From the NCBI GenBank assembly GCA_001038565.1, contig LFJO01000005.1:1186417-1250416 (forward strand): 64,000 bases of DNA, given 5' to 3'. The translations under genes and the position numbers were made by a program. Of this stretch, positions 1 to 64,000 are shown one piece after another. Under the pieces are notes generated by a model. The model worked only from the letters and a program-made list of their open reading frames with translations. It was not told the origin of the DNA and did no database searches. Every line of letters starts with the position of its first letter. Position 1 is the stretch's first letter. The DNA is from Alkalihalobacillus pseudalcaliphilus (GTDB lineage Bacteria; Bacillota; Bacilli; Bacillales; Bacillaceae_D).

Positions 1-34
1 GAGCCCCTATTGCCAACACATCTAACTTACTCAT
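1..34 (-). CDS. bshB1: BshB1 bacillithiol biosynthesis deacetylase, N-terminus only
   Basis: Only 11 codons lie inside the window ([11 protein letters not shown]), starting with an ATG that overlaps the mgsA stop codon. The LDVLAIGA start fits LmbE-like N-acetylglucosaminyl-malate deacetylases, which continue with an HPDD metal motif beyond the edge. In B. subtilis bshB1 directly follows mgsA. The identity rests on this short peptide plus gene order. BshB1 deacetylates GlcNAc-malate in bacillithiol synthesis, which agrees with ypdA at 56650-57621. Confidence 0.7.
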
Positions 35-443
35 AATTCTGCTCCTGCTCATGAATAATTTGACGCCATTTTAAATCACCACGTTCTAATCCTTTAATAA
101 GTACTTCAGCCGTACCGATATTAGTCGCAAGTGGCACTTCATGAACATCACATAAACGAATTAACGCGGAAACATCAGGTTCATGCGGCTGTGAAGTTAA
201 TGGATCCCTTAAGAATATAATCAAGTCAAATTGATTTTCCGCTACTAACGCACCAATTTGTTGATCACCTCCAAGAGGACCTGATTTAAAACGGTGTACA
301 TGTAAATTGGTTGCTTCCATAATCCTTGTACCTGTTGTTCCAGTTCCATATAATTCATGATTGGCAAGAATTTGCTCGTAAGCAATTGTAAATTGGACCA
401 TTCTATCTTTCTTTTTATCGTGAGCAATTAAAGCGATTTTCAT
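27..443 (-). CDS. mgsA: Methylglyoxal synthase
   Basis: This 138-residue protein has the normal family length. It converts dihydroxyacetone phosphate to methylglyoxal and phosphate, a cytosolic bypass of lower glycolysis. The GTTGTR phosphate-binding stretch is at residues 35-40. GPLGGDQQ carries the catalytic Asp60, and the RDPL...HEPDV segment holds the second conserved Asp80. It is the third gene of ypjD-dapB-mgsA-bshB1 and its stop overlaps the bshB1 start, so translation is probably coupled. Confidence 0.96.
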
Positions 444-466
444 GAAGTTCCTCTCCCTTTTTCAAC

Positions 467-1264
467 TTAATCGATGATATTTTCTAAACCATATACGAGT
501 GTATCTAAGTTCATAACCGTTTCAACTGCTAATTTTACGCCAGGCATAAAGGATTCACGGTTGATGGAATCATGGCGAATCGTTAAGGTTTGCCCAACGC
601 TGCCAAAAATCACTTCCTGATGAGCAACAAGCCCAGGCAAGCGAACACTATGAATTTTCATTCCTTCAAAATCAGCACCTCTTGCACCAGGTAAATCTTC
701 TTTTTCTTCAGGGTGCCCTTGTACCTTGGCCTCACGCACCTCCGAAATTAATTGAGCTGTTTTTATCGCCGTTCCTGATGGTGCGTCTAATTTTCGGTCG
801 TGATGACGCTCAATAATCTCAACATCCTCCATATACTTGGCAGCTGATTGAGCAAACTTCATCATTAAAATAGCACCAATCGCAAAATTCGGAGCGATAA
901 TCGCACCTAAGCCTTTTTCTTGAGCTGTATGACGTAATGCTTCAATATCTTCTTCCGTAAAACCTGTCGTGCCTACAACAGGACGAACCCCGTGTGCAAA
1001 CGCACTTTCCATATGTTTCTTTCCATAAGCCGGTGTCGTTAAATCAATGAGAACATCTGGAGATCTCTCTCCAAAACAAAGGTCGATATCCTCATAAATC
1101 GGAATATCTAACGGTTCAGCCCCTTGAACCTCATGCATTTTTTTACCGGCGTGTTTAGAATCAACAACAGCAACCAGTTCAAATTGCTCTTGGTTAGAAA
1201 CCATTTGTACCGCTGACTTCCCCATGTTACCTCGATGCCCTGCAATTACTACTTTAATTGTCAT
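467..1264 (-). CDS. dapB: 4-hydroxy-tetrahydrodipicolinate reductase
   Basis: This 265-residue enzyme of the lysine/diaminopimelate pathway reduces hydroxy-tetrahydrodipicolinate with NAD(P)H. The nucleotide-binding loop AGHRGNMGK is at residues 8-16. The active-site ERHHDRK is at 152-158 and the substrate loop PSGTA at 162-166. An upstream in-frame extension exists, but ATG 1264 follows an AAGGAG site and gives the family N-terminus, so it is chosen. It overlaps the end of ypjD by 11 bp. Diaminopimelate and dipicolinate are needed for the wall and the spore. Confidence 0.96.
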
Positions 1265-1604
1265 CTTGTTCTGACTCCTTTTCAATTCTCGTCCATCGAT
1301 CTTTATCTCTTGTCTCAAATTTGTTCATTACTAAATCAAATGCTTCATCTAAATCAATATGTAAAGAATTCGCTAAGCAGATAAGGACAAATAATAAATC
1401 GCCCATCTCCTGCTCCATCGACTTTTCTTCTTCATCACTTTTTTTCGGCTTTTCCCCGTAATAATGATTCACTTCACGAGCAAGCTCCCCTAACTCCTCC
1501 GTTAAACGGGCAAGCATCGCAAGTGGGCTAAAATAACCTTCTTTAAATTGTCCTATATATTCATCTACACGTTTTTGCATATCTTGCATCGATTGTTCTT
1601 TCAC
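1254..1604 (-). CDS. ypjD: MazG-like nucleotide pyrophosphohydrolase YpjD
   Basis: This 116-residue all-alpha NTP pyrophosphohydrolase of the MazG superfamily probably hydrolyses an abnormal or excess NTP to NMP and PPi; the substrate is unknown. The family pattern [10 protein letters not shown] at about residues 36-45 and EQEMGDLLF with EMGD further on supply the Mg-binding acidic residues. The start is GTG, 8 nt after GGGAG. It is the first gene of the dapB operon, with a good promoter just upstream. Confidence 0.88.
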
Positions 1605-1627
1605 GGTATGAACTCCCTCCTACTCCC

Positions 1628-1656
1628 ATGTTAGCGAATCCTGTTCGTTTTGACAA
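1628..1656 (-). promoter_or_regulatory. SigA-type promoter for ypjD-dapB-mgsA-bshB1
   Basis: On the minus strand TTGTCA (1656-1651) lies 17 nt from TAACAT (1633-1628), 24 nt before the ypjD GTG. It faces away from the ypjC promoter in the same 193-bp divergent spacer. Confidence 0.6.
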
Positions 1657-1671
1657 ATACTAAAAACCTAT

Positions 1672-1700
1672 TTGCCGAAAAATCTTACTTTGACTATAAT
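1672..1700 (+). promoter_or_regulatory. SigA-type promoter for ypjC
   Basis: TTGCCG (1672-1677) is 17 nt from a perfect TATAAT (1695-1700). The predicted start is about 90 nt upstream of the ypjC TTG codon. The -10 is strong and the -35 only fair. Confidence 0.5.
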
Positions 1701-1797
1701 AGAATGGCATCCTAGCTTGTTTATCAAGACTGTTTATCATGTGAAAATTAATACGTACATACTGAACAATTACTCATGAAATAAGGAGGATTATTCT

Positions 1798-2673
1798 TTG
1801 AAACGACAAATTAAATGGATTGATATTTTAATGATTTTACTTGGCTCTGCGATTCTCTCTTTTGGTTTAGTCTATTTTAATATGGAGAATTCATTAGCTG
1901 ATGGTGGATTCACAGGCATAACATTAATCTTATATTTTCTTTTTTCCTTCAATCCTGCCATCTCCAATTTAGTTCTTAATATTCCCATCCTTATAATCGG
2001 ATGGAAAATATTAGGTAGAACAACATTTATTTATACGGTTATTGGTACATTAAGCGTTTCTGTATTTTTAGAGTTGTTTCAGCGCTTTCCTGTTATTTAC
2101 TTACCACTTCAAGATGATATGACCCTTGCTGCGTTATTTGCAGGTGTATTTATAGGGGTAGGACTTGGAATTGTCTTTCGATTTGGAGGGACGACAGGTG
2201 GCGTAGATATTATCGCTAAGCTCGGCTTTAAGTATTTAGGGTGGAGCATGGGGAAAACGATGTTTGCTTTTGATGCCATCGTCATTACAAGTTCGCTTAT
2301 CTATTTAAATTACCGAGAGGCGATGTACACACTTGTTGCTGTTTTTATTGCCGCTCGTGTCATTGATTTTATTCAACAAGGTGCCTATTCAGCAAAAGCA
2401 GCCTTTATTATTTCAGAAAAGAATACGGAAATTGCTCAAAAGATTTTAACAGAGATGGATCGTGGGGCTACCATTTTAAAAGGTAAAGGGAGCTTTAGTG
2501 GGAGTGATAAAGAAATCTTATACTGTGTCGTTGGCCGAAATGAGCTTATTCGCTTAAAAACATTAGTAGAGCAAATTGATCCACACGCTTTCGCAACAGT
2601 TAATGATGTGCAAGATGTTATTGGTGAAGGCTTTACCTTAGACGAATACAAACGCCCTTTAAAAAGTGATTAA
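1798..2673 (+). CDS. ypjC: YitT-family membrane protein YpjC
   Basis: This 291-residue protein has about five or six N-terminal membrane segments (residues 1-170) and a soluble C-terminal DUF2179 domain (about 215-280) with the typical DRGATILKGKGSFSG and FATVNDVQDVIGEGF stretches. This is the YitT/DUF161 family, whose function is unknown. The start codon is TTG, 7 nt after AAGGAGGA. It is transcribed away from ypjD. In B. subtilis ypjC lies with the others on one strand, so its orientation here is a local difference. Confidence 0.9.
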   Translation: MKRQIKWIDILMILLGSAILSFGLVYFNMENSLADGGFTGITLILYFLFSFNPAISNLVLNIPILIIGWKILGRTTFIYTVIGTLSVSVFLELFQRFPVIYLPLQDDMTLAALFAGVFIGVGLGIVFRFGGTTGGVDIIAKLGFKYLGWSMGKTMFAFDAIVITSSLIYLNYREAMYTLVAVFIAARVIDFIQQGAYSAKAAFIISEKNTEIAQKILTEMDRGATILKGKGSFSGSDKEILYCVVGRNELIRLKTLVEQIDPHAFATVNDVQDVIGEGFTLDEYKRPLKSD

Positions 2674-2687
2674 ACCGAATGATGATG

Positions 2688-2925
2688 TATGAATGTTGCT
2701 TAGAGGCGATGGGTTGTGCCTTGAAGTTAGTTGGTCATCCATCTTGCGATAAATGACTTAACAGCACACTGCTCCCTTTTTGTGCGTGCAACTACTGATG
2801 GTGATGGAGTTATAAAAGTGCCATGTTAAAATAGTCGGCACTAATTCCATTTTTGTTGGTGGCGAGGTGCATGGTGCTTCGTCATGTTTGTTTTGGTGCC
2901 AAAGTTGCTTCAAAGTAGATTTTGT
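2688..2925 (+). repeat. Dispersed repeat family A, copy 1
   Basis: This stretch contains GGTTGTGCCTTGAAGTTAG, CATCCATCTTGCGATA and GGTGATGGAGTT, and ends in a GGCGAGG/CTTCGTC hairpin (2861-2867 with 2877-2883). The same blocks in the same order recur at 25018-25227, 44261-44345 and, inverted, at 62701-62868. It fills most of the 328-bp gap between ypjC and yugP, where no gene is seen. It is the most diverged long copy. Confidence 0.75.
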
Positions 2926-2970
2926 TATATACACCATAACATTTTCTTTAATTTAAAATTTTTCATAAAA

Positions 2971-2996
2971 AAACCGCCATATAGCGGTTTTTTTAC
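2971..2996. terminator. Bidirectional terminator between ypjC and yugP
   Basis: AAACCGC-CATATA-GCGGTTT (2971-2990) is flanked by A and T runs on both sides, so it can end both converging transcripts. Confidence 0.85.
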
Positions 2997-3001
2997 TACT
3001 A

Positions 3002-3685
3002 TTAATCATCATTCATCCCAATATACATCAAGATGAATCTGACGAGTTCAAGTACGGCAACAACAGCAGCAGCAACATAAGTTAGCGCTGCAGCGTTTAA
3101 TACTTTCTTAGTCTCGCGTTCTTCATCATTTCGAATAATCCCCGTCGAAACCATTTGTGCCATCGCTCGATTAGAAGCATCAAATTCTACCGGTAAAGTC
3201 ACAACTTGGAATAATACAGCTGCTGCCATAAATACAATACCGAGAAGTAGCATACCCGACGCACTCATAAGTACACCAGCTAAAATAAAGAAAAACGATA
3301 CATTCGAACCAAAATTAGCGACAGGAACTAACGCAGAACGAAAACGCATAAACGCATACTCTTCCTCATCTTGAATAGCATGTCCAACCTCATGTGCCGC
3401 CACGGCAGCACCTGCAACAGATGTACCATGAAAATTATCAGAAGATAATCGAACGACCTTTGAACGAGGGTCATAGTGGTCCGTTAACACACCACGAGTC
3501 TCCTCTACACGAACATCAAATAATCCATTATCATTTAAAATCTTACGTGCGACTTCAGCCCCTGTCATCCCTGAAGAGTTGGCGACTTGTGAATATTTTC
3601 GATAAGCCGATTTAACACGACTTTGAGCCCATAACGGAATGATTAATAGCAATGCAAAATAGATCATAAACATTGTCATATTCAT
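3002..3685 (-). CDS. yugP: YugP-type membrane zinc metalloprotease
   Basis: This 227-residue integral membrane protein has the zinc motif HEVGH at residues 98-102, in the context AAHEVGHAIQD. It has one N-terminal membrane segment (about 5-20), further segments around 125-170 and one near the C-terminus. This is the neutral zinc metallopeptidase 2 family; its substrates are not established. The ATG at 3685 is preferred to the TTG one codon earlier. In B. subtilis yugP is elsewhere, so its position between ypjC and ypjB is a rearrangement or insertion. Confidence 0.88.
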   Translation of the reverse strand: MNMTMFMIYFALLLIIPLWAQSRVKSAYRKYSQVANSSGMTGAEVARKILNDNGLFDVRVEETRGVLTDHYDPRSKVVRLSSDNFHGTSVAGAAVAAHEVGHAIQDEEEYAFMRFRSALVPVANFGSNVSFFFILAGVLMSASGMLLLGIVFMAAAVLFQVVTLPVEFDASNRAMAQMVSTGIIRNDEERETKKVLNAAALTYVAAAVVAVLELVRFILMYIGMNDD

Positions 3686-3754
3686 CAATCAAACACTTCC
3701 TTTTATCTAAGATGTAACCATTATTTTACCTACTATAGTCAAAGATAGTCAAAG

Positions 3755-3775
3755 AAAAAGCCTCTATAAAAGAGG
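3755..3775 (-). terminator. Terminator after ypjB
   Basis: CCTC-loop-GAGG (3761-3775) is followed on the minus strand by TTTTT. It is 34 bp beyond the ypjB stop. Confidence 0.6.
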
Positions 3776-3808
3776 TCTTTTGTACAGTTTGTTCACATTT
3801 CATTCACA

Positions 3809-4603
3809 TTATTCCCCACCTCTCGCTTTACGAGGAAACGGTTTTTCCGCTTGAAACTTTCGGAATCCTACGTAAATTAACGAGAAAAAAATCATTCCTC
3901 CAATGGTTAGAACCACCCAGATAAAAGACGGATCTGAATTTTCCTCCTTGACTCGCTCATAAAGCAAATCCCACTCGTTAGAAATAAGCTCTACATGTGC
4001 TGTGACCACATCGTTATCTGCCTCTTCATTCATCAACGTTTCTAAATACCTAATTTGTGAATCGACTCGCATGAGTTGTTCTTGCTCTAAATCAATATAT
4101 AAGGCCGGACGTAACATCTCATATTGCCGGATAAAATCACCCACGCCATATTGAAATTGTTGTATTTCCTCTTGCTGTAATGAAGTTAGCATATAATCAA
4201 GTGAGCCTTTAACTGTAGGTTCCGTATACAACCAAAGCGGTTCATATTCACTCGATAAGGCATCGACAGTCAATCGTAAACTCGTTGCATAAAGGACACG
4301 TTCAGAAAAATCAAGTTGTAAGGCAGCTAATGCTTCTTCTGTTTTTTCAAGTGTATTTGCCACTGTGCGTAAATCATTCATCGATAACGATTCATCTTGA
4401 AAATTAAGCTGCAAAAACTGATTGGAAAAAAAAGCTAATTCTATTTTGGCCTGCTCAAAATTCTCAGCCTTCACATATAATAAAACTTGATCTGTCGTTT
4501 TATTTAACTGTTCCCAAGTATCGGTTGTTTCACTAGAAACACGTATAGGAAAAACCAATAAGAGTAACAGACCACAAAGAAATGCCCTGAAAAGACGATC
4601 CAT
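3809..4603 (-). CDS. ypjB: Sporulation protein YpjB
   Basis: This 264-residue protein has a signal peptide (hydrophobic residues 7-20), a helical extracytoplasmic domain rich in Glu and Gln, and one C-terminal membrane helix (about 228-246) followed by a basic tail ending ARGGE. This is the architecture of YpjB, a sporulation-associated envelope protein of unknown biochemical role. The start follows GAAGGAGGG. It sits next to ypjA, as in B. subtilis. Confidence 0.85.
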   Translation of the reverse strand: MDRLFRAFLCGLLLLLVFPIRVSSETTDTWEQLNKTTDQVLLYVKAENFEQAKIELAFFSNQFLQLNFQDESLSMNDLRTVANTLEKTEEALAALQLDFSERVLYATSLRLTVDALSSEYEPLWLYTEPTVKGSLDYMLTSLQQEEIQQFQYGVGDFIRQYEMLRPALYIDLEQEQLMRVDSQIRYLETLMNEEADNDVVTAHVELISNEWDLLYERVKEENSDPSFIWVVLTIGGMIFFSLIYVGFRKFQAEKPFPRKARGGE

Positions 4604-4675
4604 AAGTTTGTCCCTCCTTCTTCTACTCCCATCCTATGAAGAAATGGACAAGGTTAGACCAAAGAAGGACAAGTT

Positions 4676-5278
4676 TTATGCATCAATTGATAGCTTTAGT
4701 GATTTTTTTCTAACCGATAAGAAATAGACAGAGACTATCGAAAAAATACTTAAGCTAACAGTAAAAATCATGACCGAATCAATATGTGGCATGATATAAC
4801 TTGATAAATAAGGATGCATCCCATAGAAATAATCAATAAAGTCATTATGTAAAGTCCATATAGCAGCAACCACTAAATGCCATGCTTTGATTCGGAAATA
4901 AGGGCTGTAAATGACCGCTTGTAAAGCCATACCAGCATGTGAAGCAATTAACATATAATGCTGCCAATTAAGAGAACCACCCAAAAAGCCTGTAGCCATA
5001 TTCATTACCACGGCCCAAATTCCATACTTTATCAAAGTAACAGCAGCCAAGGCTTCAATGATTGGCCAGTTCTTTTTCCATAGAAAAGCAATTAAAACAA
5101 ACACAAAAAACAAACTAGCTGTCGGACTATCTGGTACAAAAATCAAAAACTGAGGCGGTGTATGTTGTAACTGCCCCCAATACCAATAAAAACCATAAAT
5201 CGTCCCCGGTATATTAATAACTAATAAAAGAATGAGCATCGAACGATGACCAAACATCGTTAGAATTTGTTTTAACAT
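4676..5278 (-). CDS. ypjA: DUF1405 membrane protein YpjA
   Basis: This 200-residue polytopic membrane protein has about six hydrophobic helices and no recognisable catalytic motif. The charged and aromatic LNWQHYMLIASHAGMA and TLHNDFIDYFYG stretches are typical of YpjA/DUF1405. ATG 5278 follows AAGGGGGAAC; a longer in-frame extension would run through the qcr terminator, so it is rejected. It directly follows the qcr operon, as in B. subtilis. Its function is unknown. Confidence 0.85.
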   Translation of the reverse strand: MLKQILTMFGHRSMLILLLVINIPGTIYGFYWYWGQLQHTPPQFLIFVPDSPTASLFFVFVLIAFLWKKNWPIIEALAAVTLIKYGIWAVVMNMATGFLGGSLNWQHYMLIASHAGMALQAVIYSPYFRIKAWHLVVAAIWTLHNDFIDYFYGMHPYLSSYIMPHIDSVMIFTVSLSIFSIVSVYFLSVRKKSLKLSIDA

Positions 5279-5302
5279 ATTGTTCCCCCTTTCATTTCTA
5301 TT

Positions 5303-5341
5303 AGAAAAGACCCGATGAAAAGAAAATCTTTTCACCGAGTC
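5303..5341 (-). terminator. Terminator of the qcr operon
   Basis: On the minus strand GACTCGGTGAAAAG pairs with CTTTTCATCGGGTC across an ATTTT loop, followed by TTTT. It lies between qcrC and the ypjA start, so ypjA expression depends on read-through or its own promoter. Confidence 0.85.
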
Positions 5342-5353
5342 ATAAAAAAGACA

Positions 5354-6127
5354 TTATTCTTCTTCCTCAGGCTGACCATGTGCAGCAACATATTCTGCTA
5401 GAATTTGTAATTCTTCTTCAGAACCTGTGAATGTTTCAGCTGGCATGTTATTATAGCCTTCTTGAACAATCTCAACAATTTCTTCTGCTGTTTTTTCAGT
5501 TTCTAGAAGTGAAGGTCCCATACCTGTTCCCGCCATTGTATCACCGTGACAGCCGATACATGACTGAGAATAATATTCATACCCTTCAGCATCAACGTTA
5601 ATGTCGCCTTCTTCTTGGATAGCCCCTTGATCAGGAGCTGCTTCATTTTGGTCAATAGATTCCCAAGTTAAGAAAATAACGGCAATGACACCTAACATCA
5701 TAAGTCCAGAAGCAATCGGACGCTTTAATGGACGACGTTCTTTACCTGTATCTAAAAATGGAGCAAGTAATAATGCACCAAATGCAAGTCCTGGAATTAC
5801 AACCGTACCAATTACGTTATAAGCACCAGATGCAAATGGGTATTTTAATAATTGATACAAAAATAAGAAATACCAATCCGGTAATGGAATATATCCAGCA
5901 GCTGTTGGATCAGCTGGAGCCTCAAGCGGAGCTGGATGTGCAATTGTTAAACAAAGGAATCCCATTAAAAATACCGCACCAACCATCCACTCTTTTAATA
6001 AGTAGTTCGGCCAGAAAGCTTCTGTTTTACCAGGGTATTCCGAATAATCTTTAGGAATATTTTTCATACGTCCGTCAACTTTTACACGCGAATCGCCGAC
6101 GAACTTCATCCCTTTACCACGCTTCAT
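5354..6127 (-). CDS. qcrC: Menaquinol:cytochrome c reductase, cytochrome c subunit
   Basis: This 257-residue fusion joins an N-terminal part like subunit IV of the b6f complex (three membrane helices, about residues 47-62, 105-122 and 140-155, with PDWYF at 83-87) to a C-terminal class I cytochrome c domain. The heme-binding CIGCH is at 190-194 and the likely axial Met is M228 in NNMPA. It is a membrane subunit of the bacillary bc complex that passes electrons from menaquinol to cytochrome c. The start follows AAGGAGGG. Confidence 0.96.
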   Translation of the reverse strand: MKRGKGMKFVGDSRVKVDGRMKNIPKDYSEYPGKTEAFWPNYLLKEWMVGAVFLMGFLCLTIAHPAPLEAPADPTAAGYIPLPDWYFLFLYQLLKYPFASGAYNVIGTVVIPGLAFGALLLAPFLDTGKERRPLKRPIASGLMMLGVIAVIFLTWESIDQNEAAPDQGAIQEEGDINVDAEGYEYYSQSCIGCHGDTMAGTGMGPSLLETEKTAEEIVEIVQEGYNNMPAETFTGSEEELQILAEYVAAHGQPEEEE

Positions 6128-6169
6128 CTTATTCCCTCCTTATCTGCGAAAATGATAACGTTGTTTATC

Positions 6170-6841
6170 TTATAGAGGACCAGAAATACCTTGACGGCGA
6201 ATCATAATAAAGTGAGCCGCAAGAAGTCCAAGTAGCGCAGCCGGTAAGAAGAATACGTGGATAGCAAAGAAACGCGTTAACGTAACGGCACCTACAATAT
6301 CTCCCCCTGCAAGTAACGCTTTTGCAAAACCACCTATAAATGGTACACTCTCAGCAATTGTTAATGTTACAACTGTTGCAAAGTAAGCTTTCATATCCCA
6401 CGGTAATAAGTAACCTGTTAAACCTAATGCAAGCATAACGAAGAAAATTAAAACTCCGACTACCCAGTTAAGTTCACGTGGTTTCTTATAAGAACCCGTG
6501 AAGAATACACGTAATGTATGTAGAAACATCATAACAATAACTAAACTTGCACCCCAGTGATGCATTCCACGTACAATGACACCAAATGCTACCTCTGATT
6601 GTAAATAAGCAACCGAGTTATAAGCATTAATAATATCTGGTGCATAATACATCGTTAAAAACATACCTGACAAAATTTGGATAACCGTTACAAAGAATGT
6701 TAGGCCACCAAAACAATAGACAAACGCAGAGAAGTGGTGAGCTGGGTTAACATGCTCAGGAACTTCGTGATCGGCAATGTCACGCCACATTGGCGTAATA
6801 TCGAGACGCTCATCCACATAATCATAAATTTTTTGGAGCAT
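6170..6841 (-). CDS. qcrB: Menaquinol:cytochrome c reductase, cytochrome b6 subunit
   Basis: This 223-residue, four-helix cytochrome b6 has heme-ligand histidines around H94/H95, H108, H195 and H210. Cys43 in VYCFGG matches the cysteine known in B. subtilis QcrB to bind an additional heme covalently. The quinol-site PW motif is at LLPWD (145-149). Its ATG follows the qcrA stop by one codon (TAATCGATG), so the two are cotranslated. Confidence 0.97.
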   Translation of the reverse strand: MLQKIYDYVDERLDITPMWRDIADHEVPEHVNPAHHFSAFVYCFGGLTFFVTVIQILSGMFLTMYYAPDIINAYNSVAYLQSEVAFGVIVRGMHHWGASLVIVMMFLHTLRVFFTGSYKKPRELNWVVGVLIFFVMLALGLTGYLLPWDMKAYFATVVTLTIAESVPFIGGFAKALLAGGDIVGAVTLTRFFAIHVFFLPAALLGLLAAHFIMIRRQGISGPL

Positions 6842-6844
6842 CGA

Positions 6845-7354
6845 TTACGCCCCTCCTTGTCGTTGATAAATTGAACCTAATTTAACTTTACCATCTTCAA
6901 CTACTACTTCATAGGCATCTAATGGACGAGTTGGCGGTGTTCCTTGAATGTTATTCCCTTGCTTGTCAAATCGTCCGAAGTGACATGGGCAGTAAAACTG
7001 CTCAGGGTGATCTTCATTCGTACCAAAAGCAACTTGACAACCAAGATGGGTACATGTTGGCGATAAAGCCAATACATCATCTCCATTAAGCATCAAAAAA
7101 ACATTCTCTGAAACCTCAGACGTATACCAAGCATCATCTTGAGTATATGTCATTGGAAACAATTGTGGTTCTTCTGTTAATTCAGAAAGATCTGCAACTG
7201 TTATCAAGTCAGAATCAGCACCTGCTTTTAACGCTGGATCAAGGGCAAAACGTGCCATAGGCATTAACATACCTGCAGCCATAAAGCCACCAACGCCTGT
7301 AAGCGTGTACGTTAAAAATTGACGTCTTGATACTTTGTGTTCTTTCTCACTCAC
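6845..7354 (-). CDS. qcrA: Menaquinol:cytochrome c reductase, Rieske iron-sulfur subunit
   Basis: This 169-residue Rieske protein has cluster ligands in CTHLGC (101-106) and CPCH (122-125). The N-terminus has SRRQFL followed by a hydrophobic stretch, a Tat-type anchor. The start is GTG 7354, placed 7 nt after a run AGGGGGGG; an earlier ATG has no proper ribosome site and would sit on top of it. It is first in qcrABC. Confidence 0.96.
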   Translation of the reverse strand: MSEKEHKVSRRQFLTYTLTGVGGFMAAGMLMPMARFALDPALKAGADSDLITVADLSELTEEPQLFPMTYTQDDAWYTSEVSENVFLMLNGDDVLALSPTCTHLGCQVAFGTNEDHPEQFYCPCHFGRFDKQGNNIQGTPPTRPLDAYEVVVEDGKVKLGSIYQRQGGA

Positions 7355-7432
7355 TTGTTTTCCCCCCCTACACAATAAGGTGTTCCTTTAAAAAGGACAT
7401 AATTAAACACAGATTATACTAGGACATAACCC

Positions 7433-7461
7433 ATAATAGCTTAACGGACAAATAGTGTCAA
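7433..7461 (-). promoter_or_regulatory. SigA-type promoter for qcrABC
   Basis: On the minus strand a perfect TTGACA (7461-7456) is 17 nt from TATTAT (7438-7433), about 80 nt before the qcrA start. This lets qcrABC be transcribed separately from ypiF. Confidence 0.75.
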
Positions 7462-7495
7462 TTATTTCACCAAATAGAAATAAGTATTTTACTTA

Positions 7496-7960
7496 TTATT
7501 CTCGGTTTTGCCACGTATTCGTCAATAATGGAACAAGTTGTTTTATTTGTTCCGCAATTACTTGTTGTTTATTCGTAAAATCCATATGTTCTAACGGAAT
7601 CGTAGGAAGCCAAATTAAATCTGCATGTAATGAAGACTCCACCGTTTTCCAGTCTGCATCAGAGCTCAGTAAGAATATATGTTCAAAGCCTCCTTGTTTA
7701 AGCTCAGCAATCCATGATAAAAGTCGCTCTTTTTTTTCTTCCGGTGATTCAGATTTTAAATAAGTGAATGCAGGAAATAGCAAACCTCTTCCTTGGAACT
7801 GACGTTCTAGTTCCCTTGATATAATCGTCATAAAGTCACCCATCGCTACAATCGATTTAAGGTGATTTTGACTCGTTACGGGTATAAGAGGTAGAAAAGC
7901 GGTATCTACATATTCTTTGGCTTGTAAAAACTTATCAATATCATTCACTTGCCACTTCAT
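7496..7960 (-). CDS. ypiF: YpiF family protein (DUF2487)
   Basis: This is a soluble protein of about 154 residues with no signal peptide or catalytic motif that I recognise. The N-terminal MKWQVNDIDKF and the internal LIWLPTIPLEHMDF are typical of the YpiF/DUF2487 family found immediately upstream of qcrABC in Bacillus. ATG 7960 is preferred to the TTG one codon before it. The function is unknown. Confidence 0.85.
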   Translation of the reverse strand: MKWQVNDIDKFLQAKEYVDTAFLPLIPVTSQNHLKSIVAMGDFMTIISRELERQFQGRGLLFPAFTYLKSESPEEKKERLLSWIAELKQGGFEHIFLLSSDADWKTVESSLHADLIWLPTIPLEHMDFTNKQQVIAEQIKQLVPLLTNTWQNRE

Positions 7961-8154
7961 CAAAACATCATCCTTTCCTCTTTATCCTAGCAAATAAACA
8001 GAAAAAAAAATAGTTTGAACACCAATCATCTCAAACGAAAAATGACAAATTTGTGACGCAAAAATTGGTTGTATTCATACTTATAACGTTTCCCGCTTTA
8101 TACCCTTGCAAAATTACACATTTCAAAGCACAAACATGCATTCTTTTCATCAAA

Positions 8155-8188
8155 GAAAAATAACGATAACCTTATAGTCATCGTTATT
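8155..8188 (-). terminator. Terminator after ypiB
   Basis: AATAACGAT and ATCGTTATT (8159-8188) form a 9-bp stem followed on the minus strand by TTTTT. It separates ypiA-ypiB from ypiF-qcr. Confidence 0.8.
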
Positions 8189-8197
8189 TTCTTCCTT

Positions 8198-8740
8198 TTA
8201 TTCTTCTAGTTCTTTTAGTTGTTTAGTTAGAGCAGTGAATGCTTCCTCGTTTCGTTCGTCTAATGCTTGGTCAATCTTTGCAAGTAGTTGCTGTTTTTTA
8301 AAGCTCGCTAAAGAAATCGATAAGATTTTTTCCGCTTGATCGGCCACTTGCTGAAGCCTTTCTTGACTTTCAGGTAAATAAGGGTTGTCCTCTAATACGG
8401 CTAAATACGGCGGGAAAGTTCTTGACCCTAAAAAATGTAGCTCAATATAGATCTCTTCGGTTTGATTTAATCGAATATCATGAAAAGCTTTTTCAGCATC
8501 AGTCGTAATATGATTGTACTTATGGAAAGAAAAAGGTGGCTTCTCGACACCATTAGCCGAAATGATTAATGATTTTGGTGCATTGTCAGCAACTTCCACA
8601 AAATGAACCTTTTCCATTAAATCATCATCACTCATTAAGTAATTTAATAACCAAGCACACTCTCTTCTTTTTAAATCATACTGCTTTAAGAAGTTTCGTA
8701 AAAAATCCTTTTTTTCTACGACAGGAACAATGCTACTCAT
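8198..8740 (-). CDS. ypiB: YpiB, UPF0302 family
   Basis: This 180-residue cytosolic protein begins VEKKDFLRNFLKQYDLKRREC and has the family's LLNYLMSDDDL segment. The C-terminal 50 residues are acidic and helical (ALDERNEEAFTALTKQLKEL). UPF0302/IDEAL-domain proteins of this kind occur throughout Bacillus next to ypiA and have no settled role. The start follows GGAGGGAG. Confidence 0.88.
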   Translation of the reverse strand: MSSIVPVVEKKDFLRNFLKQYDLKRRECAWLLNYLMSDDDLMEKVHFVEVADNAPKSLIISANGVEKPPFSFHKYNHITTDAEKAFHDIRLNQTEEIYIELHFLGSRTFPPYLAVLEDNPYLPESQERLQQVADQAEKILSISLASFKKQQLLAKIDQALDERNEEAFTALTKQLKELEE

Positions 8741-8863
8741 GCTTTCTCCCTCCTTTTACAACAAACGGATAGTGGATAATCCGTCCATCTACCGTCGAGA
8801 TGCTTATATTATTTTAATTCTACCTTTAACAGCATACTCCCTGCTTTTTTTACCAATTTCTTT

Positions 8864-10135
8864 TTAAAAATTTTCATTCTCCACATCCATGAGTAATTCA
8901 CGCAAATCCTCTCTACTCGGCACTAATTCAAGTAGCTTGTGCAAATAAGGAGTCGCCTTTTTTCGTTCACCATTTTCAAATAAAAATTGAATAAAATCCT
9001 CAAGGAAATCAGGATCTTCCTGAAAATGACTAATCACTTCTTGATAGTTCTGGTTGGCAAGCTCAAATTGTTCCTCTTGATGAAAAGCATTGGCTTTATA
9101 CCAAGTTAATAAAGGGTCACCACCTTCACCCAAATCATCAATATGATCTAGTAATTCTAATAGTTCCTCATATTGTTGCTCACTCTTTAAGTAAGCCGCT
9201 AACGTTTGGGTAGCTTCTAAATTACTTGGATTTATAGCGATTGCTTGTCGTAAGTAATCAATACCTTGCTGTGGGTCTTGTTGCTTAAAGCTTAATTTAC
9301 CTGCTAATAAATATAACTGGTCGTTATAATCATCAACGGTCATCCCTGCACGTAAGGCGTCCATCGCTTCATCTAAGCGATTCTCCGCTTCAAACGCTTT
9401 CGCTAAATATGGATAAAGCGACGTAAAATCTGGATCTAGGGCTTTTAATGCTTCTAATTGCTCGATCGCTAAAACCATATCTCCAACTTGATAAGCGGTA
9501 AATCCATAACCGAACAAAGCATGAGGTTCAAAATAATCTTTTAAACCTTCTTTATAATAATGTAAGGCTTCTTCAAACTGACCTCCAGCACTATAGGCCT
9601 CGGCTAGCTTAAGCTCAATTCGAACCTCTTCCGGTAATTCACTTTTTTGATGAAGAGCCTTCTTTAAATAAGGGATACTTTTTTGATAATCACCACGCCC
9701 TAAATAAAAATCACCTAAACCAAAAGAGACAATAACTTCTTCAGGTGCTTGTTTAGCAGCCATTAATAGCTTTTGCTCTGCAACCTCATCTAAGGCCTGC
9801 ATTTGGTAAAGATCGGCTAGTAATAATTGTGCTTGTAAAAAGATTGGATCGTGATCTTTAATTTCTAATAAGAGTTCTATCGCTTCATCTTCTTCATCTA
9901 AATCAATGAGAATTTCAGCAAGTTGGATCAAAACAGCTCCTTCATCAGGATACAGCACCATTAGTTCCTCAAGAATTTCTTTCGCTTCCTTTAAATGACC
10001 TAATTCATAATAGATCTCAGCTATTGAGTATAATTGGTCATGTGTAGCTTTTTCTTTGGCTAATTTTAACTTCTGTAAGCCTTCCTCTACCTGACCTTCT
10101 TCAATTTTTTGCAAAACCACTTCAATTTCTTTCAT
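8864..10135 (-). CDS. ypiA: Tetratricopeptide repeat protein YpiA
   Basis: This acidic protein of about 423 residues is built almost entirely of TPR units of about 34 residues (for example LYSIAEIYYELGHLKEAKEIL, and DPDFTSLYPYLAKAFEAEN), about eleven repeats in all. There is no signal peptide, membrane segment or enzyme domain, so it is likely a protein-binding scaffold. The start lies among adjacent ATGs at 10138 and 10135; a GGGGG stretch fits the latter better. It is ypiA by order and architecture. Confidence 0.85.
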   Translation of the reverse strand: MKEIEVVLQKIEEGQVEEGLQKLKLAKEKATHDQLYSIAEIYYELGHLKEAKEILEELMVLYPDEGAVLIQLAEILIDLDEEDEAIELLLEIKDHDPIFLQAQLLLADLYQMQALDEVAEQKLLMAAKQAPEEVIVSFGLGDFYLGRGDYQKSIPYLKKALHQKSELPEEVRIELKLAEAYSAGGQFEEALHYYKEGLKDYFEPHALFGYGFTAYQVGDMVLAIEQLEALKALDPDFTSLYPYLAKAFEAENRLDEAMDALRAGMTVDDYNDQLYLLAGKLSFKQQDPQQGIDYLRQAIAINPSNLEATQTLAAYLKSEQQYEELLELLDHIDDLGEGGDPLLTWYKANAFHQEEQFELANQNYQEVISHFQEDPDFLEDFIQFLFENGERKKATPYLHKLLELVPSREDLRELLMDVENENF

Positions 10136-10160
10136 CATAACCCCCAACTTGCGGCTAAAG

Positions 10161-11051
10161 CTAATAGACGATACCCATCGCTAATAAACGTCCTGGCATC
10201 TTGATGTCAATCAAACGTCCATATCCTAGCTTGCCACCATCTTGCTCATTGATTTTAATTATTTGTCCCCTAAGTACAACGATACATGGATGTCTATAAT
10301 CATAATCGAGATTATCATTCGCATCAACTAATTGAGATTGATTCTCTGAAAATAGTAAATAGTCTAGGTCGCTACCAACCATAAGTGTGCCTTTAATCGG
10401 ATATAATCCTACTTTTTGCAATAGCTCCTTAGGCCACGGTTTTCCTTCTTTAATAAAGGAATGCCATGATATTTTATAATCAGACATTGCTTGTTTCCAT
10501 GCAGTTCTCTGCTCTTGTATTTCACTTTCATTACCAGAAGAGAAATAGGGCAATAGCACTGTTCGATACTCTCTTTGAACTTGTGCTATATACATCCACG
10601 CCATGTCCGCAGGCTTGTCCCCTTGTTTAATCTCGATTTTGAGAGCAGGTATTTTATATTTTTTGCATGCTAATAAAACAGATGGTCGCAACAATCTTAA
10701 TGGTATTTCTAAGCCAATGACATAATCGACCCTACTCGAATACATCTTCTTTTTGGTTGTATCGTATACGTCTTGAATCTTTGATTCGTATGCGACTTGA
10801 GGAAATAAAACGGCAGTTGTACATCCTTTTTTAATCAAATGGCTTTGGTCATTGTGAGTGTTTTCGTCTAGGGTGTGATGTTCACTCATTACTCGGCCTA
10901 CCTCTAGCGTAAATCCGCTCATATCCATTCGACGCTTATTCCAATGGGCAAATTGATTTTGGACAAATGTCACTTTGCCTTCATTTACTAAGTAGACTCT
11001 CTGGATGAAGTGTCCTTCTCTCATTTCATTTACGCGGTCAATTAAGTACAT
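10161..11051 (-). CDS. Amidohydrolase-like protein without metal ligands, function unknown
   Basis: I cannot name this 296-residue protein. Several short stretches resemble the dihydroorotase/hydantoinase group: KKGCTTAVLFPQ near residue 74 (compare GxTTVxxMPN), IPALKIEI near 138, and the C-terminal composite-domain pattern IKGTLMVGSDLDYLLF (about 225-240) with VVLRGQIIKI. The HxH motif and the later His and Asp that bind metal in active members are not visible, so it is probably non-catalytic or a diverged family. It lies 25 bp upstream of ypiA and may be cotranscribed with it. Confidence 0.75.
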   Translation of the reverse strand: MYLIDRVNEMREGHFIQRVYLVNEGKVTFVQNQFAHWNKRRMDMSGFTLEVGRVMSEHHTLDENTHNDQSHLIKKGCTTAVLFPQVAYESKIQDVYDTTKKKMYSSRVDYVIGLEIPLRLLRPSVLLACKKYKIPALKIEIKQGDKPADMAWMYIAQVQREYRTVLLPYFSSGNESEIQEQRTAWKQAMSDYKISWHSFIKEGKPWPKELLQKVGLYPIKGTLMVGSDLDYLLFSENQSQLVDANDNLDYDYRHPCIVVLRGQIIKINEQDGGKLGYGRLIDIKMPGRLLAMGIVY

Positions 11052-11117
11052 GATACGATGCCTCCTAGCGAATCTTTTATAGACAAGCTATGCAATCGCT
11101 ATGAAAAAAAGAACGAA

Positions 11118-11206
11118 GATGAGGGTTGGACGTATACGGAGCATGATTTTCGGTAGCGTTGATTAACGATCGGAACATGAGCTTTAACCAACTTTCATAC
11201 AAAACA
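11118..11206 (-). repeat. Dispersed repeat family C, partial copy 4
   Basis: Read on the minus strand this begins TTTTGTATGAAAGTTGGTTAAAGCTCATGT, shared almost exactly with 26202, then CGCTACCGAAAATCATGCTCCG, shared with 25228-25375 and 26745-26885. It lacks the covarying hairpin. It occupies the left half of the 430-bp gap that also holds the predicted small RNA. Confidence 0.7.
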
Positions 11207-11266
11207 TCGGTACTTTTCCCCTTTTTCTACAACTCACAAAAAAGTGTGAATTTTTTTATCTTTTTA

Positions 11267-11294
11267 TTGACACTTCCAATGTAAGCGCTATAAT
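11267..11294 (+). promoter_or_regulatory. Strong SigA-type promoter with overlapping cre-like site
   Basis: TTGACA (11267-11272) and TATAAT (11289-11294) are both perfect, with a 16-nt spacer. TGTAAGCGCTATAA (11280-11293), overlapping the spacer and -10, matches the CcpA operator consensus at 13 of 14 positions. If CcpA binds, it should repress. Confidence 0.75.
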
Positions 11295-11300
11295 AAAGTT

Positions 11301-11414
11301 AAGCGTATGGTTTCTCTCCACTCCTATCCATACAATATATCTGTTTAGCTTAATGCTAAAGCCTAATTTGAAAACGCTTACGAAAGGCGTTTTGACAAAT
11401 TAGGTTCTTTTTTT
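11301..11414 (+). ncRNA. Predicted CU-rich small regulatory RNA
   Basis: This transcript of about 114 nt is defined by the promoter at 11267-11294 and a plus-strand terminator. Hairpin 1: GTATGG (11305-11310) pairs with CCATAC (11328-11333) around a 17-nt CU-rich loop containing CTCTCC and CTCCT, which are complementary to Shine-Dalgarno sequences. Hairpin 2: TTTAGC/GCTAAA (11344-11360). Hairpin 3 is the terminator, 11362-11404 plus a T run. No sizeable reading frame is present. The design is that of a trans-acting sRNA that blocks ribosome sites. I cannot match it to a named family. Confidence 0.65.
11362..11414 (+). terminator. Terminator of the small RNA
   Basis: CCTAATTTG (11362-11370) pairs with CAAATTAGG (11396-11404), and AAAACGC (11371-11377) with GCGTTTT (11387-11393). 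TTCTTTTTTT follows on the plus strand only. The 5' arm contains a second cre-like stretch, TGAAAACGCTTACG (11369-11382). Confidence 0.85.
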
Positions 11415-11441
11415 GCTTATTTTTTTGACCGGTCATTCAAG

Positions 11442-11470
11442 AAAAAGCTAAGTTCAGTAGAACTTAGCTT
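11442..11470 (-). terminator. Terminator of the aro/trp supraoperon after aroA
   Basis: AAGCTAAGTTC and GAACTTAGCTT (11445-11470) form an 11-bp perfect stem with an AGTA loop and TTTTTC on the minus strand. It stands tail to tail with the small RNA terminator. Confidence 0.88.
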
Positions 11471-11481
11471 TCACCTATTGA

Positions 11482-12774
11482 TTACACGTTTATTAATGTT
11501 TCAATATGTTCAAAGAAAGTTGGGTAGGAAACCGCAATCGCTTTACTATCTTGGATCACGACTTCTTGCTCCGCAATTAATCCAGCTACCGCCATGGCCA
11601 TCCCGATTCGATGGTCACCAAAACTATCAACGGTTCCACCTTTTAGAGTCGACTTTCCCGTTATAATCATTCCATCTTCTGTTGCTTCAATCGTTGCTCC
11701 GAGTTTTGAAAGTTCACTCACAACCGTATCTATACGATTCGTTTCTTTGACCTTTAATTCTTCAGCGTCTTTAATGATCGTTTGTCCTTCTGCTTGTGTA
11801 GCCAATACAGCAATGACTGGAATCTCATCGATTAAACGAGGAATGAGGTCCCCTTCAATAACGGTACCTTTTAATTGTGATGTTTCAATCGTGATATCTG
11901 CAACAGGTTCAGAACCAACCATCCGCTGATTAGCAATCGATACGCGAGCACCCATAGCTTCTAATACTTCCATAATCCCTGCACGAGTTGGGTTTAGGCC
12001 CACCTGAAGTAATGTACATGTACTTTCGGGAACAATCGCTCCTGCAACAAGGAAAAAGGCAGCAGAGGATATGTCACCTGGCACTTCAATATGTTGCCCC
12101 GTTAAAGTCTGTCCACCTTCGATAGATATGGATTTACCTTCACGTTGAATGCTAACACCGAACGTTTCTAGCATTCTTTCTGTATGATCTCTCGTTAAAC
12201 GTGGCTCCGTAACAGTCGTAACCCCTTCACTTTGCAATCCCGCAAGTAACAAAGCCGATTTCACTTGGGCACTCGCAACAGGTAAAGTATAGGTAATGGC
12301 CTTTGTCGCACCACCACGAATGGACAAAGGTGTATAATTCCCATTCCCACGTCCGTCAATTTGTGCTCCAAAACTTTTTAACGGCTCTGTAACTCGGGCC
12401 ATCGGTCGTTTAGCGATTGAATCATCACCGATTATCACAGAGTGAAAAGGCCTGGCCGCTAATATACCTAACATCAATCGAGTCGTTGTCCCTGAATTTC
12501 CGACGTCTAAAATATCAATAGGTTCTTTGAGACCATCCAAACCAACACCTTGGATTTCCACATTCTCGCCATCTTGCTTAATTTCGACGCCTAGTTTTCG
12601 GAAACAACGAATGGTACTCAAGCAATCCTCACCTGGTAAAAAGCCACTTACAGTCGTTTTTCCTTTGGCTATAGCACCAAACATGACCGCTCGATGTGAA
12701 ATTGATTTATCTCCTGGTATTTTAATCTGTCCACTGAGTCCAGTTTTGACTTTTGTAATCGTTGCAATGGTCAC
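11482..12774 (-). CDS. aroA: 3-phosphoshikimate 1-carboxyvinyltransferase (EPSP synthase)
   Basis: This 430-residue enzyme joins shikimate 3-phosphate and PEP in the sixth shikimate step. Diagnostic stretches are [12 protein letters not shown] (residues 19-30), [10 protein letters not shown] (about 92-101), [12 protein letters not shown] and KETNRI near 342. The start is GTG 12774, 7 nt after GGGGAG. It is last in the supraoperon, called aroE in older B. subtilis naming. Its product is used by aroC at the other end of the cluster. Confidence 0.97.
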
Positions 12775-12792
12775 ATCCTAGCTCCCCTTTCT

Positions 12793-13890
12793 CTATAAGA
12801 TCGAAGTCTCATATAATGAACGCTCTAAATAACTTCTTGCTAACTCTCGATCATCCTCCGAACGGAAACTCAATCGTAAAACACCCATAATATCTTCTCG
12901 TGTTTCAAGAATCCTTATATTCGTTATACTAATTTGATGATCGGCTAAAATACTCGTGACATCCGATATCACACCCGGATGGTCAGGAACATCAACAAAT
13001 AGATCGTAAAAAGCTGGAATGGCTCCTTTTTCTCGGACTGGCATATCGTCACGAAATCTTTTAGCGTCATCAAAATAGTGAAAGATCGCTTGGGCATCCT
13101 TATCCTCTAACAATTTTTTTACATGTTGCATCTCTTCCATCCACTCAGACAACTGCTGTAATAAAATAACTTTATTATGCAACAGGATATCCCGCCACAT
13201 AACCGGCGATGCCGATGCGATCCGCGTGATATCTCGGAACCCACCAGCAGCAAGCCGTGATAACATCGGCTCTGCTTCATTTTTCTTCGCCATTTCTCGA
13301 ACAAGACTTGTTGCAATAATATGAGGTAGATGACTAACAGCCCCTGCTACACGATCATGTTCCTCAGGTAACATCGTTATGAATTTGGCTTTTGTTCCTT
13401 TTAGCCAATTTTGTAATTGAATCATTGTTCGTTGTTGGATATGTGCCGATGGTGTCAAAATATAAAAAGCATTTTCAAAAAGGTGAGCCTTTGCTGCTTG
13501 TACCCCTGATTTATGAGAGCCTGCCATCGGATGACCACCAATAAAGTGAATCCCTTTTTTGACTAATTTGGCTGCTTCTTTAATAATACTACTCTTTGTA
13601 CTTCCTACATCGGTGATAATGACACCTTCTTTAAAGGTATAAGACTGCATCTCTTCAAATATGGCTATCGTATTTGAGACTGGTGTTGCCAACACAATTA
13701 AATCTGCTTTACGCACACCCTCCTCAATGGTCGCTACACTTTCATCAATCACTTTAAGCGCTCTAGCTACTTTCACCTGTTCAGTAGCAATATCATAACC
13801 AATCACTTGACAGTCGTGTTCTTTCTTAATAGCTAGAGCAATTGAACCACCAATTAACCCTAAACCAATAATAAAAACTTGATTTTTCAT
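12793..13890 (-). CDS. tyrA: Prephenate dehydrogenase with ACT domain
   Basis: This 365-residue protein oxidatively decarboxylates prephenate to 4-hydroxyphenylpyruvate. A Rossmann fold opens the protein (GLGLIGGSIA, residues 8-17). The catalytic-domain motifs GGHPMAGSHKSG and HDRVAGAVSHLPH are present. The last 75 residues (from about VDVPDHPGVI) form an ACT regulatory domain, so tyrosine feedback is likely. ATG 13890 follows GGAGGGAG, so the longer in-frame extension is not used. Confidence 0.96.
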   Translation of the reverse strand: MKNQVFIIGLGLIGGSIALAIKKEHDCQVIGYDIATEQVKVARALKVIDESVATIEEGVRKADLIVLATPVSNTIAIFEEMQSYTFKEGVIITDVGSTKSSIIKEAAKLVKKGIHFIGGHPMAGSHKSGVQAAKAHLFENAFYILTPSAHIQQRTMIQLQNWLKGTKAKFITMLPEEHDRVAGAVSHLPHIIATSLVREMAKKNEAEPMLSRLAAGGFRDITRIASASPVMWRDILLHNKVILLQQLSEWMEEMQHVKKLLEDKDAQAIFHYFDDAKRFRDDMPVREKGAIPAFYDLFVDVPDHPGVISDVTSILADHQISITNIRILETREDIMGVLRLSFRSEDDRELARSYLERSLYETSIL

Positions 13891-13936
13891 GCTTCTCCCT
13901 CCACTAACAGTAAAACCTCTCTCTATGAACAAAAGA

Positions 13937-13976
13937 GAAAACGACTTCATCTCAAAACAGGATGAAAGACGTTTTC
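13937..13976 (-). other. Long imperfect hairpin between hisC and tyrA
   Basis: GAAAACG pairs with CGTTTTC and CTTCATC with GATGAAAG around a 9-nt loop (13937-13976). The T tract after it on the minus strand is poor (TCTCTTTTG). It may be a weak terminator or a processing or stability element inside the supraoperon. Confidence 0.45.
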
Positions 13977-14013
13977 ATCAAGATAAACATGGCTCCTACT
14001 TACTGTCTATTCT

Positions 14014-15123
14014 CTAGTCCGTTAACACAGGAACTGACATCGATTGCAGCATCTTTTCTAACGCTTGTATGAGAAGGATATTTTCCTCTTCTGTTCCAAT
14101 CGTAATACGAGCATAGGTTGGATACCCTAACGCTTCACCTGAGCGCACAATAATGCCTTCTTTTAACAAATAATGAAAAACATCATTTCCTTTTCGTTGA
14201 AAATCTATCAATAAAAAGTTCGTTTCAGATGGAAAATACGTTAATTGATGTTTTTGACAGAATGACTCCATTTTCTTCATTTCTACTTGATTTTTTTGGA
14301 CACAATTAGTAATAAACGCTTGATCATCTAATGCGTTAAGTGCCGCAATATGAGCCAATGACGTATTATTAAATGGGGGCCTTACCGGATCGATCGAACG
14401 GATAAAGTTTGCATTCCCCACTCCATAACCAATTCGTAATGAAGCAAGCCCATATGCTTTTGAAAATGTTCTTAGAACGACAAGATTAGGATAATCCACA
14501 AGAAGTGGAATCGTTTCGGGATAATCATTCGCATCGACATATTCATAATAAGCCTCATCTGAAACGACGAGTACATGCTCTGGCACCTGGGCTAGGAAAC
14601 GCGTAAAAGCCGTTTCATTCACATAAGTACCTGTTGGATTATTCGGATTACACACCCAAACTATTTTTGTTTTTTCATCGATAGCAGCAAGCATGGCCTC
14701 TAAATCATGAACGCCGTTAACAAGAGCTACTTCCTTAACTTTAGCCCCTTCAATGGTCGCATTTAATTTATATTGTGAAAATGTCGGATCTGCCGTAACC
14801 ATATTATCTTCTGACGTTAGCAATGCACGACATAAAAATTGAATAACTTCATCTGAACCATTGCCAAAAATAAGCTGCTCCTCTTGCACATTCAAAAAGT
14901 TGGCTACTTTTTCACGAAGTAGAGCGGCATACCCATCAGGATAAATAGAAAGTGCTGTCAATGATTGTTGCAAAGCGGCTGTAACATGCGTGGAAGCTCC
15001 GTATGGATTCTCATTCGATGCTAATTTAATAACGCGTTCTAAGCCTAATTCTTTTTTTACTTCCTCCATCGGTTTTCCTGGTTGATAAGGAGGAAGGCTT
15101 AACAGTTGTGATTTAATATCCAT
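14014..15123 (-). CDS. hisC: Histidinol-phosphate aminotransferase
   Basis: This 369-residue PLP aminotransferase of fold type I has the cofactor lysine K222 in RTFSKAYGLASLR. SNENPYG is at 36-42, and NPNNPTG at 159-165 binds the cofactor and substrate. In B. subtilis the same enzyme also serves Tyr and Phe transamination, which explains its place between trpA and tyrA. Confidence 0.96.
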   Translation of the reverse strand: MDIKSQLLSLPPYQPGKPMEEVKKELGLERVIKLASNENPYGASTHVTAALQQSLTALSIYPDGYAALLREKVANFLNVQEEQLIFGNGSDEVIQFLCRALLTSEDNMVTADPTFSQYKLNATIEGAKVKEVALVNGVHDLEAMLAAIDEKTKIVWVCNPNNPTGTYVNETAFTRFLAQVPEHVLVVSDEAYYEYVDANDYPETIPLLVDYPNLVVLRTFSKAYGLASLRIGYGVGNANFIRSIDPVRPPFNNTSLAHIAALNALDDQAFITNCVQKNQVEMKKMESFCQKHQLTYFPSETNFLLIDFQRKGNDVFHYLLKEGIIVRSGEALGYPTYARITIGTEEENILLIQALEKMLQSMSVPVLTD

Positions 15124-15167
15124 TTTGTCTTTAGCACCTCACCTTGCGAAAGTATCTGTTTACTATG

Positions 15168-15980
15168 TTACGATGAAATGAGCGTTCTGACAAATGTTTT
15201 TATTGAATTCAATGAATCTTTTCTCAACTGTTCATTCAGAAGCTTATCTTTTTCTTGTTCAATTACAGCCACTAATGCACTTCCAACAACGACTCCGTCC
15301 ACATATTGATTCATTTGTTTCACTTGATTATGATTTGATATTCCAAAACCGACAGCTACTGGTACTGGACTTAATTGCTTCACTGTTTGCAAAAAATCAT
15401 CCAGCCTTGGATCTAACTCTTCTCGAACTCCCGTTACTCCTAATGAAGATACACAATATAAAAAGCCTTGTGCTTGTTGGGCAATTTTTTCAATCCGGGC
15501 TTTTGAAGTCGGTGCAACTAAAGAAATTAAGGAGAGTCCATTCTTTTGACACATCGTTGATAGTTCTTGACTTTCTTCAATCGGCAAATCTGGTACAAGC
15601 AAACCATCTATTTCTAACTGCTTGGCTTTTTGAACAAATTGCTCTAATCCAAACTGTAGGACTGGATTATAATAAGTAAAGATGATGACCGGAATCGTTA
15701 AACCCTTTTTTCGCATAGCGGGGACTAAATACATGGCTTTATCTAATGTCATACCAGCCTCTAGTGCCCGTTTGGAAGCCTCTTGAATCGTCGGCCCATC
15801 TGCTAATGGGTCAGAATAAGGAATACCAAGTTCAAGTAAACTAGCTCCCTCTTCTTGTAAAGCTAAAGCGATATCAATCGTTGCCTCGGCACAAGGGTCA
15901 CCTGCTGTAATAAATGGGATAAATAACTTGTTCTTTGCTTCTAATTGCGCAATTAGTCGACTTTCTACGGTTAATGGCAT
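15168..15980 (-). CDS. trpA: Tryptophan synthase alpha subunit
   Basis: This 270-residue TIM barrel releases indole from indole-glycerol phosphate. The catalytic Glu and Asp lie in LLELGIPYSDPLADGP, and GFGIS near 225 binds phosphate. The start ATG 15980 is one base after the trpB stop (TAAGATG), with GAGGTGA inside the trpB end. The longer in-frame version overlapping trpB is rejected. Confidence 0.97.
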   Translation of the reverse strand: MPLTVESRLIAQLEAKNKLFIPFITAGDPCAEATIDIALALQEEGASLLELGIPYSDPLADGPTIQEASKRALEAGMTLDKAMYLVPAMRKKGLTIPVIIFTYYNPVLQFGLEQFVQKAKQLEIDGLLVPDLPIEESQELSTMCQKNGLSLISLVAPTSKARIEKIAQQAQGFLYCVSSLGVTGVREELDPRLDDFLQTVKQLSPVPVAVGFGISNHNQVKQMNQYVDGVVVGSALVAVIEQEKDKLLNEQLRKDSLNSIKTFVRTLISS

Positions 15981-15981
15981 C

Positions 15982-17172
15982 TTATTCACCTCGCTCATAT
16001 TTCTGTAATGTATGAACATCTTTATCTCCACGACCTGATAAGCAAACTAAAATCAAATCGTCTTTATTTAATTTCTTCGCACGCTCAAATGCTTTCGCTA
16101 AAGCATGAGCACTTTCAATCGCTGGAATGATCCCTTCTTTTTCTGATAAAAACTTTAGTGCTTCTAAAGCTTGCTCATCCGTAACAGCCTCGTATTGAAC
16201 CCGGCCGCTTGTTGCTAAGTAAGCATGCTCTGGTCCTACACCAGGGTAATCTAAACCAGCTGAAATAGAATATGGCTCTTGAATTTGACCATGCTGATCT
16301 TGTAATAAAAGGGTTAAGGAGCCATGAATCACACCTGCTTTTCCTTTTGAAATCGTCGCTGCATGATGCTCGGTATTTACTCCAAGTCCTGCTGCCTCTA
16401 CTCCGATCAGACTTACCTCATCCTCTAAAAATGGGAAAAACGTTCCAATAGCATTACTACCGCCACCTACACAGGCAATGACCTCGTTAGGTAGCCTACC
16501 TTCTCTTTTTTGTATTTGTTTTTTGGCTTCATCACCAATAATTCGTTGAAAATCACGGACCATTTTCGGGTAAGGATGTGGTCCAACGACAGAACCAATC
16601 AAATAAAATGTATCCTCGGCATTCGCGACCCAGTAACGAATCGCTTCATTTGTAGCATCCTTTAAAGTCTGACTTCCAGAGGTCGCGGGTATAACCTCTG
16701 CACCGAGCAATTCCATTCGATACACATTGAGGGCTTGTCTTTCCATATCCTCGGCCCCCATAAACACCTTACATTCTAATCCAAACCTAGCAGCAATCGT
16801 AGCAGATGCCACACCATGTTGTCCTGCACCTGTTTCGGCAACGATTTTCGTCTTTCCCATTCGTTTAGCTAACAATGCCTGTCCGATTGCATTATTAAGT
16901 TTATGGGCACCTGTATGAAGTAAATCTTCTCTTTTTAAATAAACCTTGGCACCACCTAGCGCTTCTGATACATTTTTTGCGTAAGTGAGGGCTGTCGGCC
17001 TTCCTGCAAACTCATACAAATGATCCAAATATTCATCTGAAAAGAGAGAATCGTTTTGTGCCTGCTCTAAGGCAACCTCTAATTCCTCAATGACACTCAT
17101 AAGCGTTTCAGGTACATATTTACCACCAAAATCACCGAAGCGCCCCTTTTGATCTGGATATGTGCTTTTCAT
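15982..17172 (-). CDS. trpB: Tryptophan synthase beta subunit
   Basis: This 396-residue PLP enzyme condenses indole with serine. K91 in [10 protein letters not shown] carries PLP, and the phosphate loop GGGSNA lies near 227-232. Its start overlaps the trpF end by 41 bp, an unusually long overlap, and it runs to within one base of trpA. Confidence 0.97.
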
Positions 17173-17812
17173 TTTCTCTCATCCTCTCCACTAGTTCAGC
17201 TATCAATTGTTCTGACTTGAAGCCATCTTGTTCAATTCCACTTGAAACATCAATACCATCAACATGAAATGTTAATAACTGATTGATATTCGTATTGTTA
17301 ATCCCGCCAGCGATAAAAAGTGGCACTTGTTGCTTGTTGGCCTCCTGTTGATAAAGGGGAATTTCTCCCCAATCAAATCGTTGACCCGTACCTCCCCAAG
17401 CACCTTCGTGGCGATAATCAATGATAAATGCATCAACAAGCCCAGCAAAGCTTCCCATATAGGTGAGAGCCTGCTCATTGCTATGAATCACTTTCCAGAT
17501 TGGTTGTTTCACCTTTTTACGTAATGCTTCTACATATTGGGGAGACTCTGACCCATGACACTGTACGATGTCAAAAGGTACCTCTTCCATTGTTTGTTTA
17601 ATAACATCGATTTCTTCATTGACAAATAACGCGACTAATTGTTGCTTAATTGGTTCGTCAGTATATTTTTGCAGCCACTTTGTTACTTGCTCACTCGTAA
17701 CTTTTCGTTTACTTTCAGCAAAGACAAAACCAAGATAATCCGCCTCACTCTTCATCGTATTTTCGAGATCTTGACTTGAATGATTTCCACAGAGCTTAAG
17801 TTTTGGTAACAT
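17132..17812 (-). CDS. trpF: Phosphoribosylanthranilate isomerase
   Basis: This 226-residue TIM barrel isomerises PRA to CdRP. The catalytic Cys is in KLCGNHS (residues 6-12) and the catalytic Asp in [15 protein letters not shown] (about 133). [10 protein letters not shown] binds the substrate phosphate. It overlaps trpC by 17 bp and trpB by 41 bp, so the four genes are translationally coupled. Confidence 0.95.
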
Positions 17813-18569
17813 CTAGCTCACCACCAAGCAACTCATAAATCCCTTGCTCAGGACTACTTGCCCGCATGAATGTTTCACCAATTAAGATTGCTTTTGCACC
17901 TGCTAATGCAACAAAATCAATATCAGCCGCTGTGGCAATGCCACTTTCACTAACAACTAACGTATCACGTGAAATAAGTGGAATCATTTCTTTCGTTTGA
18001 GCTAGATCTGTTTTGAATGTTTTCAAGTTTCTGTTATTAATACCTAGAATCGCTGGTGTAAAACAAGCTAGTAAGATGTGTAAGTCCTCCTCAGAGTGGA
18101 CCTCCACTAGGCATTCCAACCCAAGTGAATAGCTATAGTCATAAAGCTCCTTCAATTCTTCAATTGGCAAAGTTCCAACAATTAATAAAAGGGCATCTGC
18201 TCCAATGTTTTTCGTTTCGTCTATTTGAGCAAAACTAATTATAAAATCTTTTCTCATAACAGGAATTTGGACATGCTGTTTAATTTGACTTAAATAATCT
18301 ACGGACCCTTGGAAATATGTCTGATCTGTTAAAACAGAAATCGCATCGGCACCGGCCCGCTCATACCCTAATGCAATTTGAAGTGGGTTAAAATCTTCTT
18401 TAATAATACCTTTTGAAGGGGAGGCTTTCTTTACCTCAGCAATTAACCCTATATGGCGACGACATTTATTCAAAGCTTCATATAATGAATAATGCTTCAC
18501 CTCCAACGGTTTTGGTTGAACCAGTTCAGCAATCTCTTTCTTTTTTGTAGCTAAAATTTGATTAAGCAT
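17796..18569 (-). CDS. trpC: Indole-3-glycerol phosphate synthase
   Basis: This 257-residue barrel has IAEVKKASPSKG (about 43-54), VMRKDF (about 104) and SESGIAT near 207, the signature of TrpC. It is monofunctional and not fused to TrpF. It overlaps trpD by 8 bp. Confidence 0.96.
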   Translation of the reverse strand: MLNQILATKKKEIAELVQPKPLEVKHYSLYEALNKCRRHIGLIAEVKKASPSKGIIKEDFNPLQIALGYERAGADAISVLTDQTYFQGSVDYLSQIKQHVQIPVMRKDFIISFAQIDETKNIGADALLLIVGTLPIEELKELYDYSYSLGLECLVEVHSEEDLHILLACFTPAILGINNRNLKTFKTDLAQTKEMIPLISRDTLVVSESGIATAADIDFVALAGAKAILIGETFMRASSPEQGIYELLGGELDVTKT

Positions 18570-19587
18570 GCTGTGACTCCTTTCTTACTTCTTGCAACTG
18601 TTGGAGGTGAGCGTAAACGCACCCTGTCTCAATTTGGTCACGAATAAAGGTTACCCCTTCTTTAATGGAAGCGACTTGGTCTGCTGCATATAAAGCAACA
18701 CCTGCATTTAAATACACGATTTCTTGGGCCGATTGATTCGCTTTACCTTGAAAGACTTCTAACATCAGATCGGCACTTTCCTTTGGATTTTGTACTTGAA
18801 TCTCTTCTAATTTACCCCTTCGCAAACCAAAATCCTCTGGACGTATCTGATACCGGCTTAACTGACCGTCTTTAATTTCGACTACATCTGTGTGTGTGGT
18901 AATGGAGCATTCGTCAAGCCCTTCTCCTCCAGAGACAACTAAGGAATGCTTCGTACCTAAACGCTTGAGGGCAGTAGCAACTTTTTCGATCATCGTTCCA
19001 TCATAAACACCTAAGAGTTGATGCTTGGCTCCTGCAGGATTTGTTAAAGGGCCTAACATATTAAAAATCGTCCGGAATCCTAATTCTTTTCGAGGCGTTA
19101 CCGCGTGCTTCATCGATTCGTGATACAGTGGTGCAAACAAAAAACATAAAGAGTGTGTTTGTAATGCTTGAGCCGCTTGTTCTGGTGTATGTTGAATATT
19201 AATAGATAAATATTCTAAAACATCAGCACTACCACTTTTAGAAGAAACCGCACGATTTCCATGCTTAGCGACCTTCACCCCGAGTGCCGCTAAACAAATG
19301 CCAACCGTTGTAGAGATATTAAATGTTCTTAAAGAGTCTCCACCTGTTCCACATGTATCTAATAATGCCTCATTTTCATAAGGTATTTTCATGGAGTGCT
19401 GGCGCATGGCTTTAGCAAATCCAGTAATTTCATCAACCGTTTCACCACGAAACCTCATAATGGTGACAAAACTTGCAATTTGTGAAGGGGTTGCTAAGCC
19501 ATTCATAATATCATGCATAACCGACTCAGCTTGTTCCTCGGTTAAAGTAACCCCTTGTAGGCACAACTCTAAATGATCTTTTAACAT
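18562..19587 (-). CDS. trpD: Anthranilate phosphoribosyltransferase
   Basis: This 341-residue protein has the GTGGD phosphoribosyl loop (about 79-83), KHGNRAVSSKSGSADVLE and the family HSLVVSGGEGLDE. ATG 19587 is one base after the trpE stop, with GAGGAGG within the trpE end. Confidence 0.96.
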   Translation of the reverse strand: MLKDHLELCLQGVTLTEEQAESVMHDIMNGLATPSQIASFVTIMRFRGETVDEITGFAKAMRQHSMKIPYENEALLDTCGTGGDSLRTFNISTTVGICLAALGVKVAKHGNRAVSSKSGSADVLEYLSINIQHTPEQAAQALQTHSLCFLFAPLYHESMKHAVTPRKELGFRTIFNMLGPLTNPAGAKHQLLGVYDGTMIEKVATALKRLGTKHSLVVSGGEGLDECSITTHTDVVEIKDGQLSRYQIRPEDFGLRRGKLEEIQVQNPKESADLMLEVFQGKANQSAQEIVYLNAGVALYAADQVASIKEGVTFIRDQIETGCVYAHLQQLQEVRKESQHA

Positions 19588-19588
19588 A

Positions 19589-21091
19589 TTATTTAACCTC
19601 CTCGAGTCCAAACATTTCCTCCGCCATTTGAACCGCCCTAATTAAGGCCTTCGCTTTATTTTGTGTTTCTTCATATTCTTTTTCAGGGTTAGAATCTGCC
19701 ACGATGCCTGCTCCAGCTTGAATGGAGGCCTTTCCTTCTTGTAATACAAGTGTACGAATCGCAATACATGAGTCAATATTGCCATCAAAACCTAAATATC
19801 CGATCGCACCTGCATAAATTCCCCTTCTAGTTGGTTCGAGCTCTTTTAATATTTGCATCGCTCTAATTTTCGGTGCCCCTGATACGGTTCCAGCTGGAAA
19901 AGAGGCCATTAAAGCTTCTAAAGGTTTAACGTCTTCACGTAGCTGACCACATACTTTAGAAATTATATGCATCACATGGGAAAAACGAGCTATTTCTAAC
20001 AAAGTAGGAATTTGTACGGAACCATACTTAGCAATACGACCTATATCATTCCTAGCTAAGTCCACTAACATATAGTGCTCTGCTCGTTCCTTTTCATCGG
20101 TTAATAAATCATCTGATAACTTTTGATCTTCTTCAAGGCTGTTCCCTCTTTTGCGTGTTCCGGCGATCGGGTGTATCTCCACATGTTGATCCTGCACTTG
20201 TACAAGTCTTTCTGGCGAACTACCTATGATCTCTAATCCATCAAGCTTTAGGTAGAATAAATAGGGAGATGGATTTACCTTTCGTAAAACACGATAAATC
20301 TCAATACCCGAACTTTTCACGTCCATCGAAAAACGTTGTGATAAGACCGCTTGAAAAATATCTCCGGCTCGAATGTACTCTTTTATTTTCAAAATATCCG
20401 CGATAAATTGATCTTTTTGATAATTAGAATCGACCTGTTCAAAACTCACTTCACGCTCAAAGGTTGGCGTTGGCTTTAAGGTTAACGGGCGAGCAGGTTC
20501 TTCTATTTTTTTTATCACTCGATTGACTTGTTCCACACTCTGAAAATATTGTTCTTGTAGCTTTTTGTTGTCATCAATTCGCTGATGAAAAATAATTGTT
20601 AACTCATTCTCTTGGTGATTAAAAGCGATAAGCGTTTCACAAATCAGAAACTGATAATAATTGGTATGACGGTGATAACAGGTTTCTAGACTCGGTTCGA
20701 TTGTTTCAATCGCGTCATAACTCATATAACCAACAGCTCCACCTTTAAAAGGTAGGTCAAGCTCTGACGGGGCTACATGAAGATAGGCCATCGTTTTTTC
20801 ATAAAGCTCAATAAAACTAGCCGCTTCTAAAAGCGTCTCCTCACATTTATTTCTAGTCACAAATGAGCCTGATATTTCTTTCATTTCATATAGAGGATTT
20901 AAACCAATAAACGAATAATTTGACCATAGCGAGGCCTCATCATGGCTCTCTAACAAAAAATGTGCTTCGTCTTGTAATTGATGGAACATTTGAATGGGGG
21001 TTAAACTATCCGCGAAAAGCTTAGCCGCTACCGGGATCGTTTGATACGTTTGGGCCAGTGCTGAAAAACTGGCAAAAGAGGTCTTTATCAA
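19589..21091 (-). CDS. trpE: Anthranilate synthase component I
   Basis: This protein of about 500 residues makes anthranilate from chorismate. The chorismate-binding core includes ARNDIGR, FPAGTVSGAPK and GAIGYLG in the C-terminal half; the N-terminal half has the LLES inhibitor-site motif for tryptophan feedback. The start is probably TTG 21091, 8 nt after AGGAG, since the GTG three codons earlier is part of the ribosome site. No trpG is in the operon; as in B. subtilis the amidotransferase is presumably the shared PabA elsewhere. Confidence 0.96.
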   Translation of the reverse strand: MIKTSFASFSALAQTYQTIPVAAKLFADSLTPIQMFHQLQDEAHFLLESHDEASLWSNYSFIGLNPLYEMKEISGSFVTRNKCEETLLEAASFIELYEKTMAYLHVAPSELDLPFKGGAVGYMSYDAIETIEPSLETCYHRHTNYYQFLICETLIAFNHQENELTIIFHQRIDDNKKLQEQYFQSVEQVNRVIKKIEEPARPLTLKPTPTFEREVSFEQVDSNYQKDQFIADILKIKEYIRAGDIFQAVLSQRFSMDVKSSGIEIYRVLRKVNPSPYLFYLKLDGLEIIGSSPERLVQVQDQHVEIHPIAGTRKRGNSLEEDQKLSDDLLTDEKERAEHYMLVDLARNDIGRIAKYGSVQIPTLLEIARFSHVMHIISKVCGQLREDVKPLEALMASFPAGTVSGAPKIRAMQILKELEPTRRGIYAGAIGYLGFDGNIDSCIAIRTLVLQEGKASIQAGAGIVADSNPEKEYEETQNKAKALIRAVQMAEEMFGLEEVK

Positions 21092-21098
21092 CTTGATC

Positions 21099-21119
21099 AC
21101 TCCTATTCATATAGAGGAG
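21099..21119 (-). promoter_or_regulatory. Hairpin that can sequester the trpE ribosome site
   Basis: On the minus strand CTCCT (21119-21115) pairs with AGGAG (21104-21100), the trpE Shine-Dalgarno, across a 10-nt loop. A second CCTCC lies further upstream. In B. subtilis TRAP also lowers trpE translation by favouring such a structure. Confidence 0.55.
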
Positions 21120-21144
21120 GATCAATTAAGGAGGCTAAAAATAT

Positions 21145-21367
21145 AAAAAACCCTATGACCAAATAGGCATAGGGTGTATATGTGTACAACCTTTGCTCAG
21201 CTCTGCTCTCCTTAACTAATCTCATACTCTTCTCTTCTCAACTCAATCAACTAAAAAATCTCTAAATAAAAACTTACTCGCTAAACTTGTTGTTACTTCT
21301 CGACTATTTCTCAACTTAAAACTATAACTTATTCATTAGTTTATACTTTCTCACCTTTATCCGTCAA
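21145..21367 (-). promoter_or_regulatory. trp operon promoter, TRAP-binding leader and attenuator
   Basis: The promoter is TTGACG (21367-21362), 16 nt, TATAAA (21345-21340), inside the end of aroH. The leader then carries about eleven GAG/TAG triplets at 21264-21196, mostly 2-3 nt apart, the signature of TRAP binding. The attenuator follows: CCCTATGCC pairs with GGTCATAGGG (21174-21151), then TTTTTT. Tryptophan-loaded TRAP should wrap the triplets and favour the terminator. TRAP itself is encoded at 31890-32108. Confidence 0.9.
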
Positions 21368-21724
21368 GACTAAATCTGGCCTAAGTTGAATGGCCTCATT
21401 CAGATAGACATGATGGATTAGTTCTTGACTGACATCCGTATTTACGGTCATCATTACACGGATACAGCGACTAAGACTGCCGGGAACATCAATCTCTCTT
21501 GCACACATGACGGGAACAAAATCATAACCACTAAACCGTCGTAATGCTTTTGCAGGAAATGCTGCTTTTAAATCATCTGTGACCGTTATAAGAACTTGAG
21601 CGACATCACAAGCCTTTACTTGATTATTTCGAATCATTTCAGCAAGCATTTCTTCTGTTGCTGCTAGAATTAAATCCTCTTGATCTTTTTCTACTGTTGT
21701 TGCACCTCTGATTCCTCTCACCAT
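21341..21724 (-). CDS. aroH: Monofunctional chorismate mutase, AroH class
   Basis: This 127-residue protein matches the length of the B. subtilis trimeric enzyme that makes prephenate. RGIRGATTVEKD is at the N-terminus; the active-site Arg is in CIRVMMTVNTD and the late HVYLNEA is conserved. ATG 21724 follows AGGGAG and is preferred to GTG 21733, which overlaps the aroB stop. Confidence 0.95.
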   Translation of the reverse strand: MVRGIRGATTVEKDQEDLILAATEEMLAEMIRNNQVKACDVAQVLITVTDDLKAAFPAKALRRFSGYDFVPVMCAREIDVPGSLSRCIRVMMTVNTDVSQELIHHVYLNEAIQLRPDLVLTDKGEKV

Positions 21725-21729
21725 GCTAC

Positions 21730-22812
21730 TCACTCCCTGAGCATTTTTTCTAGCATTTTGATTATTTTTTCATCCTCGATTTCTTCAACCGTTACTTCCC
21801 CTATTCCTTTGAGAAGAACCATTCGAATGATACCATTATCTGTTTTTTTATCTTTACGCATCGTATTCATTAAAGATGGCACATGTAAACCTGCTGGTAT
21901 TTTCGTTTCATAACCTAAGAGCTGTAACCATTGTATGAAACCTTCTATATCTAGGTTCGTTCGAAATCTCTCTTCACTCATTTTCAGAGCAAAAATAATT
22001 CCGATTGCTACAGCTTCACCATGCGTAACCTTACCGTAACCTAACTCTTTTTCTATAGCGTGACCTAATGTATGCCCTAAATTAAGATATGCACGCACAC
22101 CCGCTTCTTTTTCATCACTTGCAACAATTTTCGCTTTTATAGAAATCGAGCGTTCAAGCATCTCTTCGATAAAAGCGAGTGGAAGCTCAGAGAGATTAGA
22201 AACATGCTGCTTCAGCCACTGATAGAAATTCTTATCTACAATTAACCCATGCTTAAAAACTTCAGCAAAGCCTGAACGCCATTCTTTTTCTGGTAATGTT
22301 TGTAGGAATTTCGGATCATAGAGAACGGCTTCCGGTTGATGAAAGGCACCGATCATATTTTTCCCGAGCGGATGATTAATCGCAACTTTTCCACCTACAG
22401 AGCTATCTTGTGCTAACAATGTTGTAGGAATTTGTATGAAACGGATACCACGCAAATAGGTTGCTGCGACAAACCCGGCAATATCACCAACAACTCCACC
22501 GCCTAAAGCAATAATTAAAGCGTGTCGGTCTAACTGATTTTCTAACGCGATGGTTAGCAGTCTCTCGTACTCTTGAAATGATTTGGAGTGTTCTCCCGCT
22601 TCAATTACAGCCTCTACTAGCCGATAATGAGTGTTCAAGGACTGTTTAATTTTATTTAAATATAAAGGTGCCACCGTTGAATCCGTAATCACGTAAATCG
22701 CTGTCGGCTGCTTAGCGAAGGTTCGTACATAAGATAAAACTTCTTCAGAAATGTCTGCTTGTATATAAACAGAATAATCTTTAGAAAATGTCTTAACTTG
22801 TACGGTACTCAT
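21730..22812 (-). CDS. aroB: 3-dehydroquinate synthase
   Basis: This 360-residue NAD- and zinc-dependent enzyme closes DAHP to dehydroquinate. GGGVVGDIAGFVAATYLRGI is the nucleotide-binding signature at about residue 103, and ALGGKVAINH-like SSVGGKVAINHPLGKN and GHTLGHAIE carry substrate and zinc ligands. Its start overlaps the aroC stop. Confidence 0.96.
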   Translation of the reverse strand: MSTVQVKTFSKDYSVYIQADISEEVLSYVRTFAKQPTAIYVITDSTVAPLYLNKIKQSLNTHYRLVEAVIEAGEHSKSFQEYERLLTIALENQLDRHALIIALGGGVVGDIAGFVAATYLRGIRFIQIPTTLLAQDSSVGGKVAINHPLGKNMIGAFHQPEAVLYDPKFLQTLPEKEWRSGFAEVFKHGLIVDKNFYQWLKQHVSNLSELPLAFIEEMLERSISIKAKIVASDEKEAGVRAYLNLGHTLGHAIEKELGYGKVTHGEAVAIGIIFALKMSEERFRTNLDIEGFIQWLQLLGYETKIPAGLHVPSLMNTMRKDKKTDNGIIRMVLLKGIGEVTVEEIEDEKIIKMLEKMLRE

Positions 22813-23984
22813 TAAAAACGCCTCGCTTCTTCATGATGGCGCTCAATATTTTGACCAATCTTTTCAATTTGGTCACTTCCGAAGTTTTCTAAAAGTGCCT
22901 TCGCAATCTCCCAAGCAACGACGGCCTCAGCAACGACAGAAGCCGCTGGAACAGCACAGCTATCGGAACGCTCTATACTTGCTGTAAATGGCTCTTTTGT
23001 TTCAATATCAACACTTTGTAGTGGCTTATAAAGAGTGGGTATAGGTTTCATAACACCTCTTACCACAATCGGCATACCATTGGTCATTCCACCTTCAAAG
23101 CCGCCTAGGTTATTTGTTTTCCTAGAATAGCCTTTTTCCTCATCCCAAATAATTTCATCATGCACTTCACTACCTGGTCTCCGTGCAGCTTCAAAGCCGA
23201 TACCAATTTCAACTCCTTTAAATGCATTAATACTCATGACCGCACCCGCTAATTTTGCATCTAATTTACGGTCATATTGTACGTGGCTCCCAAGTCCAAT
23301 TGGAACACCTTCAATAACAACTTCTACGATCCCACCTATCGAATCTCCCGCTTTTTTCGCTGCATCAATGGCCTCGATCATTTGCTCGGATGCCGCTTCA
23401 TCCAAGCAACGAACTTGTGAAGCTTCTGAACGTTTTTGGAGGTCTTCCATTGATTGATAATCCGTATGTACAGCTTTTACACCACCAATTTCCAGCACAT
23501 GTCCTCCAACTTGTATACCAAAAGTAGAGAGAATTTTCTTCGCAACAGCACCAGCAGCAACTCGTACCGTTGTTTCACGGGCAGATGAACGCTCTAATAC
23601 GTTTCGCATATCTCGGTGTCCATATTTAATTGCACCGTTTAGATCGGCATGACCTGGACGTGGTCTAGAAATTTTTCTTTTTATTTCTTTTTCTTCTTCT
23701 TCACTAATTGGTTCTGCCCCCATCACTTTTGTCCAATGAGTCCAATCTTTATTTTCTACAATTAAAGCAATCGGTGCTCCAGTCGTTTTACCGTGCCTGA
23801 CTCCACTCGTAATTCTGACTTGGTCTTTTTCAATTTGCATACGACGACCACGTCCATATCCACCTTGTCTTCGTGTTAACTCTTTATTAATGTCTTCAGC
23901 TAATAATTCAAGCTGTGCCGGTACCCCTTCAATAATCGTTGTTAATTCGGGACCATGCGACTCTCCAGCTGTTAAATATCTCAT
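22812..23984 (-). CDS. aroC: Chorismate synthase
   Basis: This 390-residue FMN-dependent enzyme forms chorismate, the branch point for Trp, Tyr and menaquinone. Signatures are GESHGPEL (7-14), [25 protein letters not shown] and [11 protein letters not shown] 23984 follows AGGAGG; an in-frame extension upstream is not supported. It is first in the supraoperon and is named aroF in B. subtilis literature. Confidence 0.97.
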
Positions 23985-24156
23985 ATGCTCCTCCTTCACC
24001 CAACAATACTCTTTATCGCTTTTATGCGTTAAATTATACCATATTCTCATTCGTATGTGTGAGTATTTTCAGACTTTCTTCATTTGATTATTATGACATT
24101 CTATCAAAAAAACGATCGTTCGTCTAAAGTATATTCTATTTTTTCTGACAAGCACT

Positions 24157-24930
24157 TTATAATTTGCGGTAGAAAAAAGTTTCATCCGCCTCTAAACCAT
24201 ATTGTTTGGCTTGGAAAATTTGCTCCGTGCTCCCAACAAAAAGAATGCCACCTGGCCTTAGTGCTTCAGCAAATTTCTGATAAAGTGTATGCTTCGCTTC
24301 TTCAGTAAAGTAAATCATAACATTTCTGCAGACGATTAAATCATACTGCTTATCAAAACGATCAGATAGTAAGTTTTGTTTTTCAAATCGAATATACGCT
24401 TGTAGCTTCGGGTCTACTTGATATCCCCATTCTGTTTGTTTGAAATACCTTTTTTGTTTTTCTATAGGCACTTCTTTAATAGCTCGTTCTAGATAAATAC
24501 CTGTTTTGGCTCTTACTAAGATTTGTTCATCTAAATCTGTAGCAAGGATTGCTTGTGGTTGAAGTGGCATTAAATCAGATAAAATCATCGCCAAGGTATA
24601 AGCTTCTTCTCCTGATGAACATGCGGCACTCCAAACTTTTAATGGGCGATTCTTTTCAATTAGTTGTGGTAATATTTTTGTTTCTAAGACATGCCAGCGT
24701 CCTTGGTTCCGATAAAACTCGGAGACATTAATCGTCATTCTTTCTAAAAATTCAGTTAGTAAGGTAGGTGTTGTCTTTAAATGTTGAAAGTAGAGGTGAA
24801 AATTAGTAAAGCCGTGTTTGTTACGTAATGTTGTGAGTCTGCGTTTCATTTGTGTTTCTTTATATAATCCGAGGTTAATACCTGTTAGCTTATGTATGTG
24901 GCTGATAAACTCTTGATAATCTTTATCCAT
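24157..24930 (-). CDS. cheR: Chemotaxis protein methyltransferase CheR
   Basis: This 257-residue SAM-dependent methyltransferase methylates glutamates on chemoreceptors. The N-terminal helical CheR domain spans about 1-75. The SAM site is VWSAACSSGEEAYTLAMIL (about 99-117) and VCRNVMIYF is near 199. ATG 24930 follows AGGGGAG. It sits just upstream of aroC as in B. subtilis, and no other chemotaxis gene is in the window. Confidence 0.95.
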   Translation of the reverse strand: MDKDYQEFISHIHKLTGINLGLYKETQMKRRLTTLRNKHGFTNFHLYFQHLKTTPTLLTEFLERMTINVSEFYRNQGRWHVLETKILPQLIEKNRPLKVWSAACSSGEEAYTLAMILSDLMPLQPQAILATDLDEQILVRAKTGIYLERAIKEVPIEKQKRYFKQTEWGYQVDPKLQAYIRFEKQNLLSDRFDKQYDLIVCRNVMIYFTEEAKHTLYQKFAEALRPGGILFVGSTEQIFQAKQYGLEADETFFYRKL

Positions 24931-25017
24931 TTCTTTCTCCCCTTTTGTTATCTTTATAATCATAATGGAAGATGAGCAAATTGACTACAAAGAATCGGAG
25001 GTTATTTTGTTTTTTAT

Positions 25018-25227
25018 ATGAAAGTGGACTTGGGGGCGATAGGTTGTGCCTTGACGTTAGCTAGTCATCCATCTTGCGATAGACGACCTTAACAGGTCAC
25101 TGCTCCCATTTTGTTCGTGCGACTTCTCATGATGATGGAGTTGTAACGAGCCAACTGTTTAAGAAGTCGCTACTACTTTTATCTTTGTTGGTGGCGAAGT
25201 GACACCGCTTCGCCATGAGCGTTTTGT
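25018..25227 (+). repeat. Dispersed repeat family A, copy 2 (best preserved)
   Basis: This runs from TATGAAAGTGGACTTGGGGGCGATAGGTTGTGCC to the terminal hairpin GGCGAAG/CTTCGCC (25193-25199 with 25208-25214) and GAGCGTTTTGT. It abuts family C copy 1, which begins with the same TATGAAAGT. Together they fill the 680-bp gap between cheR and ndk, where I see no credible gene. Confidence 0.8.
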
Positions 25228-25375
25228 TATGAAAGTTAGTGCGAACACGGAGCGTTACTCGTCACTTCCGAAAATCATGCCCCGAGACAATCACGTGGTG
25301 CTGGGCTACGCAGTTGGATTTCAACTCTGCCACTTCGTCTCACAGGAGTCTCCGCATGACTCGAAAGCTAGGTAC
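25228..25375 (+). repeat. Dispersed repeat family C, copy 1
   Basis: TATGAAAGTTAGTGCGAAC leads into CCGAAAATCATGCCCCG, a hairpin region (25310-25330) and CAGGAGTCTCCGCATG. The order matches the inverted copy at 26745-26885. The central hairpin is more degenerate here, with a 2-nt bulge. After 25375 to about 25580 I see only fragments of similar sequence. Confidence 0.7.
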
Positions 25376-25583
25376 TGCTCATTCTCAAGTATAAATTGCA
25401 TGCATAAAAGAAATAACAACAAAAACATATTGGATGAAGAGCCACCAGTAAAGAGCTATACCACACTTTCAATCGGGGAGTGCTTGTGGCCGTCTCATAT
25501 ATAGTTGCTAACTGTTTGTATGCTTGGTTTTCTTCTAGATATTCGTCATTCAGTTTGCCTTATTAGTGATTTAGTAAAGTATA

Positions 25584-25625
25584 TAAAAAACGTGATGGCA
25601 TCTTTTTTGGGAGATGTCCATCACG
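25584..25625 (-). terminator. Terminator after ndk
   Basis: AACGTGATGG pairs with CCATCACGTT (outer arms 25591-25625), extended by ACATCT/AGATG, then TTTTTT on the minus strand. Confidence 0.9.
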
Positions 25626-25642
25626 TTTATGTATCATTGAAA

Positions 25643-26089
25643 TTATACCCAAGTATTTACGGCTTTTTCATATTCGCATAATTCTTCTTGAGTGAAGAAG
25701 ATGCCAATTTCACGTTCAGCACTTTCAGGTGAATCTGAACCATGAATTACATTCATTGATAGTTGAGCAGCGAAATCACCACGAATTGTTCCTGGTTCAG
25801 AATCCGCAGGGTTTGTTGCTCCCATCATTTTACGAGCTGTTTTGATTACATTTTCACCTTGCCATACCATAGCAAAAACTGGACCTGAAGTGATGAAATC
25901 TACTAATTCACCAAAGAAAGGACGCTCACTATGTTCAGCATAGTGTTTTTTTGCTGTTTCTTCTGTAATGTGCATTAATTTTGCTCCAACTAATTGGAAG
26001 CCTTTCTTTTCAAATCTTGAGACAATTTCGCCTACAAGATTACGTTGAACACCATCTGGTTTTACCATTAAATATGTACGTTCCATCAT
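25643..26089 (-). CDS. ndk: Nucleoside diphosphate kinase
   Basis: This 148-residue kinase equilibrates NDP and NTP pools. The N-terminal [13 protein letters not shown] stretch is conserved, and the phosphorylated His is H116 in NVIHGSDS. The length is normal. In B. subtilis ndk lies between hepT and cheR, as here, but here both flanks are filled with repeats (680 and 840 bp) and it stands as a single-gene unit. Confidence 0.97.
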
Positions 26090-26201
26090 TTTGACCTCGC
26101 TTTCAAATATAACAAATCACAACAAACTTAGTATATCAAAAAAATAAAACGCTCTCAATCTATTTTTTACCATTTGTCCGATTGTTTTGATTGCTCTTAT
26201 T

Positions 26202-26385
26202 TTGTATGAAAGTTGCTTAAAGCTCATGTGTTCTTCTTCGAAGGTCGCTACGGGAATGGGGGCACGCTTTCCGCACGGGTGCTGAGCTAACTGGCTTTGC
26301 CAGTGGATCTCAGCCTGCCCTTTCATCCTGCAGGAGTCGGCTTCCCCATTCCCTCCGCTTTAGGTTCGTGCAGGCTTCTTGATTC
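26202..26385 (+). repeat. Dispersed repeat family C, copy 2
   Basis: TTTTGTATGAAAGTTGCTTAAAGCTCATGTG leads to a GC-rich core with the stem-loop CTGAG (26282-26286), ACTGGC/GCCAGT (26290-26304), CTCAG (26309-26313), followed by CAGGAGTCGGCTTCCCC. The core is inverted relative to the copy at 26745-26885 in the same 840-bp gap. Confidence 0.75.
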
Positions 26386-26487
26386 GTACACTTCTCTTAC
26401 AAAATGAATGAAAAATAATAAAAGCTAACAAATAAAGAAACATAGGCATATGAACAAAATGCCACTAGTTGAAGGCTAACGCCCCTT

Positions 26488-26547
26488 TCATCTTTGTTGG
26501 TGGCGAACTAAACCGAGCTTCGCTATGGGCGTTTTGTATGAAAGTGT
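26488..26547 (+). repeat. Family A right-end fragment
   Basis: TCTTTGTTGGTGGCGAAC through GCTTCGCTATGGGCGTTTTG matches the last 60 bp of the copy at 25018-25227. The hairpin is kept by G-T wobble pairs. A TATGAAAGTG motif follows immediately, as at 25228. Confidence 0.7.
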
Positions 26548-26744
26548 AGTAAAGATAATATGTGCATCTTCATGACAACTGGTTAGTAGGCTTCTCATAC
26601 AAAGTTTCTATAATGATTCAGATGCTACTCATCACTAACAAGCATAAAAGTGCGAATTTGCCTCTTGATTGGTCGCTCTTCTTTCACTTAGGTTTTTATA
26701 ATTATTCGAACTTTACAACCAGTGGTAACCCAGTGGAGGAAAAT

Positions 26745-26885
26745 ATGCAGATACTCCCGTGGGACGTAGTGGCGGGCTGAGATCCATCGGTGGAGCCGAT
26801 TAGCTCAGTGCCACCCCGCAGGACGCGGAGCATAAATTTCGGTAGCGGCGAGCAACGCAGCAAGTTCGCACCAACTTTCATAATT
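26745..26885 (-). repeat. Dispersed repeat family C, copy 3 (inverted)
   Basis: Read on the minus strand: TATGAAAGTTGGTGCGAAC, CGCTACCGAAATTTATGCTCCGC, then the stem-loop CTGAG (26808-26804), ATCGG/CCGAT (26800-26786), CTCAG (26781-26777), then CACGGGAGTATCTGC. The rest of 26090-26929 holds no gene I can support. Confidence 0.78.
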
Positions 26886-26887
26886 CA

Positions 26888-26919
26888 GAAAAACGAGAAG
26901 CTGCTAGTAGCCTCTCGTT
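26888..26919 (-). terminator. Terminator after hepT
   Basis: AACGAGA and TCTCGTT arms (26892-26919) with an inner GCT/AGC pairing, followed by a short T run on the minus strand. Confidence 0.75.
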
Positions 26920-26929
26920 AGAGTATTTA

Positions 26930-27901
26930 TTAAAATTTCCTTCTTCCGATATAGGTCGCAATTTCGTGTAGGTGGTCTTTTGCTTCAATATTAGGTAATC
27001 TTTCTAAGCGCTCAAAAGCTTTTTTCAAATATTGATCACTAATCTTAGTCGCATATTCAATTCCACCGGATTGTTTAATTCTTTCTACAAATTGTTGAAA
27101 TTGTGCTTTAGAGTGTGAAGGTTGTTTAAAGAAATTCTCTAAATCATCCTTTAACTGAGTATCCTTTTGTAGAGCATATAAAGCAGGTAAGGTTACGTTT
27201 CCTTGCCATAAATCTCCACCAGCTGGCTTTCCTAGCTGCTTCTCTGTGCCAACAAAATCTAAGATGTCATCCGTAATTTGATAAGACATTCCTACAAAAT
27301 AAGCAAACCAGTACAGTTCATTAGCTAATCGGTCATCTGCCTTAGCTGCAAGAGCTCCTAATTGACAACTAATCGCGATCAGAAGGGCTGTCTTTCGTTT
27401 AATTCGTCGCAAATAAACTTGAAAGCTTTGCAGCCAATTAAATTGATCACGTATTTGTTCAATTTCCCCTAAACAAATTTCAACCATTGCATGAGATACG
27501 ATTTGATGAATTCGTGGGTTCTCGAAATAAGCAGCAGTTTCAACTGCTCGTCCAAAAATAAAATCGCCTGTATACATGGCTACTCGATTATCCCATTGAG
27601 ACTTGACCGTTTTAGTGCCTCGTCGTAACTCCGCATCGTCAATGACATCATCATGAACTAATGAACCCATATGAATTAATTCAAGCGGTACCGCAATATG
27701 TTTTAATTGTTCAATATCATAATGACCAAATTTCGCAGAAAGAAGGACAAAAACAGGTCGTATACGTTTTCCACCAGCCTTTAATAAGTGATTAGATGCT
27801 TTCTCTAATGTCTTATTATTCGTACCAACTTGTCTTTCTAGTTCCCGCTCTACTGACTTAATATCTTCCTTATAGTTCATATAAATATCCGCTAGGTTCA
27901 T
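26930..27901 (-). CDS. hepT: Heptaprenyl diphosphate synthase component II
   Basis: This 323-residue trans-prenyltransferase is the catalytic half of the C35 synthase that makes the menaquinone-7 tail. The first Asp-rich motif is DDVIDD (about 88-93) in HDDVIDDAELRRG; the second is DDILDF near 215. ATG 27901 follows AAGG with 8-nt spacing. The partner HepS is at 30963-31733, with four menaquinone genes between them. Confidence 0.95.
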   Translation of the reverse strand: MNLADIYMNYKEDIKSVERELERQVGTNNKTLEKASNHLLKAGGKRIRPVFVLLSAKFGHYDIEQLKHIAVPLELIHMGSLVHDDVIDDAELRRGTKTVKSQWDNRVAMYTGDFIFGRAVETAAYFENPRIHQIVSHAMVEICLGEIEQIRDQFNWLQSFQVYLRRIKRKTALLIAISCQLGALAAKADDRLANELYWFAYFVGMSYQITDDILDFVGTEKQLGKPAGGDLWQGNVTLPALYALQKDTQLKDDLENFFKQPSHSKAQFQQFVERIKQSGGIEYATKISDQYLKKAFERLERLPNIEAKDHLHEIATYIGRRKF

Positions 27902-27911
27902 TGATTTCACC

Positions 27912-28769
27912 TTACTTCGTCATTTTATCTTTTTTAGGTTGGAAAATGCGTAGGTCATCAACAGGTTTATCGAGAAAACCTAACTGATAGCATAACTGAT
28001 AATAGTATAACAATCCCTGTTGTTCTTTTTCCGTAAATTCATACGTTAAGCCTTGAAAATATTTTCGCCAAAAGTCTATGCTTCCATCATGCGCTTGTAA
28101 AATCGCTTCAATCATCGGCTCAAACTGTGTTTGTTGTGCATATTCTTTACTATAACAAAATTGACGATATAAAAGCTCAATATCTTCAAATTGCTTTTCA
28201 ATGACTTCATTTCGGACAGCCATAACAGCAAACGTCATAGGTAAACCTGTTTTTTCATACCAAAGTTCCCCTAAATCATATTGGTAAATGCCAGGCTCAT
28301 TACGCCAAGCTGCTTTTATCGCGTCATCCCCAATTAATAAGCATGCCTCGTATTCGCTCAGCATTGTCTCATAATTAGGCTCACACATATCATATTTCAT
28401 ATCAAATTCATAAAAATGAGCAAGGATTACTTTTAATAAATGGATCGTTGTTGCAGAGCTATTCGTCAGAGCTATTTTTGAATGATTTAATTGTTCAATC
28501 GGCTTTTTCGAAAAAAGAAACAGAGAACCTACCTCACCCAAACTCGACACCGATAATTGTGGTAATAACGTATAGTCCTCTTGGTTTTGTCCATAAGCAA
28601 AACTAGAAATTCCACCAACATCAATTTCTTTACTTTTCATGGCTCGATTTAATTCGGCTGGAACTTGAGGGATAAAAGTAAACCCTTTCTCCATCAACAT
28701 TTTCCGATCGGTAAAATAGAAAATAGGTAAAATATTCGTATACGAAATTTCGCCAATGCGCACCGTCAT
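27912..28769 (-). CDS. mqnA: Chorismate dehydratase MqnA
   Basis: This 285-residue protein has a periplasmic-binding-protein-like fold. It dehydrates chorismate to 3-enolpyruvylbenzoate, the first step of the futalosine route. Family features are RIGEISYTNILPIF at the N-terminus, EIDVGGISSFAYG near 46-58 and LLIGDDAIKA near 143. ATG 28769 overlaps the ubiX stop as ATGA. Its presence means menaquinone is made by the futalosine pathway, not MenFDHCEB as in B. subtilis. Confidence 0.93.
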   Translation of the reverse strand: MTVRIGEISYTNILPIFYFTDRKMLMEKGFTFIPQVPAELNRAMKSKEIDVGGISSFAYGQNQEDYTLLPQLSVSSLGEVGSLFLFSKKPIEQLNHSKIALTNSSATTIHLLKVILAHFYEFDMKYDMCEPNYETMLSEYEACLLIGDDAIKAAWRNEPGIYQYDLGELWYEKTGLPMTFAVMAVRNEVIEKQFEDIELLYRQFCYSKEYAQQTQFEPMIEAILQAHDGSIDFWRKYFQGLTYEFTEKEQQGLLYYYQLCYQLGFLDKPVDDLRIFQPKKDKMTK

Positions 28770-29371
28770 TGTTCTCCCCACCTTTTAAACAATTGATGTG
28801 GAACTTCTAAACGATCTAACGCTTTACCTACTACAAAACGGACGAGATCATCTAATGATTCAGGTAAATGGTAAAAACCAGGCATCGCAGGTAAAATAGT
28901 CGCTCCCATCTTTGTTAACTTTAACATATTTTCCAAATGAATTTGGTGTAAGGGTGTTTCACGAGGGACAATGACAAGCTTTCGTCCTTCTTTTAACATC
29001 ACATCGGCTGCTCGCTCTAATAAGTTACCTGATGCACCGTGAGCAATTCCAGAAAGTGTTCCCATTGAGCATGGGATAATAATCATACCTTCTGTACGGA
29101 AAGAACCACTTGCAATCGATGCCCCAACATCCCATAAATCATGAACTGTCAGATGTTCATATCCTTCATTAAACATATCCTCTAACAAAGCTTCACGATG
29201 TTCAGTATTTAATTGTAACTCTTCTTTAAATACCCGCCAACCAGCTTCTGTAATAACTAAGTGGACGGAAAAGGACTGTCTTAATAACTCCTTCACTAAC
29301 GTCACTCCATATTGTGCACCACTAGCTCCCGTAATCCCGACAGTAAAAATCCTCTTTTGATTCTGAATCAT
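28766..29371 (-). CDS. ubiX: UbiX-type flavin prenyltransferase
   Basis: This 201-residue protein has the GITGASGAQYG flavin loop at 13-23 and the PCSMGTLSGIAHG and RETPLHQIHLENML stretches of UbiX/Pad1. It prenylates FMN to the cofactor of UbiD-type decarboxylases. In the futalosine pathway this matches the MqnM role, serving MqnL. Four-base ATGA overlaps on both sides couple it to mqnP and mqnA. No UbiD partner is in the window. Confidence 0.92.
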   Translation of the reverse strand: MIQNQKRIFTVGITGASGAQYGVTLVKELLRQSFSVHLVITEAGWRVFKEELQLNTEHREALLEDMFNEGYEHLTVHDLWDVGASIASGSFRTEGMIIIPCSMGTLSGIAHGASGNLLERAADVMLKEGRKLVIVPRETPLHQIHLENMLKLTKMGATILPAMPGFYHLPESLDDLVRFVVGKALDRLEVPHQLFKRWGEQ

Positions 29372-30234
29372 AATAGTAAGACATCCCCAATCGCAAAAAC
29401 GAACATTTGAATACTTAACACACCGTTCATTGTAAAAAATGCGACATTTAGACGTGACATATCATTCGCAGAGATAATGGAGTGCTCATAAATCATAATA
29501 AGACCCGCAATAATGACACCCACTAAATATAACCAACCGAGTGGTGAAAAGAAATATAAAGATAAAAAGGCTAAGAAGCTTAACACATGAAATGCTTTAG
29601 CTATCTTTAATGAACGGGCTAAGCCAAATCGGCTTGGTATCGAGAACACTTTATGTTCTTTATCATAATCTAAATCTTGAGTCGCATAAATCACATCAAA
29701 TCCTGCTGTCCACATCGCTACAGCAACAAACAGTAATAAGGCTTCGACTGTTAATGTACCTGTAGCACCAACCCAGCCACCTAATGGAGCAATCGCAATC
29801 GTAACCCCCAATATAACGTGGCATAACCATGTAAATCGTTTCGTGTAAGAATAAATAACTAAGAAAAAGACCGCAACAGGTAGTAAATACACCGCTAACA
29901 TATTTAATTGAAAAGCTGATACAAACAACAATGCAAATGACGCTATAATAAATACGATTACTTCTAGTTTAGAAATAAGTCCAGCCGGTATCGCTCGTTC
30001 TTCTGTTCTAGGATTCATTTTATCGATTTGAGCATCAATCACACGATTTAAAGACATCGCTGCACTTCTCGCTCCAACCATCGCGAGCGTAATCCAAACC
30101 CATTGTGATAAAGTAGGTAAGCTACCATTGATAATAGCTCCGCCTAATACAGCACCAAAATAAGCAAATGGCAAAGCAAATAAAGTATGCTCAAACTTTA
30201 TCATTTCTAAGATGATTTTTATTTTTCTAATCAC
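29368..30234 (-). CDS. mqnP: UbiA-family prenyltransferase, probable MqnP
   Basis: This 288-residue protein with about eight membrane helices has both Asp-rich motifs: NRVIDAQIDKMNPRTEERAIP (about 63-82) and ATQDLDYDKEHKVFSIP (about 184-200). UbiA-family enzymes attach polyprenyl chains to aromatic acids. Its place between menG and ubiX/mqnA makes the 6-carboxy-1,4-dihydroxynaphthoate prenyltransferase MqnP more likely than 4-hydroxybenzoate specificity. The start is GTG. Confidence 0.9.
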   Translation of the reverse strand: MIRKIKIILEMIKFEHTLFALPFAYFGAVLGGAIINGSLPTLSQWVWITLAMVGARSAAMSLNRVIDAQIDKMNPRTEERAIPAGLISKLEVIVFIIASFALLFVSAFQLNMLAVYLLPVAVFFLVIYSYTKRFTWLCHVILGVTIAIAPLGGWVGATGTLTVEALLLFVAVAMWTAGFDVIYATQDLDYDKEHKVFSIPSRFGLARSLKIAKAFHVLSFLAFLSLYFFSPLGWLYLVGVIIAGLIMIYEHSIISANDMSRLNVAFFTMNGVLSIQMFVFAIGDVLLL

Positions 30235-30255
30235 ACTAATTCCCCAATTCTAGTT

Positions 30256-30966
30256 TTACTTCGTTGGTTTAACTCCTAAATGCATGGCCGCAACTCCACC
30301 TGTGAAAGCTTTCACATCAACGGAACCAAATCCAACCTCTTGGAACAAATTCTTAAGTTCTTCCCTACCAGGAAAATGTTGTGTAGACTCATTTAACCAA
30401 GAATATTCCTGATAACTTTTCGCAAATAATTTACCAAATAACGGCATGATCTTTCCAAAATAGAAAAAGTAAAGTTGTTTAAACCCTGGAATGGTCGGTT
30501 GTGATGTTTCCAAACAAACTACCTGCCCACCTGGCTTTACAACTCGATACATTTCACTAAGAACCTGCTTATAATCAGGAACATTACGTAGGCCAAATCC
30601 TATCGTTACATAATCAAATGAATCATCTTCGTAAGGGAGCTCCATGGCATTTCCATGTACTAAACGGACCTGGTCCAATTGGTGATGATCCACCTTCTCT
30701 TGACCTACCTTTAACATATTCTGACTAAAGTCTAAACCTTCCACACGCCCTTTTGGACCAACTGCTTGTGCAAGGGCAATGGTCCAATCGCCCGTTCCAC
30801 AACAAACATCTAGTGCGGATTGACCTTCCTTTACTGCCATACGCTTCATCGTATCTTTTCTCCAAGATTTATGGCGTTGAAAGCTTATGACTGAATTCAT
30901 GACATCGTATCGTTTATAAATCGTTTCAAATACTTGATGTACACGTTCCTCTTTTGACTGTGTCAT
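30256..30966 (-). CDS. menG: Demethylmenaquinone methyltransferase
   Basis: This 236-residue SAM-dependent C-methyltransferase performs the last menaquinone step. The SAM motif [14 protein letters not shown] is near 53 and [14 protein letters not shown] near 141. It overlaps hepS by four bases (ATGA). The order hepS-menG is as in B. subtilis. Confidence 0.96.
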
Positions 30967-31733
30967 TCTCTCACCTTTCTTTCATCGTTCTTAGGTGTCG
31001 CTATCTTTAGCATGTTCTCTAATCGTTCGATGATAAACGAATCAAAGCCTTGAATAGTGGAAGCGATTTCGATGACTTTATCTTTAAGCCATTCACACTT
31101 TGCCTCTAATTGCTCTTCTTTGTCAAAACGAGCATTCGTCAGAGTTATATTCTTTCCGTTTGTAATACGCTCACTGTTAAGCCTTAATCTTTTCAATAAG
31201 AAAAAGTGTCTGAATAATCGTGTCCAATTGTCCTCCTTAAAGTAAGAGGATATATTTTGCAAAAGCTTTGATTCGATAATCATAACTTCATCGATTTGAA
31301 TAGTTGACTGGTTTAGATTAGATGGATACACATTCATCTTCGACTCATTGATTTCTTGAATTGAACGACTAAATATTCGAATCATTTCCGGGCTTTTTAG
31401 CTGGGCAAGTAGATAATAATAGAGGCTACTATAGTAATCACCCGCTAAAACCGTTAGCTGTCGCTCTTTTTTTGCATGCTCTGCCTCAAGTTTCTCTAAT
31501 GATACCTCTTCATGTACATCTAGAGCAGATTGAAGTAATATGGCAGACAATATAAGAGATTGACTATCTTGACTCGAAAGGTGTTTAGATAACATCGCAT
31601 AAAGAAATGACACTTTATCCGTATCAATGACGGGACTGTTTATATGTTGCTGTAAATATGTATGTTCAATTAGCTTATAAAATCGACTTGATATTGTCTC
31701 TACTTGTATATTTAGCTCTTCTGTACTAACCAT
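30963..31733 (-). CDS. hepS: Heptaprenyl diphosphate synthase component I
   Basis: This 256-residue, mostly helical protein is the small non-catalytic subunit that sets chain length together with HepT. It lacks Asp-rich motifs, as expected. Position before menG and the [17 protein letters not shown] stretch near 98 identify it. It starts at ATG 31733 after GGGGGCC. Confidence 0.9.
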
Positions 31734-31866
31734 TAATAGGCCCCCAAATCACATCACTACATTTTCTATCATCGCGTTAGATACACATTAAACCGCATTC
31801 TATTATAGCATAACTTCGTTGCTTGGACTAATTAATTCACTCATTCTTCCTAAAACGATAGAATAG

Positions 31867-31888
31867 AAAAAAGCAGGGGGATCCCCGC
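31867..31888 (-). terminator. Terminator after mtrB
   Basis: GCGGGG and CCCCTGC arms, adjoining the mtrB stop (31873-31888), followed by TTTTTT on the minus strand. Confidence 0.75.
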
Positions 31889-31889
31889 T

Positions 31890-32108
31890 TCAATCTTCCG
31901 TATCAATCGTTCCGTGTATCGTTTGAATAATAGCCTTGCCTCTCACTTTAATAGCTGAAGTATGCTCGGTAAATTGGGCAATCATGACCTCGCCCTTATC
32001 TAGCTTCTCGGAATGATGAAAGCGTGTATCAGAGCCTCTTGTTAATCCAATAACATTAACACCATTTTCTTTTGCTTTAATTACAATGCTTTCATTTTGG
32101 TTCGCCAT
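31890..32108 (-). CDS. mtrB: Trp RNA-binding attenuation protein TRAP
   Basis: This 72-residue protein has the length of TRAP plus a few residues. TRAP forms an 11-mer ring that binds tryptophan and wraps GAG/UAG repeats. The conserved residues around [17 protein letters not shown] and [26 protein letters not shown] are all visible, including the KKR-type RNA contact Lys and Arg positions. Its evident target, the trp leader, is at 21145-21367. SD: AAGGAGAG. Confidence 0.96.
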
Positions 32109-32135
32109 TTCTTCGCTCTCCTTCTCTCAACCTAC

Positions 32136-32717
32136 TCAACTTTTGATTAAGCTAATTGCCTCTGCACGTAATGTGGCATCCTCGGCATAACGTCCCCGAA
32201 CGGCCGTAGTAATGGTTTTTGCACCTGGTTTCTTAACACCACGCATCGTCATACACATATGTTCAGCTTCTACAACAACGATCACACCATGTGCCTCTAA
32301 TGATTCCACCATTGAATCGGCAATCGTTGCTGTAATGCGTTCTTGTAATTGAGGTCTTTTAGCTACAGCTTCAACCGCTCGAGCTAGTTTACTCAAGCCT
32401 GTTACCTTCCCACCTCTAGGTATGTACCCAATATGGGCATGTCCGAAAAATGGAACTAAATGATGTTCACACATCGAAAAGAAAGGAATGTCTTTAACAA
32501 GTACTAATTCCTCGTGTTCTTCTCCAAAAACCGTTTGAAAGTGCTCTTTCGGATCTTCATTTAACCCTTGAAAAACTTCTGCGTACATTTTTGCGACTCT
32601 TTTTGGTGTATCCTCTAATCCTTCACGACTAGGATCTTCACCGATCGCTTCTAATATCATCGTGACGGCTTGTTTGATTTTCTCATGATCTACTGATTGC
32701 AACGTCTTTGCCTCCAT
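32136..32717 (-). CDS. folE: GTP cyclohydrolase I
   Basis: This 193-residue enzyme opens GTP to dihydroneopterin triphosphate for folate. Zinc ligands lie in [11 protein letters not shown] (about 78-88) and in [12 protein letters not shown] (about 149). It is cotranscribed with mtrB as mtrA in B. subtilis. Folate connects it to metH and yitJ further along the window. Confidence 0.96.
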
Positions 32718-32774
32718 TTATCCAGTTCTTGTCATAAAGGATGACATAATTAAATATTAGCATACTTTTTTCAA

Positions 32775-32814
32775 AAAACGCAAAGAGGAATTCCTTAATT
32801 AACGGAATTCCTCT
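32775..32814 (-). terminator. Terminator after spoIVA
   Basis: AGAGGAATTCC and GGAATTCCTCT (32784-32814) form an 11-bp perfect stem, followed by TTGCGTTTTTT. It isolates spoIVA from folE. Confidence 0.88.
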
Positions 32815-32842
32815 CCATTTAAGCAGGCTTTGCACACTACAA

Positions 32843-34321
32843 TTAAAGAATAATCGCGATTAACCCTCCAGAACCTTCATTAATAATTCGCTCAAGTGTT
32901 TCTTTTAATTTGTAACGTGCATTTTCTGGCATTAACGATAATTTAGCTGATATTCCTTCACGAACAATAGAATTAAGGGAACGTCCAAAAATGTCAGAGT
33001 TCCAAATTGATAATGGGTTTTCCTCAAAGTCCTGCATCAGATAACGAACTAACTCTTCACTTTGTTTTTCCGTACCAATTATCGGAGCAAATTCTGACTC
33101 AACATCGACTTTAATCATATGAATAGATGGTGCAACTGCTTTTAAACGTACACCAAATCGTGCTCCCTGACGAATAATTTCTGGCTCATCTAAGCTCATA
33201 TCTGACAAGGCAGGCGCTGCAATTCCATAACCCGTTTGTTTGACCATTCTAAGTGCTTCGGAGACTTGATCATATTCGGACTTAGCATGAGCAAATTCTT
33301 GCATCAATTGAAGCAGGTGGTCTTTTCCACGAATCTCAACTCCGACAACTTCCTTCAAAACTTGGTCATATAAATCATCCGGGGCATATAAATCAATTTC
33401 AGCGATACCGTGGCCCATTTCAATGCCAGCAAGCCTCGCATCATCAATAAATTCGAACTCCGAAAATTGACCAACAACCCGGTCTACATCACGTAATCGT
33501 TTTATATCATTAACTGTTTCTCTCACTGATTCTTCATAACTTTGTCTTAACCAATGCTCCTCATGTAAGACCATCACCCAGCTAGGCAAGTTCACATTGA
33601 CTTCATGTACAGGAAACTCAAATAATACTTCCCTTAATACATTATTAATATCTTGATCGGTCATACTTTCAATACTCATCGAAAGAACCGGAATGTCATG
33701 TTCTTCAGCTAATCCACGACGTAATTGTTCTGTATCAGGGTGAAACGGTCTCACACTATTTACAATCATAATAAAAGGCTTACCAACTTCTTTTAATTCT
33801 TCTATAACTCTCGTTTCAGATTCAATGTAATCATATCGTGGGATATCTCCTATCGATCCATCCGTTGTGATCACAACACCAAGTGTTGAATGCTCTTGAA
33901 TGACCTTTCGTGTTCCTATTTCAGCCGCTTCTTGAAACGGAATTGGCTCCTCATACCATGGTGTATTAATCATCCTTGGGCCATTTTCATCTTCATACCC
34001 TTTAGCTCCTGGAACCGCATATCCCACACAATCAACGAGCCTAATGTTCACATCAAGTCCATCGTCCACGTGAATCGATACCGCTTGATTTGGAACAAAC
34101 TTCGGTTCTGTTGTCATGATGGTTTTTCCTGCTGCACTTTGTGGTAGCTCATCCTGTGCTCTTACTTTCTCAGACTCATTAGTAATGTTCGGGAGTACGA
34201 CGAGCTCCATAAATTTTTTAATAAATGTCGATTTCCCCGTCCTAACTGCCCCTACTACTCCAAGATAGATATCACCGCCTGTTCTTTCGGCAATATCTTT
34301 AAAAATATCAATCTTTTCCAC
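32843..34321 (-). CDS. spoIVA: Stage IV sporulation protein A
   Basis: This 492-residue coat morphogenetic ATPase polymerises around the forespore as the coat basement layer. The Walker A motif GAVRTGKS is at 24-31 and DCVGY marks the G3-like region near 97. The extreme C-terminus SGGLIAIIL is conserved for membrane targeting through SpoVM. The start is GTG 34321 after GGGAGGGG. A SigE-type promoter lies upstream. Confidence 0.97.
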   Translation of the reverse strand: MEKIDIFKDIAERTGGDIYLGVVGAVRTGKSTFIKKFMELVVLPNITNESEKVRAQDELPQSAAGKTIMTTEPKFVPNQAVSIHVDDGLDVNIRLVDCVGYAVPGAKGYEDENGPRMINTPWYEEPIPFQEAAEIGTRKVIQEHSTLGVVITTDGSIGDIPRYDYIESETRVIEELKEVGKPFIMIVNSVRPFHPDTEQLRRGLAEEHDIPVLSMSIESMTDQDINNVLREVLFEFPVHEVNVNLPSWVMVLHEEHWLRQSYEESVRETVNDIKRLRDVDRVVGQFSEFEFIDDARLAGIEMGHGIAEIDLYAPDDLYDQVLKEVVGVEIRGKDHLLQLMQEFAHAKSEYDQVSEALRMVKQTGYGIAAPALSDMSLDEPEIIRQGARFGVRLKAVAPSIHMIKVDVESEFAPIIGTEKQSEELVRYLMQDFEENPLSIWNSDIFGRSLNSIVREGISAKLSLMPENARYKLKETLERIINEGSGGLIAIIL

Positions 34322-34387
34322 TTGATCCCCTCCCGATCATGTAAGGATTTGAAATGTATCGATTCCGTCTAATCTTTGGACACTATC

Positions 34388-34414
34388 ATTCTATGATGTT
34401 GTCCTACGAGATAT
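34388..34414 (-). promoter_or_regulatory. Putative SigE promoter for spoIVA
   Basis: On the minus strand ATA (34414-34412) is 16 nt from CATAGAAT (34395-34388), fitting the SigE pattern ATA-N16-18-CATANNNT, 67 nt before the GTG start. SigE control of spoIVA is known in B. subtilis. Confidence 0.6.
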
Positions 34415-34480
34415 GACAAACGTTTCAATCGAAACATTCATTTACTTTTTGCCGAAAAGGGGATGCCGAAGAATTGGCAC

Positions 34481-34524
34481 AAAAAAGCCCCTTCCAATCC
34501 TATATATATCAATTGGTAAGGAGC
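34481..34524 (-). terminator. Terminator after yphF
   Basis: GCTCCTT-A-CCAAT pairs with ATTGG-AAGGGGC (34487-34524), followed by TTTTTT on the minus strand. Confidence 0.85.
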
Positions 34525-34614
34525 AATAGACCATTTTTTTAGTCTTTCATAACATGAATTGTTATTCTTTTTTTACTAGTAAGTATTAGCCTCGATTACT
34601 CATACTTCCTAAAG

Positions 34615-35340
34615 CTAGCGTTCTAAGCTCATATCATATTGCGGTTCGCCATTTTCATCTAACGAATATGGAATGGAACGATTCGGTAAAAAATACGTAT
34701 TTTCTACTAGAATAGAACGAATGTCTTCACCTTCAGAGAAATCGTGTTCAAATTCATTTAAGGCCATATTTAAATCAATCCGATAGTCAATAACAATTTC
34801 TCCGCTATTCAGTATTAATAATGGTAAAAACGTATCATAATATGGACTTTGCACATGTGGTTCACTCGTAAATCCTAATTTTTCATAGTCTAGCTTGAAT
34901 AAACCTTGATCGAGAATTTCTGCAACAGGTGGATACGTATGTTCACGCATATAATCGTTAACTTTCGATTGAAATTCTTGAATTTCTCGCATCGTCCTTA
35001 AATCAATAACGCGAGCCTCAATCTCATCCTCGACGTTCCACAGCGCATATTGATAAACGCCTCCATTTTCAAATGCCGTAGCAGGAGCTTGCTGTAAATA
35101 CCTTGGAACTAGTTGATTAAAATCAATTATATAACGTTGAAATTGTGGGGTTCCTTCGTCAAATGTCCGAATGGGAAGAACCCCACTATCTTCTTGAAAC
35201 CTTTCTGCAGCCATTCTAACCGCATCAAGTTGATCAGGATAACTTAATTGATTTTCCACTCTATTTTCATCAGGATAAAAACACCCTGTTAGGTATGTAG
35301 CTAATATAAGTATACAAGTAAGCATTAAACCTTTTTTCAT
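34615..35340 (-). CDS. yphF: Lipoprotein YphF
   Basis: This 241-residue protein has a lipoprotein signal peptide: basic MKKG, hydrophobic core, and lipobox LTGC with Cys at about residue 20. The mature part, starting FYPDENRVENQL, is acidic and has no enzyme motif I know. Position directly upstream of spoIVA with yphE before it identifies YphF. ATG 35340 follows GGCGGGATC. Confidence 0.85.
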   Translation of the reverse strand: MKKGLMLTCILILATYLTGCFYPDENRVENQLSYPDQLDAVRMAAERFQEDSGVLPIRTFDEGTPQFQRYIIDFNQLVPRYLQQAPATAFENGGVYQYALWNVEDEIEARVIDLRTMREIQEFQSKVNDYMREHTYPPVAEILDQGLFKLDYEKLGFTSEPHVQSPYYDTFLPLLILNSGEIVIDYRIDLNMALNEFEHDFSEGEDIRSILVENTYFLPNRSIPYSLDENGEPQYDMSLER

Positions 35341-35373
35341 TTGATCCCGCCTAACTTTATTCCTCAAAATGTT

Positions 35374-35580
35374 TTAGTCTGCTATCGCAGTTGGTCCACC
35401 AAACACAATAATAAAGACGATTAAACCCGATACACATAAACAAATAAAGGAGAAAGTAAGAACTACCTTTTGAATAAAACCTTTTAATTTTGTTCGACTA
35501 ACTAGAGCTGTCACGACTGATATAAACATAAGTATCATCGCAAAAAAAGAAACATACATATTCAGCATTGCTTGAGACAT
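35374..35580 (-). CDS. yphE: Small membrane protein YphE (DUF2768)
   Basis: This 68-residue protein has two predicted membrane helices (about 9-27 and 40-62) joined by a basic loop SRTKLKGFIQK. It matches YphE/DUF2768 in size, topology and position. ATG 35580 follows GAGGAGG at 9 nt. The function is unknown; it is probably cotranscribed with yphF. Confidence 0.8.
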   Translation of the reverse strand: MSQAMLNMYVSFFAMILMFISVVTALVSRTKLKGFIQKVVLTFSFICLCVSGLIVFIIVFGGPTAIAD

Positions 35581-35753
35581 GCCAAAAAACCTCCTCAATC
35601 AAAATATGACCAAATAAATTATAGCATACAAAGAGTCATAAAGATAAACGGAATAAAAGCTTGTCTACCAATAATACGACAATTTTGTGACATGCATAAA
35701 GACTTAATGCACAGCAGAAACTATCGACGATATGTACAACTTTTAAACAAAAT

Positions 35754-35788
35754 AAAAAAGTTGAAGAAGCGGGGCACACTTCTTCAAC
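35754..35788 (-). terminator. Terminator after the SpoVIF-like gene
   Basis: GTTGAAGAAG and CTTCTTCAAC (35760-35788), a 10-bp perfect stem, followed by TTTTTT on the minus strand. A second small hairpin, GCAACT/AGTTGC, lies at about 35850. Confidence 0.88.
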
Positions 35789-35892
35789 GTAACTAAACCC
35801 TTCGAGAATAAAGCCCTATTTATAATGTTCGTTCTTTAAAGTATATGCAACTCCGATGAAGTTGCGTTCAGCATCTGCCTATTAAGAGACAC

Positions 35893-36159
35893 CTATTTTT
35901 TATTGAACATTTTTGCAAGAGAAGAGAAATCAGTTGGAACATTATTCTGCAATATCGCTTGCACAAGCTGGTCTTCTTTTTCCTTTGAAACCGGTTTGTT
36001 TGCAATTTTAGCAACTTGACTAATTAGCTGCCTAACCGTTGCTTCATCTTGAAGATTTGCATGACTAACTGAATTCGCCAATTTAAATAATTGGTCAGGT
36101 CTTACATTCGTTTTCTTTTGGACATTGTCCATAAACGAAGGATCATTCTTTTGAAACAT
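35893..36159 (-). CDS. SpoVIF-like stage VI sporulation protein F family
   Basis: This 88-residue soluble protein contains NVQKKTNVRPDQLFKLANSV, VRQLISQVAKIANKPVS and a C-terminal DFSSLAKMFNKK, the pattern of the stage VI sporulation protein F family, which acts in coat assembly. ATG 36159 follows GAGGTC. The B. subtilis family member named spoVIF is elsewhere, so this may be a paralogue and no symbol is given. Confidence 0.8.
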   Translation of the reverse strand: MFQKNDPSFMDNVQKKTNVRPDQLFKLANSVSHANLQDEATVRQLISQVAKIANKPVSKEKEDQLVQAILQNNVPTDFSSLAKMFNKK

Positions 36160-36233
36160 TGCGCGACCTCCTTCATACATAGTGTCAATCCTATCCTATG
36201 CAAATATCTAGTGAAGGTGCACATCCTAACTAT

Positions 36234-37277
36234 TTAGTACTCGTTATCTGTTAATGTATAATTAGAAATTGCTTCAACCTCATGCTTTTTGACTCTGCCC
36301 ATTAACTCCTCAGCCGCTTCTTGTGGCGTTACATTCTCAAATAACACCTTAAATAAAGCAGCTGTGATTGGCATCTCTACATTTAATTTTGTTGCTAATT
36401 CATGGGTCGCTTGGGTCGTTCTTACCCCTTCAACAACCATACCCATTTTCTCTAAGACCTCATCTAAGGTCATACCTTGACCTAACATATGACCACAACG
36501 CCAATTTCGTGAATGAACACTTGTACATGTCACAATTAAATCACCTAGACCAGACAATCCAGAAAAAGTTAGTGGCTTTGCCCCTAGTGCCACACCTAAC
36601 CTAGCCATTTCTGCAAGCCCACGTGTCATAATCGCCGCTTTTGTATTATCACCAAAACCTAGTCCATTTGTTAAACCACATGTTAAAGCAATAATGTTTT
36701 TAATAGCTCCACCTAACTCAACACCGACTAAGTCTGGATTTGTATATACTCTAAAATTTTGATTAATAAAAAGATCTTGCACTCTTTTGGCCGCTTCAAT
36801 GTTTAAAGATGAGCTTGTGACTGTTGTCGGCTGTCGTAAGCACACTTCCTCTGCATGACTCGGCCCAGACAAAACAACTATATCTGCTAACTTATTAGAG
36901 TCCGCCATTTCTTCAGCGATCATTTCAGAAATACGTTTATGTGTTTGAGGCTCAATCCCTTTACTAGCATGGACGATCGTTGCTTTTGTCGTTAATAGCT
37001 CTCTTAACTGTTGAACAGTCGAACGGACGGCTTTCGTTGGAACGACTAAAACGATATCTTCCATACCAGCAACCGCTTCACGTAAATCGGTTGTACCTAC
37101 AATGGATTTTGGTAATTCAATTTCAGGTAAATATTGTTGATTTGTATGTTTTTCATTGATCTCATCAATCTGTTCCTGCCTTCTTGCCCAAAGCATTACG
37201 TCATGACCATTATCTGCTAATACGATGGCTAATGCTGTACCCCAGCTCCCAGCACCAATTACCGCAACTTTTGACAT
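36234..37277 (-). CDS. gpsA: NAD(P)-dependent glycerol-3-phosphate dehydrogenase
   Basis: This 347-residue enzyme makes sn-glycerol 3-phosphate for phospholipids. The GAGSWGTALA dinucleotide loop is at 8-17 and the catalytic Lys in ELGGAIKNIIAL near 189. ATG 37277 follows GAGGAG; an ATG three codons earlier is inside the ribosome site. Its product is the substrate of plsY just upstream. Confidence 0.97.
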   Translation of the reverse strand: MSKVAVIGAGSWGTALAIVLADNGHDVMLWARRQEQIDEINEKHTNQQYLPEIELPKSIVGTTDLREAVAGMEDIVLVVPTKAVRSTVQQLRELLTTKATIVHASKGIEPQTHKRISEMIAEEMADSNKLADIVVLSGPSHAEEVCLRQPTTVTSSSLNIEAAKRVQDLFINQNFRVYTNPDLVGVELGGAIKNIIALTCGLTNGLGFGDNTKAAIMTRGLAEMARLGVALGAKPLTFSGLSGLGDLIVTCTSVHSRNWRCGHMLGQGMTLDEVLEKMGMVVEGVRTTQATHELATKLNVEMPITAALFKVLFENVTPQEAAEELMGRVKKHEVEAISNYTLTDNEY

Positions 37278-37324
37278 ATTGATCATCTCCTCGTTTCATT
37301 TCTCTGATGCACTTCATCCACTTC

Positions 37325-37960
37325 TCAACTTGCTGAACTTTTTTGACCTATCTTACTTTCAGTTCCGTTAAAAATTCGTAAAACATTCGTTCTGTGTCTC
37401 CAAACGGAAAGAACAGCAACAACTAAGGTTAAATAAATAAATACGTGAGGATACTCTATATACGGTAACAAAAGAAAGGTCGATACTGGTGTTAAAAGCA
37501 TGAATAATAAGGATCCTAAGGATACATACCTTGTAAATACAATGCTGATAATCGCAATAATTCCAGCTATTAATGCTGGCCAAAAAACAAGTGTTGCTAA
37601 CACACCTATCGTGGTTGCCACACCTTTACCACCTTTAAAGCGATAATAAATCGGCCAATTATGGCCTATAATTGCCGCTAAACCAGCTGCCACCGGAAAC
37701 CATGCTGACCAACCAAGCTCAGTACCAGCTATCCAAAAGCCTAACCATACAACAACTACGCCCTTAAATACATCCAATGCTAAAACAGCTAAGGCTGGCC
37801 CTAACCCTAACACTCTTAAAGTATTTGTTGCTCCAGCATTTCCACTTCCATGCTGACGGATATCCACCTTTTTAATCTTTTGCGCAATAATATAACTAAA
37901 ACTTATTGACCCTAATAAATAACTGATAATAATGAGTAAGACTAATAAGATACCCTCCAT
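37325..37960 (-). CDS. plsY: Glycerol-3-phosphate acyltransferase PlsY
   Basis: This 211-residue, five-helix membrane enzyme transfers acyl groups from acyl-phosphate to glycerol 3-phosphate. Its three conserved motifs are visible: GSISFSYIIA near the N-terminus, GSGNAGATNTLR near 40, and HNWPIYYRFKGGKGVAT near 105. ATG 37960 follows GGGGG. Its position between der and gpsA differs from B. subtilis, where plsY (yneS) is elsewhere, and it forms a two-gene lipid unit with gpsA. Confidence 0.94.
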   Translation of the reverse strand: MEGILLVLLIIISYLLGSISFSYIIAQKIKKVDIRQHGSGNAGATNTLRVLGLGPALAVLALDVFKGVVVVWLGFWIAGTELGWSAWFPVAAGLAAIIGHNWPIYYRFKGGKGVATTIGVLATLVFWPALIAGIIAIISIVFTRYVSLGSLLFMLLTPVSTFLLLPYIEYPHVFIYLTLVVAVLSVWRHRTNVLRIFNGTESKIGQKSSAS

Positions 37961-37978
37961 ATTCTCCCCCAAAATAAG

Positions 37979-39292
37979 TTAATCGTTCTTTTTACGTGTC
38001 AATATTTTGATTGGCGTTCCTTCAAATTCAAATGTGGCACGTAAGCGGTTTTCTAAAAAGCGTTGATAAGAAAAATGCATTAACTCTGGCTCATTGACAA
38101 AAAACACAAAAGTTGGCGGCGAAACGGCCACCTGTGTCACATAATTAATTCGTAGACGCTTCCCTTTATCGGTTGGTGTCGGATTCATCGCCACCGCATC
38201 CATGACAACATCATTTAACACATGTGTCGGTACTCGAAGTGTGTGATTTTCGGCCACTTCATTTACTTTTGGTAAAACAAATTGTAAGCGTTGCTTCGTT
38301 TTTGCAGACAAAAATAACACAGGTGCATAACTTAGGAACAAAAATTCATCTCTAATTTTTTGTTCGAAGTTTTTCATCGTCTTATCATCTTTCACAACGG
38401 TATCCCACTTATTAACGACAATAATGACGGCTCTTCCTGCTTCATGCGCATAACCGGCAATTTTTTTATCCTGTTCAATAATTCCTTCTTCTGCATTAAT
38501 GACAATTAATACAACTTTAGAACGTTCAATTGCTTTAAGCGAGCGTAGAACACTATATTTTTCAGTTGCCTCATACACTTTACCACGCTTACGCATTCCT
38601 GCAGTGTCAATCAATACGTATTTCTGATCATCTTTTGTAAAAGGTGTATCGATAGCATCACGTGTCGTTCCAGGAATATTAGAAACAATTACCCGATCTT
38701 CCCCGAGTAAAGCATTCACAAGGGATGACTTTCCAACATTCGGACGGCCGATTAAAGAAATACGGATCGTTTCTTCATCGTAAACCTCTTCTTCATCCGG
38801 TGGGAAATGCTCAACTACAGCATCTAATAAATCGCCAAGTCCTAATCCATGAGCACCTGAAATAGGGTATGGTTCGCCAATACCTAAAGAGTAAAACTCA
38901 TATAACTCTTCACGCATTTGCGGGTTATCAATTTTATTAACGCCTAAAATAACTGGTTTTTTTGACCGGAATAACAGCTTCGCAACCTCTTGATCAGCTG
39001 CTGTTATCCCTTCTTTACCATTCACAATAAAAATAATTACTTCAGCTTCTTTAATCGCAAGTTCTGCTTGTTCTCTCATTTGCACAAGTAGAGGTTCGTC
39101 ACCTAGTTCAATACCACCAGTATCAATGAGGTTAAAATCTCGATTTAACCATTCCCCTTTACTATAAAGCCTGTCTCTTGTTACACCAGGCATATCTTCT
39201 ACAATGGCAATTCTTTCTCCGACAATTCGGTTAAATATCGTTGATTTCCCGACATTCGGACGACCTACAATAGCCACAACTGGCTTCGTCAT
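37979..39292 (-). CDS. der: Ribosome biogenesis GTPase Der (EngA)
   Basis: This 437-residue protein has two tandem GTPase domains: P-loops GRPNVGKST (9-17) and GRPNVGKSS (about 183-191), with NKID and NKWD specificity motifs. It ends in a KH-like domain (about 352-437) ending LTRKKND. It is needed for 50S assembly. ATG 39292 follows GGAAGG; the longer in-frame extension is rejected. Confidence 0.97.
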
Positions 39293-39425
39293 AGCGTCAC
39301 GACCTTCCTTTTTAAACTTTACCTTAATACGAATCGTTTCGTAACTCATTCATTCTACTAAAAGTTGCCACACTTGTACACAACATTTATTGAAACGTCA
39401 TGGAATCCACATGATTGTAGGTAAC

Positions 39426-40112
39426 CTATTGGGCATCGATTTTAATACTTTGCTGTCGTTGTAGCTGTTTGAGTTGTCTTCTTGAAGTAATTAACGGCCA
39501 ACTTGAAGCAGGAACACTGCTTTGATTTGTTTGTGGTTGGAGCAAACGAAAAGCTGTATCTAATACATATTTTATAAGACCTACTACTAAAAAAGCAATG
39601 ACAACATATGCGAAAGCATCCCAAAATAACATTCTTCCGATTTCCGCCTTCCCTACTAACCAAAATCGGACAATTCCACTAAAGCATTCTCCCTGAATTA
39701 ATCCAAGTAAAGCTGCTATGAGCCGATCTTTGATTGTCCCCAAAAGAAAAAAGGCGAAAATAAATGAAATACCAGCTAAATAAATAGGGTGAGCAATAAA
39801 TAAAACGACAGGGTCATAAATCGTAAAAATATCGAATGCTGTATAAGCACTAGCTAAGAATGTTGTGAGAATAAATAAGTACAGCAACTTCCCCGGCCGA
39901 TAATGAAAGCACATGTAGGATAAAATTAGTAATCCAAAAATAATCCCCAAACTTATATTCAAGTCGCCCATTTTTACATGCTGTGGCATACAAATAATCA
40001 CGATGAGAATGGACATCGATAGCCATGTTCGTTGGGTTGTTTTTTTAGATATAAAAGTATAAAAAGCCCAAGCTAACCATGACACCCAATAAAAATAAAT
40101 TCCTTCCATCAT
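39426..40112 (-). CDS. yphA: Polytopic membrane protein YphA
   Basis: This protein of about 228 residues has about seven hydrophobic helices and a basic cytoplasmic C-terminus (SRRQLKQLQRQQSIK). Gene order between fni and der matches yphA of B. subtilis. ATG 40112 lies 7 nt after AAAGG. The function is unknown. Confidence 0.8.
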   Translation of the reverse strand: MMEGIYFYWVSWLAWAFYTFISKKTTQRTWLSMSILIVIICMPQHVKMGDLNISLGIIFGLLILSYMCFHYRPGKLLYLFILTTFLASAYTAFDIFTIYDPVVLFIAHPIYLAGISFIFAFFLLGTIKDRLIAALLGLIQGECFSGIVRFWLVGKAEIGRMLFWDAFAYVVIAFLVVGLIKYVLDTAFRLLQPQTNQSSVPASSWPLITSRRQLKQLQRQQSIKIDAQ

Positions 40113-40463
40113 TGAAACACCTTTCTGAACAGCCATTCTATGAATAAATGACTCTCTTATCTGATAGATCCATTATCGACAAAAGTTAGATTTTTTAGTC
40201 AGCTTGAAGCGAACTTACGGTGCTCGTTTTGGAAAGGATAATATAGAAACGGGATTGTCCGTTCATTAGCACGAATCCCATGAAAAAACACGTTTCCAAT
40301 AACTTACGTTACATTTTCTCCATTTTGTATTGGTACTACTCCTCTTTTCTTCAACTCTAGATGCCTTTACTCCACTAGTATTGTTACTAATTCACTTTTC
40401 CTATACCTCCGTCACATCCTCCACTAGTGATTTTACTACATCCAAAACTCCCTTAATTCTTAG
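40113..40463. other. Intergenic gap yphA-fni
   Basis: No gene is supported here. A nested inverted repeat, GAAACG (40246-40251) with CGTTTC (40291-40296) enclosing GGGATT (40251-40256) with AATCCC (40274-40279), lies upstream of yphA and may be a terminator or operator. None of the dispersed repeats is seen in this gap. Confidence 0.5.
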
Positions 40464-40464
40464 C

Positions 40465-40499
40465 AAAAAAGAACGAGAAGCCCTCAATAGCTCTCGTTC
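40465..40499 (-). terminator. Terminator after fni
   Basis: GAACGAGA-GC pairs with GC-TTCTCGTTC (40471-40499), followed by TTTTTT on the minus strand. Confidence 0.88.
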
Positions 40500-40518
40500 T
40501 CATTCGTTATTATTTTTA

Positions 40519-41574
40519 TCATGTTCGACTCTTAAGAAAATCATGTAATGGGAAACCACGTTGTTGACTCCAATTTAATGTTTCACCACTAATGGTAATC
40601 GGTACTTGTTGAAGCTCTTCTATAGAAGAAACCCCTAAGGCTAGCATGATAAGGCGCATTTCTGCTTTCAGATCCTGAATCTCTTGAATGAGTGCCTCAG
40701 GTCCTTCACTCATTAATAATTGCAGGAAACGTCCAGCAAATCCACCTGCCTTTGCTCCAAGAGCCAGACACTTCGCTAAATCACTCGACTGCTGAAGACC
40801 ACCTGAAGCAATGATTTGACATTTATTCCCGACAGATTGAGCTTCTAGTAATGAACTAGCCGTCGTGATCCCCCAGTCATTAAAGATGTTCAGTTTGCGT
40901 GTACGCCGTTTATTTTCTATCTTTGAAAAATTGGTGCCCCCATAACCACCAATGTCAATGATTTGTACACCGACATTAACCAAGGATTCAATGGTTTCAC
41001 GGCTCATACCGTAGCCTACTTCTTTTATAATAAGTGGTACTTCAACCTTTGTAACCAGTCCCTCAATCCGTTTTAATGTTCCACTAAAATCACGGTCACC
41101 TTCTGGCATTACTAATTCTTGAATAACGTTAACATGAATTTGTAAGGCATTAGCTTCAATCATTTCAACCGCTTTTCGAGCTTGATCTACTGTAGCTTCT
41201 GCTCCTAAGTTAGCTATCAAAGTCCCATTTGGATATACTTTTCGAACAATACGATAACTTTCCTCTTGACTCGAATCTTTTAGTGCTGCCATTTGTGAAC
41301 CAACGGCCATGCCGACATTTGTCTCTTTTGCCACATCAGCTAGTTGTTGATTGATATTAACCGTCTTTGTTCCCCCACCACCTGTCATCGCATTGATAAA
41401 AATCGGCGAACTTAACAAAAGTTCACCGATTTTTGAGCTCATATCTATTTGTTCTATATTCCCTTCTGGAATGCTATTATGTACGAAGCGAATATCGTCT
41501 AAACCATTTGAACGATTATGGCCCATTTCATATGCGTGAAGGAGATGGTCTCGTTTTCTTTTTTCGCGGGACAA
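40519..41574 (-). CDS. fni: Isopentenyl-diphosphate delta-isomerase, type 2
   Basis: This 351-residue FMN enzyme interconverts IPP and DMAPP, feeding HepS/HepT. RKRDHLLHAYEMG opens the protein. FINAMTGGG and DIGGYGGTNFSKIEN (about 210-224) are FMN and substrate segments. ASGGLQQSSDLAKCLALGA is the phosphate-binding region. It starts at ATG 41574, 17 bp after ypfD. Confidence 0.95.
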   Translation of the reverse strand: MSREKRKRDHLLHAYEMGHNRSNGLDDIRFVHNSIPEGNIEQIDMSSKIGELLLSSPIFINAMTGGGGTKTVNINQQLADVAKETNVGMAVGSQMAALKDSSQEESYRIVRKVYPNGTLIANLGAEATVDQARKAVEMIEANALQIHVNVIQELVMPEGDRDFSGTLKRIEGLVTKVEVPLIIKEVGYGMSRETIESLVNVGVQIIDIGGYGGTNFSKIENKRRTRKLNIFNDWGITTASSLLEAQSVGNKCQIIASGGLQQSSDLAKCLALGAKAGGFAGRFLQLLMSEGPEALIQEIQDLKAEMRLIMLALGVSSIEELQQVPITISGETLNWSQQRGFPLHDFLKSRT

Positions 41575-41590
41575 TCGCCATCACCTCTTT

Positions 41591-42748
41591 TTACTTTGAT
41601 TTTAAATTCTTTAATTGATCGCCAATCCTGTCTGCTAAAGAAAAGCCACTAGATTCTTCTTCCTTAAATTGCTCATATTCAGCATAATGATCTTCCTTTG
41701 TATCTTCTTCTAATAAAGCACGAATACTAAGGGAGATACGTTTTTCTTCTAAATTAATATCGAGCACTTTCGCCTCAACTTGTTCACCTTCTGTTAAAAC
41801 TTCTGACGGAGTACCAATATGTCGATTCGCAATTTGAGAAATATGAACAAGACCCTCGACACCATCAGCAACCTCAATAAAGGCACCAAATGATACTAAA
41901 CGCTTGACAGTTCCATCCACAACATCTCCTTGTGAAATGTTTCCTTTAATATTTTCCCATGGTCCTGGCAAAGTATCTTTGATTGATAGTGAGACTCTTT
42001 CACTCTCTGAATCAACAGATAGAACCTTTACTTTAACTTGTTCTCCTTCTTTTACAACTTCAGCAGGTGTTTCTACACGATGGTGTGCCAATTGAGAGAT
42101 ATGAACTAACCCATCAACACCTCCTAGATCAACAAACGCACCAAAACTTGTTAATCGTTGCACAGTACCTTCAATAATTTGTCCAGGAATAATTTCTTGC
42201 AAGACTGACTTCTTCTGACTTTCTGCTTCTTCATCAAGAACAGCCCGTTGTGAAAGAATGAGTTTATTATTTTCCTTATCAAGCTCAACCACTTTTAGAC
42301 GTAGTGTTTCTCCTTTGTACTTAGAAAAATCTTCTACATAATGGCGCTCTACAAGTGAAGCTGGGATAAACCCTCTTACGCCTAAATCAACAACAAGTCC
42401 ACCTTTTACCACTTCTGCAACAACGGCTTCAATCACATCATCATTAGAATAAATCTCTTGCAATGATTCCCATGCTTTTTCTGATTGAATCGCTCTTTTT
42501 GATAAAACTAGTTCATCATCTGTTAACTTTATGACCTTTAATTCTACTTCATCATCAACCGTTAAAACATCTGCCACTTTCTCGATATGCAAACTAGATA
42601 ATTCACTAATAGGTATGATGCCATCTTGCTTATAACCAACATCCACAAATGCTTGCTTATCTTCAATTTTTGTTACTTTTCCCGTTACGATTGTACCTAC
42701 TTCAAATGCCTTCATACCAGCTAATTCTTGATTCATTTCGTTGACCAT
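41591..42748 (-). CDS. ypfD: Ribosomal protein S1-like YpfD, four S1 domains
   Basis: This 385-residue protein carries four S1 RNA-binding domains (about 17-85, 103-168, 189-257 and 274-343), the last two nearly repeats of each other (FGAFVDLGGVDGLVHISQ, FGAFIEVADGVEGLVHISQ). An acidic tail follows. It is the Firmicutes S1 homologue and is shorter than the six-domain proteobacterial S1. ATG 42748 follows GGAGGAG. Confidence 0.95.
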   Translation of the reverse strand: MVNEMNQELAGMKAFEVGTIVTGKVTKIEDKQAFVDVGYKQDGIIPISELSSLHIEKVADVLTVDDEVELKVIKLTDDELVLSKRAIQSEKAWESLQEIYSNDDVIEAVVAEVVKGGLVVDLGVRGFIPASLVERHYVEDFSKYKGETLRLKVVELDKENNKLILSQRAVLDEEAESQKKSVLQEIIPGQIIEGTVQRLTSFGAFVDLGGVDGLVHISQLAHHRVETPAEVVKEGEQVKVKVLSVDSESERVSLSIKDTLPGPWENIKGNISQGDVVDGTVKRLVSFGAFIEVADGVEGLVHISQIANRHIGTPSEVLTEGEQVEAKVLDINLEEKRISLSIRALLEEDTKEDHYAEYEQFKEEESSGFSLADRIGDQLKNLKSK

Positions 42749-42828
42749 GTCTGCTCCTCCTTCAGTCATAAAACTTTTAATTAATATAATCTTTATGATG
42801 AAAACCTTCACAACAATAGTGAAAGGGG

Positions 42829-43416
42829 TTACCGTGATGTATGTTTAACTAATAACTTTTGGATTTCATTCATGATAATTTCAGTCGCTTGCTCAGCGTT
42901 AATCTTTTGTTCCCGATAAGTGGAAAAATCTATTGGTTCTCCATAAACCATTTTAACTGGGTTAAATTTCTTATAAGGACCAATAACAGCACACGGTATA
43001 ATTACCGCGTCCGATCGTAAAGCAAAAAATCCAGCTCCAGCAAGTCCTTTCCCTAAAGTACCATCTTTACTACGCGTACCTTCTGGGAATAAGCCCAATA
43101 CTTTTCCGTCACGTAATAATTGAATCGATGTTCGTAACGCTTGTTTATCGCCCATCCCTCTTTTTACTGGAAAAGCACCTAAACTTGTTAAAAGTTTATT
43201 TAATAAAGGCTTTTCAAACAACTCCTGCTTGGCCATATAATGAATAGGACGCTTAATATACGCTCCGAGTAAAGGGGGGTCAAAATTGCTAATATGATTG
43301 CTACATAATAAAACGCTACCCTCTTTAGGAATATTCTCTTCTCCTTCAATTTTCACTTTGTAAAAAGTAGAAAGTACACAGCGACAAGCAAATTGTCCAA
43401 ATTGATAAATGCCCAT
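42829..43416 (-). CDS. plsC: 1-acyl-sn-glycerol-3-phosphate acyltransferase
   Basis: This 195-residue protein converts lysophosphatidate to phosphatidate at the membrane. The acyltransferase HX4D motif is NHISNFDPP (about 41-49), followed by KRGMGD and the FPEGTRS glycerophosphate motif (about 114-120). Its ATG directly abuts the cmk stop (TAAATG). With gpsA and plsY in the same window, three consecutive steps of phosphatidate synthesis are present. Confidence 0.94.
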   Translation of the reverse strand: MGIYQFGQFACRCVLSTFYKVKIEGEENIPKEGSVLLCSNHISNFDPPLLGAYIKRPIHYMAKQELFEKPLLNKLLTSLGAFPVKRGMGDKQALRTSIQLLRDGKVLGLFPEGTRSKDGTLGKGLAGAGFFALRSDAVIIPCAVIGPYKKFNPVKMVYGEPIDFSTYREQKINAEQATEIIMNEIQKLLVKHTSR

Positions 43417-44091
43417 TTACGAAATTCTCGCTTTCGCTAATTCTATAATCGCCTGAACGACTTCTTCTATAGATAAATGCGTTGTATCTAATTCTTCCGC
43501 ATCCTCGGCTTTACGAAGAGGTGAGACTTCTCTTGTTGAATCAAACTGATCACGCCTTGCTATGTCAGCTTTTAGTTCTTCAAAATCAGAAGGCATCCCT
43601 TTTTTCACCTGCTCCTCATGTCTTCTTTGGGCTCGCTCTTCTACAGATGCTGTTAAGAAAACCTTTAATTGAGCATTTGGCAATACATGCGTACCAATAT
43701 CTCGTCCATCTAGAACGACTTCACCAACCTTTGCCAGTTCTCGTTGACGTTCAACCATTTCTTCCCTAACAGCCTGATGACTCGAAGCTAATGATACATT
43801 CTGATTCACTTCATTTGTGCGAATTTTATCGGTTACATCTTCTTGATTAATCAAAACTTTGGATACTTCTTTTTCATTAACAAGCTTAATATTTAATGTA
43901 TCTAGCAATGTTCTCATTGCGTTTTCATCATGTAAATTAACTCCTTGTTGGAGGGCAGAAAAAGTAAGTGCTCGATACATGGCACCAGTGTCTATGTATA
44001 AAAAAGAAAGCTTTTCTGCAACTAATTTGGCGACCGTACTTTTTCCTGCACCTGCAGGTCCATCAATCGCAATGGCTAAACGTTCATTCAT
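43417..44091 (-). CDS. cmk: Cytidylate kinase
   Basis: This 224-residue NMP kinase phosphorylates CMP and dCMP. The P-loop is DGPAGAGKST (9-18). DGRDIGTHVLPNA (about 148-160) is the CMP-binding segment and RRDQFDSTRE the lid region. The order cmk-plsC-ypfD is common in Bacillales. Confidence 0.97.
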   Translation of the reverse strand: MNERLAIAIDGPAGAGKSTVAKLVAEKLSFLYIDTGAMYRALTFSALQQGVNLHDENAMRTLLDTLNIKLVNEKEVSKVLINQEDVTDKIRTNEVNQNVSLASSHQAVREEMVERQRELAKVGEVVLDGRDIGTHVLPNAQLKVFLTASVEERAQRRHEEQVKKGMPSDFEELKADIARRDQFDSTREVSPLRKAEDAEELDTTHLSIEEVVQAIIELAKARIS

Positions 44092-44260
44092 TCAATTACA
44101 CCTCATCCATTTTAAACAAAACAATCTCATAAGCTGCTTTGATTTCACTATTTCTATATTTTATCATATTCTTAAAAGGTGGTCTAACGTATATATTGAA
44201 ATTACTTGAATCCTTTTACTTATTTTTTTGAATAATGCGTGATATTTAGTAAATTTTTGT

Positions 44261-44345
44261 ATGAAAGTGTACTTAGGAGCGATAGTTTGTGCCTTGAAGT
44301 TAGCTGGTCATCTTTGTAGGTGGTCGAGGTAGGTTGGCTTCCTTC
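44261..44345 (+). repeat. Dispersed repeat family A, copy 3 (internally deleted)
   Basis: TATGAAAGTGTACTTAGGAGCGATAGTTTGTGCC and CTTGAAGTTAGCTGGTCATC are joined directly to TTTGTAGGTGGTCGAGG, so about 130 bp of the middle is missing compared with the copy at 25018-25227. The remaining part of the 500-bp gap between ypeB and cmk has no supported gene. Confidence 0.65.
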
Positions 44346-44521
44346 ATTAAGAAGTTTTACTTTTGACTGACTGGTAGGATACTTTTGCAGGTGTTGGCCA
44401 CCGTTCTCTACGCTAGGATTCGTACTTTGTTTCTTTTTGGGCAGTGGTGCCGCCATTCTTAGCTCTGTTATTACAGCATGCAAACACCTCAGTTTTTTGG
44501 CTAGGTTACTATAATGAAATA

Positions 44522-44574
44522 AAGCTTGTTGATTTCTCGATTTTAGCCGAGGGGATCAACAAGCTTGTTTTTTT
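44522..44574. terminator. Strong hairpin after ypeB, better T run on the plus strand
   Basis: AAGCTTGTTGAT and ATCAACAAGCTT (44522-44533 with 44555-44566) extend inward with further pairs. A run of seven T follows on the plus strand (44568-44574), while the minus side has only TTTATTT. It can end ypeB transcription, but it looks oriented for a plus-strand transcript. Confidence 0.7.
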
Positions 44575-44591
44575 AAACAATTGGTACAAAA

Positions 44592-45944
44592 TTATGATTT
44601 ATAGTTGTGCATAACTTCTGCTTGTGGCATTCTTTCAACTTTTTCTTCATCACCATTGTCTGCATTGATGAAAATACGGTAAGTTTCATCATTTAATAAA
44701 GCATAAAACTCATAACATAAAACTTCTTCACCTAAATCATTTTGAATTAAACCAATTTGATCTTCCATTACTTCTAAATGTTCATTAAGACTTTCCATCG
44801 CTTCCTCTTTAGTTAATTTCGGAGAAGCAATCTCTCGTTCTTTATGGTTAATTAAATAGTCTTTCGCTTCGTAACCAATAATATCTCCTTCGTCTAATGC
44901 TACCTCGACTACGAGTGAATCTGGATAAATCCGATAATCATCTTGTACGTACACAAAGTCAAGCATAGCGATGGAATCATATTGTTCACTGTTAACAAGT
45001 TGCATATTTTCAAATCCTTGTTCTTCTAAATACGCTTGTGCTAACTTTGAAGCCTCATTTAAACTAACATTAACCTCACCGATGTCACGAGCTTGCATAA
45101 ACCAAATCGGATGCCCTCCGTGTACACTTATGTCCATATAATAGTTTGCTTTATGATGGGGGTCATCAATTGACAATGAATAAGCTTCATATTCTAAGCC
45201 ATCACCTGACTCTTCGACCAAAAATGTTGCGTTTTCATTAAAATCTAGATACTTAGAAGCAATGTCTTTCGCTTCCTCTTTCGTAATTCGTTTTCCTTTT
45301 AGAGCCTTTTTTAATTGACCATTCAAATCCTTCATCGAGGCATTTTCAGGCCCCCATTCCAGCTCGCTATAACCTTCAACAGTTTTATTCATTACTTCAA
45401 AATGTGATAAAACGGTATTGTCTTTAGGCTCATATTGGGCAACCATTTCTTTTTCAATATCTAACCAACGATGACCATCAGCTAAGACCTCTGCCTGAGT
45501 TTGCCTCATCTCCTGCCTAATATCTTTGGAAACATGATAGAGATTTTCTAAATTCTCATACTCTTTATCCGTTAGAGGCTCATCATCTAAATCCCTTATC
45601 GAAGTTCTGTATGCCAATTTGCTTAGATTATATAGAAATTCCTCTGTTTTTCCGATATCCACATTCGTTAAAGGTAATTGACCCATTTCTTCCTGAGCAA
45701 GGCTCGTTACTCTCCATACTTCTGCTAAAGATGGGGAAAGTTGATTTCTACTACTCATAGCGAGTGTTGCCCCTAATTGATCTTCGATTTGATCTAAATG
45801 ATAGGTTAAATCATGAAACGCTCGTTGATAGTTATTTTCCGCTTGCATCGCAACCATGTTTTTTTGTCCTTGTTCTTGAAAAGCCCAATAACCTGTTGCA
45901 ATCAGTGCCACACTTAGCAAGCCAATAATCACATTTTTTACCAT
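44592..45944 (-). CDS. ypeB: Germination protein YpeB
   Basis: This 450-residue protein has an N-terminal membrane anchor (about 4-22), a helical region, and C-terminal PepSY-type domains (about 215-440) with repeated TKEEAxxxAxxYL units. YpeB stabilises and localises SleB in the spore until germination. It is immediately downstream of sleB with 18 bp between them. Confidence 0.94.
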   Translation of the reverse strand: MVKNVIIGLLSVALIATGYWAFQEQGQKNMVAMQAENNYQRAFHDLTYHLDQIEDQLGATLAMSSRNQLSPSLAEVWRVTSLAQEEMGQLPLTNVDIGKTEEFLYNLSKLAYRTSIRDLDDEPLTDKEYENLENLYHVSKDIRQEMRQTQAEVLADGHRWLDIEKEMVAQYEPKDNTVLSHFEVMNKTVEGYSELEWGPENASMKDLNGQLKKALKGKRITKEEAKDIASKYLDFNENATFLVEESGDGLEYEAYSLSIDDPHHKANYYMDISVHGGHPIWFMQARDIGEVNVSLNEASKLAQAYLEEQGFENMQLVNSEQYDSIAMLDFVYVQDDYRIYPDSLVVEVALDEGDIIGYEAKDYLINHKEREIASPKLTKEEAMESLNEHLEVMEDQIGLIQNDLGEEVLCYEFYALLNDETYRIFINADNGDEEKVERMPQAEVMHNYKS

Positions 45945-45962
45945 ATCGCCACCTCCTACTTT

Positions 45963-46850
45963 TTAATGACAGAAAATATGTTGTCCAATTTTCTTAATTT
46001 GAGGTCTAGACCAAATCCAAGCTGAAGTTGCCGTATCAGGGTTAAAATAATACAATGCATTCCCACTTGGATCCTGTCCGTTTATAGCATCTAATACTGC
46101 TTTTCGTGATTGTTCATTAGGGTCAAGCCAAATTTGTCCATCAGCTACTGCTGTAAAAGCACGTGGTTCAAAGATAATATCATAGACTGTATTTGGGAAT
46201 GATGGACTGTTTAATCTATTTAAAATTACCGCAGCTACGGCTACTTGCCCAATATATGGCTCACCTCTCGCTTCGCCATATACAGCTTGTGCCATGATTC
46301 TAATATCATTATCTGAAAAACCAGCAGGTACGTTCGTTGCTTTATCTATTGTCGCTTCATTGTCCTGTTCTGCGGGGGTTCCAGGTGTTGGCGTTTCAGT
46401 TTGTCCACCACCAGTACCACCGCGGCCTCCTCCACCATTGGAGCTACCGCTTGGACCACGCTGCTCAGATTTTGGTGTTCCACCGTAGTGAGTAAATTTT
46501 CTTCCTTCATTAATAGATTGTTGAACATGTTCTCGATTATAGTTTGTTGAAGCAACGAGTTTGTCTTTCATCGTTGGTCCCACTAAACCATCAATATCTA
46601 AACCAAATTCATACTGGAAATTTCGGACGGCCCAATATGTACCCCACCCGAAGACACCGTCAATTTTTCCATTGTAGTAACCGATATACTGTAAACGCGC
46701 TTGTAATTCAACGACATCCTCACCCGTTGCTCCATGCTGAATGACTTGTTCAGAGAAAGCATATGTCTTTGTTTCTTCTCCTAAAAGACAGAAACACGCA
46801 ATGATTGATGAGAACAGTATTAGATTTCTGTAATTGAACAGACGACTCAT
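45963..46850 (-). CDS. sleB: Spore cortex-lytic enzyme SleB
   Basis: This 295-residue lytic transglycosylase acts on cortex muramic-lactam. The order is signal peptide (about 1-31), peptidoglycan-binding domain (about 38-98, GATGEDVVELQARLQYIGYYNGKIDG), a Gly/Ser/Pro-rich linker (about 125-170), then the hydrolase_2 catalytic domain (about 183-295) with the Glu in YGEARGE. The low-complexity linker is longer than I would expect. Confidence 0.95.
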   Translation of the reverse strand: MSRLFNYRNLILFSSIIACFCLLGEETKTYAFSEQVIQHGATGEDVVELQARLQYIGYYNGKIDGVFGWGTYWAVRNFQYEFGLDIDGLVGPTMKDKLVASTNYNREHVQQSINEGRKFTHYGGTPKSEQRGPSGSSNGGGGRGGTGGGQTETPTPGTPAEQDNEATIDKATNVPAGFSDNDIRIMAQAVYGEARGEPYIGQVAVAAVILNRLNSPSFPNTVYDIIFEPRAFTAVADGQIWLDPNEQSRKAVLDAINGQDPSGNALYYFNPDTATSAWIWSRPQIKKIGQHIFCH

Positions 46851-46997
46851 GTTGTGATATCCTCCTTAGCTGATTGTCTAGGTTAATCATTCATTGATAA
46901 TACTTTAATGGTAGTGTCTATCATCTTCCTTTTTTTATGCAATCGAAATATAAATTTACAAATTATCTATTATTGTTTTTAGGGTAGAAATAAAGCT

Positions 46998-47125
46998 TTT
47001 GCTAGTGGTGGCTAGTTGTGTGGTACACTAAAACGAGTACTATCCAGATGGTGGGGCTACTTCGAAAGGGGAAAAAACTTAGAACCTTTATTGAATAAAA
47101 AGCCCGCAGTAAAAGAGTGAAACAA
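46998..47125 (+). repeat. Dispersed repeat family B, copy 1
   Basis: GTGGTGGCTAGTTGTGTGG, then GGTGGGGCTAC, then AACCTTTATTGAATAAAAAGCCCGCAGT correspond block by block to 56425-56565. The rest of the 650-bp gap between sleB and metH holds only a terminator and AT-rich sequence. A 72-codon minus frame over the repeat is not credible. Confidence 0.6.
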
Positions 47126-47230
47126 CACTTTGATTGTTGATATTGATGAATTTATTAGCCAGTCATCATGGAAGTTTTTTTGTACGTATACTTCTTGCGA
47201 CTCCTTATCGTGATAAATTTGAAAAAAATA

Positions 47231-47276
47231 AAAAGTAACTGAACTATTTAAAAATAGTTCAGTTACTTTTTTCATT
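47231..47276. terminator. Bidirectional terminator downstream of metH
   Basis: AAAAGTAACTGAACTATT and AATAGTTCAGTTACTTTT form an 18-bp perfect stem around TAAA (47231-47270), with T runs on both strands. It lies 226 bp past the metH stop, which it most likely serves. Confidence 0.85.
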
Positions 47277-47501
47277 TATGCTTAGTTGTGGATAGATCTT
47301 TATTTTTAGAACCTTTATTTCATTAGGCTGCTTCTGATCAAAAATAATTAAATTTAAACATGATCCGCTCTATTTCCCCTAAATTACAAAAGGAACTTGC
47401 TCATGCAATTTCCTAAAAAATGGTATTTTTCATTCCTGGGGATCCTTTTTTATCGATGTATTCAATTCATTATTTTAAGCCACTATGAGTGATTCCCAGC
47501 C

Positions 47502-50500
47502 TTACATCACATTAAAATACCGTCCCTCCGGATGGGCAAACACCATCGCAGTCACACTTGCTTCTGGTTCCATCATAAACCCTTCCGTTAGTTCAATTCC
47601 TATGTCCTCTGGTTGTAAGAGTTTGAAGAGCTTTGCTTGGTCTTCTAGGTCTGGACATGCCGGATAACCGAAGGAGACGCGGACGCCTTGATATTTTGCC
47701 GCAAATCGTTGTTCCATTGTAAAGTCAACGGGATCTGGGAAGCCCATCTGATCACGCATTAATTGATGGACACGTTCTGCAAAACCTTCCGCAGTCTCTA
47801 ATGCTGCCGCTTGTATGAGATGACTTTCTAAATAATCACCCGAATTCTTGGCCCATTCCGCCCATTCACGAACACCTTTACCTGCTGTAACAGCTAAAAA
47901 TCCAACATAATCAACCTCTTCACTGTTAGAAGGGCGAATATAATCAGCTAAGCAAAAGTAAGGAGCTTTTTGTTGGCGTGGGAATGTAAATGTTTCAATA
48001 ATTTGTTTGTCTGTTTCATTATTATATATATAAATCGAATCGCCCTCTGATTGAGCGGGGAAAAATTGATACATCCCATTTAACTGAAGTAGTTTTTCTT
48101 TTTTAGCTCTAGCCATAAACTGATCGACTCGTTCCTTAAGCTGAAGCGTACGTTCATCTCGTTCAGCTACTAATCGCGAAATATTACCCTTTAGACCAAG
48201 ATGCCTTCCTAATAACATTTGCTCATTTATATAAGGCTCAATATGGGACAATTGATAGTCACGTAAAATGTGACGTTGTAAGTCTGCCGGCTTATATATA
48301 GGAACATCTAATGAAATTTTCGAGCGTTCTGGTAAAATGGCTGTAGTCTGGCGTTGTGGCTTCCGTTCTCGAACTAAGGCTTTTTTGGCACGGCTTTCCT
48401 GTAATTCCTCAACCATTACCTCTTGCTCACCTGGCTTCACTAAACGGTTTGCCAACTCTAATCCGTACATCGCATCCTGGGCATACAAAACAAGACCATC
48501 ATATTCAGCAGCAATTTTTGTATCGGTAAATTTACGAGTCAGTGCAGCTCCGCCAACCAATATAGGGATCGATATATTTTGCTGTTTCAAATCCTGAGCC
48601 GTCAACACCATTTGTTGGGCCGATTTAACAAGCAATCCAGATAAGCCAATTGCATGTGGCTTTTCCTTTTTGACTGCTTCAATAATCTCATTAGAAGTAA
48701 CCTTAATCCCTAAATTAATGATTTTAAAACCATTGTTACTTAAAATGATTTCAACTAGATTTTTACCAATGTCGTGGACATCTCCTTTTACCGTAGCCAA
48801 TATGATTTTTCCTTTTCCGTTATCGTCCCCTTCTTTTTTCTCCATAAACGGCTCAAGATGGGCAACAGATGCTTTCATCACTTCTGCACTTTGAAGCACT
48901 TCAGCTACGATTAATTCATTGTTATTAAAAAGCTTACCCACTTCATCCATACCAGTCATTAAAGGACCGTTAATGATATCTAGAGGATCGTCATATTTTT
49001 GCAGTGCTCGATCAAGGTCTACAGCCAAACCCTCTTTAGTCCCTTCTACAATATAAGCAGCCAATCTTTCTTCTAACGAAAGTTGCGAAACCTCTTTTTT
49101 CTTTTCTGTTTTTTTACCACGATAAAAAGCAGTAAAAGTCGCTAACGTTTCATCTGTCGTTTCAAATAATAACGCATCAGCCATGTTTTTCTCTTCTTCG
49201 GAGATCGAGGCATAGCGCTCTAGTTTCTCGGTATTAACAATGGCATAATCTAAGCCGGCCTGTGTGCAGTGATATAAGTAAACCGCATTTAAAACCTCAC
49301 GGCCAACCGGTGGTAAGCCAAATGAGACATTTGAAACACCTAGTATCGTTAAACAGTCTGGTAGTGCCTCTTTAATTAACTTAATCCCTTCAACGGTCGC
49401 ATTAGCTGAACCAATGTATTGTTCATCACCCGTACCAACTGGGAAAACAAGTGGGTCAAAAATGATATCGCGTGGATTCAACCCATACTTGTGAACAAGA
49501 AGATTATGCGAGCGTACCGCCACCTCTAGTTTACGTTCAGCCGATACAGCCATCCCCTCTTCATCAATAGTGCCAACAACAACCGCAGCTCCATAATTTT
49601 TAATTAAAGGTGCGATTTTTTCGAACCTTTCTTCCCCATCTTCTAGATTAATTGAATTAATAATCGCTTTACCTTGTGAATAGGTTAAGGCTTTCTCGAT
49701 CACGAATTCATCCGTAGAATCTATCATTAAGGGTACTTTTATCTTATTAATCACGAATTTTAAGAAGTTTTCCATATCCTCTAATTCTTCACGATCAGGG
49801 TCGGCTAAGCAAATATCAATTACATGGGCTCCCTTTTTCACTTGAGCTCTGGCAATTTCGGATGCTTCTTCATATTTCTCGTCAGCAATTAATCGTTTGA
49901 ACTTTCTTGAGCCAATGACATTCGTTCTCTCCCCTACAAATAACGGTCTCATACTGTCATCGTAAAGAAGTGGTTCTATGCCAGCAACGGCGTGTTCATG
50001 ATATTCCTGCTTCACTCTCGGATCTGCTTCTACGAGCTCTTTTCGTAAGACTTCAATGTGTGCCGGTGTCGTTCCACAACACCCTCCCACCACATTAATC
50101 CAGCCTTTTTCTGCAAAAGCCTGTAGTTTTTTTGCTAGTGATAGAGGTGATTCGTGATAATGCCCTTCCTCATCTGGTAAGCCTGCATTAGGATAACAGC
50201 TGACATAACCTGTTGCAAGTTCAGATAAAGAACGAATATGGTCTCTCATAAATTCCGGCCCTGTTGCACAGTTTAATCCGACAATAAGTGGGTTCATATG
50301 TTCTAATGATAAATAAAAAGCTTCAATATTTTGTCCAGCTAACGTTGTGCCCATTGGCTCAATCGTTCCTGATATCATCAGAGGGAGTTCTAACTCCAGC
50401 TCTTTAAAGGCTTTTTGAATCCCTAAATATGCCGCTTTAACATTACGCATATCCTGACTCGTTTCCAATAACAGTAAGTCTGAACCACCACGAATCAAAC

Positions 50501-50948
50501 CACGTGCTTGAATATAATAAGATTCAATTAATTGTCCAAATGTGGTACCACCTGTCACAGATAATGATTTAGTCGTCGGGCCCATCGCCCCGGCAACAAA
50601 TCGCGGCCAGGAAGGCGATGAATAGTCTGCCGCTGCTTTTTTGGCCAATGTAGCTGATAAATAACTTAGTTCCTCCGCTTCATGACCTAAATCATAATCA
50701 TCAAGAACTAGATCCGTTGAGCCAAATGAATTCGTTTCGATAATATCAGCACCCGCTTCTAAATAGTCACGATGAATGCTCTCAATCACATGAGGTGCCG
50801 TCTTATTTAAATATTCATTACACCCTTCAAACTCTTCCCCGCCAAAATCATCTGCTGTTAAGTTGGCATCCTGCAACATCGTTCCCATTGCACCGTCCAT
50901 AATGAGAATCCGCTTCTTTAGTTGTTGTTCGATTAATGATTTTGTCAT
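47502..50948 (-). CDS. metH: Cobalamin-dependent methionine synthase
   Basis: This 1148-residue protein has all four modules. The homocysteine-binding domain has zinc ligands in GLNCATG and GGCCGTTP (about 292). The pterin-binding domain is at about 330-600. A cap and B12 domain carries the His ligand in DVHDIGKNL (about 757). The SAM reactivation domain is at about 900-1148 (PSFGYPACPD-like VSFGYPACPD). It methylates homocysteine with methyl-THF supplied by YitJ. B. subtilis relies on MetE, so B12-dependent synthesis here is a difference. Confidence 0.97.
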   Translation of the reverse strand: MTKSLIEQQLKKRILIMDGAMGTMLQDANLTADDFGGEEFEGCNEYLNKTAPHVIESIHRDYLEAGADIIETNSFGSTDLVLDDYDLGHEAEELSYLSATLAKKAAADYSSPSWPRFVAGAMGPTTKSLSVTGGTTFGQLIESYYIQARGLIRGGSDLLLLETSQDMRNVKAAYLGIQKAFKELELELPLMISGTIEPMGTTLAGQNIEAFYLSLEHMNPLIVGLNCATGPEFMRDHIRSLSELATGYVSCYPNAGLPDEEGHYHESPLSLAKKLQAFAEKGWINVVGGCCGTTPAHIEVLRKELVEADPRVKQEYHEHAVAGIEPLLYDDSMRPLFVGERTNVIGSRKFKRLIADEKYEEASEIARAQVKKGAHVIDICLADPDREELEDMENFLKFVINKIKVPLMIDSTDEFVIEKALTYSQGKAIINSINLEDGEERFEKIAPLIKNYGAAVVVGTIDEEGMAVSAERKLEVAVRSHNLLVHKYGLNPRDIIFDPLVFPVGTGDEQYIGSANATVEGIKLIKEALPDCLTILGVSNVSFGLPPVGREVLNAVYLYHCTQAGLDYAIVNTEKLERYASISEEEKNMADALLFETTDETLATFTAFYRGKKTEKKKEVSQLSLEERLAAYIVEGTKEGLAVDLDRALQKYDDPLDIINGPLMTGMDEVGKLFNNNELIVAEVLQSAEVMKASVAHLEPFMEKKEGDDNGKGKIILATVKGDVHDIGKNLVEIILSNNGFKIINLGIKVTSNEIIEAVKKEKPHAIGLSGLLVKSAQQMVLTAQDLKQQNISIPILVGGAALTRKFTDTKIAAEYDGLVLYAQDAMYGLELANRLVKPGEQEVMVEELQESRAKKALVRERKPQRQTTAILPERSKISLDVPIYKPADLQRHILRDYQLSHIEPYINEQMLLGRHLGLKGNISRLVAERDERTLQLKERVDQFMARAKKEKLLQLNGMYQFFPAQSEGDSIYIYNNETDKQIIETFTFPRQQKAPYFCLADYIRPSNSEEVDYVGFLAVTAGKGVREWAEWAKNSGDYLESHLIQAAALETAEGFAERVHQLMRDQMGFPDPVDFTMEQRFAAKYQGVRVSFGYPACPDLEDQAKLFKLLQPEDIGIELTEGFMMEPEASVTAMVFAHPEGRYFNVM

Positions 50949-50987
50949 CGTCCATTCTCCTAACCCTACTACATTTTCAGTCTTTAT

Positions 50988-52820
50988 TTAGATTCCTTTA
51001 ACGAATGATTTCTCTTTTATATAATTTGTTAATTCAATCGTCATTTCATATCGTAGAAATGGTGTGATTAAATAAATACCGTTAAAATATTCTGTCGCTG
51101 CATCGATAAGGTTTTTAGCAATATTTATACCTTCTCTCGTAGACTTTTCCTTATCACCGTCACAACTTTTCATCGTTTCGCGAATTGAGTCGGTCAATTT
51201 AATGCCGGGTACTTCATTATGCAAAAATTCAGCATTTCTAAAGCCTGTCAATGGCATAATTCCAATATAAATAGGCTGAGTAATATGACTCGTTAAAGAT
51301 GCGAGCTCGATAATTTGCTGTTCATTATAAATCGGTTGGGTCATAAAATAATCAGCACCACTATCAATTTTTTTCTCCATTCGGGCAACAGCCTTATCCA
51401 AATGGCGTACATTCGGATTAAAAGCAGCACCTACCGAAAAGTTTGCTTTTTGACCTAAATCCTTTCCTGAAAAAGAAATGCCCTCATTTAATTGCTTAAT
51501 CATCGTAATGAGCTGAAATGATGTCATATCATACACAGAAGTAGCACCTGGAAAATCACCAATTTTAGTTGGGTCACCTGTAATCGCTAAAAGATCATGT
51601 ATTCCTAATGCATGTAGACCCATTAAATGTGATTGAAGCCCGATTAAGTTTCGATCTCGACACGTGACATGAACGAGTGGTCTCGCTTGATAACGCTCTT
51701 TCATTAGAGAACCTAATGCCATGTTGTCAACTCGAGGTGAAGCTAATGAATTATCGGCTAATGTAACAGCATCAACACCCGCATCTGTCAGTGCCTTAGC
51801 CCCTGTCAAGAACTTCTCAATCGATAATTTTTTCGGCGGATCAAGCTCGACAATAATGGATGAGCGCTTTTGTACAATATCTGGTAATGTTTCTCTTGCT
51901 GGAGGCTCTTCTTTTCGAATCGATACCGGTATCTCTTTCGTCTTTACTCCAATTCTTGCAACAGGTTGATAGCTCTTCGCAATAGCAGCAAAAGCTTGAA
52001 TTTGTGCCGGCGTTGTCCCACAACACCCTCCGATCAATCGAACCCCCTGTTCAATAAAAGCCCTACCCATTTCGGCGAAATAATCTGAATTCGATTGATA
52101 GTAATAACGTCCATCACGAAAATCTGGCAAGCTAGCATTTGGATAAACAGCTAAATAGGCTTGCTCTGAAATAGTCAGTGTTTCAATCGATTTTAACATA
52201 TGGAATGGTCCCATTCGACAATTCAAACCAACCACATTCGCACCAGCTTCAATTAATTGTTCATAGACTCTATCTAACGTAATTCCACCTTGCATAACAC
52301 CAACCTCACCAATTGATACGTTGACAATTAAAGCTTGATCGGTTAATTTTCTCGCAAGTTGGGTCGCCATTAAAGCTTCTTCAAAGTCATAAAACGTTTC
52401 TAAAAGTAACCCATCGACACCTTCCTTAAGCAATTCATTCATCTGTTCAAAAAAAGCCGACTTAATTTCTGCCAATGTCCATTCTTCCGTTGAATAACGT
52501 CTAATCCCACCAACTGTGCCTAAAACATAAATATCCTCGTTGGCTAATGCCGAAGCAATCTGAACTCCAGCTTGATTAATTTCTTTAACTGATTGAGCTA
52601 GCCCGTATTTTTCTAGCTTTAATCGATTTGCTGCATAGGTGTTCGTTTGAATAACAGTAGCGCCAGCATCGATATAAGCTTGATGAATATGAGCGACTTT
52701 CTCAGGAGCTGAGAGGTTTAACTCTTCAAAACATTGGTCAATCCCTTGCTCATATAATAACGTCCCCATTGCCCCGTCACCGACAAGAATTTCTTTTTCT
52801 AACCTCTCGATTAAGTTCAA
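50988..52820 (-). CDS. yitJ: Bifunctional homocysteine S-methyltransferase / methylene-THF reductase YitJ
   Basis: This 610-residue fusion has an N-terminal homocysteine-methyltransferase domain (1 to about 290) with zinc ligands in GLNCRMG and GGCCGTTP, and a C-terminal MTHFR barrel (about 320-610) with DPPKK and FMTQPIYNEQQ. It reduces methylene-THF to the methyl-THF used by MetH. The start is TTG 52820, overlapping the metI stop (TTGA) after GGAGAG. Confidence 0.94.
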   Translation of the reverse strand: MNLIERLEKEILVGDGAMGTLLYEQGIDQCFEELNLSAPEKVAHIHQAYIDAGATVIQTNTYAANRLKLEKYGLAQSVKEINQAGVQIASALANEDIYVLGTVGGIRRYSTEEWTLAEIKSAFFEQMNELLKEGVDGLLLETFYDFEEALMATQLARKLTDQALIVNVSIGEVGVMQGGITLDRVYEQLIEAGANVVGLNCRMGPFHMLKSIETLTISEQAYLAVYPNASLPDFRDGRYYYQSNSDYFAEMGRAFIEQGVRLIGGCCGTTPAQIQAFAAIAKSYQPVARIGVKTKEIPVSIRKEEPPARETLPDIVQKRSSIIVELDPPKKLSIEKFLTGAKALTDAGVDAVTLADNSLASPRVDNMALGSLMKERYQARPLVHVTCRDRNLIGLQSHLMGLHALGIHDLLAITGDPTKIGDFPGATSVYDMTSFQLITMIKQLNEGISFSGKDLGQKANFSVGAAFNPNVRHLDKAVARMEKKIDSGADYFMTQPIYNEQQIIELASLTSHITQPIYIGIMPLTGFRNAEFLHNEVPGIKLTDSIRETMKSCDGDKEKSTREGINIAKNLIDAATEYFNGIYLITPFLRYEMTIELTNYIKEKSFVKGI

Positions 52821-53941
52821 ACGCTCTCCTCCTTCACTAGCTCGGCTGTTTTTGCAAATGCTTGCTCTAAATCATCAATTAAATCCTCATGATGCTCAAT
52901 TCCTACTGAAAAACGTAAAAGGCGATTACAGACACCATTGGCCACGCGAATCTCTTCCGGAATATCCATATGAGTTTGTGTCGCAGGATACGTCATTAAA
53001 CTTTCTATACCACCTAAACTTTCTGCAAATGATATCAATTGTAGCTGTTGTAAAAATGGATTGACCATATTTTCATCGAATATTCTGAATGAAAGCATCC
53101 CACCTTTACCTGCATAAAGAACGTCTGTTACAAGTTCATGCTGCTCTAGATAACGAACAATCGCTTTTGCATTTTCCTGATGCTTTTGCATTCTTAAAGA
53201 TAAAGTTTTCATTCCCCGAATAAGTAACCATGAGTCAAACGCTGGTAAGGTGCCGCCGATCCCGTTATGGTAGTAACCAATTTGTTCACATAATTGGTCC
53301 CCTTTTGCTACAATGAGTCCAGCAATTAAATCATTATGTCCACCGAGATATTTTGAAGCACTGTGAATGACAACATCAGCACCATCTACTAAAGGTTGCT
53401 GTAATAAAGGTGTTAGAAATGTATTATCAACAATTAATAGAAGATTATGTCTTTTCGATATTCGAGCTAGTTCTTGAATTGATACTTCTTGCATCAATGG
53501 ATTCGTTGGTGTTTCAATAAAAATCGCTTTTGTACTTTCTGTAATCGCATTCTCTACTTGTTCAAATTGTCTTGGGTCTACATATGTAAATCTAATCCCC
53601 CATTTTTTCCAACCTTGTTCAAACAATCGATAAGTTCCGCCATACAGATCACTTGAACAAATAATCTCATCACCTTGTTCAAAAAGTGAAAATACCGTCT
53701 GGATTGCAGCCATACCAGAGCTACAAGCAAAACCTTTCTCACCTTCTTCTAATAAGGCAATCGAATTTTCTAATACTTCTCTCGTTGGATTCCCTGTACG
53801 TGCATAGTCATACCCCGTCGACTCACCAATACCAGTATGTCGATAAGCTGTCGATAAATAAATCGGTGTATTAATAGTCCCTGTTTTATCATCTAATCGA
53901 TTTCCTATTTGAGCCAATGTTGTTTCTAAATGCTTATTCAT
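52817..53941 (-). CDS. metI: Cystathionine gamma-synthase / O-acetylhomoserine thiolyase
   Basis: This 374-residue Cys/Met-metabolism PLP enzyme has LSTAYRHTGIGESTGYDYARTGNPT near the start. The PLP lysine is in HSASKYLGGHND (about 197). It resembles B. subtilis MetI closely through its whole length. It makes cystathionine (or homocysteine) from activated homoserine. No metC follows; yitJ and metH come next instead. It is under the SAM riboswitch. Confidence 0.93.
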   Translation of the reverse strand: MNKHLETTLAQIGNRLDDKTGTINTPIYLSTAYRHTGIGESTGYDYARTGNPTREVLENSIALLEEGEKGFACSSGMAAIQTVFSLFEQGDEIICSSDLYGGTYRLFEQGWKKWGIRFTYVDPRQFEQVENAITESTKAIFIETPTNPLMQEVSIQELARISKRHNLLLIVDNTFLTPLLQQPLVDGADVVIHSASKYLGGHNDLIAGLIVAKGDQLCEQIGYYHNGIGGTLPAFDSWLLIRGMKTLSLRMQKHQENAKAIVRYLEQHELVTDVLYAGKGGMLSFRIFDENMVNPFLQQLQLISFAESLGGIESLMTYPATQTHMDIPEEIRVANGVCNRLLRFSVGIEHHEDLIDDLEQAFAKTAELVKEESV

Positions 53942-53982
53942 ACGCTCCCCACTCCTTTTATCGCCATCATTTGTATTTGTGC

Positions 53983-54143
53983 TAAAACAAAAACACCTTC
54001 TTCAAAAATTAAGAAGAAGGTGCAACATTTATCATACAACCCCTTCTTATCTTTCAAGCATAAGCTTGATGGATTTAGCACCTGACCAAATTGGCTGGTT
54101 GCTGAGACTTCTTCGGGCCATTCCCTCCATCTCTCTCGATAAG
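53983..54143 (-). promoter_or_regulatory. SAM-I riboswitch (S box) of the metI operon
   Basis: On the minus strand the aptamer runs CTTATCGAGAGAG (from 54143), GATGGAGGGA, TGGCCC, GAAGTCTCAGCAACC, AGGTGCTAAATCC and closes with GATAAG (54051-54046). The expression platform is a terminator: GCACCTTCTTC and GAAGAAGGTG (54023-53994), then TTTTTG. AGATAAGAAGG can pair with the 5' terminator arm as antiterminator. High SAM should stop transcription before metI. Confidence 0.96.
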
Positions 54144-54232
54144 AAAACAAAAATATATTCGATTAAAAAGATAAAAATTGTATTGAACTAAAATTACAAT
54201 AATTCTAACATAATTGCAAGGGTTTTTTATCT

Positions 54233-54397
54233 TTATTTTTCGGGGATTGCATCAATGTGTAAATTCGTTTCATTTCCACAAACACAACGCTTAAAACCTG
54301 TTTCATACTGTCCTTCCACATTGCGTTTTCCTCGTAGGATAAATTTTTCGCCACATTTCAAGCAACGAATCGTAATTAAGTAACGGTGGTTATCCAA
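54233..54397 (-). CDS. Small zinc-ribbon-like protein
   Basis: This is a 54-residue frame with TTG start 54397, 8 nt after GGGAGG, only 17 bp beyond the prsW stop. The peptide has CLKCGEKF near the start and CVCGNE near residue 39, two Cys pairs spaced as in a small zinc ribbon, in a basic context (RGKRN). It could bind nucleic acid or a partner protein. I do not recognise a named family. It is likely cotranscribed with prsW. Confidence 0.7.
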   Translation of the reverse strand: MDNHRYLITIRCLKCGEKFILRGKRNVEGQYETGFKRCVCGNETNLHIDAIPEK

Positions 54398-54414
54398 CTT
54401 TTCTACCTCCCTCT

Positions 54415-55062
54415 TCAGCTGTCAAACCGACTTGCTAGCTTTACTTTATGTAGGGCAAATAACCATAAGCAAATCATAAATGGTATCACTACAAATAAAA
54501 AGTAATGATTGACGAGTCCTGTAATTAAATCATAGACGCTATGTAATGTCACTGGTACGAGCAAGGCTAAAAGCAAATAGGAGTTTTTCCCCTCTGCTTC
54601 AGTCTTAGCTTTACCAAAATAATAACCCATTATCACACCAAACAAAGCATGACTTGTAACTGGTAATAACGCTCTACCTATAGCAGTTTCTACCCCAAAT
54701 GCGACTAAATAAAACACATTCTCAACGGAGGCAAAACCTAAAGCTACGGCAACACCAAAGATAATACCATCATAATGCCTTTTAAACTTTGCATGCTGAT
54801 AGACAAGAAAAAACAATAAAAACCATTTGAAGAACTCTTCAAAAAAACCGTATAAAATAACAGCTTGTGAGATCGTATCTGTAAATATGCCTTCTACGAT
54901 AAACGCGTATTGTAAAACCATAATCGGAAAAACTAATATACCACCAGCGATAAAAGAACGCAAAACAAGTCCATTGATTTCATGCGTATACTGGTGCCTC
55001 AAATAAAAATAGGATAGTAAGGCCATACCTGGAGCAATGGCCGCGGTTAGCACTGCAAACAA
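54415..55062 (-). CDS. prsW: Site-1 membrane protease PrsW
   Basis: This protein of about 215 residues with about eight membrane helices belongs to the glutamic-type PrsW family. Conserved motifs are FFEEFFKW, HYDGIIFGVAVALGFASVENV and LPVTSHALFGVIMGYYFGKA. In B. subtilis it cuts the anti-sigma factor RsiW. TTG 55062 gives the usual N-terminus (FAVLTAAIAPGMALLSYFY) and a fair ribosome site; a GTG 16 codons earlier lacks one. Confidence 0.92.
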   Translation of the reverse strand: MFAVLTAAIAPGMALLSYFYLRHQYTHEINGLVLRSFIAGGILVFPIMVLQYAFIVEGIFTDTISQAVILYGFFEEFFKWFLLFFLVYQHAKFKRHYDGIIFGVAVALGFASVENVFYLVAFGVETAIGRALLPVTSHALFGVIMGYYFGKAKTEAEGKNSYLLLALLVPVTLHSVYDLITGLVNHYFLFVVIPFMICLWLFALHKVKLASRFDS

Positions 55063-55176
55063 ATTCGGTCCGACCCTTCTTTTAGGAAACTTAATAAAAT
55101 TGATAGGCACTATCTCATAATATCGTTATAATAATATCGTAACACGTGGTGTAATGAAAAAACAGAGGTGATAGCG

Positions 55177-56145
55177 ATGAATAAAATCTTGATCGTTCAT
55201 ACAGGTGGTACGATTGCCATGCAAGAAGATGCACAAGGCTCAGTAAAGCCTTTTGAGATAAATCCATTATATTCCACAGTTGACTCTCTCGCAAGTGAAG
55301 CGTTGCTCGTGAATGATGAATTTATGAATATTCCTTCTCCACATATGACGCCTTCGATCATGCTAGATTTAGCAAATCGAATTAAAACAAGAGTGCTGCA
55401 AGAGCATTTTAATGGTGTTGTGATAACCCATGGAACAGATACACTAGAAGAGACTGCTTATTTCTTGGATTTACTTTTTGATTGGGAGATTCCGATTGTT
55501 GTTACAGGTGCGATGCGTTCTAGTAACGAATTAGGTTCAGATGGTCCTCATAACTTAATTTCTGCCATTAAAGTAGCTTCTTGTGAAGCGGCTCGTTCTC
55601 AAGGAGTTTTAGTTGTTTTTAATGACGAAATACATAGTGCTAAAAATGTCACAAAAACACATTCAAGTAATATTGCGACTTTTCAAAGTCCACAATACGG
55701 TCCGATTGGAATTATTACGAAGCAAAATGTTAATTTCCACCACACTTTAGCTAACCGTGAAAGTTTTAAAATCAATCAGCTGACAAAAAAAGTAGTTTTG
55801 TTAAAGGTTTACGCGGGAATGGAGCCCGAAATTCTCGATGCTTTACTTGCAAGGAAAGTGGATGGTTTTGTGATTGAAGCGTTCGGACAAGGCAATGTGC
55901 CTCCACTGATTGTAGCGAAGCTTGAGGAGGCTTTAAGTAGGCAGATACCTATTGTTTTAGTATCGAGATGTTTTAGTGGGATTGTACAGGATGTTTATGG
56001 CTATGAGGGTGGCGGACGCCGTTTAAAGGAATTAGGTGTTATCTTCACGAATGGCCTAAATGGTCAAAAAGCCCGTCTGAAACTACTCGTCGCTCTTGAA
56101 TTAACGAATGACCCTAATGAATTACAGGAGTTATTTTTGAAGTAA
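55177..56145 (+). CDS. ansA: L-asparaginase, type I
   Basis: This 322-residue cytosolic enzyme hydrolyses asparagine to aspartate and ammonia. The catalytic Thr motif VHTGGTIAM is at 6-14 and the second Thr-Asp motif VITHGTDTLEETAYFLD near 84-100. ATG 55177 lies 6 nt after GAGGTG; a GTG three codons earlier overlaps that site. It is divergent from prsW. Regulation is not evident. Confidence 0.95.
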   Translation: MNKILIVHTGGTIAMQEDAQGSVKPFEINPLYSTVDSLASEALLVNDEFMNIPSPHMTPSIMLDLANRIKTRVLQEHFNGVVITHGTDTLEETAYFLDLLFDWEIPIVVTGAMRSSNELGSDGPHNLISAIKVASCEAARSQGVLVVFNDEIHSAKNVTKTHSSNIATFQSPQYGPIGIITKQNVNFHHTLANRESFKINQLTKKVVLLKVYAGMEPEILDALLARKVDGFVIEAFGQGNVPPLIVAKLEEALSRQIPIVLVSRCFSGIVQDVYGYEGGGRRLKELGVIFTNGLNGQKARLKLLVALELTNDPNELQELFLK

Positions 56146-56160
56146 TCTGCAACTTTCAAA

Positions 56161-56183
56161 CCCCTTGACTGCAAGGGGTTTTT
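56161..56183 (+). terminator. Terminator after ansA
   Basis: CCCCTTG and CAAGGGG around ACTG (56161-56178), followed by TTTTT. A TATGAAAGT repeat motif begins immediately after. Confidence 0.88.
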
Positions 56184-56242
56184 GTATGAAAGTTACATGG
56201 GTGGTGCACATTTCTCGAGATAACTTGACCTTTCAAAGTCTT

Positions 56243-56377
56243 TGTTTTTGGTCCATTTTTGAAAATCGAAATGACCTCACCAGTCGAATGAATTCGTCTG
56301 AAGGTTCATTTCGATTTTCAAAACTTCACGCAGTCGCGTGAAGTAGCCAAGCAAGCTTGGCTAACAGTCCAAAAACA
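56243..56377. repeat. Multibranched palindromic element (three hairpins in a closing stem)
   Basis: Closing stem: TGTTTTTGG (56243-56251) with CCAAAAACA (56369-56377). Arm 1: an 18-bp perfect stem at 56257-56274 with 56306-56323, continued by CGAAT/ATTCG to a tiny loop. Arm 2: CTTCACGC/GCGTGAAG (56324-56343). Arm 3: TAGCCAAG/CTTGGCTA (56344-56363). The arms abut with almost no unpaired base. No reading frame or T run fits a terminator. It lies in the 504-bp gap between ansA and ypdA. Confidence 0.8.
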
Positions 56378-56424
56378 CTTGGATTTTAGATGCTAATCCT
56401 GATGAGTTACTACTCTCTCTTTTT

Positions 56425-56565
56425 TTTTGGTGGTGGCTGTTTGTGCGGTGCGCTGAATCTTTTTAGGAAAGCTCTTGCGAGTTCCTCCCTAAAAAGCGGT
56501 GGGGTTACGGCAAAATATGAGAATCCTCAAAACTTTTTATGAATGAAAAGCCACCAGTTACAGAA
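56425..56565 (+). repeat. Dispersed repeat family B, copy 2
   Basis: GGTGGTGGCTGTTTGTGCGGTGCGCTGAA, then GCGGTGGGGTTAC, then AACTTTTTATGAATGAAAAGCCACCAGTTA correspond to 46998-47125. An inner hairpin CTTTTTAGG/CCTAAAAAG (about 56459-56495) is specific to this copy. Confidence 0.6.
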
Positions 56566-56649
56566 CAAAATACCATTTTCACGTTTGCTCGGTTTTTTTT
56601 CTGCTTTTCCGGTTCGTAATTCCGCGTTTGCTCGGGCTTCGCTCGTATG

Positions 56650-57621
56650 TTAATTCGAACGTTCTCTGCTGAGAATAGCTTGGGCGATTCTTTCACCGTG
56701 GAAGCGTCCGTTTTCAATGAAGATTTCATTAGCATTATTTCCAGCAGCGATTACTCCTGCAATATAAAGTCCTTCTATATTTGTTTCCATTGATTCGTCG
56801 AGAAAAAGAGGTCTTCCAGTACTTGAATCAACCGTTACACCAGCAGCTTTTAAGAATGAATGATCAGGATGATATCCTGTCATCGCAAAAACAAAGTCAG
56901 CGTTAACCTTTTTCTCAACTCCATTGATTTGATAAATGACTTCTTTCTCTTTAATTTCAACCACTTCTGCTTGAAAGAAATGGTCGATTTTTTTATGTCT
57001 AACTAAAGCGTCATATTCAGGTAAAATCCAAGGTTTGACACTTGATGAATAGTCAGAGCCACGATAAAGAACGGTCACTTTTGCACCAGCTTTTTCTAAT
57101 TCTAAAGTCGCATCGACTGCTGAATTTTTTCCACCTATTACAACAACCTCTTTATTAAAAAAAGGATGTGCTTCTTTAAAATAATGAAAGACATGAGGTA
57201 AATCCTCTCCAGGGACCTTCAAAAAGTTTGGTGAATCATAATAACCGGTTGCGATAATGACATGGCTTGCTTCATACGTTTGTTTATCTGTTAGCAGCTT
57301 AAATCCTTGTTCTTGTTTTTGTACCGACTGAACCATCTCATACGTATGAATTCGTATTTGCTTGCGTTTGACGACTTCACGATAATAAGCAAGTGCTTGA
57401 TTACGCTTTGGTTTTCGTTCTTCAATGACAAAAGCCACCCCACCAATTTCTAATTTTTCACTTGTGCTAAAAAACGTCTGATGGGTCGGATATTGATAAA
57501 TGGCATGAACAATATTACCTTTTTCAATGACCAGAGGATCAAACCCTGCCTCTTGACAAGCGATGGCAGCTGCTAATCCACACGGACCCGCACCAATAAT
57601 AACGATTTTCTCTTTATTCAT
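56650..57621 (-). CDS. ypdA: Bacillithiol disulfide reductase YpdA
   Basis: This 323-residue FAD/NADPH oxidoreductase has GAGPCGLAAA (about 9-18) for FAD and GGKNSAVDATLELEKAGAKVTVLYRG (about 166-191) for NADPH, and lacks a CxxC redox pair, as known for YpdA. It reduces oxidised bacillithiol. ATG 57621 follows GGGAG. With bshB1 at the other end of the window, it shows bacillithiol use. Confidence 0.93.
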   Translation of the reverse strand: MNKEKIVIIGAGPCGLAAAIACQEAGFDPLVIEKGNIVHAIYQYPTHQTFFSTSEKLEIGGVAFVIEERKPKRNQALAYYREVVKRKQIRIHTYEMVQSVQKQEQGFKLLTDKQTYEASHVIIATGYYDSPNFLKVPGEDLPHVFHYFKEAHPFFNKEVVVIGGKNSAVDATLELEKAGAKVTVLYRGSDYSSSVKPWILPEYDALVRHKKIDHFFQAEVVEIKEKEVIYQINGVEKKVNADFVFAMTGYHPDHSFLKAAGVTVDSSTGRPLFLDESMETNIEGLYIAGVIAAGNNANEIFIENGRFHGERIAQAILSRERSN

Positions 57622-57647
57622 GAATTCCACTCCCACTTACATTTCGA

Positions 57648-58568
57648 CTATTTACCTTTATTTAACGATAATTGAATCAATTCTTCTATCATTTCATCAT
57701 ACTCTAAACCAACTTCTCTCGCTGCATCTGGATAAAGACTCGTTGGAGTCATCCCTGGTAATGTATTCACCTCAAGAATAACAGGGTCTCCCGTTTCCGG
57801 CACAATAAAGTCTACACGAGAATAGACTTCACACCCTAATACTTGATGAGCATAGACGGCATGCTCTTGTACGTAGTCCATTTGTGCTGTTGATAACCTA
57901 GCTGGCACAATATGTTCACTCATACCTTGTGAATATTTAGATTCATAATCATAATGTTTATTTTTAGGAACAATTTCAACGACAGGCAGGCTTTTTTCAG
58001 AGCCTTTATTCCCGAGCACAGCAACCGTTACTTCTGTTCCCTTAATGTATTCCTCTAATAATATCGTCTCATCAAACTGCAGAGCTTGCAAAATCCCATT
58101 CATTAATTCTTCGTGATTTTCTGCAATCGTTAAGCCAATGGTTGAACCTTCTTGATTCGGTTTAACAACTACTGGAAATGCTAATTCACAAACAAATGTC
58201 TGCTCTGAGAATTGATGCTTATATAATACTTGTTCCTTGGCAACTCTTGTATTCATGAGTTCAAAGAAACGTTTTGACTTTGCTTTATCAATCGCAAGCC
58301 CAGAAGCTTGCGAGCCAGAACCTACATAAGGAATGGCTAACATATCTAATAACGCTTGAACTTTACCATCTTCACCAAAACGTCCATGTAATCCGATATA
58401 CACGACATCTACTTGCAAGGAAATGATTTCTTCTAATTTTTTCGGGTCAAAATCAATACCGATGACCTCATGTCCTTTATTTTTTAACGCTTGAATAATC
58501 CCTTTTCCTGATGAAAGTGAAACCTCTCGCTCTGCTGAAACTCCTCCATATAATACGGCTATTTTCAT
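57648..58568 (-). CDS. ddl: D-alanine--D-alanine ligase
   Basis: This 306-residue ATP-grasp enzyme makes the D-Ala-D-Ala of peptidoglycan. LYGGVSAEREVSLSSG is at 5-20, LHGRFGEDG near 63-71, VVKPNQEGSTIG near 130 and EVNTLPGMTPTSLYP near 267. It is the short form. ATG 58568 follows AGGAG; the longer in-frame extension is rejected. It is 26 bp from ypdA and probably cotranscribed. Confidence 0.96.
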   Translation of the reverse strand: MKIAVLYGGVSAEREVSLSSGKGIIQALKNKGHEVIGIDFDPKKLEEIISLQVDVVYIGLHGRFGEDGKVQALLDMLAIPYVGSGSQASGLAIDKAKSKRFFELMNTRVAKEQVLYKHQFSEQTFVCELAFPVVVKPNQEGSTIGLTIAENHEELMNGILQALQFDETILLEEYIKGTEVTVAVLGNKGSEKSLPVVEIVPKNKHYDYESKYSQGMSEHIVPARLSTAQMDYVQEHAVYAHQVLGCEVYSRVDFIVPETGDPVILEVNTLPGMTPTSLYPDAAREVGLEYDEMIEELIQLSLNKGK

Positions 58569-58663
58569 TGATGACTCACTCCTAAGTTTAGTATGTATTG
58601 TAGTGTATTCGTCCAAATGAATCTGGTCACATATGTACTCGCCTCATTAGTTTAACAAAAAAA

Positions 58664-58706
58664 CGTCAAAAAAACAGTCTTTGAACATCGTAGGCATTCA
58701 AGGATA
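58664..58706 (-). terminator. Probable terminator after mecB
   Basis: CCTTGAA and TTCAAAG arms (about 58677-58703) with one mismatch, followed by ACTGTTTTTTTG on the minus strand. The stem is only fair; the T run is good. Confidence 0.5.
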
Positions 58707-58754
58707 ACGTTTTCTTCACAAAAAAAATTGATGACAAGTTTTGCCACCAACTTC

Positions 58755-59354
58755 TTACTTCTGCATAAATATTCGGTAAAGCTTGTATACTGCTTCAAAT
58801 TCAATAAGCTCCTTACCATATTCTCGGATCCGATAAATGGATGCCGTTGAAGAATTTCCATATTCAGATAATAAAGCAATAAATGCCTCTTCATTTAAAT
58901 GATTAATATCAAATTCTTCGAATTGAAGGTAATAACGATTTTCAAAAAGATATAAAGCTCCACCGATAACGCCAAAATCAAATAAGCGACCAGAAAGCTG
59001 AATCACATCCTCAAATTCTTTAAATTCATAAAGGATATCTTCACTTTCATCTAAAGTGACCTGCATTTCTATATACCCTTCTTCAAATGCGTCTAAATCA
59101 AATTCTTCATCAACATCACCTTTTGTCACGATAATGACCATACCTTGTGCAGGCATTGCAAAAACTTCTACAGCTATAGGACCATCTATTTTAAAACCGA
59201 GCTCATCATCGGCTTCCATCATCATATCACGAAATAAATCATGTACTTTCGGGACATCTTGCCATAAGTCTTCTTTAGTGATGCCACGTTCATTCATATC
59301 GTCAAAGGTTAAGAATGCTTTAAATTTATTGATATCTAAACGTTCTAAACGCAC
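58755..59354 (-). CDS. mecB: MecA-family adaptor protein MecB (YpbH)
   Basis: This 199-residue adaptor starts MRLERLDINKFKAFLTFDD, the usual YpbH N-terminus, and has VIVTKGD and acidic stretches in the linker, then a C-terminal ClpC-binding domain (about 105-199). It targets substrates to ClpCP and is a paralogue of MecA. The start is GTG 59354, 9 nt after AGGAGG; the ATG two codons earlier is too close to it. Confidence 0.92.
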   Translation of the reverse strand: MRLERLDINKFKAFLTFDDMNERGITKEDLWQDVPKVHDLFRDMMMEADDELGFKIDGPIAVEVFAMPAQGMVIIVTKGDVDEEFDLDAFEEGYIEMQVTLDESEDILYEFKEFEDVIQLSGRLFDFGVIGGALYLFENRYYLQFEEFDINHLNEEAFIALLSEYGNSSTASIYRIREYGKELIEFEAVYKLYRIFMQK

Positions 59355-59403
59355 ACACATGGCCCTCCTTCTACAATGAAAATAAAAGTATCCCATAAAA
59401 GAT

Positions 59404-59428
59404 CTCTTACCATACGGTATGTAAAGAG
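59404..59428. promoter_or_regulatory. 25-bp dyad before mecB
   Basis: CTCTTACCATAC-G-GTATGTAAAGAG matches its reverse complement at 10 of 12 arm positions. It lies 50 bp upstream of mecB and 38 bp after the MerR-type gene. It could be an operator or the stem of a weak terminator (ATCTTTTAT follows on the minus strand). Confidence 0.45.
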
Positions 59429-59465
59429 CAATCATATGGTTCTAGTTCAATCCCCATGTACAAAC

Positions 59466-60341
59466 CTAAATATTCGAGATTATATCTTTCGCCCAATTTT
59501 CCCAGCTGATTTGACTTGTATCAAGTTGCTTTGATTTCCACTTTAATTCTTTGCCCGTAAAAAAGGTATCGTGATAAGAACCTATTGGCTTGTCCTCAAC
59601 ATTATTATGTTCAACGATATATATATAATCCGCTTCTGACGTCACGATAAATGCAGGTTGAACCTGGTCAGTTACATGTATAAGATCCTTTTCACTCATG
59701 CTTGCACCTAGATTAATAACCTTAAACCCTTTTCGCCTTAAAAACAAGATAAAACATACAAGCGCTAATTCATTGGGGTTCTTCTCAGCTGAAACAGCTA
59801 AAATCTTTGGATGTGGACCTTCTTTTGGCGAGCGGTCGTATATTTGACTCATTTTCATGGTCAAGAACGTTTCCACGAAATGAAATTGGGCATTTCCTAC
59901 CTCATCGTTATTTTTCATTTGATGAACACGATGATAAACCGTTAATACAAGATCTTGAATGACATGCTCTATTGAAAATAGACTAAAAGCCATCTCTAGT
60001 TTCTGTTCAGCTTCTCTCTCATCAAAAATAAGCAGAGCGTTCAAGCAATCATTCACCAGCTTCTCATTAGGATTAGATAACTGACCACTTCTAACTTCTG
60101 ATATACGTCCTTCATTTGTCAGCCACTCCACAGCCTGTCCTATCGTTAGGCCATGCTGCATTTTCTCAATAAGCCATTGAATAGTCCTGATCTGTTCATC
60201 CGTATAAACTCGATGGCCAGCTTGATTTCGAAGCGGTTCAATAAATTGATACCTTCGCTCCCAAGCCCGCAATGTCCCCGGTTGAATGCCCACTATTTTA
60301 GCCACTGCTTTTATATTGTACTTTGCTTCCTTTGTAGACAT
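59466..60341 (-). CDS. MerR-family regulator with degenerate B12-binding-like domain
   Basis: This 291-residue protein has an N-terminal MerR helix-turn-helix (about 7-75: AVAKIVGIQPGTLRAWERRYQFIEP...GHRVYTDEQ), a helical middle (about 85-170) and a C-terminal Rossmann-like domain. The latter resembles CarH/LitR cobalamin-binding domains (LRRKGFKVINLGAS near 219), but the His that ligates cobalt (expected in ExHxLG) is replaced: NPNELAL. The later Gly-rich loop is absent. It is likely a regulator with another signal or none. ATG 60341 follows GGGGAG. Confidence 0.85.
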   Translation of the reverse strand: MSTKEAKYNIKAVAKIVGIQPGTLRAWERRYQFIEPLRNQAGHRVYTDEQIRTIQWLIEKMQHGLTIGQAVEWLTNEGRISEVRSGQLSNPNEKLVNDCLNALLIFDEREAEQKLEMAFSLFSIEHVIQDLVLTVYHRVHQMKNNDEVGNAQFHFVETFLTMKMSQIYDRSPKEGPHPKILAVSAEKNPNELALVCFILFLRRKGFKVINLGASMSEKDLIHVTDQVQPAFIVTSEADYIYIVEHNNVEDKPIGSYHDTFFTGKELKWKSKQLDTSQISWENWAKDIISNI

Positions 60342-60393
60342 CTCTACTCCCCTTATCAAGTCACATACCATCTCCACACCTACTAGTAAAACA

Positions 60394-61161
60394 TCAATTT
60401 GATGAAGAGTTTCTTAATTGAATGAGATGTGTTTCACTTTTGGCACCTAGTCTTAATGGCAATAAAGACGTACCATAACCATTACTAATTAATGTCGTTA
60501 ACTGCTTCTTTTGTGTAAGAGAGCCAAGGTCCTCGAGTCCCCATCCGAACAAACGAATTTGTCCTCCATGTGTATGCCCAGCTAACAGTAAAGAAAAAGG
60601 GTGTTCTTCCGGTAAATATTCACGGACTAACGGGAAATGACTGACTAAAATAGTGAATGGACTTTCCACTTTTTTATAAAAAGAATAATGATCAAGTGGC
60701 TTATCTAACGCCTTAACCCCTACTATTTGTATTCGTTCATCCTCTTGATTTAAATCAATGACCTCATTTTCTAACATATGAACATGATATTTATCAAAAA
60801 GTGCAACCAACTTCTCTTGATCGGCTTCAACATCATTATTTCCCCAGACAAAATAGACATCTGCTAATTGGGTAAGCTTTTGCAGGTTGGCTTCAACCTT
60901 TTGTAATGGGACCGTACGCTCGGTAAAATCGCCCCCTATAATCACCGCATCACAATGACCGATGGAACTGAGCAATGAATTACTTATAGAACGACGATGA
61001 ACATCACTAATAAAAAACAAACGATAACCGTCAAAAGCCTTCGGTAACGTTGGAAAATCCAAAGTATGGTGCAACAGTCGATTTCTGTTCGCTTCTAAAT
61101 ACATGTAAGAGAATGTCGCGATGGCCCCTATTGTTAAAAATGATGTCATTATTTTTTTCAT
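60394..61161 (-). CDS. ypbG: Membrane-anchored metallophosphoesterase (YpbG-like)
   Basis: This 255-residue protein has an N-terminal membrane anchor (about 5-22), then a calcineurin-like phosphoesterase domain with FISDVHRR (about 50-57), GGDFTE, WGNNDVE, VSHFPLV and LAGHTHGGQI. The canonical DxH is DVH, GDxxE is GDFTE, GNxD is GNND and GHxH is GHTH. The substrate is unknown. ATG 61161 follows GGAGGAG. B. subtilis ypbG is likewise near mecB. Confidence 0.88.
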   Translation of the reverse strand: MKKIMTSFLTIGAIATFSYMYLEANRNRLLHHTLDFPTLPKAFDGYRLFFISDVHRRSISNSLLSSIGHCDAVIIGGDFTERTVPLQKVEANLQKLTQLADVYFVWGNNDVEADQEKLVALFDKYHVHMLENEVIDLNQEDERIQIVGVKALDKPLDHYSFYKKVESPFTILVSHFPLVREYLPEEHPFSLLLAGHTHGGQIRLFGWGLEDLGSLTQKKQLTTLISNGYGTSLLPLRLGAKSETHLIQLRNSSSN

Positions 61162-61176
61162 AAAATGCTCCTCCAA

Positions 61177-61968
61177 CTAGTATGACTCTTCCCATCTCAT
61201 TGAATGGATCATAGCTATGCTTTTTTCGAGTTGTTCCTCCTGTTTTCCTGCATGAACCTCTACAGTATAAACAAAATAACCAAGTTCTCGTTGTTCAACC
61301 CAAATATAAATCGTTTCATCCACATTACCTGTTTGCTTGACTCCCATTAATTCACGTGGCAGTTCAGGCACATGAATATCTAACTCTTCACCTGGTAATT
61401 GTTCTACAAAATCGTTTATGTCAGCTTGATTTTCATAATGAGCGATCGTCATTAGTTCCACTGATTCAGATTCATCATAAAAAATGATTTCCTGACTCTT
61501 TTCTCGATAAGAAATGTGGTTTGGAACTTCGATACTAAAACTTTCTTCTTCCAATTCAAAAACGAATTCAGTTGTCATGAGCTCTAGTTGTTCCTTCTCT
61601 TCAGACTGCTCACTAGGGACTTGATTTCCCAAATTAGAATCGTAGGCCTCTTCATCTGAAGCATCTTCATCCATAAATATCTGAAAGTCATCCCCAGCTT
61701 CCATACCTGATTCACTATCATTTGATGAATAAGGGATTTGCTCAAAAACTTGCATAAACAACCAGCCAACACCAAATACAACTAGTAATGTAGCACAAAC
61801 AGAAGCCCATTTCCAATAAGGACGCTTTTCGTAAAGTGGCACTCTATTTTGTTCTTCATTAGCTTCTATGATTTTAGACATAATACGGTCTGCATTTTGC
61901 TCAGAAGGGAGCTTATCATATTGTTTTTTTAGTTTTTTTAGCTTTTTCTCAAGAGGATCCAAACTCAT
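61177..61968 (-). CDS. Probable anti-sigma factor
   Basis: This 263-residue protein has a Lys-rich cytoplasmic N-terminus (1 to about 50), one membrane helix (about 54-71), an acidic extracytoplasmic linker (about 75-120, many D/E/S) and a folded beta-rich C-terminal domain. It overlaps the ECF sigma gene by four bases (ATGA), the classic sigma/anti-sigma arrangement. No zinc HxxxCxxC motif is visible, so it is not the ZAS type. The cue that triggers release is unknown. Confidence 0.78.
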   Translation of the reverse strand: MSLDPLEKKLKKLKKQYDKLPSEQNADRIMSKIIEANEEQNRVPLYEKRPYWKWASVCATLLVVFGVGWLFMQVFEQIPYSSNDSESGMEAGDDFQIFMDEDASDEEAYDSNLGNQVPSEQSEEKEQLELMTTEFVFELEEESFSIEVPNHISYREKSQEIIFYDESESVELMTIAHYENQADINDFVEQLPGEELDIHVPELPRELMGVKQTGNVDETIYIWVEQRELGYFVYTVEVHAGKQEEQLEKSIAMIHSMRWEESY

Positions 61969-62507
61969 ATAGGCTCACCTTCTTTTGTATATTTTTCTTT
62001 TAACTGTTTTTTCGCACGCAACATCCGAGTTTTGACAGCTCCTTCGGAAATCTCCATGACATCCGCAATTTCTAGATAACTTAAATCATGGAAGTAATGA
62101 AGAACAATCGGTACTTTATATTTTGAATCTAATGATTGAACCAATACATGTAAATGACGTGACTCCTCATCAAAATGTTTTTCAATATACGCTTCATCTG
62201 AAAGAAGTTGTTTTTTTTCTTTCAGCTGTAGCCACTTTTTCTTTTGACGCTGTTCATGACGATAAAAATCTCTTACTACATTTAACGTCAACGAATAAAG
62301 CCATGTCGTAAACTTTCCATGTGTATGCTTCGTAATAAAACGATAAACCTTAATAAACACTTCCTGTGTTACATCATCAATTTGATAGGCAGGTACACCT
62401 AATTGAAAACAAAATCTTTCAACGGTTTTTAAATGGGTACTTACTAAGGAATGAAATGCCTCCTCGTTCCCTTCTTTAGCCTGCCTTAACCATTCTTCTT
62501 CTTTCAC
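61965..62507 (-). CDS. ECF-type RNA polymerase sigma factor
   Basis: This 180-residue protein has sigma region 2 (about 25-90: DDVTQEVFIKVYRF and FTTWLYSLTLNVVRDFYR) and region 4 (about 120-170: IVLHYFHDLSYLEIADVMEISEGAVKTRMLRAKKQL), with no region 3. The start is GTG 62507, 9 nt after AGGGGG. I cannot assign it to SigM, SigW, SigX, SigV or SigY with confidence. The promoter upstream suggests autoregulation. Confidence 0.93.
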   Translation of the reverse strand: MKEEEWLRQAKEGNEEAFHSLVSTHLKTVERFCFQLGVPAYQIDDVTQEVFIKVYRFITKHTHGKFTTWLYSLTLNVVRDFYRHEQRQKKKWLQLKEKKQLLSDEAYIEKHFDEESRHLHVLVQSLDSKYKVPIVLHYFHDLSYLEIADVMEISEGAVKTRMLRAKKQLKEKYTKEGEPI

Positions 62508-62574
62508 ATTAAAGAACCCCCTACCTAACCACATCTCTAAACTTTACAGGTAACGAGTATCCCACTACCTATAA

Positions 62575-62601
62575 AACGCTAACGATCGTCAATACGTTTC
62601 A
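62575..62601 (-). promoter_or_regulatory. ECF-type promoter before the sigma gene
   Basis: On the minus strand TGAAAC (62601-62596) is 17 nt from CGTT (62578-62575), fitting the ECF pattern TGAAAC-N16/17-CGTC. ECF sigma genes are often transcribed from such promoters by their own product. Confidence 0.5.
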
Positions 62602-62700
62602 AAAAATTCTTCAATGAGTACCCAGTACCCCTCATTCACCAATCCATATTTTTCATCGGAAGAAACAGAATATCGCCTTTATCTTCACTTTTATTCAAAA

Positions 62701-62868
62701 CTCAAATGGCGAAGCTCGTTCACTTCGCCACCACAAAAATCAAAGTAGTGGCGACTATTTAAAAAGTTGGTTCTTTCTCCATCACCACTAGGAGTCACAC
62801 GAACAAACATGGAGCAATGACCTGCTAACTTCAAGGCACAACCTACCACCCATAAGTACACTTTCATT
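62701..62868 (-). repeat. Dispersed repeat family A, copy 4 (inverted)
   Basis: Read on the minus strand: ATGAAAGTGTACTTATGGGTGG, GGTTGTGCCTTGAAGTTAGC, GGTGATGGAG, and the terminal hairpin GGCGAAG/CTTCGCC (62729-62723 with 62714-62708). About 32 bp present in the copy at 25018-25227 are missing between two GGTCA motifs. It fills half of the gap between the sigma gene and the M20 hydrolase; the rest is the promoter region. Confidence 0.78.
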
Positions 62869-62873
62869 CAAAA

Positions 62874-62898
62874 GAAAAAAGCCAGTCAACGGACCAGC
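62874..62898 (-). terminator. Terminator after the M20 amidohydrolase
   Basis: GCTGGTC and GACTGGC (62881-62898) form a 7-bp stem with two G-T pairs, followed by TTTTTT on the minus strand. Confidence 0.75.
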
Positions 62899-62900
62899 CT

Positions 62901-64000
62901 CTATTTTCCTGACAATACATCCTCACTTTGGATAGAATGCTTTAATAAATAAGTAAGAGCAGACGAAGCCAACAATTGTGCAGCGTGTAAAAGAGCTGAT
63001 TCATCAATATCAAATTTAGGGTGGTGATGTGGATACGTAATCCCTTTTTGCTGATTACCTGCCCCTGTAAAAAAGAACGTCCCCGGAACACGTTCCAAAT
63101 AATACGAAAAATCCTCTCCACCCATTACTGGACTCATTCTCGTGAAGCTCAAATCTTTAAATAAAGACTCCTGTCCTTCCACAAACTGCCTCGTAGCATT
63201 AACATCGTTAACCACAGTTGGGTAACCTTTCTTATATAAATAGGAATAACTGGCCCCCATCGCCTCACATACACCCTTCGTCACTTGTTCGATTCTTTCA
63301 ATAATATAATCTTGTATCTTGTTATCAAAAGTTCGGACCGTTCCAACTAATTGAGCCGTATCCGCGATTACATTAAAAGGACCACCCGCATGAAAAGAAG
63401 CAACCGTAATTACTGCAGACTCTAATGGATCAACATTACGACTTACAATCTGCTGCAGACTTAGAACGACTTGACTACCAACCGTAATAGCGTCAATCGT
63501 CTCATGTGGAGAAGCACCGTGACCACCTCGACCTTGGACGACTATTTCAAACCGATCTGCTGCCGCCATACTTGGCCCTTCTAAATACCCAATTTGTCCA
63601 ACTTCGAATGGAGACCATAAGTGGGTGCCATAAATGACATCCACACCATCTAAGCAACCGGCTTTAATCATTTGAATCGCACCACCAGGAGCTAGTTCTT
63701 CTGCGAATTGATGTATAAGAACGATAGTTCCTTCTAATTCTTCCTGATAGGTCATTAATGCTTTCGCTACAAGAAGTAATGATGCTGTATGACCATCATG
63801 CCCACAAGCATGCATTTTTCCAGGAATCGTACTTGCAAAAGGTAAACCCGTTTCTTCTTGAATAGGTAAGGCATCAAAATCAGCTCTTAAAGCAACGGTT
63901 TTTCCCGGCTTTCCACCTCGAATATATCCGACAACCCCACGTCCACCAACTTCTGTATGTACCTCAACACCAATATTTTCTAGATAAGAAGCTATTTTTT
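62901..64000 (-). CDS. M20-family amidohydrolase, N-terminus beyond the window
   Basis: The frame runs open to the right edge, giving at least 365 residues. VALRADFDALPIQEETGLPF, then MHACGHDGHT and FAEELAPGGAIQMI are metal-binding and catalytic stretches of M20D peptidases (N-acyl-amino acid, hippurate or IAA-amino acid hydrolases). GRGGHGASPHETIDAI marks the dimerisation domain. The family is zinc- or manganese-dependent. The substrate cannot be told from sequence. An internal Met at 63815 is not the start, since conserved residues precede it. Confidence 0.92.
   Translation of the reverse strand, partial: KIASYLENIGVEVHTEVGGRGVVGYIRGGKPGKTVALRADFDALPIQEETGLPFASTIPGKMHACGHDGHTASLLLVAKALMTYQEELEGTIVLIHQFAEELAPGGAIQMIKAGCLDGVDVIYGTHLWSPFEVGQIGYLEGPSMAAADRFEIVVQGRGGHGASPHETIDAITVGSQVVLSLQQIVSRNVDPLESAVITVASFHAGGPFNVIADTAQLVGTVRTFDNKIQDYIIERIEQVTKGVCEAMGASYSYLYKKGYPTVVNDVNATRQFVEGQESLFKDLSFTRMSPVMGGEDFSYYLERVPGTFFFTGAGNQQKGITYPHHHPKFDIDESALLHAAQLLASSALTYLLKHSIQSEDVLSGK

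Follow-up and report, generated by a model that had tools for sequence, protein, structure and literature searches.

A conserved promoter–terminator unit beside the EPSP synthase gene

The window, the whole 64,000-nt stretch of the Alkalihalobacillus pseudalcaliphilus genome analysed here, holds on its plus strand, at 11267-11414 and between two minus-strand genes, a promoter, a stem-loop and a terminator that bracket about 114 nt without a gene. The features of this locus, together with one distant candidate target, are as follows.

11267..11294, plus strand: sigma-A-type promoter, TTGACA-16-TATAAT, 12 of 12 consensus matches
11279..11294, plus strand: cre-like site (candidate CcpA operator) overlapping the -10, one mismatch, ATGTAAGCGCTATAAT
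11301..11414, plus strand: predicted small RNA, about 114 nt, start placed from the -10, fold z = -5.0, conserved family-wide
11305..11333, plus strand: 29-nt core hairpin, identical in all family copies read, its stem not kept class-wide
11305-11310/11328-11333, plus strand: core stem GTATGG/CCATAC, 6 bp
11311-11327, plus strand: CU-rich loop, 17 nt, TTTCTCTCCACTCCTAT
11311..11326, plus strand: seed, 16 nt, TTTCTCTCCACTCCTA, near-invariant in the class and complementary to target ribosome sites
11344..11360, plus strand: small second hairpin from the fold, present in many relatives and missing from the Fictibacillus-like ones
about 11361..11414, plus strand: intrinsic terminator from the fold, stem-loop and T-run
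11368..11383, plus strand: cre-like site in the terminator arm, one mismatch, TTGAAAACGCTTACGA
11482..12774, minus strand: neighbouring gene, EPSP synthase (3-phosphoshikimate 1-carboxyvinyltransferase), NCBIfam TIGR01356
52817..53941, minus strand: candidate target, metI-type methionine biosynthesis gene, NCBIfam NF006095

The original prediction was of an unannotated small RNA, with a consensus promoter and a plus-strand terminator around some 114 nt devoid of a sizeable frame, and in all these respects our analysis agrees with it. No open reading frame of at least 60 aa overlaps 11267-11414. Since promoter-like sites (at least 9/12) are expected at 2.5 per kb in shuffled sequence, the motif by itself says little; a promoter of this quality lies just 5' of the core at 84 of 85 distinct named loci and at all 64 class-level loci (shuffled means of about 8), and a T-run follows the core at every one of these 85 and 64 loci. 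A simple terminator scan made no call at the terminator in the window, probably because its stem is interrupted. The predicted RNA folds at -31.5 kcal/mol, compared with -17.0 for shuffles. We take the small RNA at 11267-11414 to be real, with its conservation as the decisive point and its transcription predicted from the sequence. As a separate observation, a palindrome, TTGACCGGTCA, lies at about 11424-11438, between this terminator and the terminator hairpin of EPSP synthase.

In most carriers the RNA adjoins EPSP synthase or tyrA. One of these genes was seen beside it at 125 loci, lying upstream on the same strand in 96 and on the opposite strand in 29 (28 named loci; the window's genus included). 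The opposite-strand arrangement suggests an in-place inversion of the unit. This inversion is seen in part of the window's family, where the order of both flanking genes is unchanged.

Distribution and sequence conservation

The window's own genome has a single copy of the RNA, which was matched in all 41 genomes of the family, and the 29-nt core shows no difference among the family copies read. A search at the level of the order, allowing up to three mismatches, found the core in 72 of 397 genomes, with the mismatches at the outermost bases. The exact 27-mer occurs at 94 loci in named genomes, among them Alkalihalobacillus, Halalkalibacter, Shouchella, Fictibacillus, Marinococcus and Geomicrobium, and likewise Aneurinibacillus, Brevibacillus, Paenibacillus, Melghirimyces and Kroppenstedtia, as well as others. 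Alkalihalophilus pseudofirmus OF4, a non-pathogenic laboratory strain, is also a carrier. In a sample of the class Bacilli, a 21-nt core with up to three mismatches was matched in 130 of 250 genomes and 62 of 106 genera; a reversed-pattern control gave only a handful of matches, and a few of the three-mismatch matches are chance. Viral contigs gave no match. A divergent copy was looked for near EPSP synthase in 30 families of non-carriers and not found, the best candidate having at least 9 mismatches of 26. Some genomes, at least four, have two seed-RNA copies at different places.

An alignment of 40 sequences from the class places the conservation in TTTCTCTCCACTCCTA, which is near-invariant while its flanks vary freely. 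The invariant part is a linear 16-nt seed, UUUCUCUCCACUCCUA. The median distance from the end of the -10 to the GG preceding the seed is 13-14 nt, so that the seed would start roughly 8-10 nt into the RNA. We considered the hairpin as the conserved unit and rejected it class-wide, since stem pairing is no better than in column shuffles (57.1% versus 56.7% of paired cells); what is ancient is therefore the linear seed, the hairpin being confined to the window's wider group. The original prediction held that a 6-bp hairpin presents the loop, and it made its case depend on both being conserved in relatives: the seed within the loop is kept throughout the class and the hairpin in the window's wider group, whereas class-wide the stem is lost.

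Seed matches at ribosome sites in the window's family

We searched five genomes of the window's family for the complement of the seed, using patterns and selected stretches, with gene identities assigned by NCBIfam. The complement, AGGAGUGGAGAG, was found at the ribosome sites of DAHP synthase, homoserine dehydrogenase (hom), serC, serA, pheA and metI-type genes. Near-matches at ribosome sites fell on serA, DAHP synthase-chorismate mutase and hom, then on serC, pheA and hom repeatedly; AAAGGAGTGGAGAGACATG, at serA, is an example from the window's own genome. The total number of near-complements in the five carrier genomes shows no excess over a reversed-pattern control, and the targeting signal, as far as sequence can tell, is which genes are matched and not how many near-complements there are. 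The original prediction had asked for a target search with the loop and had named no targets; ribosome sites of amino-acid genes are what such a search returned.

For serA, hom, DAHP synthase, serC and metI, the real loop pairs better than loops shuffled at constant composition, which rarely equal it. The metI-type gene in the window has the ribosome site AGGAGTGG at about 53949-53956, where the predicted duplex with the seed reaches -22.5 kcal/mol and 3 of 300 shuffled loops do as well. This gene lies downstream of a SAM riboswitch at 54044-54145 (52817-54145 for the whole, minus strand) and may be under double RNA control. Neither trpB nor tyrA was convincing as a target against shuffled loops. 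In the window, at 15982-21091 on the minus strand, the ribosome sites of the trp-operon genes trpB and trpE match the seed over a shorter length, 9 nt each, trpB being at the level of shuffled loops.

Carriers and non-carriers compared

The genes hom, serC and DAHP synthase, chosen after their discovery in the window's family, were compared as orthologs between 17 carriers from eight other families and 13 non-carriers of the same order, a set without Paenibacillaceae, Brevibacillaceae and Alicyclobacillaceae. Start codons were picked by Shine-Dalgarno strength in the same way on both sides. The mean duplex between seed and ribosome site is -19.2 kcal/mol at 51 carrier sites and -11.7 at 38 non-carrier sites. 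The difference holds for DAHP synthase (-20.6 versus -10.5 kcal/mol, p = 2e-5), hom (-19.8 versus -13.2, p = 6e-4) and serC (-17.3 versus -11.4, p = 1.5e-3), p-values that ignore kinship and are too small, because the non-carriers belong mostly to one clade and the genomes are not independent events. At least seven contiguous bases complementary to the seed are present at 40 of 51 carrier target sites and at 2 of 38 non-carrier ones, against a background of 7-nt seed matches in 18-24% of neighbouring genes. The ordinary Shine-Dalgarno match to 16S at the tested genes is not stronger in carriers. The Fictibacillus-like carriers show weak pairing at all three genes.

Genome-wide counts of GGAGTGGAG-ATG, used as a control, are similar in carriers and non-carriers, with no enrichment in the former. 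As read by eye from N-termini, some of these sites in carriers lie at serA, pheA (also by NCBIfam), metI/metY and EPSP synthase, and among the non-carrier sites read in the same way amino-acid-synthesis genes were not recognised. A further observation concerns the RNA's own promoter: a seed complement of at least 9 nt is found there at 7 of 153 loci, compared with 0.2 expected in shuffles. Such complements of 9-12 nt (e.g. AGGAGTGGAGAG) lie within or beside the promoter, in the spacer at three loci and upstream of the -35 at one.

Could the match be a relic of shared ancestry, that is, AGGAGTGG sites inherited by carriers and changed in the non-carrier clade, with the RNA real and trans-acting on other targets? 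A protein tree, which places most non-carriers in one clade and has the RNA lost separately next to the Fictibacillus-like family, lends this some support. However, neighbouring genes at the same loci are unbiased (means of -11.1 and -11.6 in the two groups), GGAGTGG occurs in none of 145 carrier neighbours, and the complement is retained though its position and length differ between lineages. We consider this reading improbable. More improbable still is a reading in which the RNA is an independent element and the GGA-rich sites are there for a protein, for example CsrA (GGA motifs) or TRAP (GAG/UAG repeats). The GGA and GAG repeats within AGGAGUGGAGAG would suit such a protein, but they match the seed exactly over as many as 14 nt, and the sites occur in carriers of the RNA and rarely at the same genes of non-carriers.

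The fixed short distance of the core 3' of the promoter would also fit an element that works as DNA, for instance an operator directly 3' of the promoter, with no functional RNA made; this is very unlikely given the T-run 3' of the core in every locus checked and the presence of the seed complement on the sense strand, at the ribosome sites of other genes. A translated leaderless micro-ORF with a conserved peptide (MVSLHSYPY, from ATG GTT TCT CTC CAC TCC TAT CCA...) is hardly credible, as the ATG that opens the core in the window's group is missing from several families in which the seed persists (TCTGATTTC..., TCTGGTTTC...), the end of the frame differs between copies and silent positions are invariant; a conserved micro-peptide is excluded by the copies that lack the ATG.

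cre-like sites

Both cre-like sites in the window differ by one mismatch each from WTGNAANCGNWNNCWW. With up to one mismatch, such sites are found at the promoter in 19 of 85 named and 24 of 64 class loci (1.4 and 1.15 in shuffles), and in the downstream part in 51 of 85 and 14 of 64 (2.25 and 2.0 in shuffles). By sequence, the promoter carries a candidate for the cre site that marks the CcpA regulon, and such sites are enriched, though not present in all loci; some carriers have none. The two sites, over the -10 and in the terminator arm, are as the original prediction described them, and both recur well above chance. The overlap with the promoter suggests repression by CcpA, and the site in the terminator arm could act as an additional roadblock.

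Proposed mechanism

The best explanation, and one that we regard as likely, is a trans-acting small RNA silenced by CcpA, whose seed would block the Shine-Dalgarno sequences of amino-acid-biosynthesis mRNAs. The RNA would be made from its own strong promoter and ended by its own terminator. Its near-invariant 5' seed UUUCUCUCCACUCCUA is predicted to pair with the Shine-Dalgarno region AGGAGUGGAGAG just 5' of the start codon in the mRNAs for DAHP synthase-chorismate mutase, homoserine dehydrogenase, serC and serA, and probably pheA and metI/metY. As the pairing would extend over the Shine-Dalgarno region and almost to the start codon, the simplest effect would be a block of initiation, with ribosome loading prevented. 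When preferred sugars are plentiful, CcpA would bind the cre at the promoter (in many lineages also that in the terminator arm) and silence the RNA. When they are gone, the RNA would be made and amino-acid synthesis turned down, so that less central metabolite would flow into serine, aromatic and threonine/methionine synthesis. The conserved unit, the seed, its match to ribosome sites in carriers and the enrichment of cre-like sites are computed results. Transcription, repression as the direction of effect, the action of CcpA and the physiology are what we infer from the sequence.

Relation to known small RNAs

A covariance search of the window with Rfam 15 found only the SAM riboswitch elsewhere and left the small RNA unmatched at the gathering threshold; in a relaxed search of the RNA (to E = 10) the best sub-threshold matches were far below the cut-off. 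We found no prior description, by sequence or topic, in the open-licence PubMed Central literature. As there is no Rfam 15 family, no sequence match in the open literature and no named family among those considered whose defining features it shows, the RNA forms a new family of a kind already known, the anti-Shine-Dalgarno small RNAs, and is unusual in the invariance of its seed and in its span. The anti-Shine-Dalgarno character proposed for the CU-rich loop is supported at the level of sequence: the seed complements, in carriers and rarely in non-carriers, the ribosome sites of a coherent set of unlinked genes, and this match is conserved together with the RNA.

RsaE/RoxS of Staphylococcus and Bacillus pairs through C-rich single-stranded stretches with the Shine-Dalgarno sequences of metabolic mRNAs (PMC4409812), and a C-rich stretch is predicted to act alike in the new RNA. 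However, the latter lacks a CCC run (its longest run of C is two, where RsaE/RoxS is defined by runs of C), occupies another genomic place and has amino-acid biosynthesis genes as the targets found. The Rfam model of RsaE/RoxS does not match it at gathering or up to E = 10. RosA and RsaI are small RNAs repressed by CcpA (PMC8216469), as is predicted here, but their G-rich regions bind C-rich small RNAs, whereas in the new RNA the seed is C/U-rich and GGGG does not occur; the absence of any run of GGG or longer in 11301-11414 sets it apart from such sponges. FsrA and other C-rich small RNAs of B. subtilis also pair with mRNA targets through C-rich regions (PMC8216469). A similar pairing region is predicted in the new RNA, although the Rfam search shows no sequence relation and signal and targets differ. 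FsrA is linked to iron.

GcvB of Gammaproteobacteria directs one conserved seed at the ribosome sites of many amino-acid genes, and the new RNA is predicted to work alike. GcvB has a GU-rich seed, depends on Hfq and acts mainly on transporters; the new RNA differs in its unrelated sequence, its C/U-rich seed and its phylum.

RsaE/RoxS has been described as the sole trans-acting small RNA besides 6S common to S. aureus and B. subtilis (PMC4409812). The RNA described here has a wide span, with Alkalihalobacillus, Fictibacillus, Aneurinibacillus, Brevibacillus, Paenibacillus, Melghirimyces and Kroppenstedtia among its named matches. It probably acts as a sugar-controlled switch that turns amino-acid synthesis off, one not described before and lost from the Bacillus subtilis-like branch. 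With less assurance, we lean towards seeing in it an ancestral riboregulator of Bacilli that went unnoticed because of that loss, that couples amino-acid synthesis to the carbon catabolite state by way of a near-invariant 16-nt seed and whose sequence conservation is matched by few trans-acting regulatory RNAs of Gram-positive bacteria. The candidate regulon comprises early steps in the synthesis of serine, aromatic and aspartate-family amino acids. If true, this would be a direct post-transcriptional route from carbon catabolite control to amino-acid synthesis, and an illustration of how an old regulator can escape notice once the model species has lost its copy.
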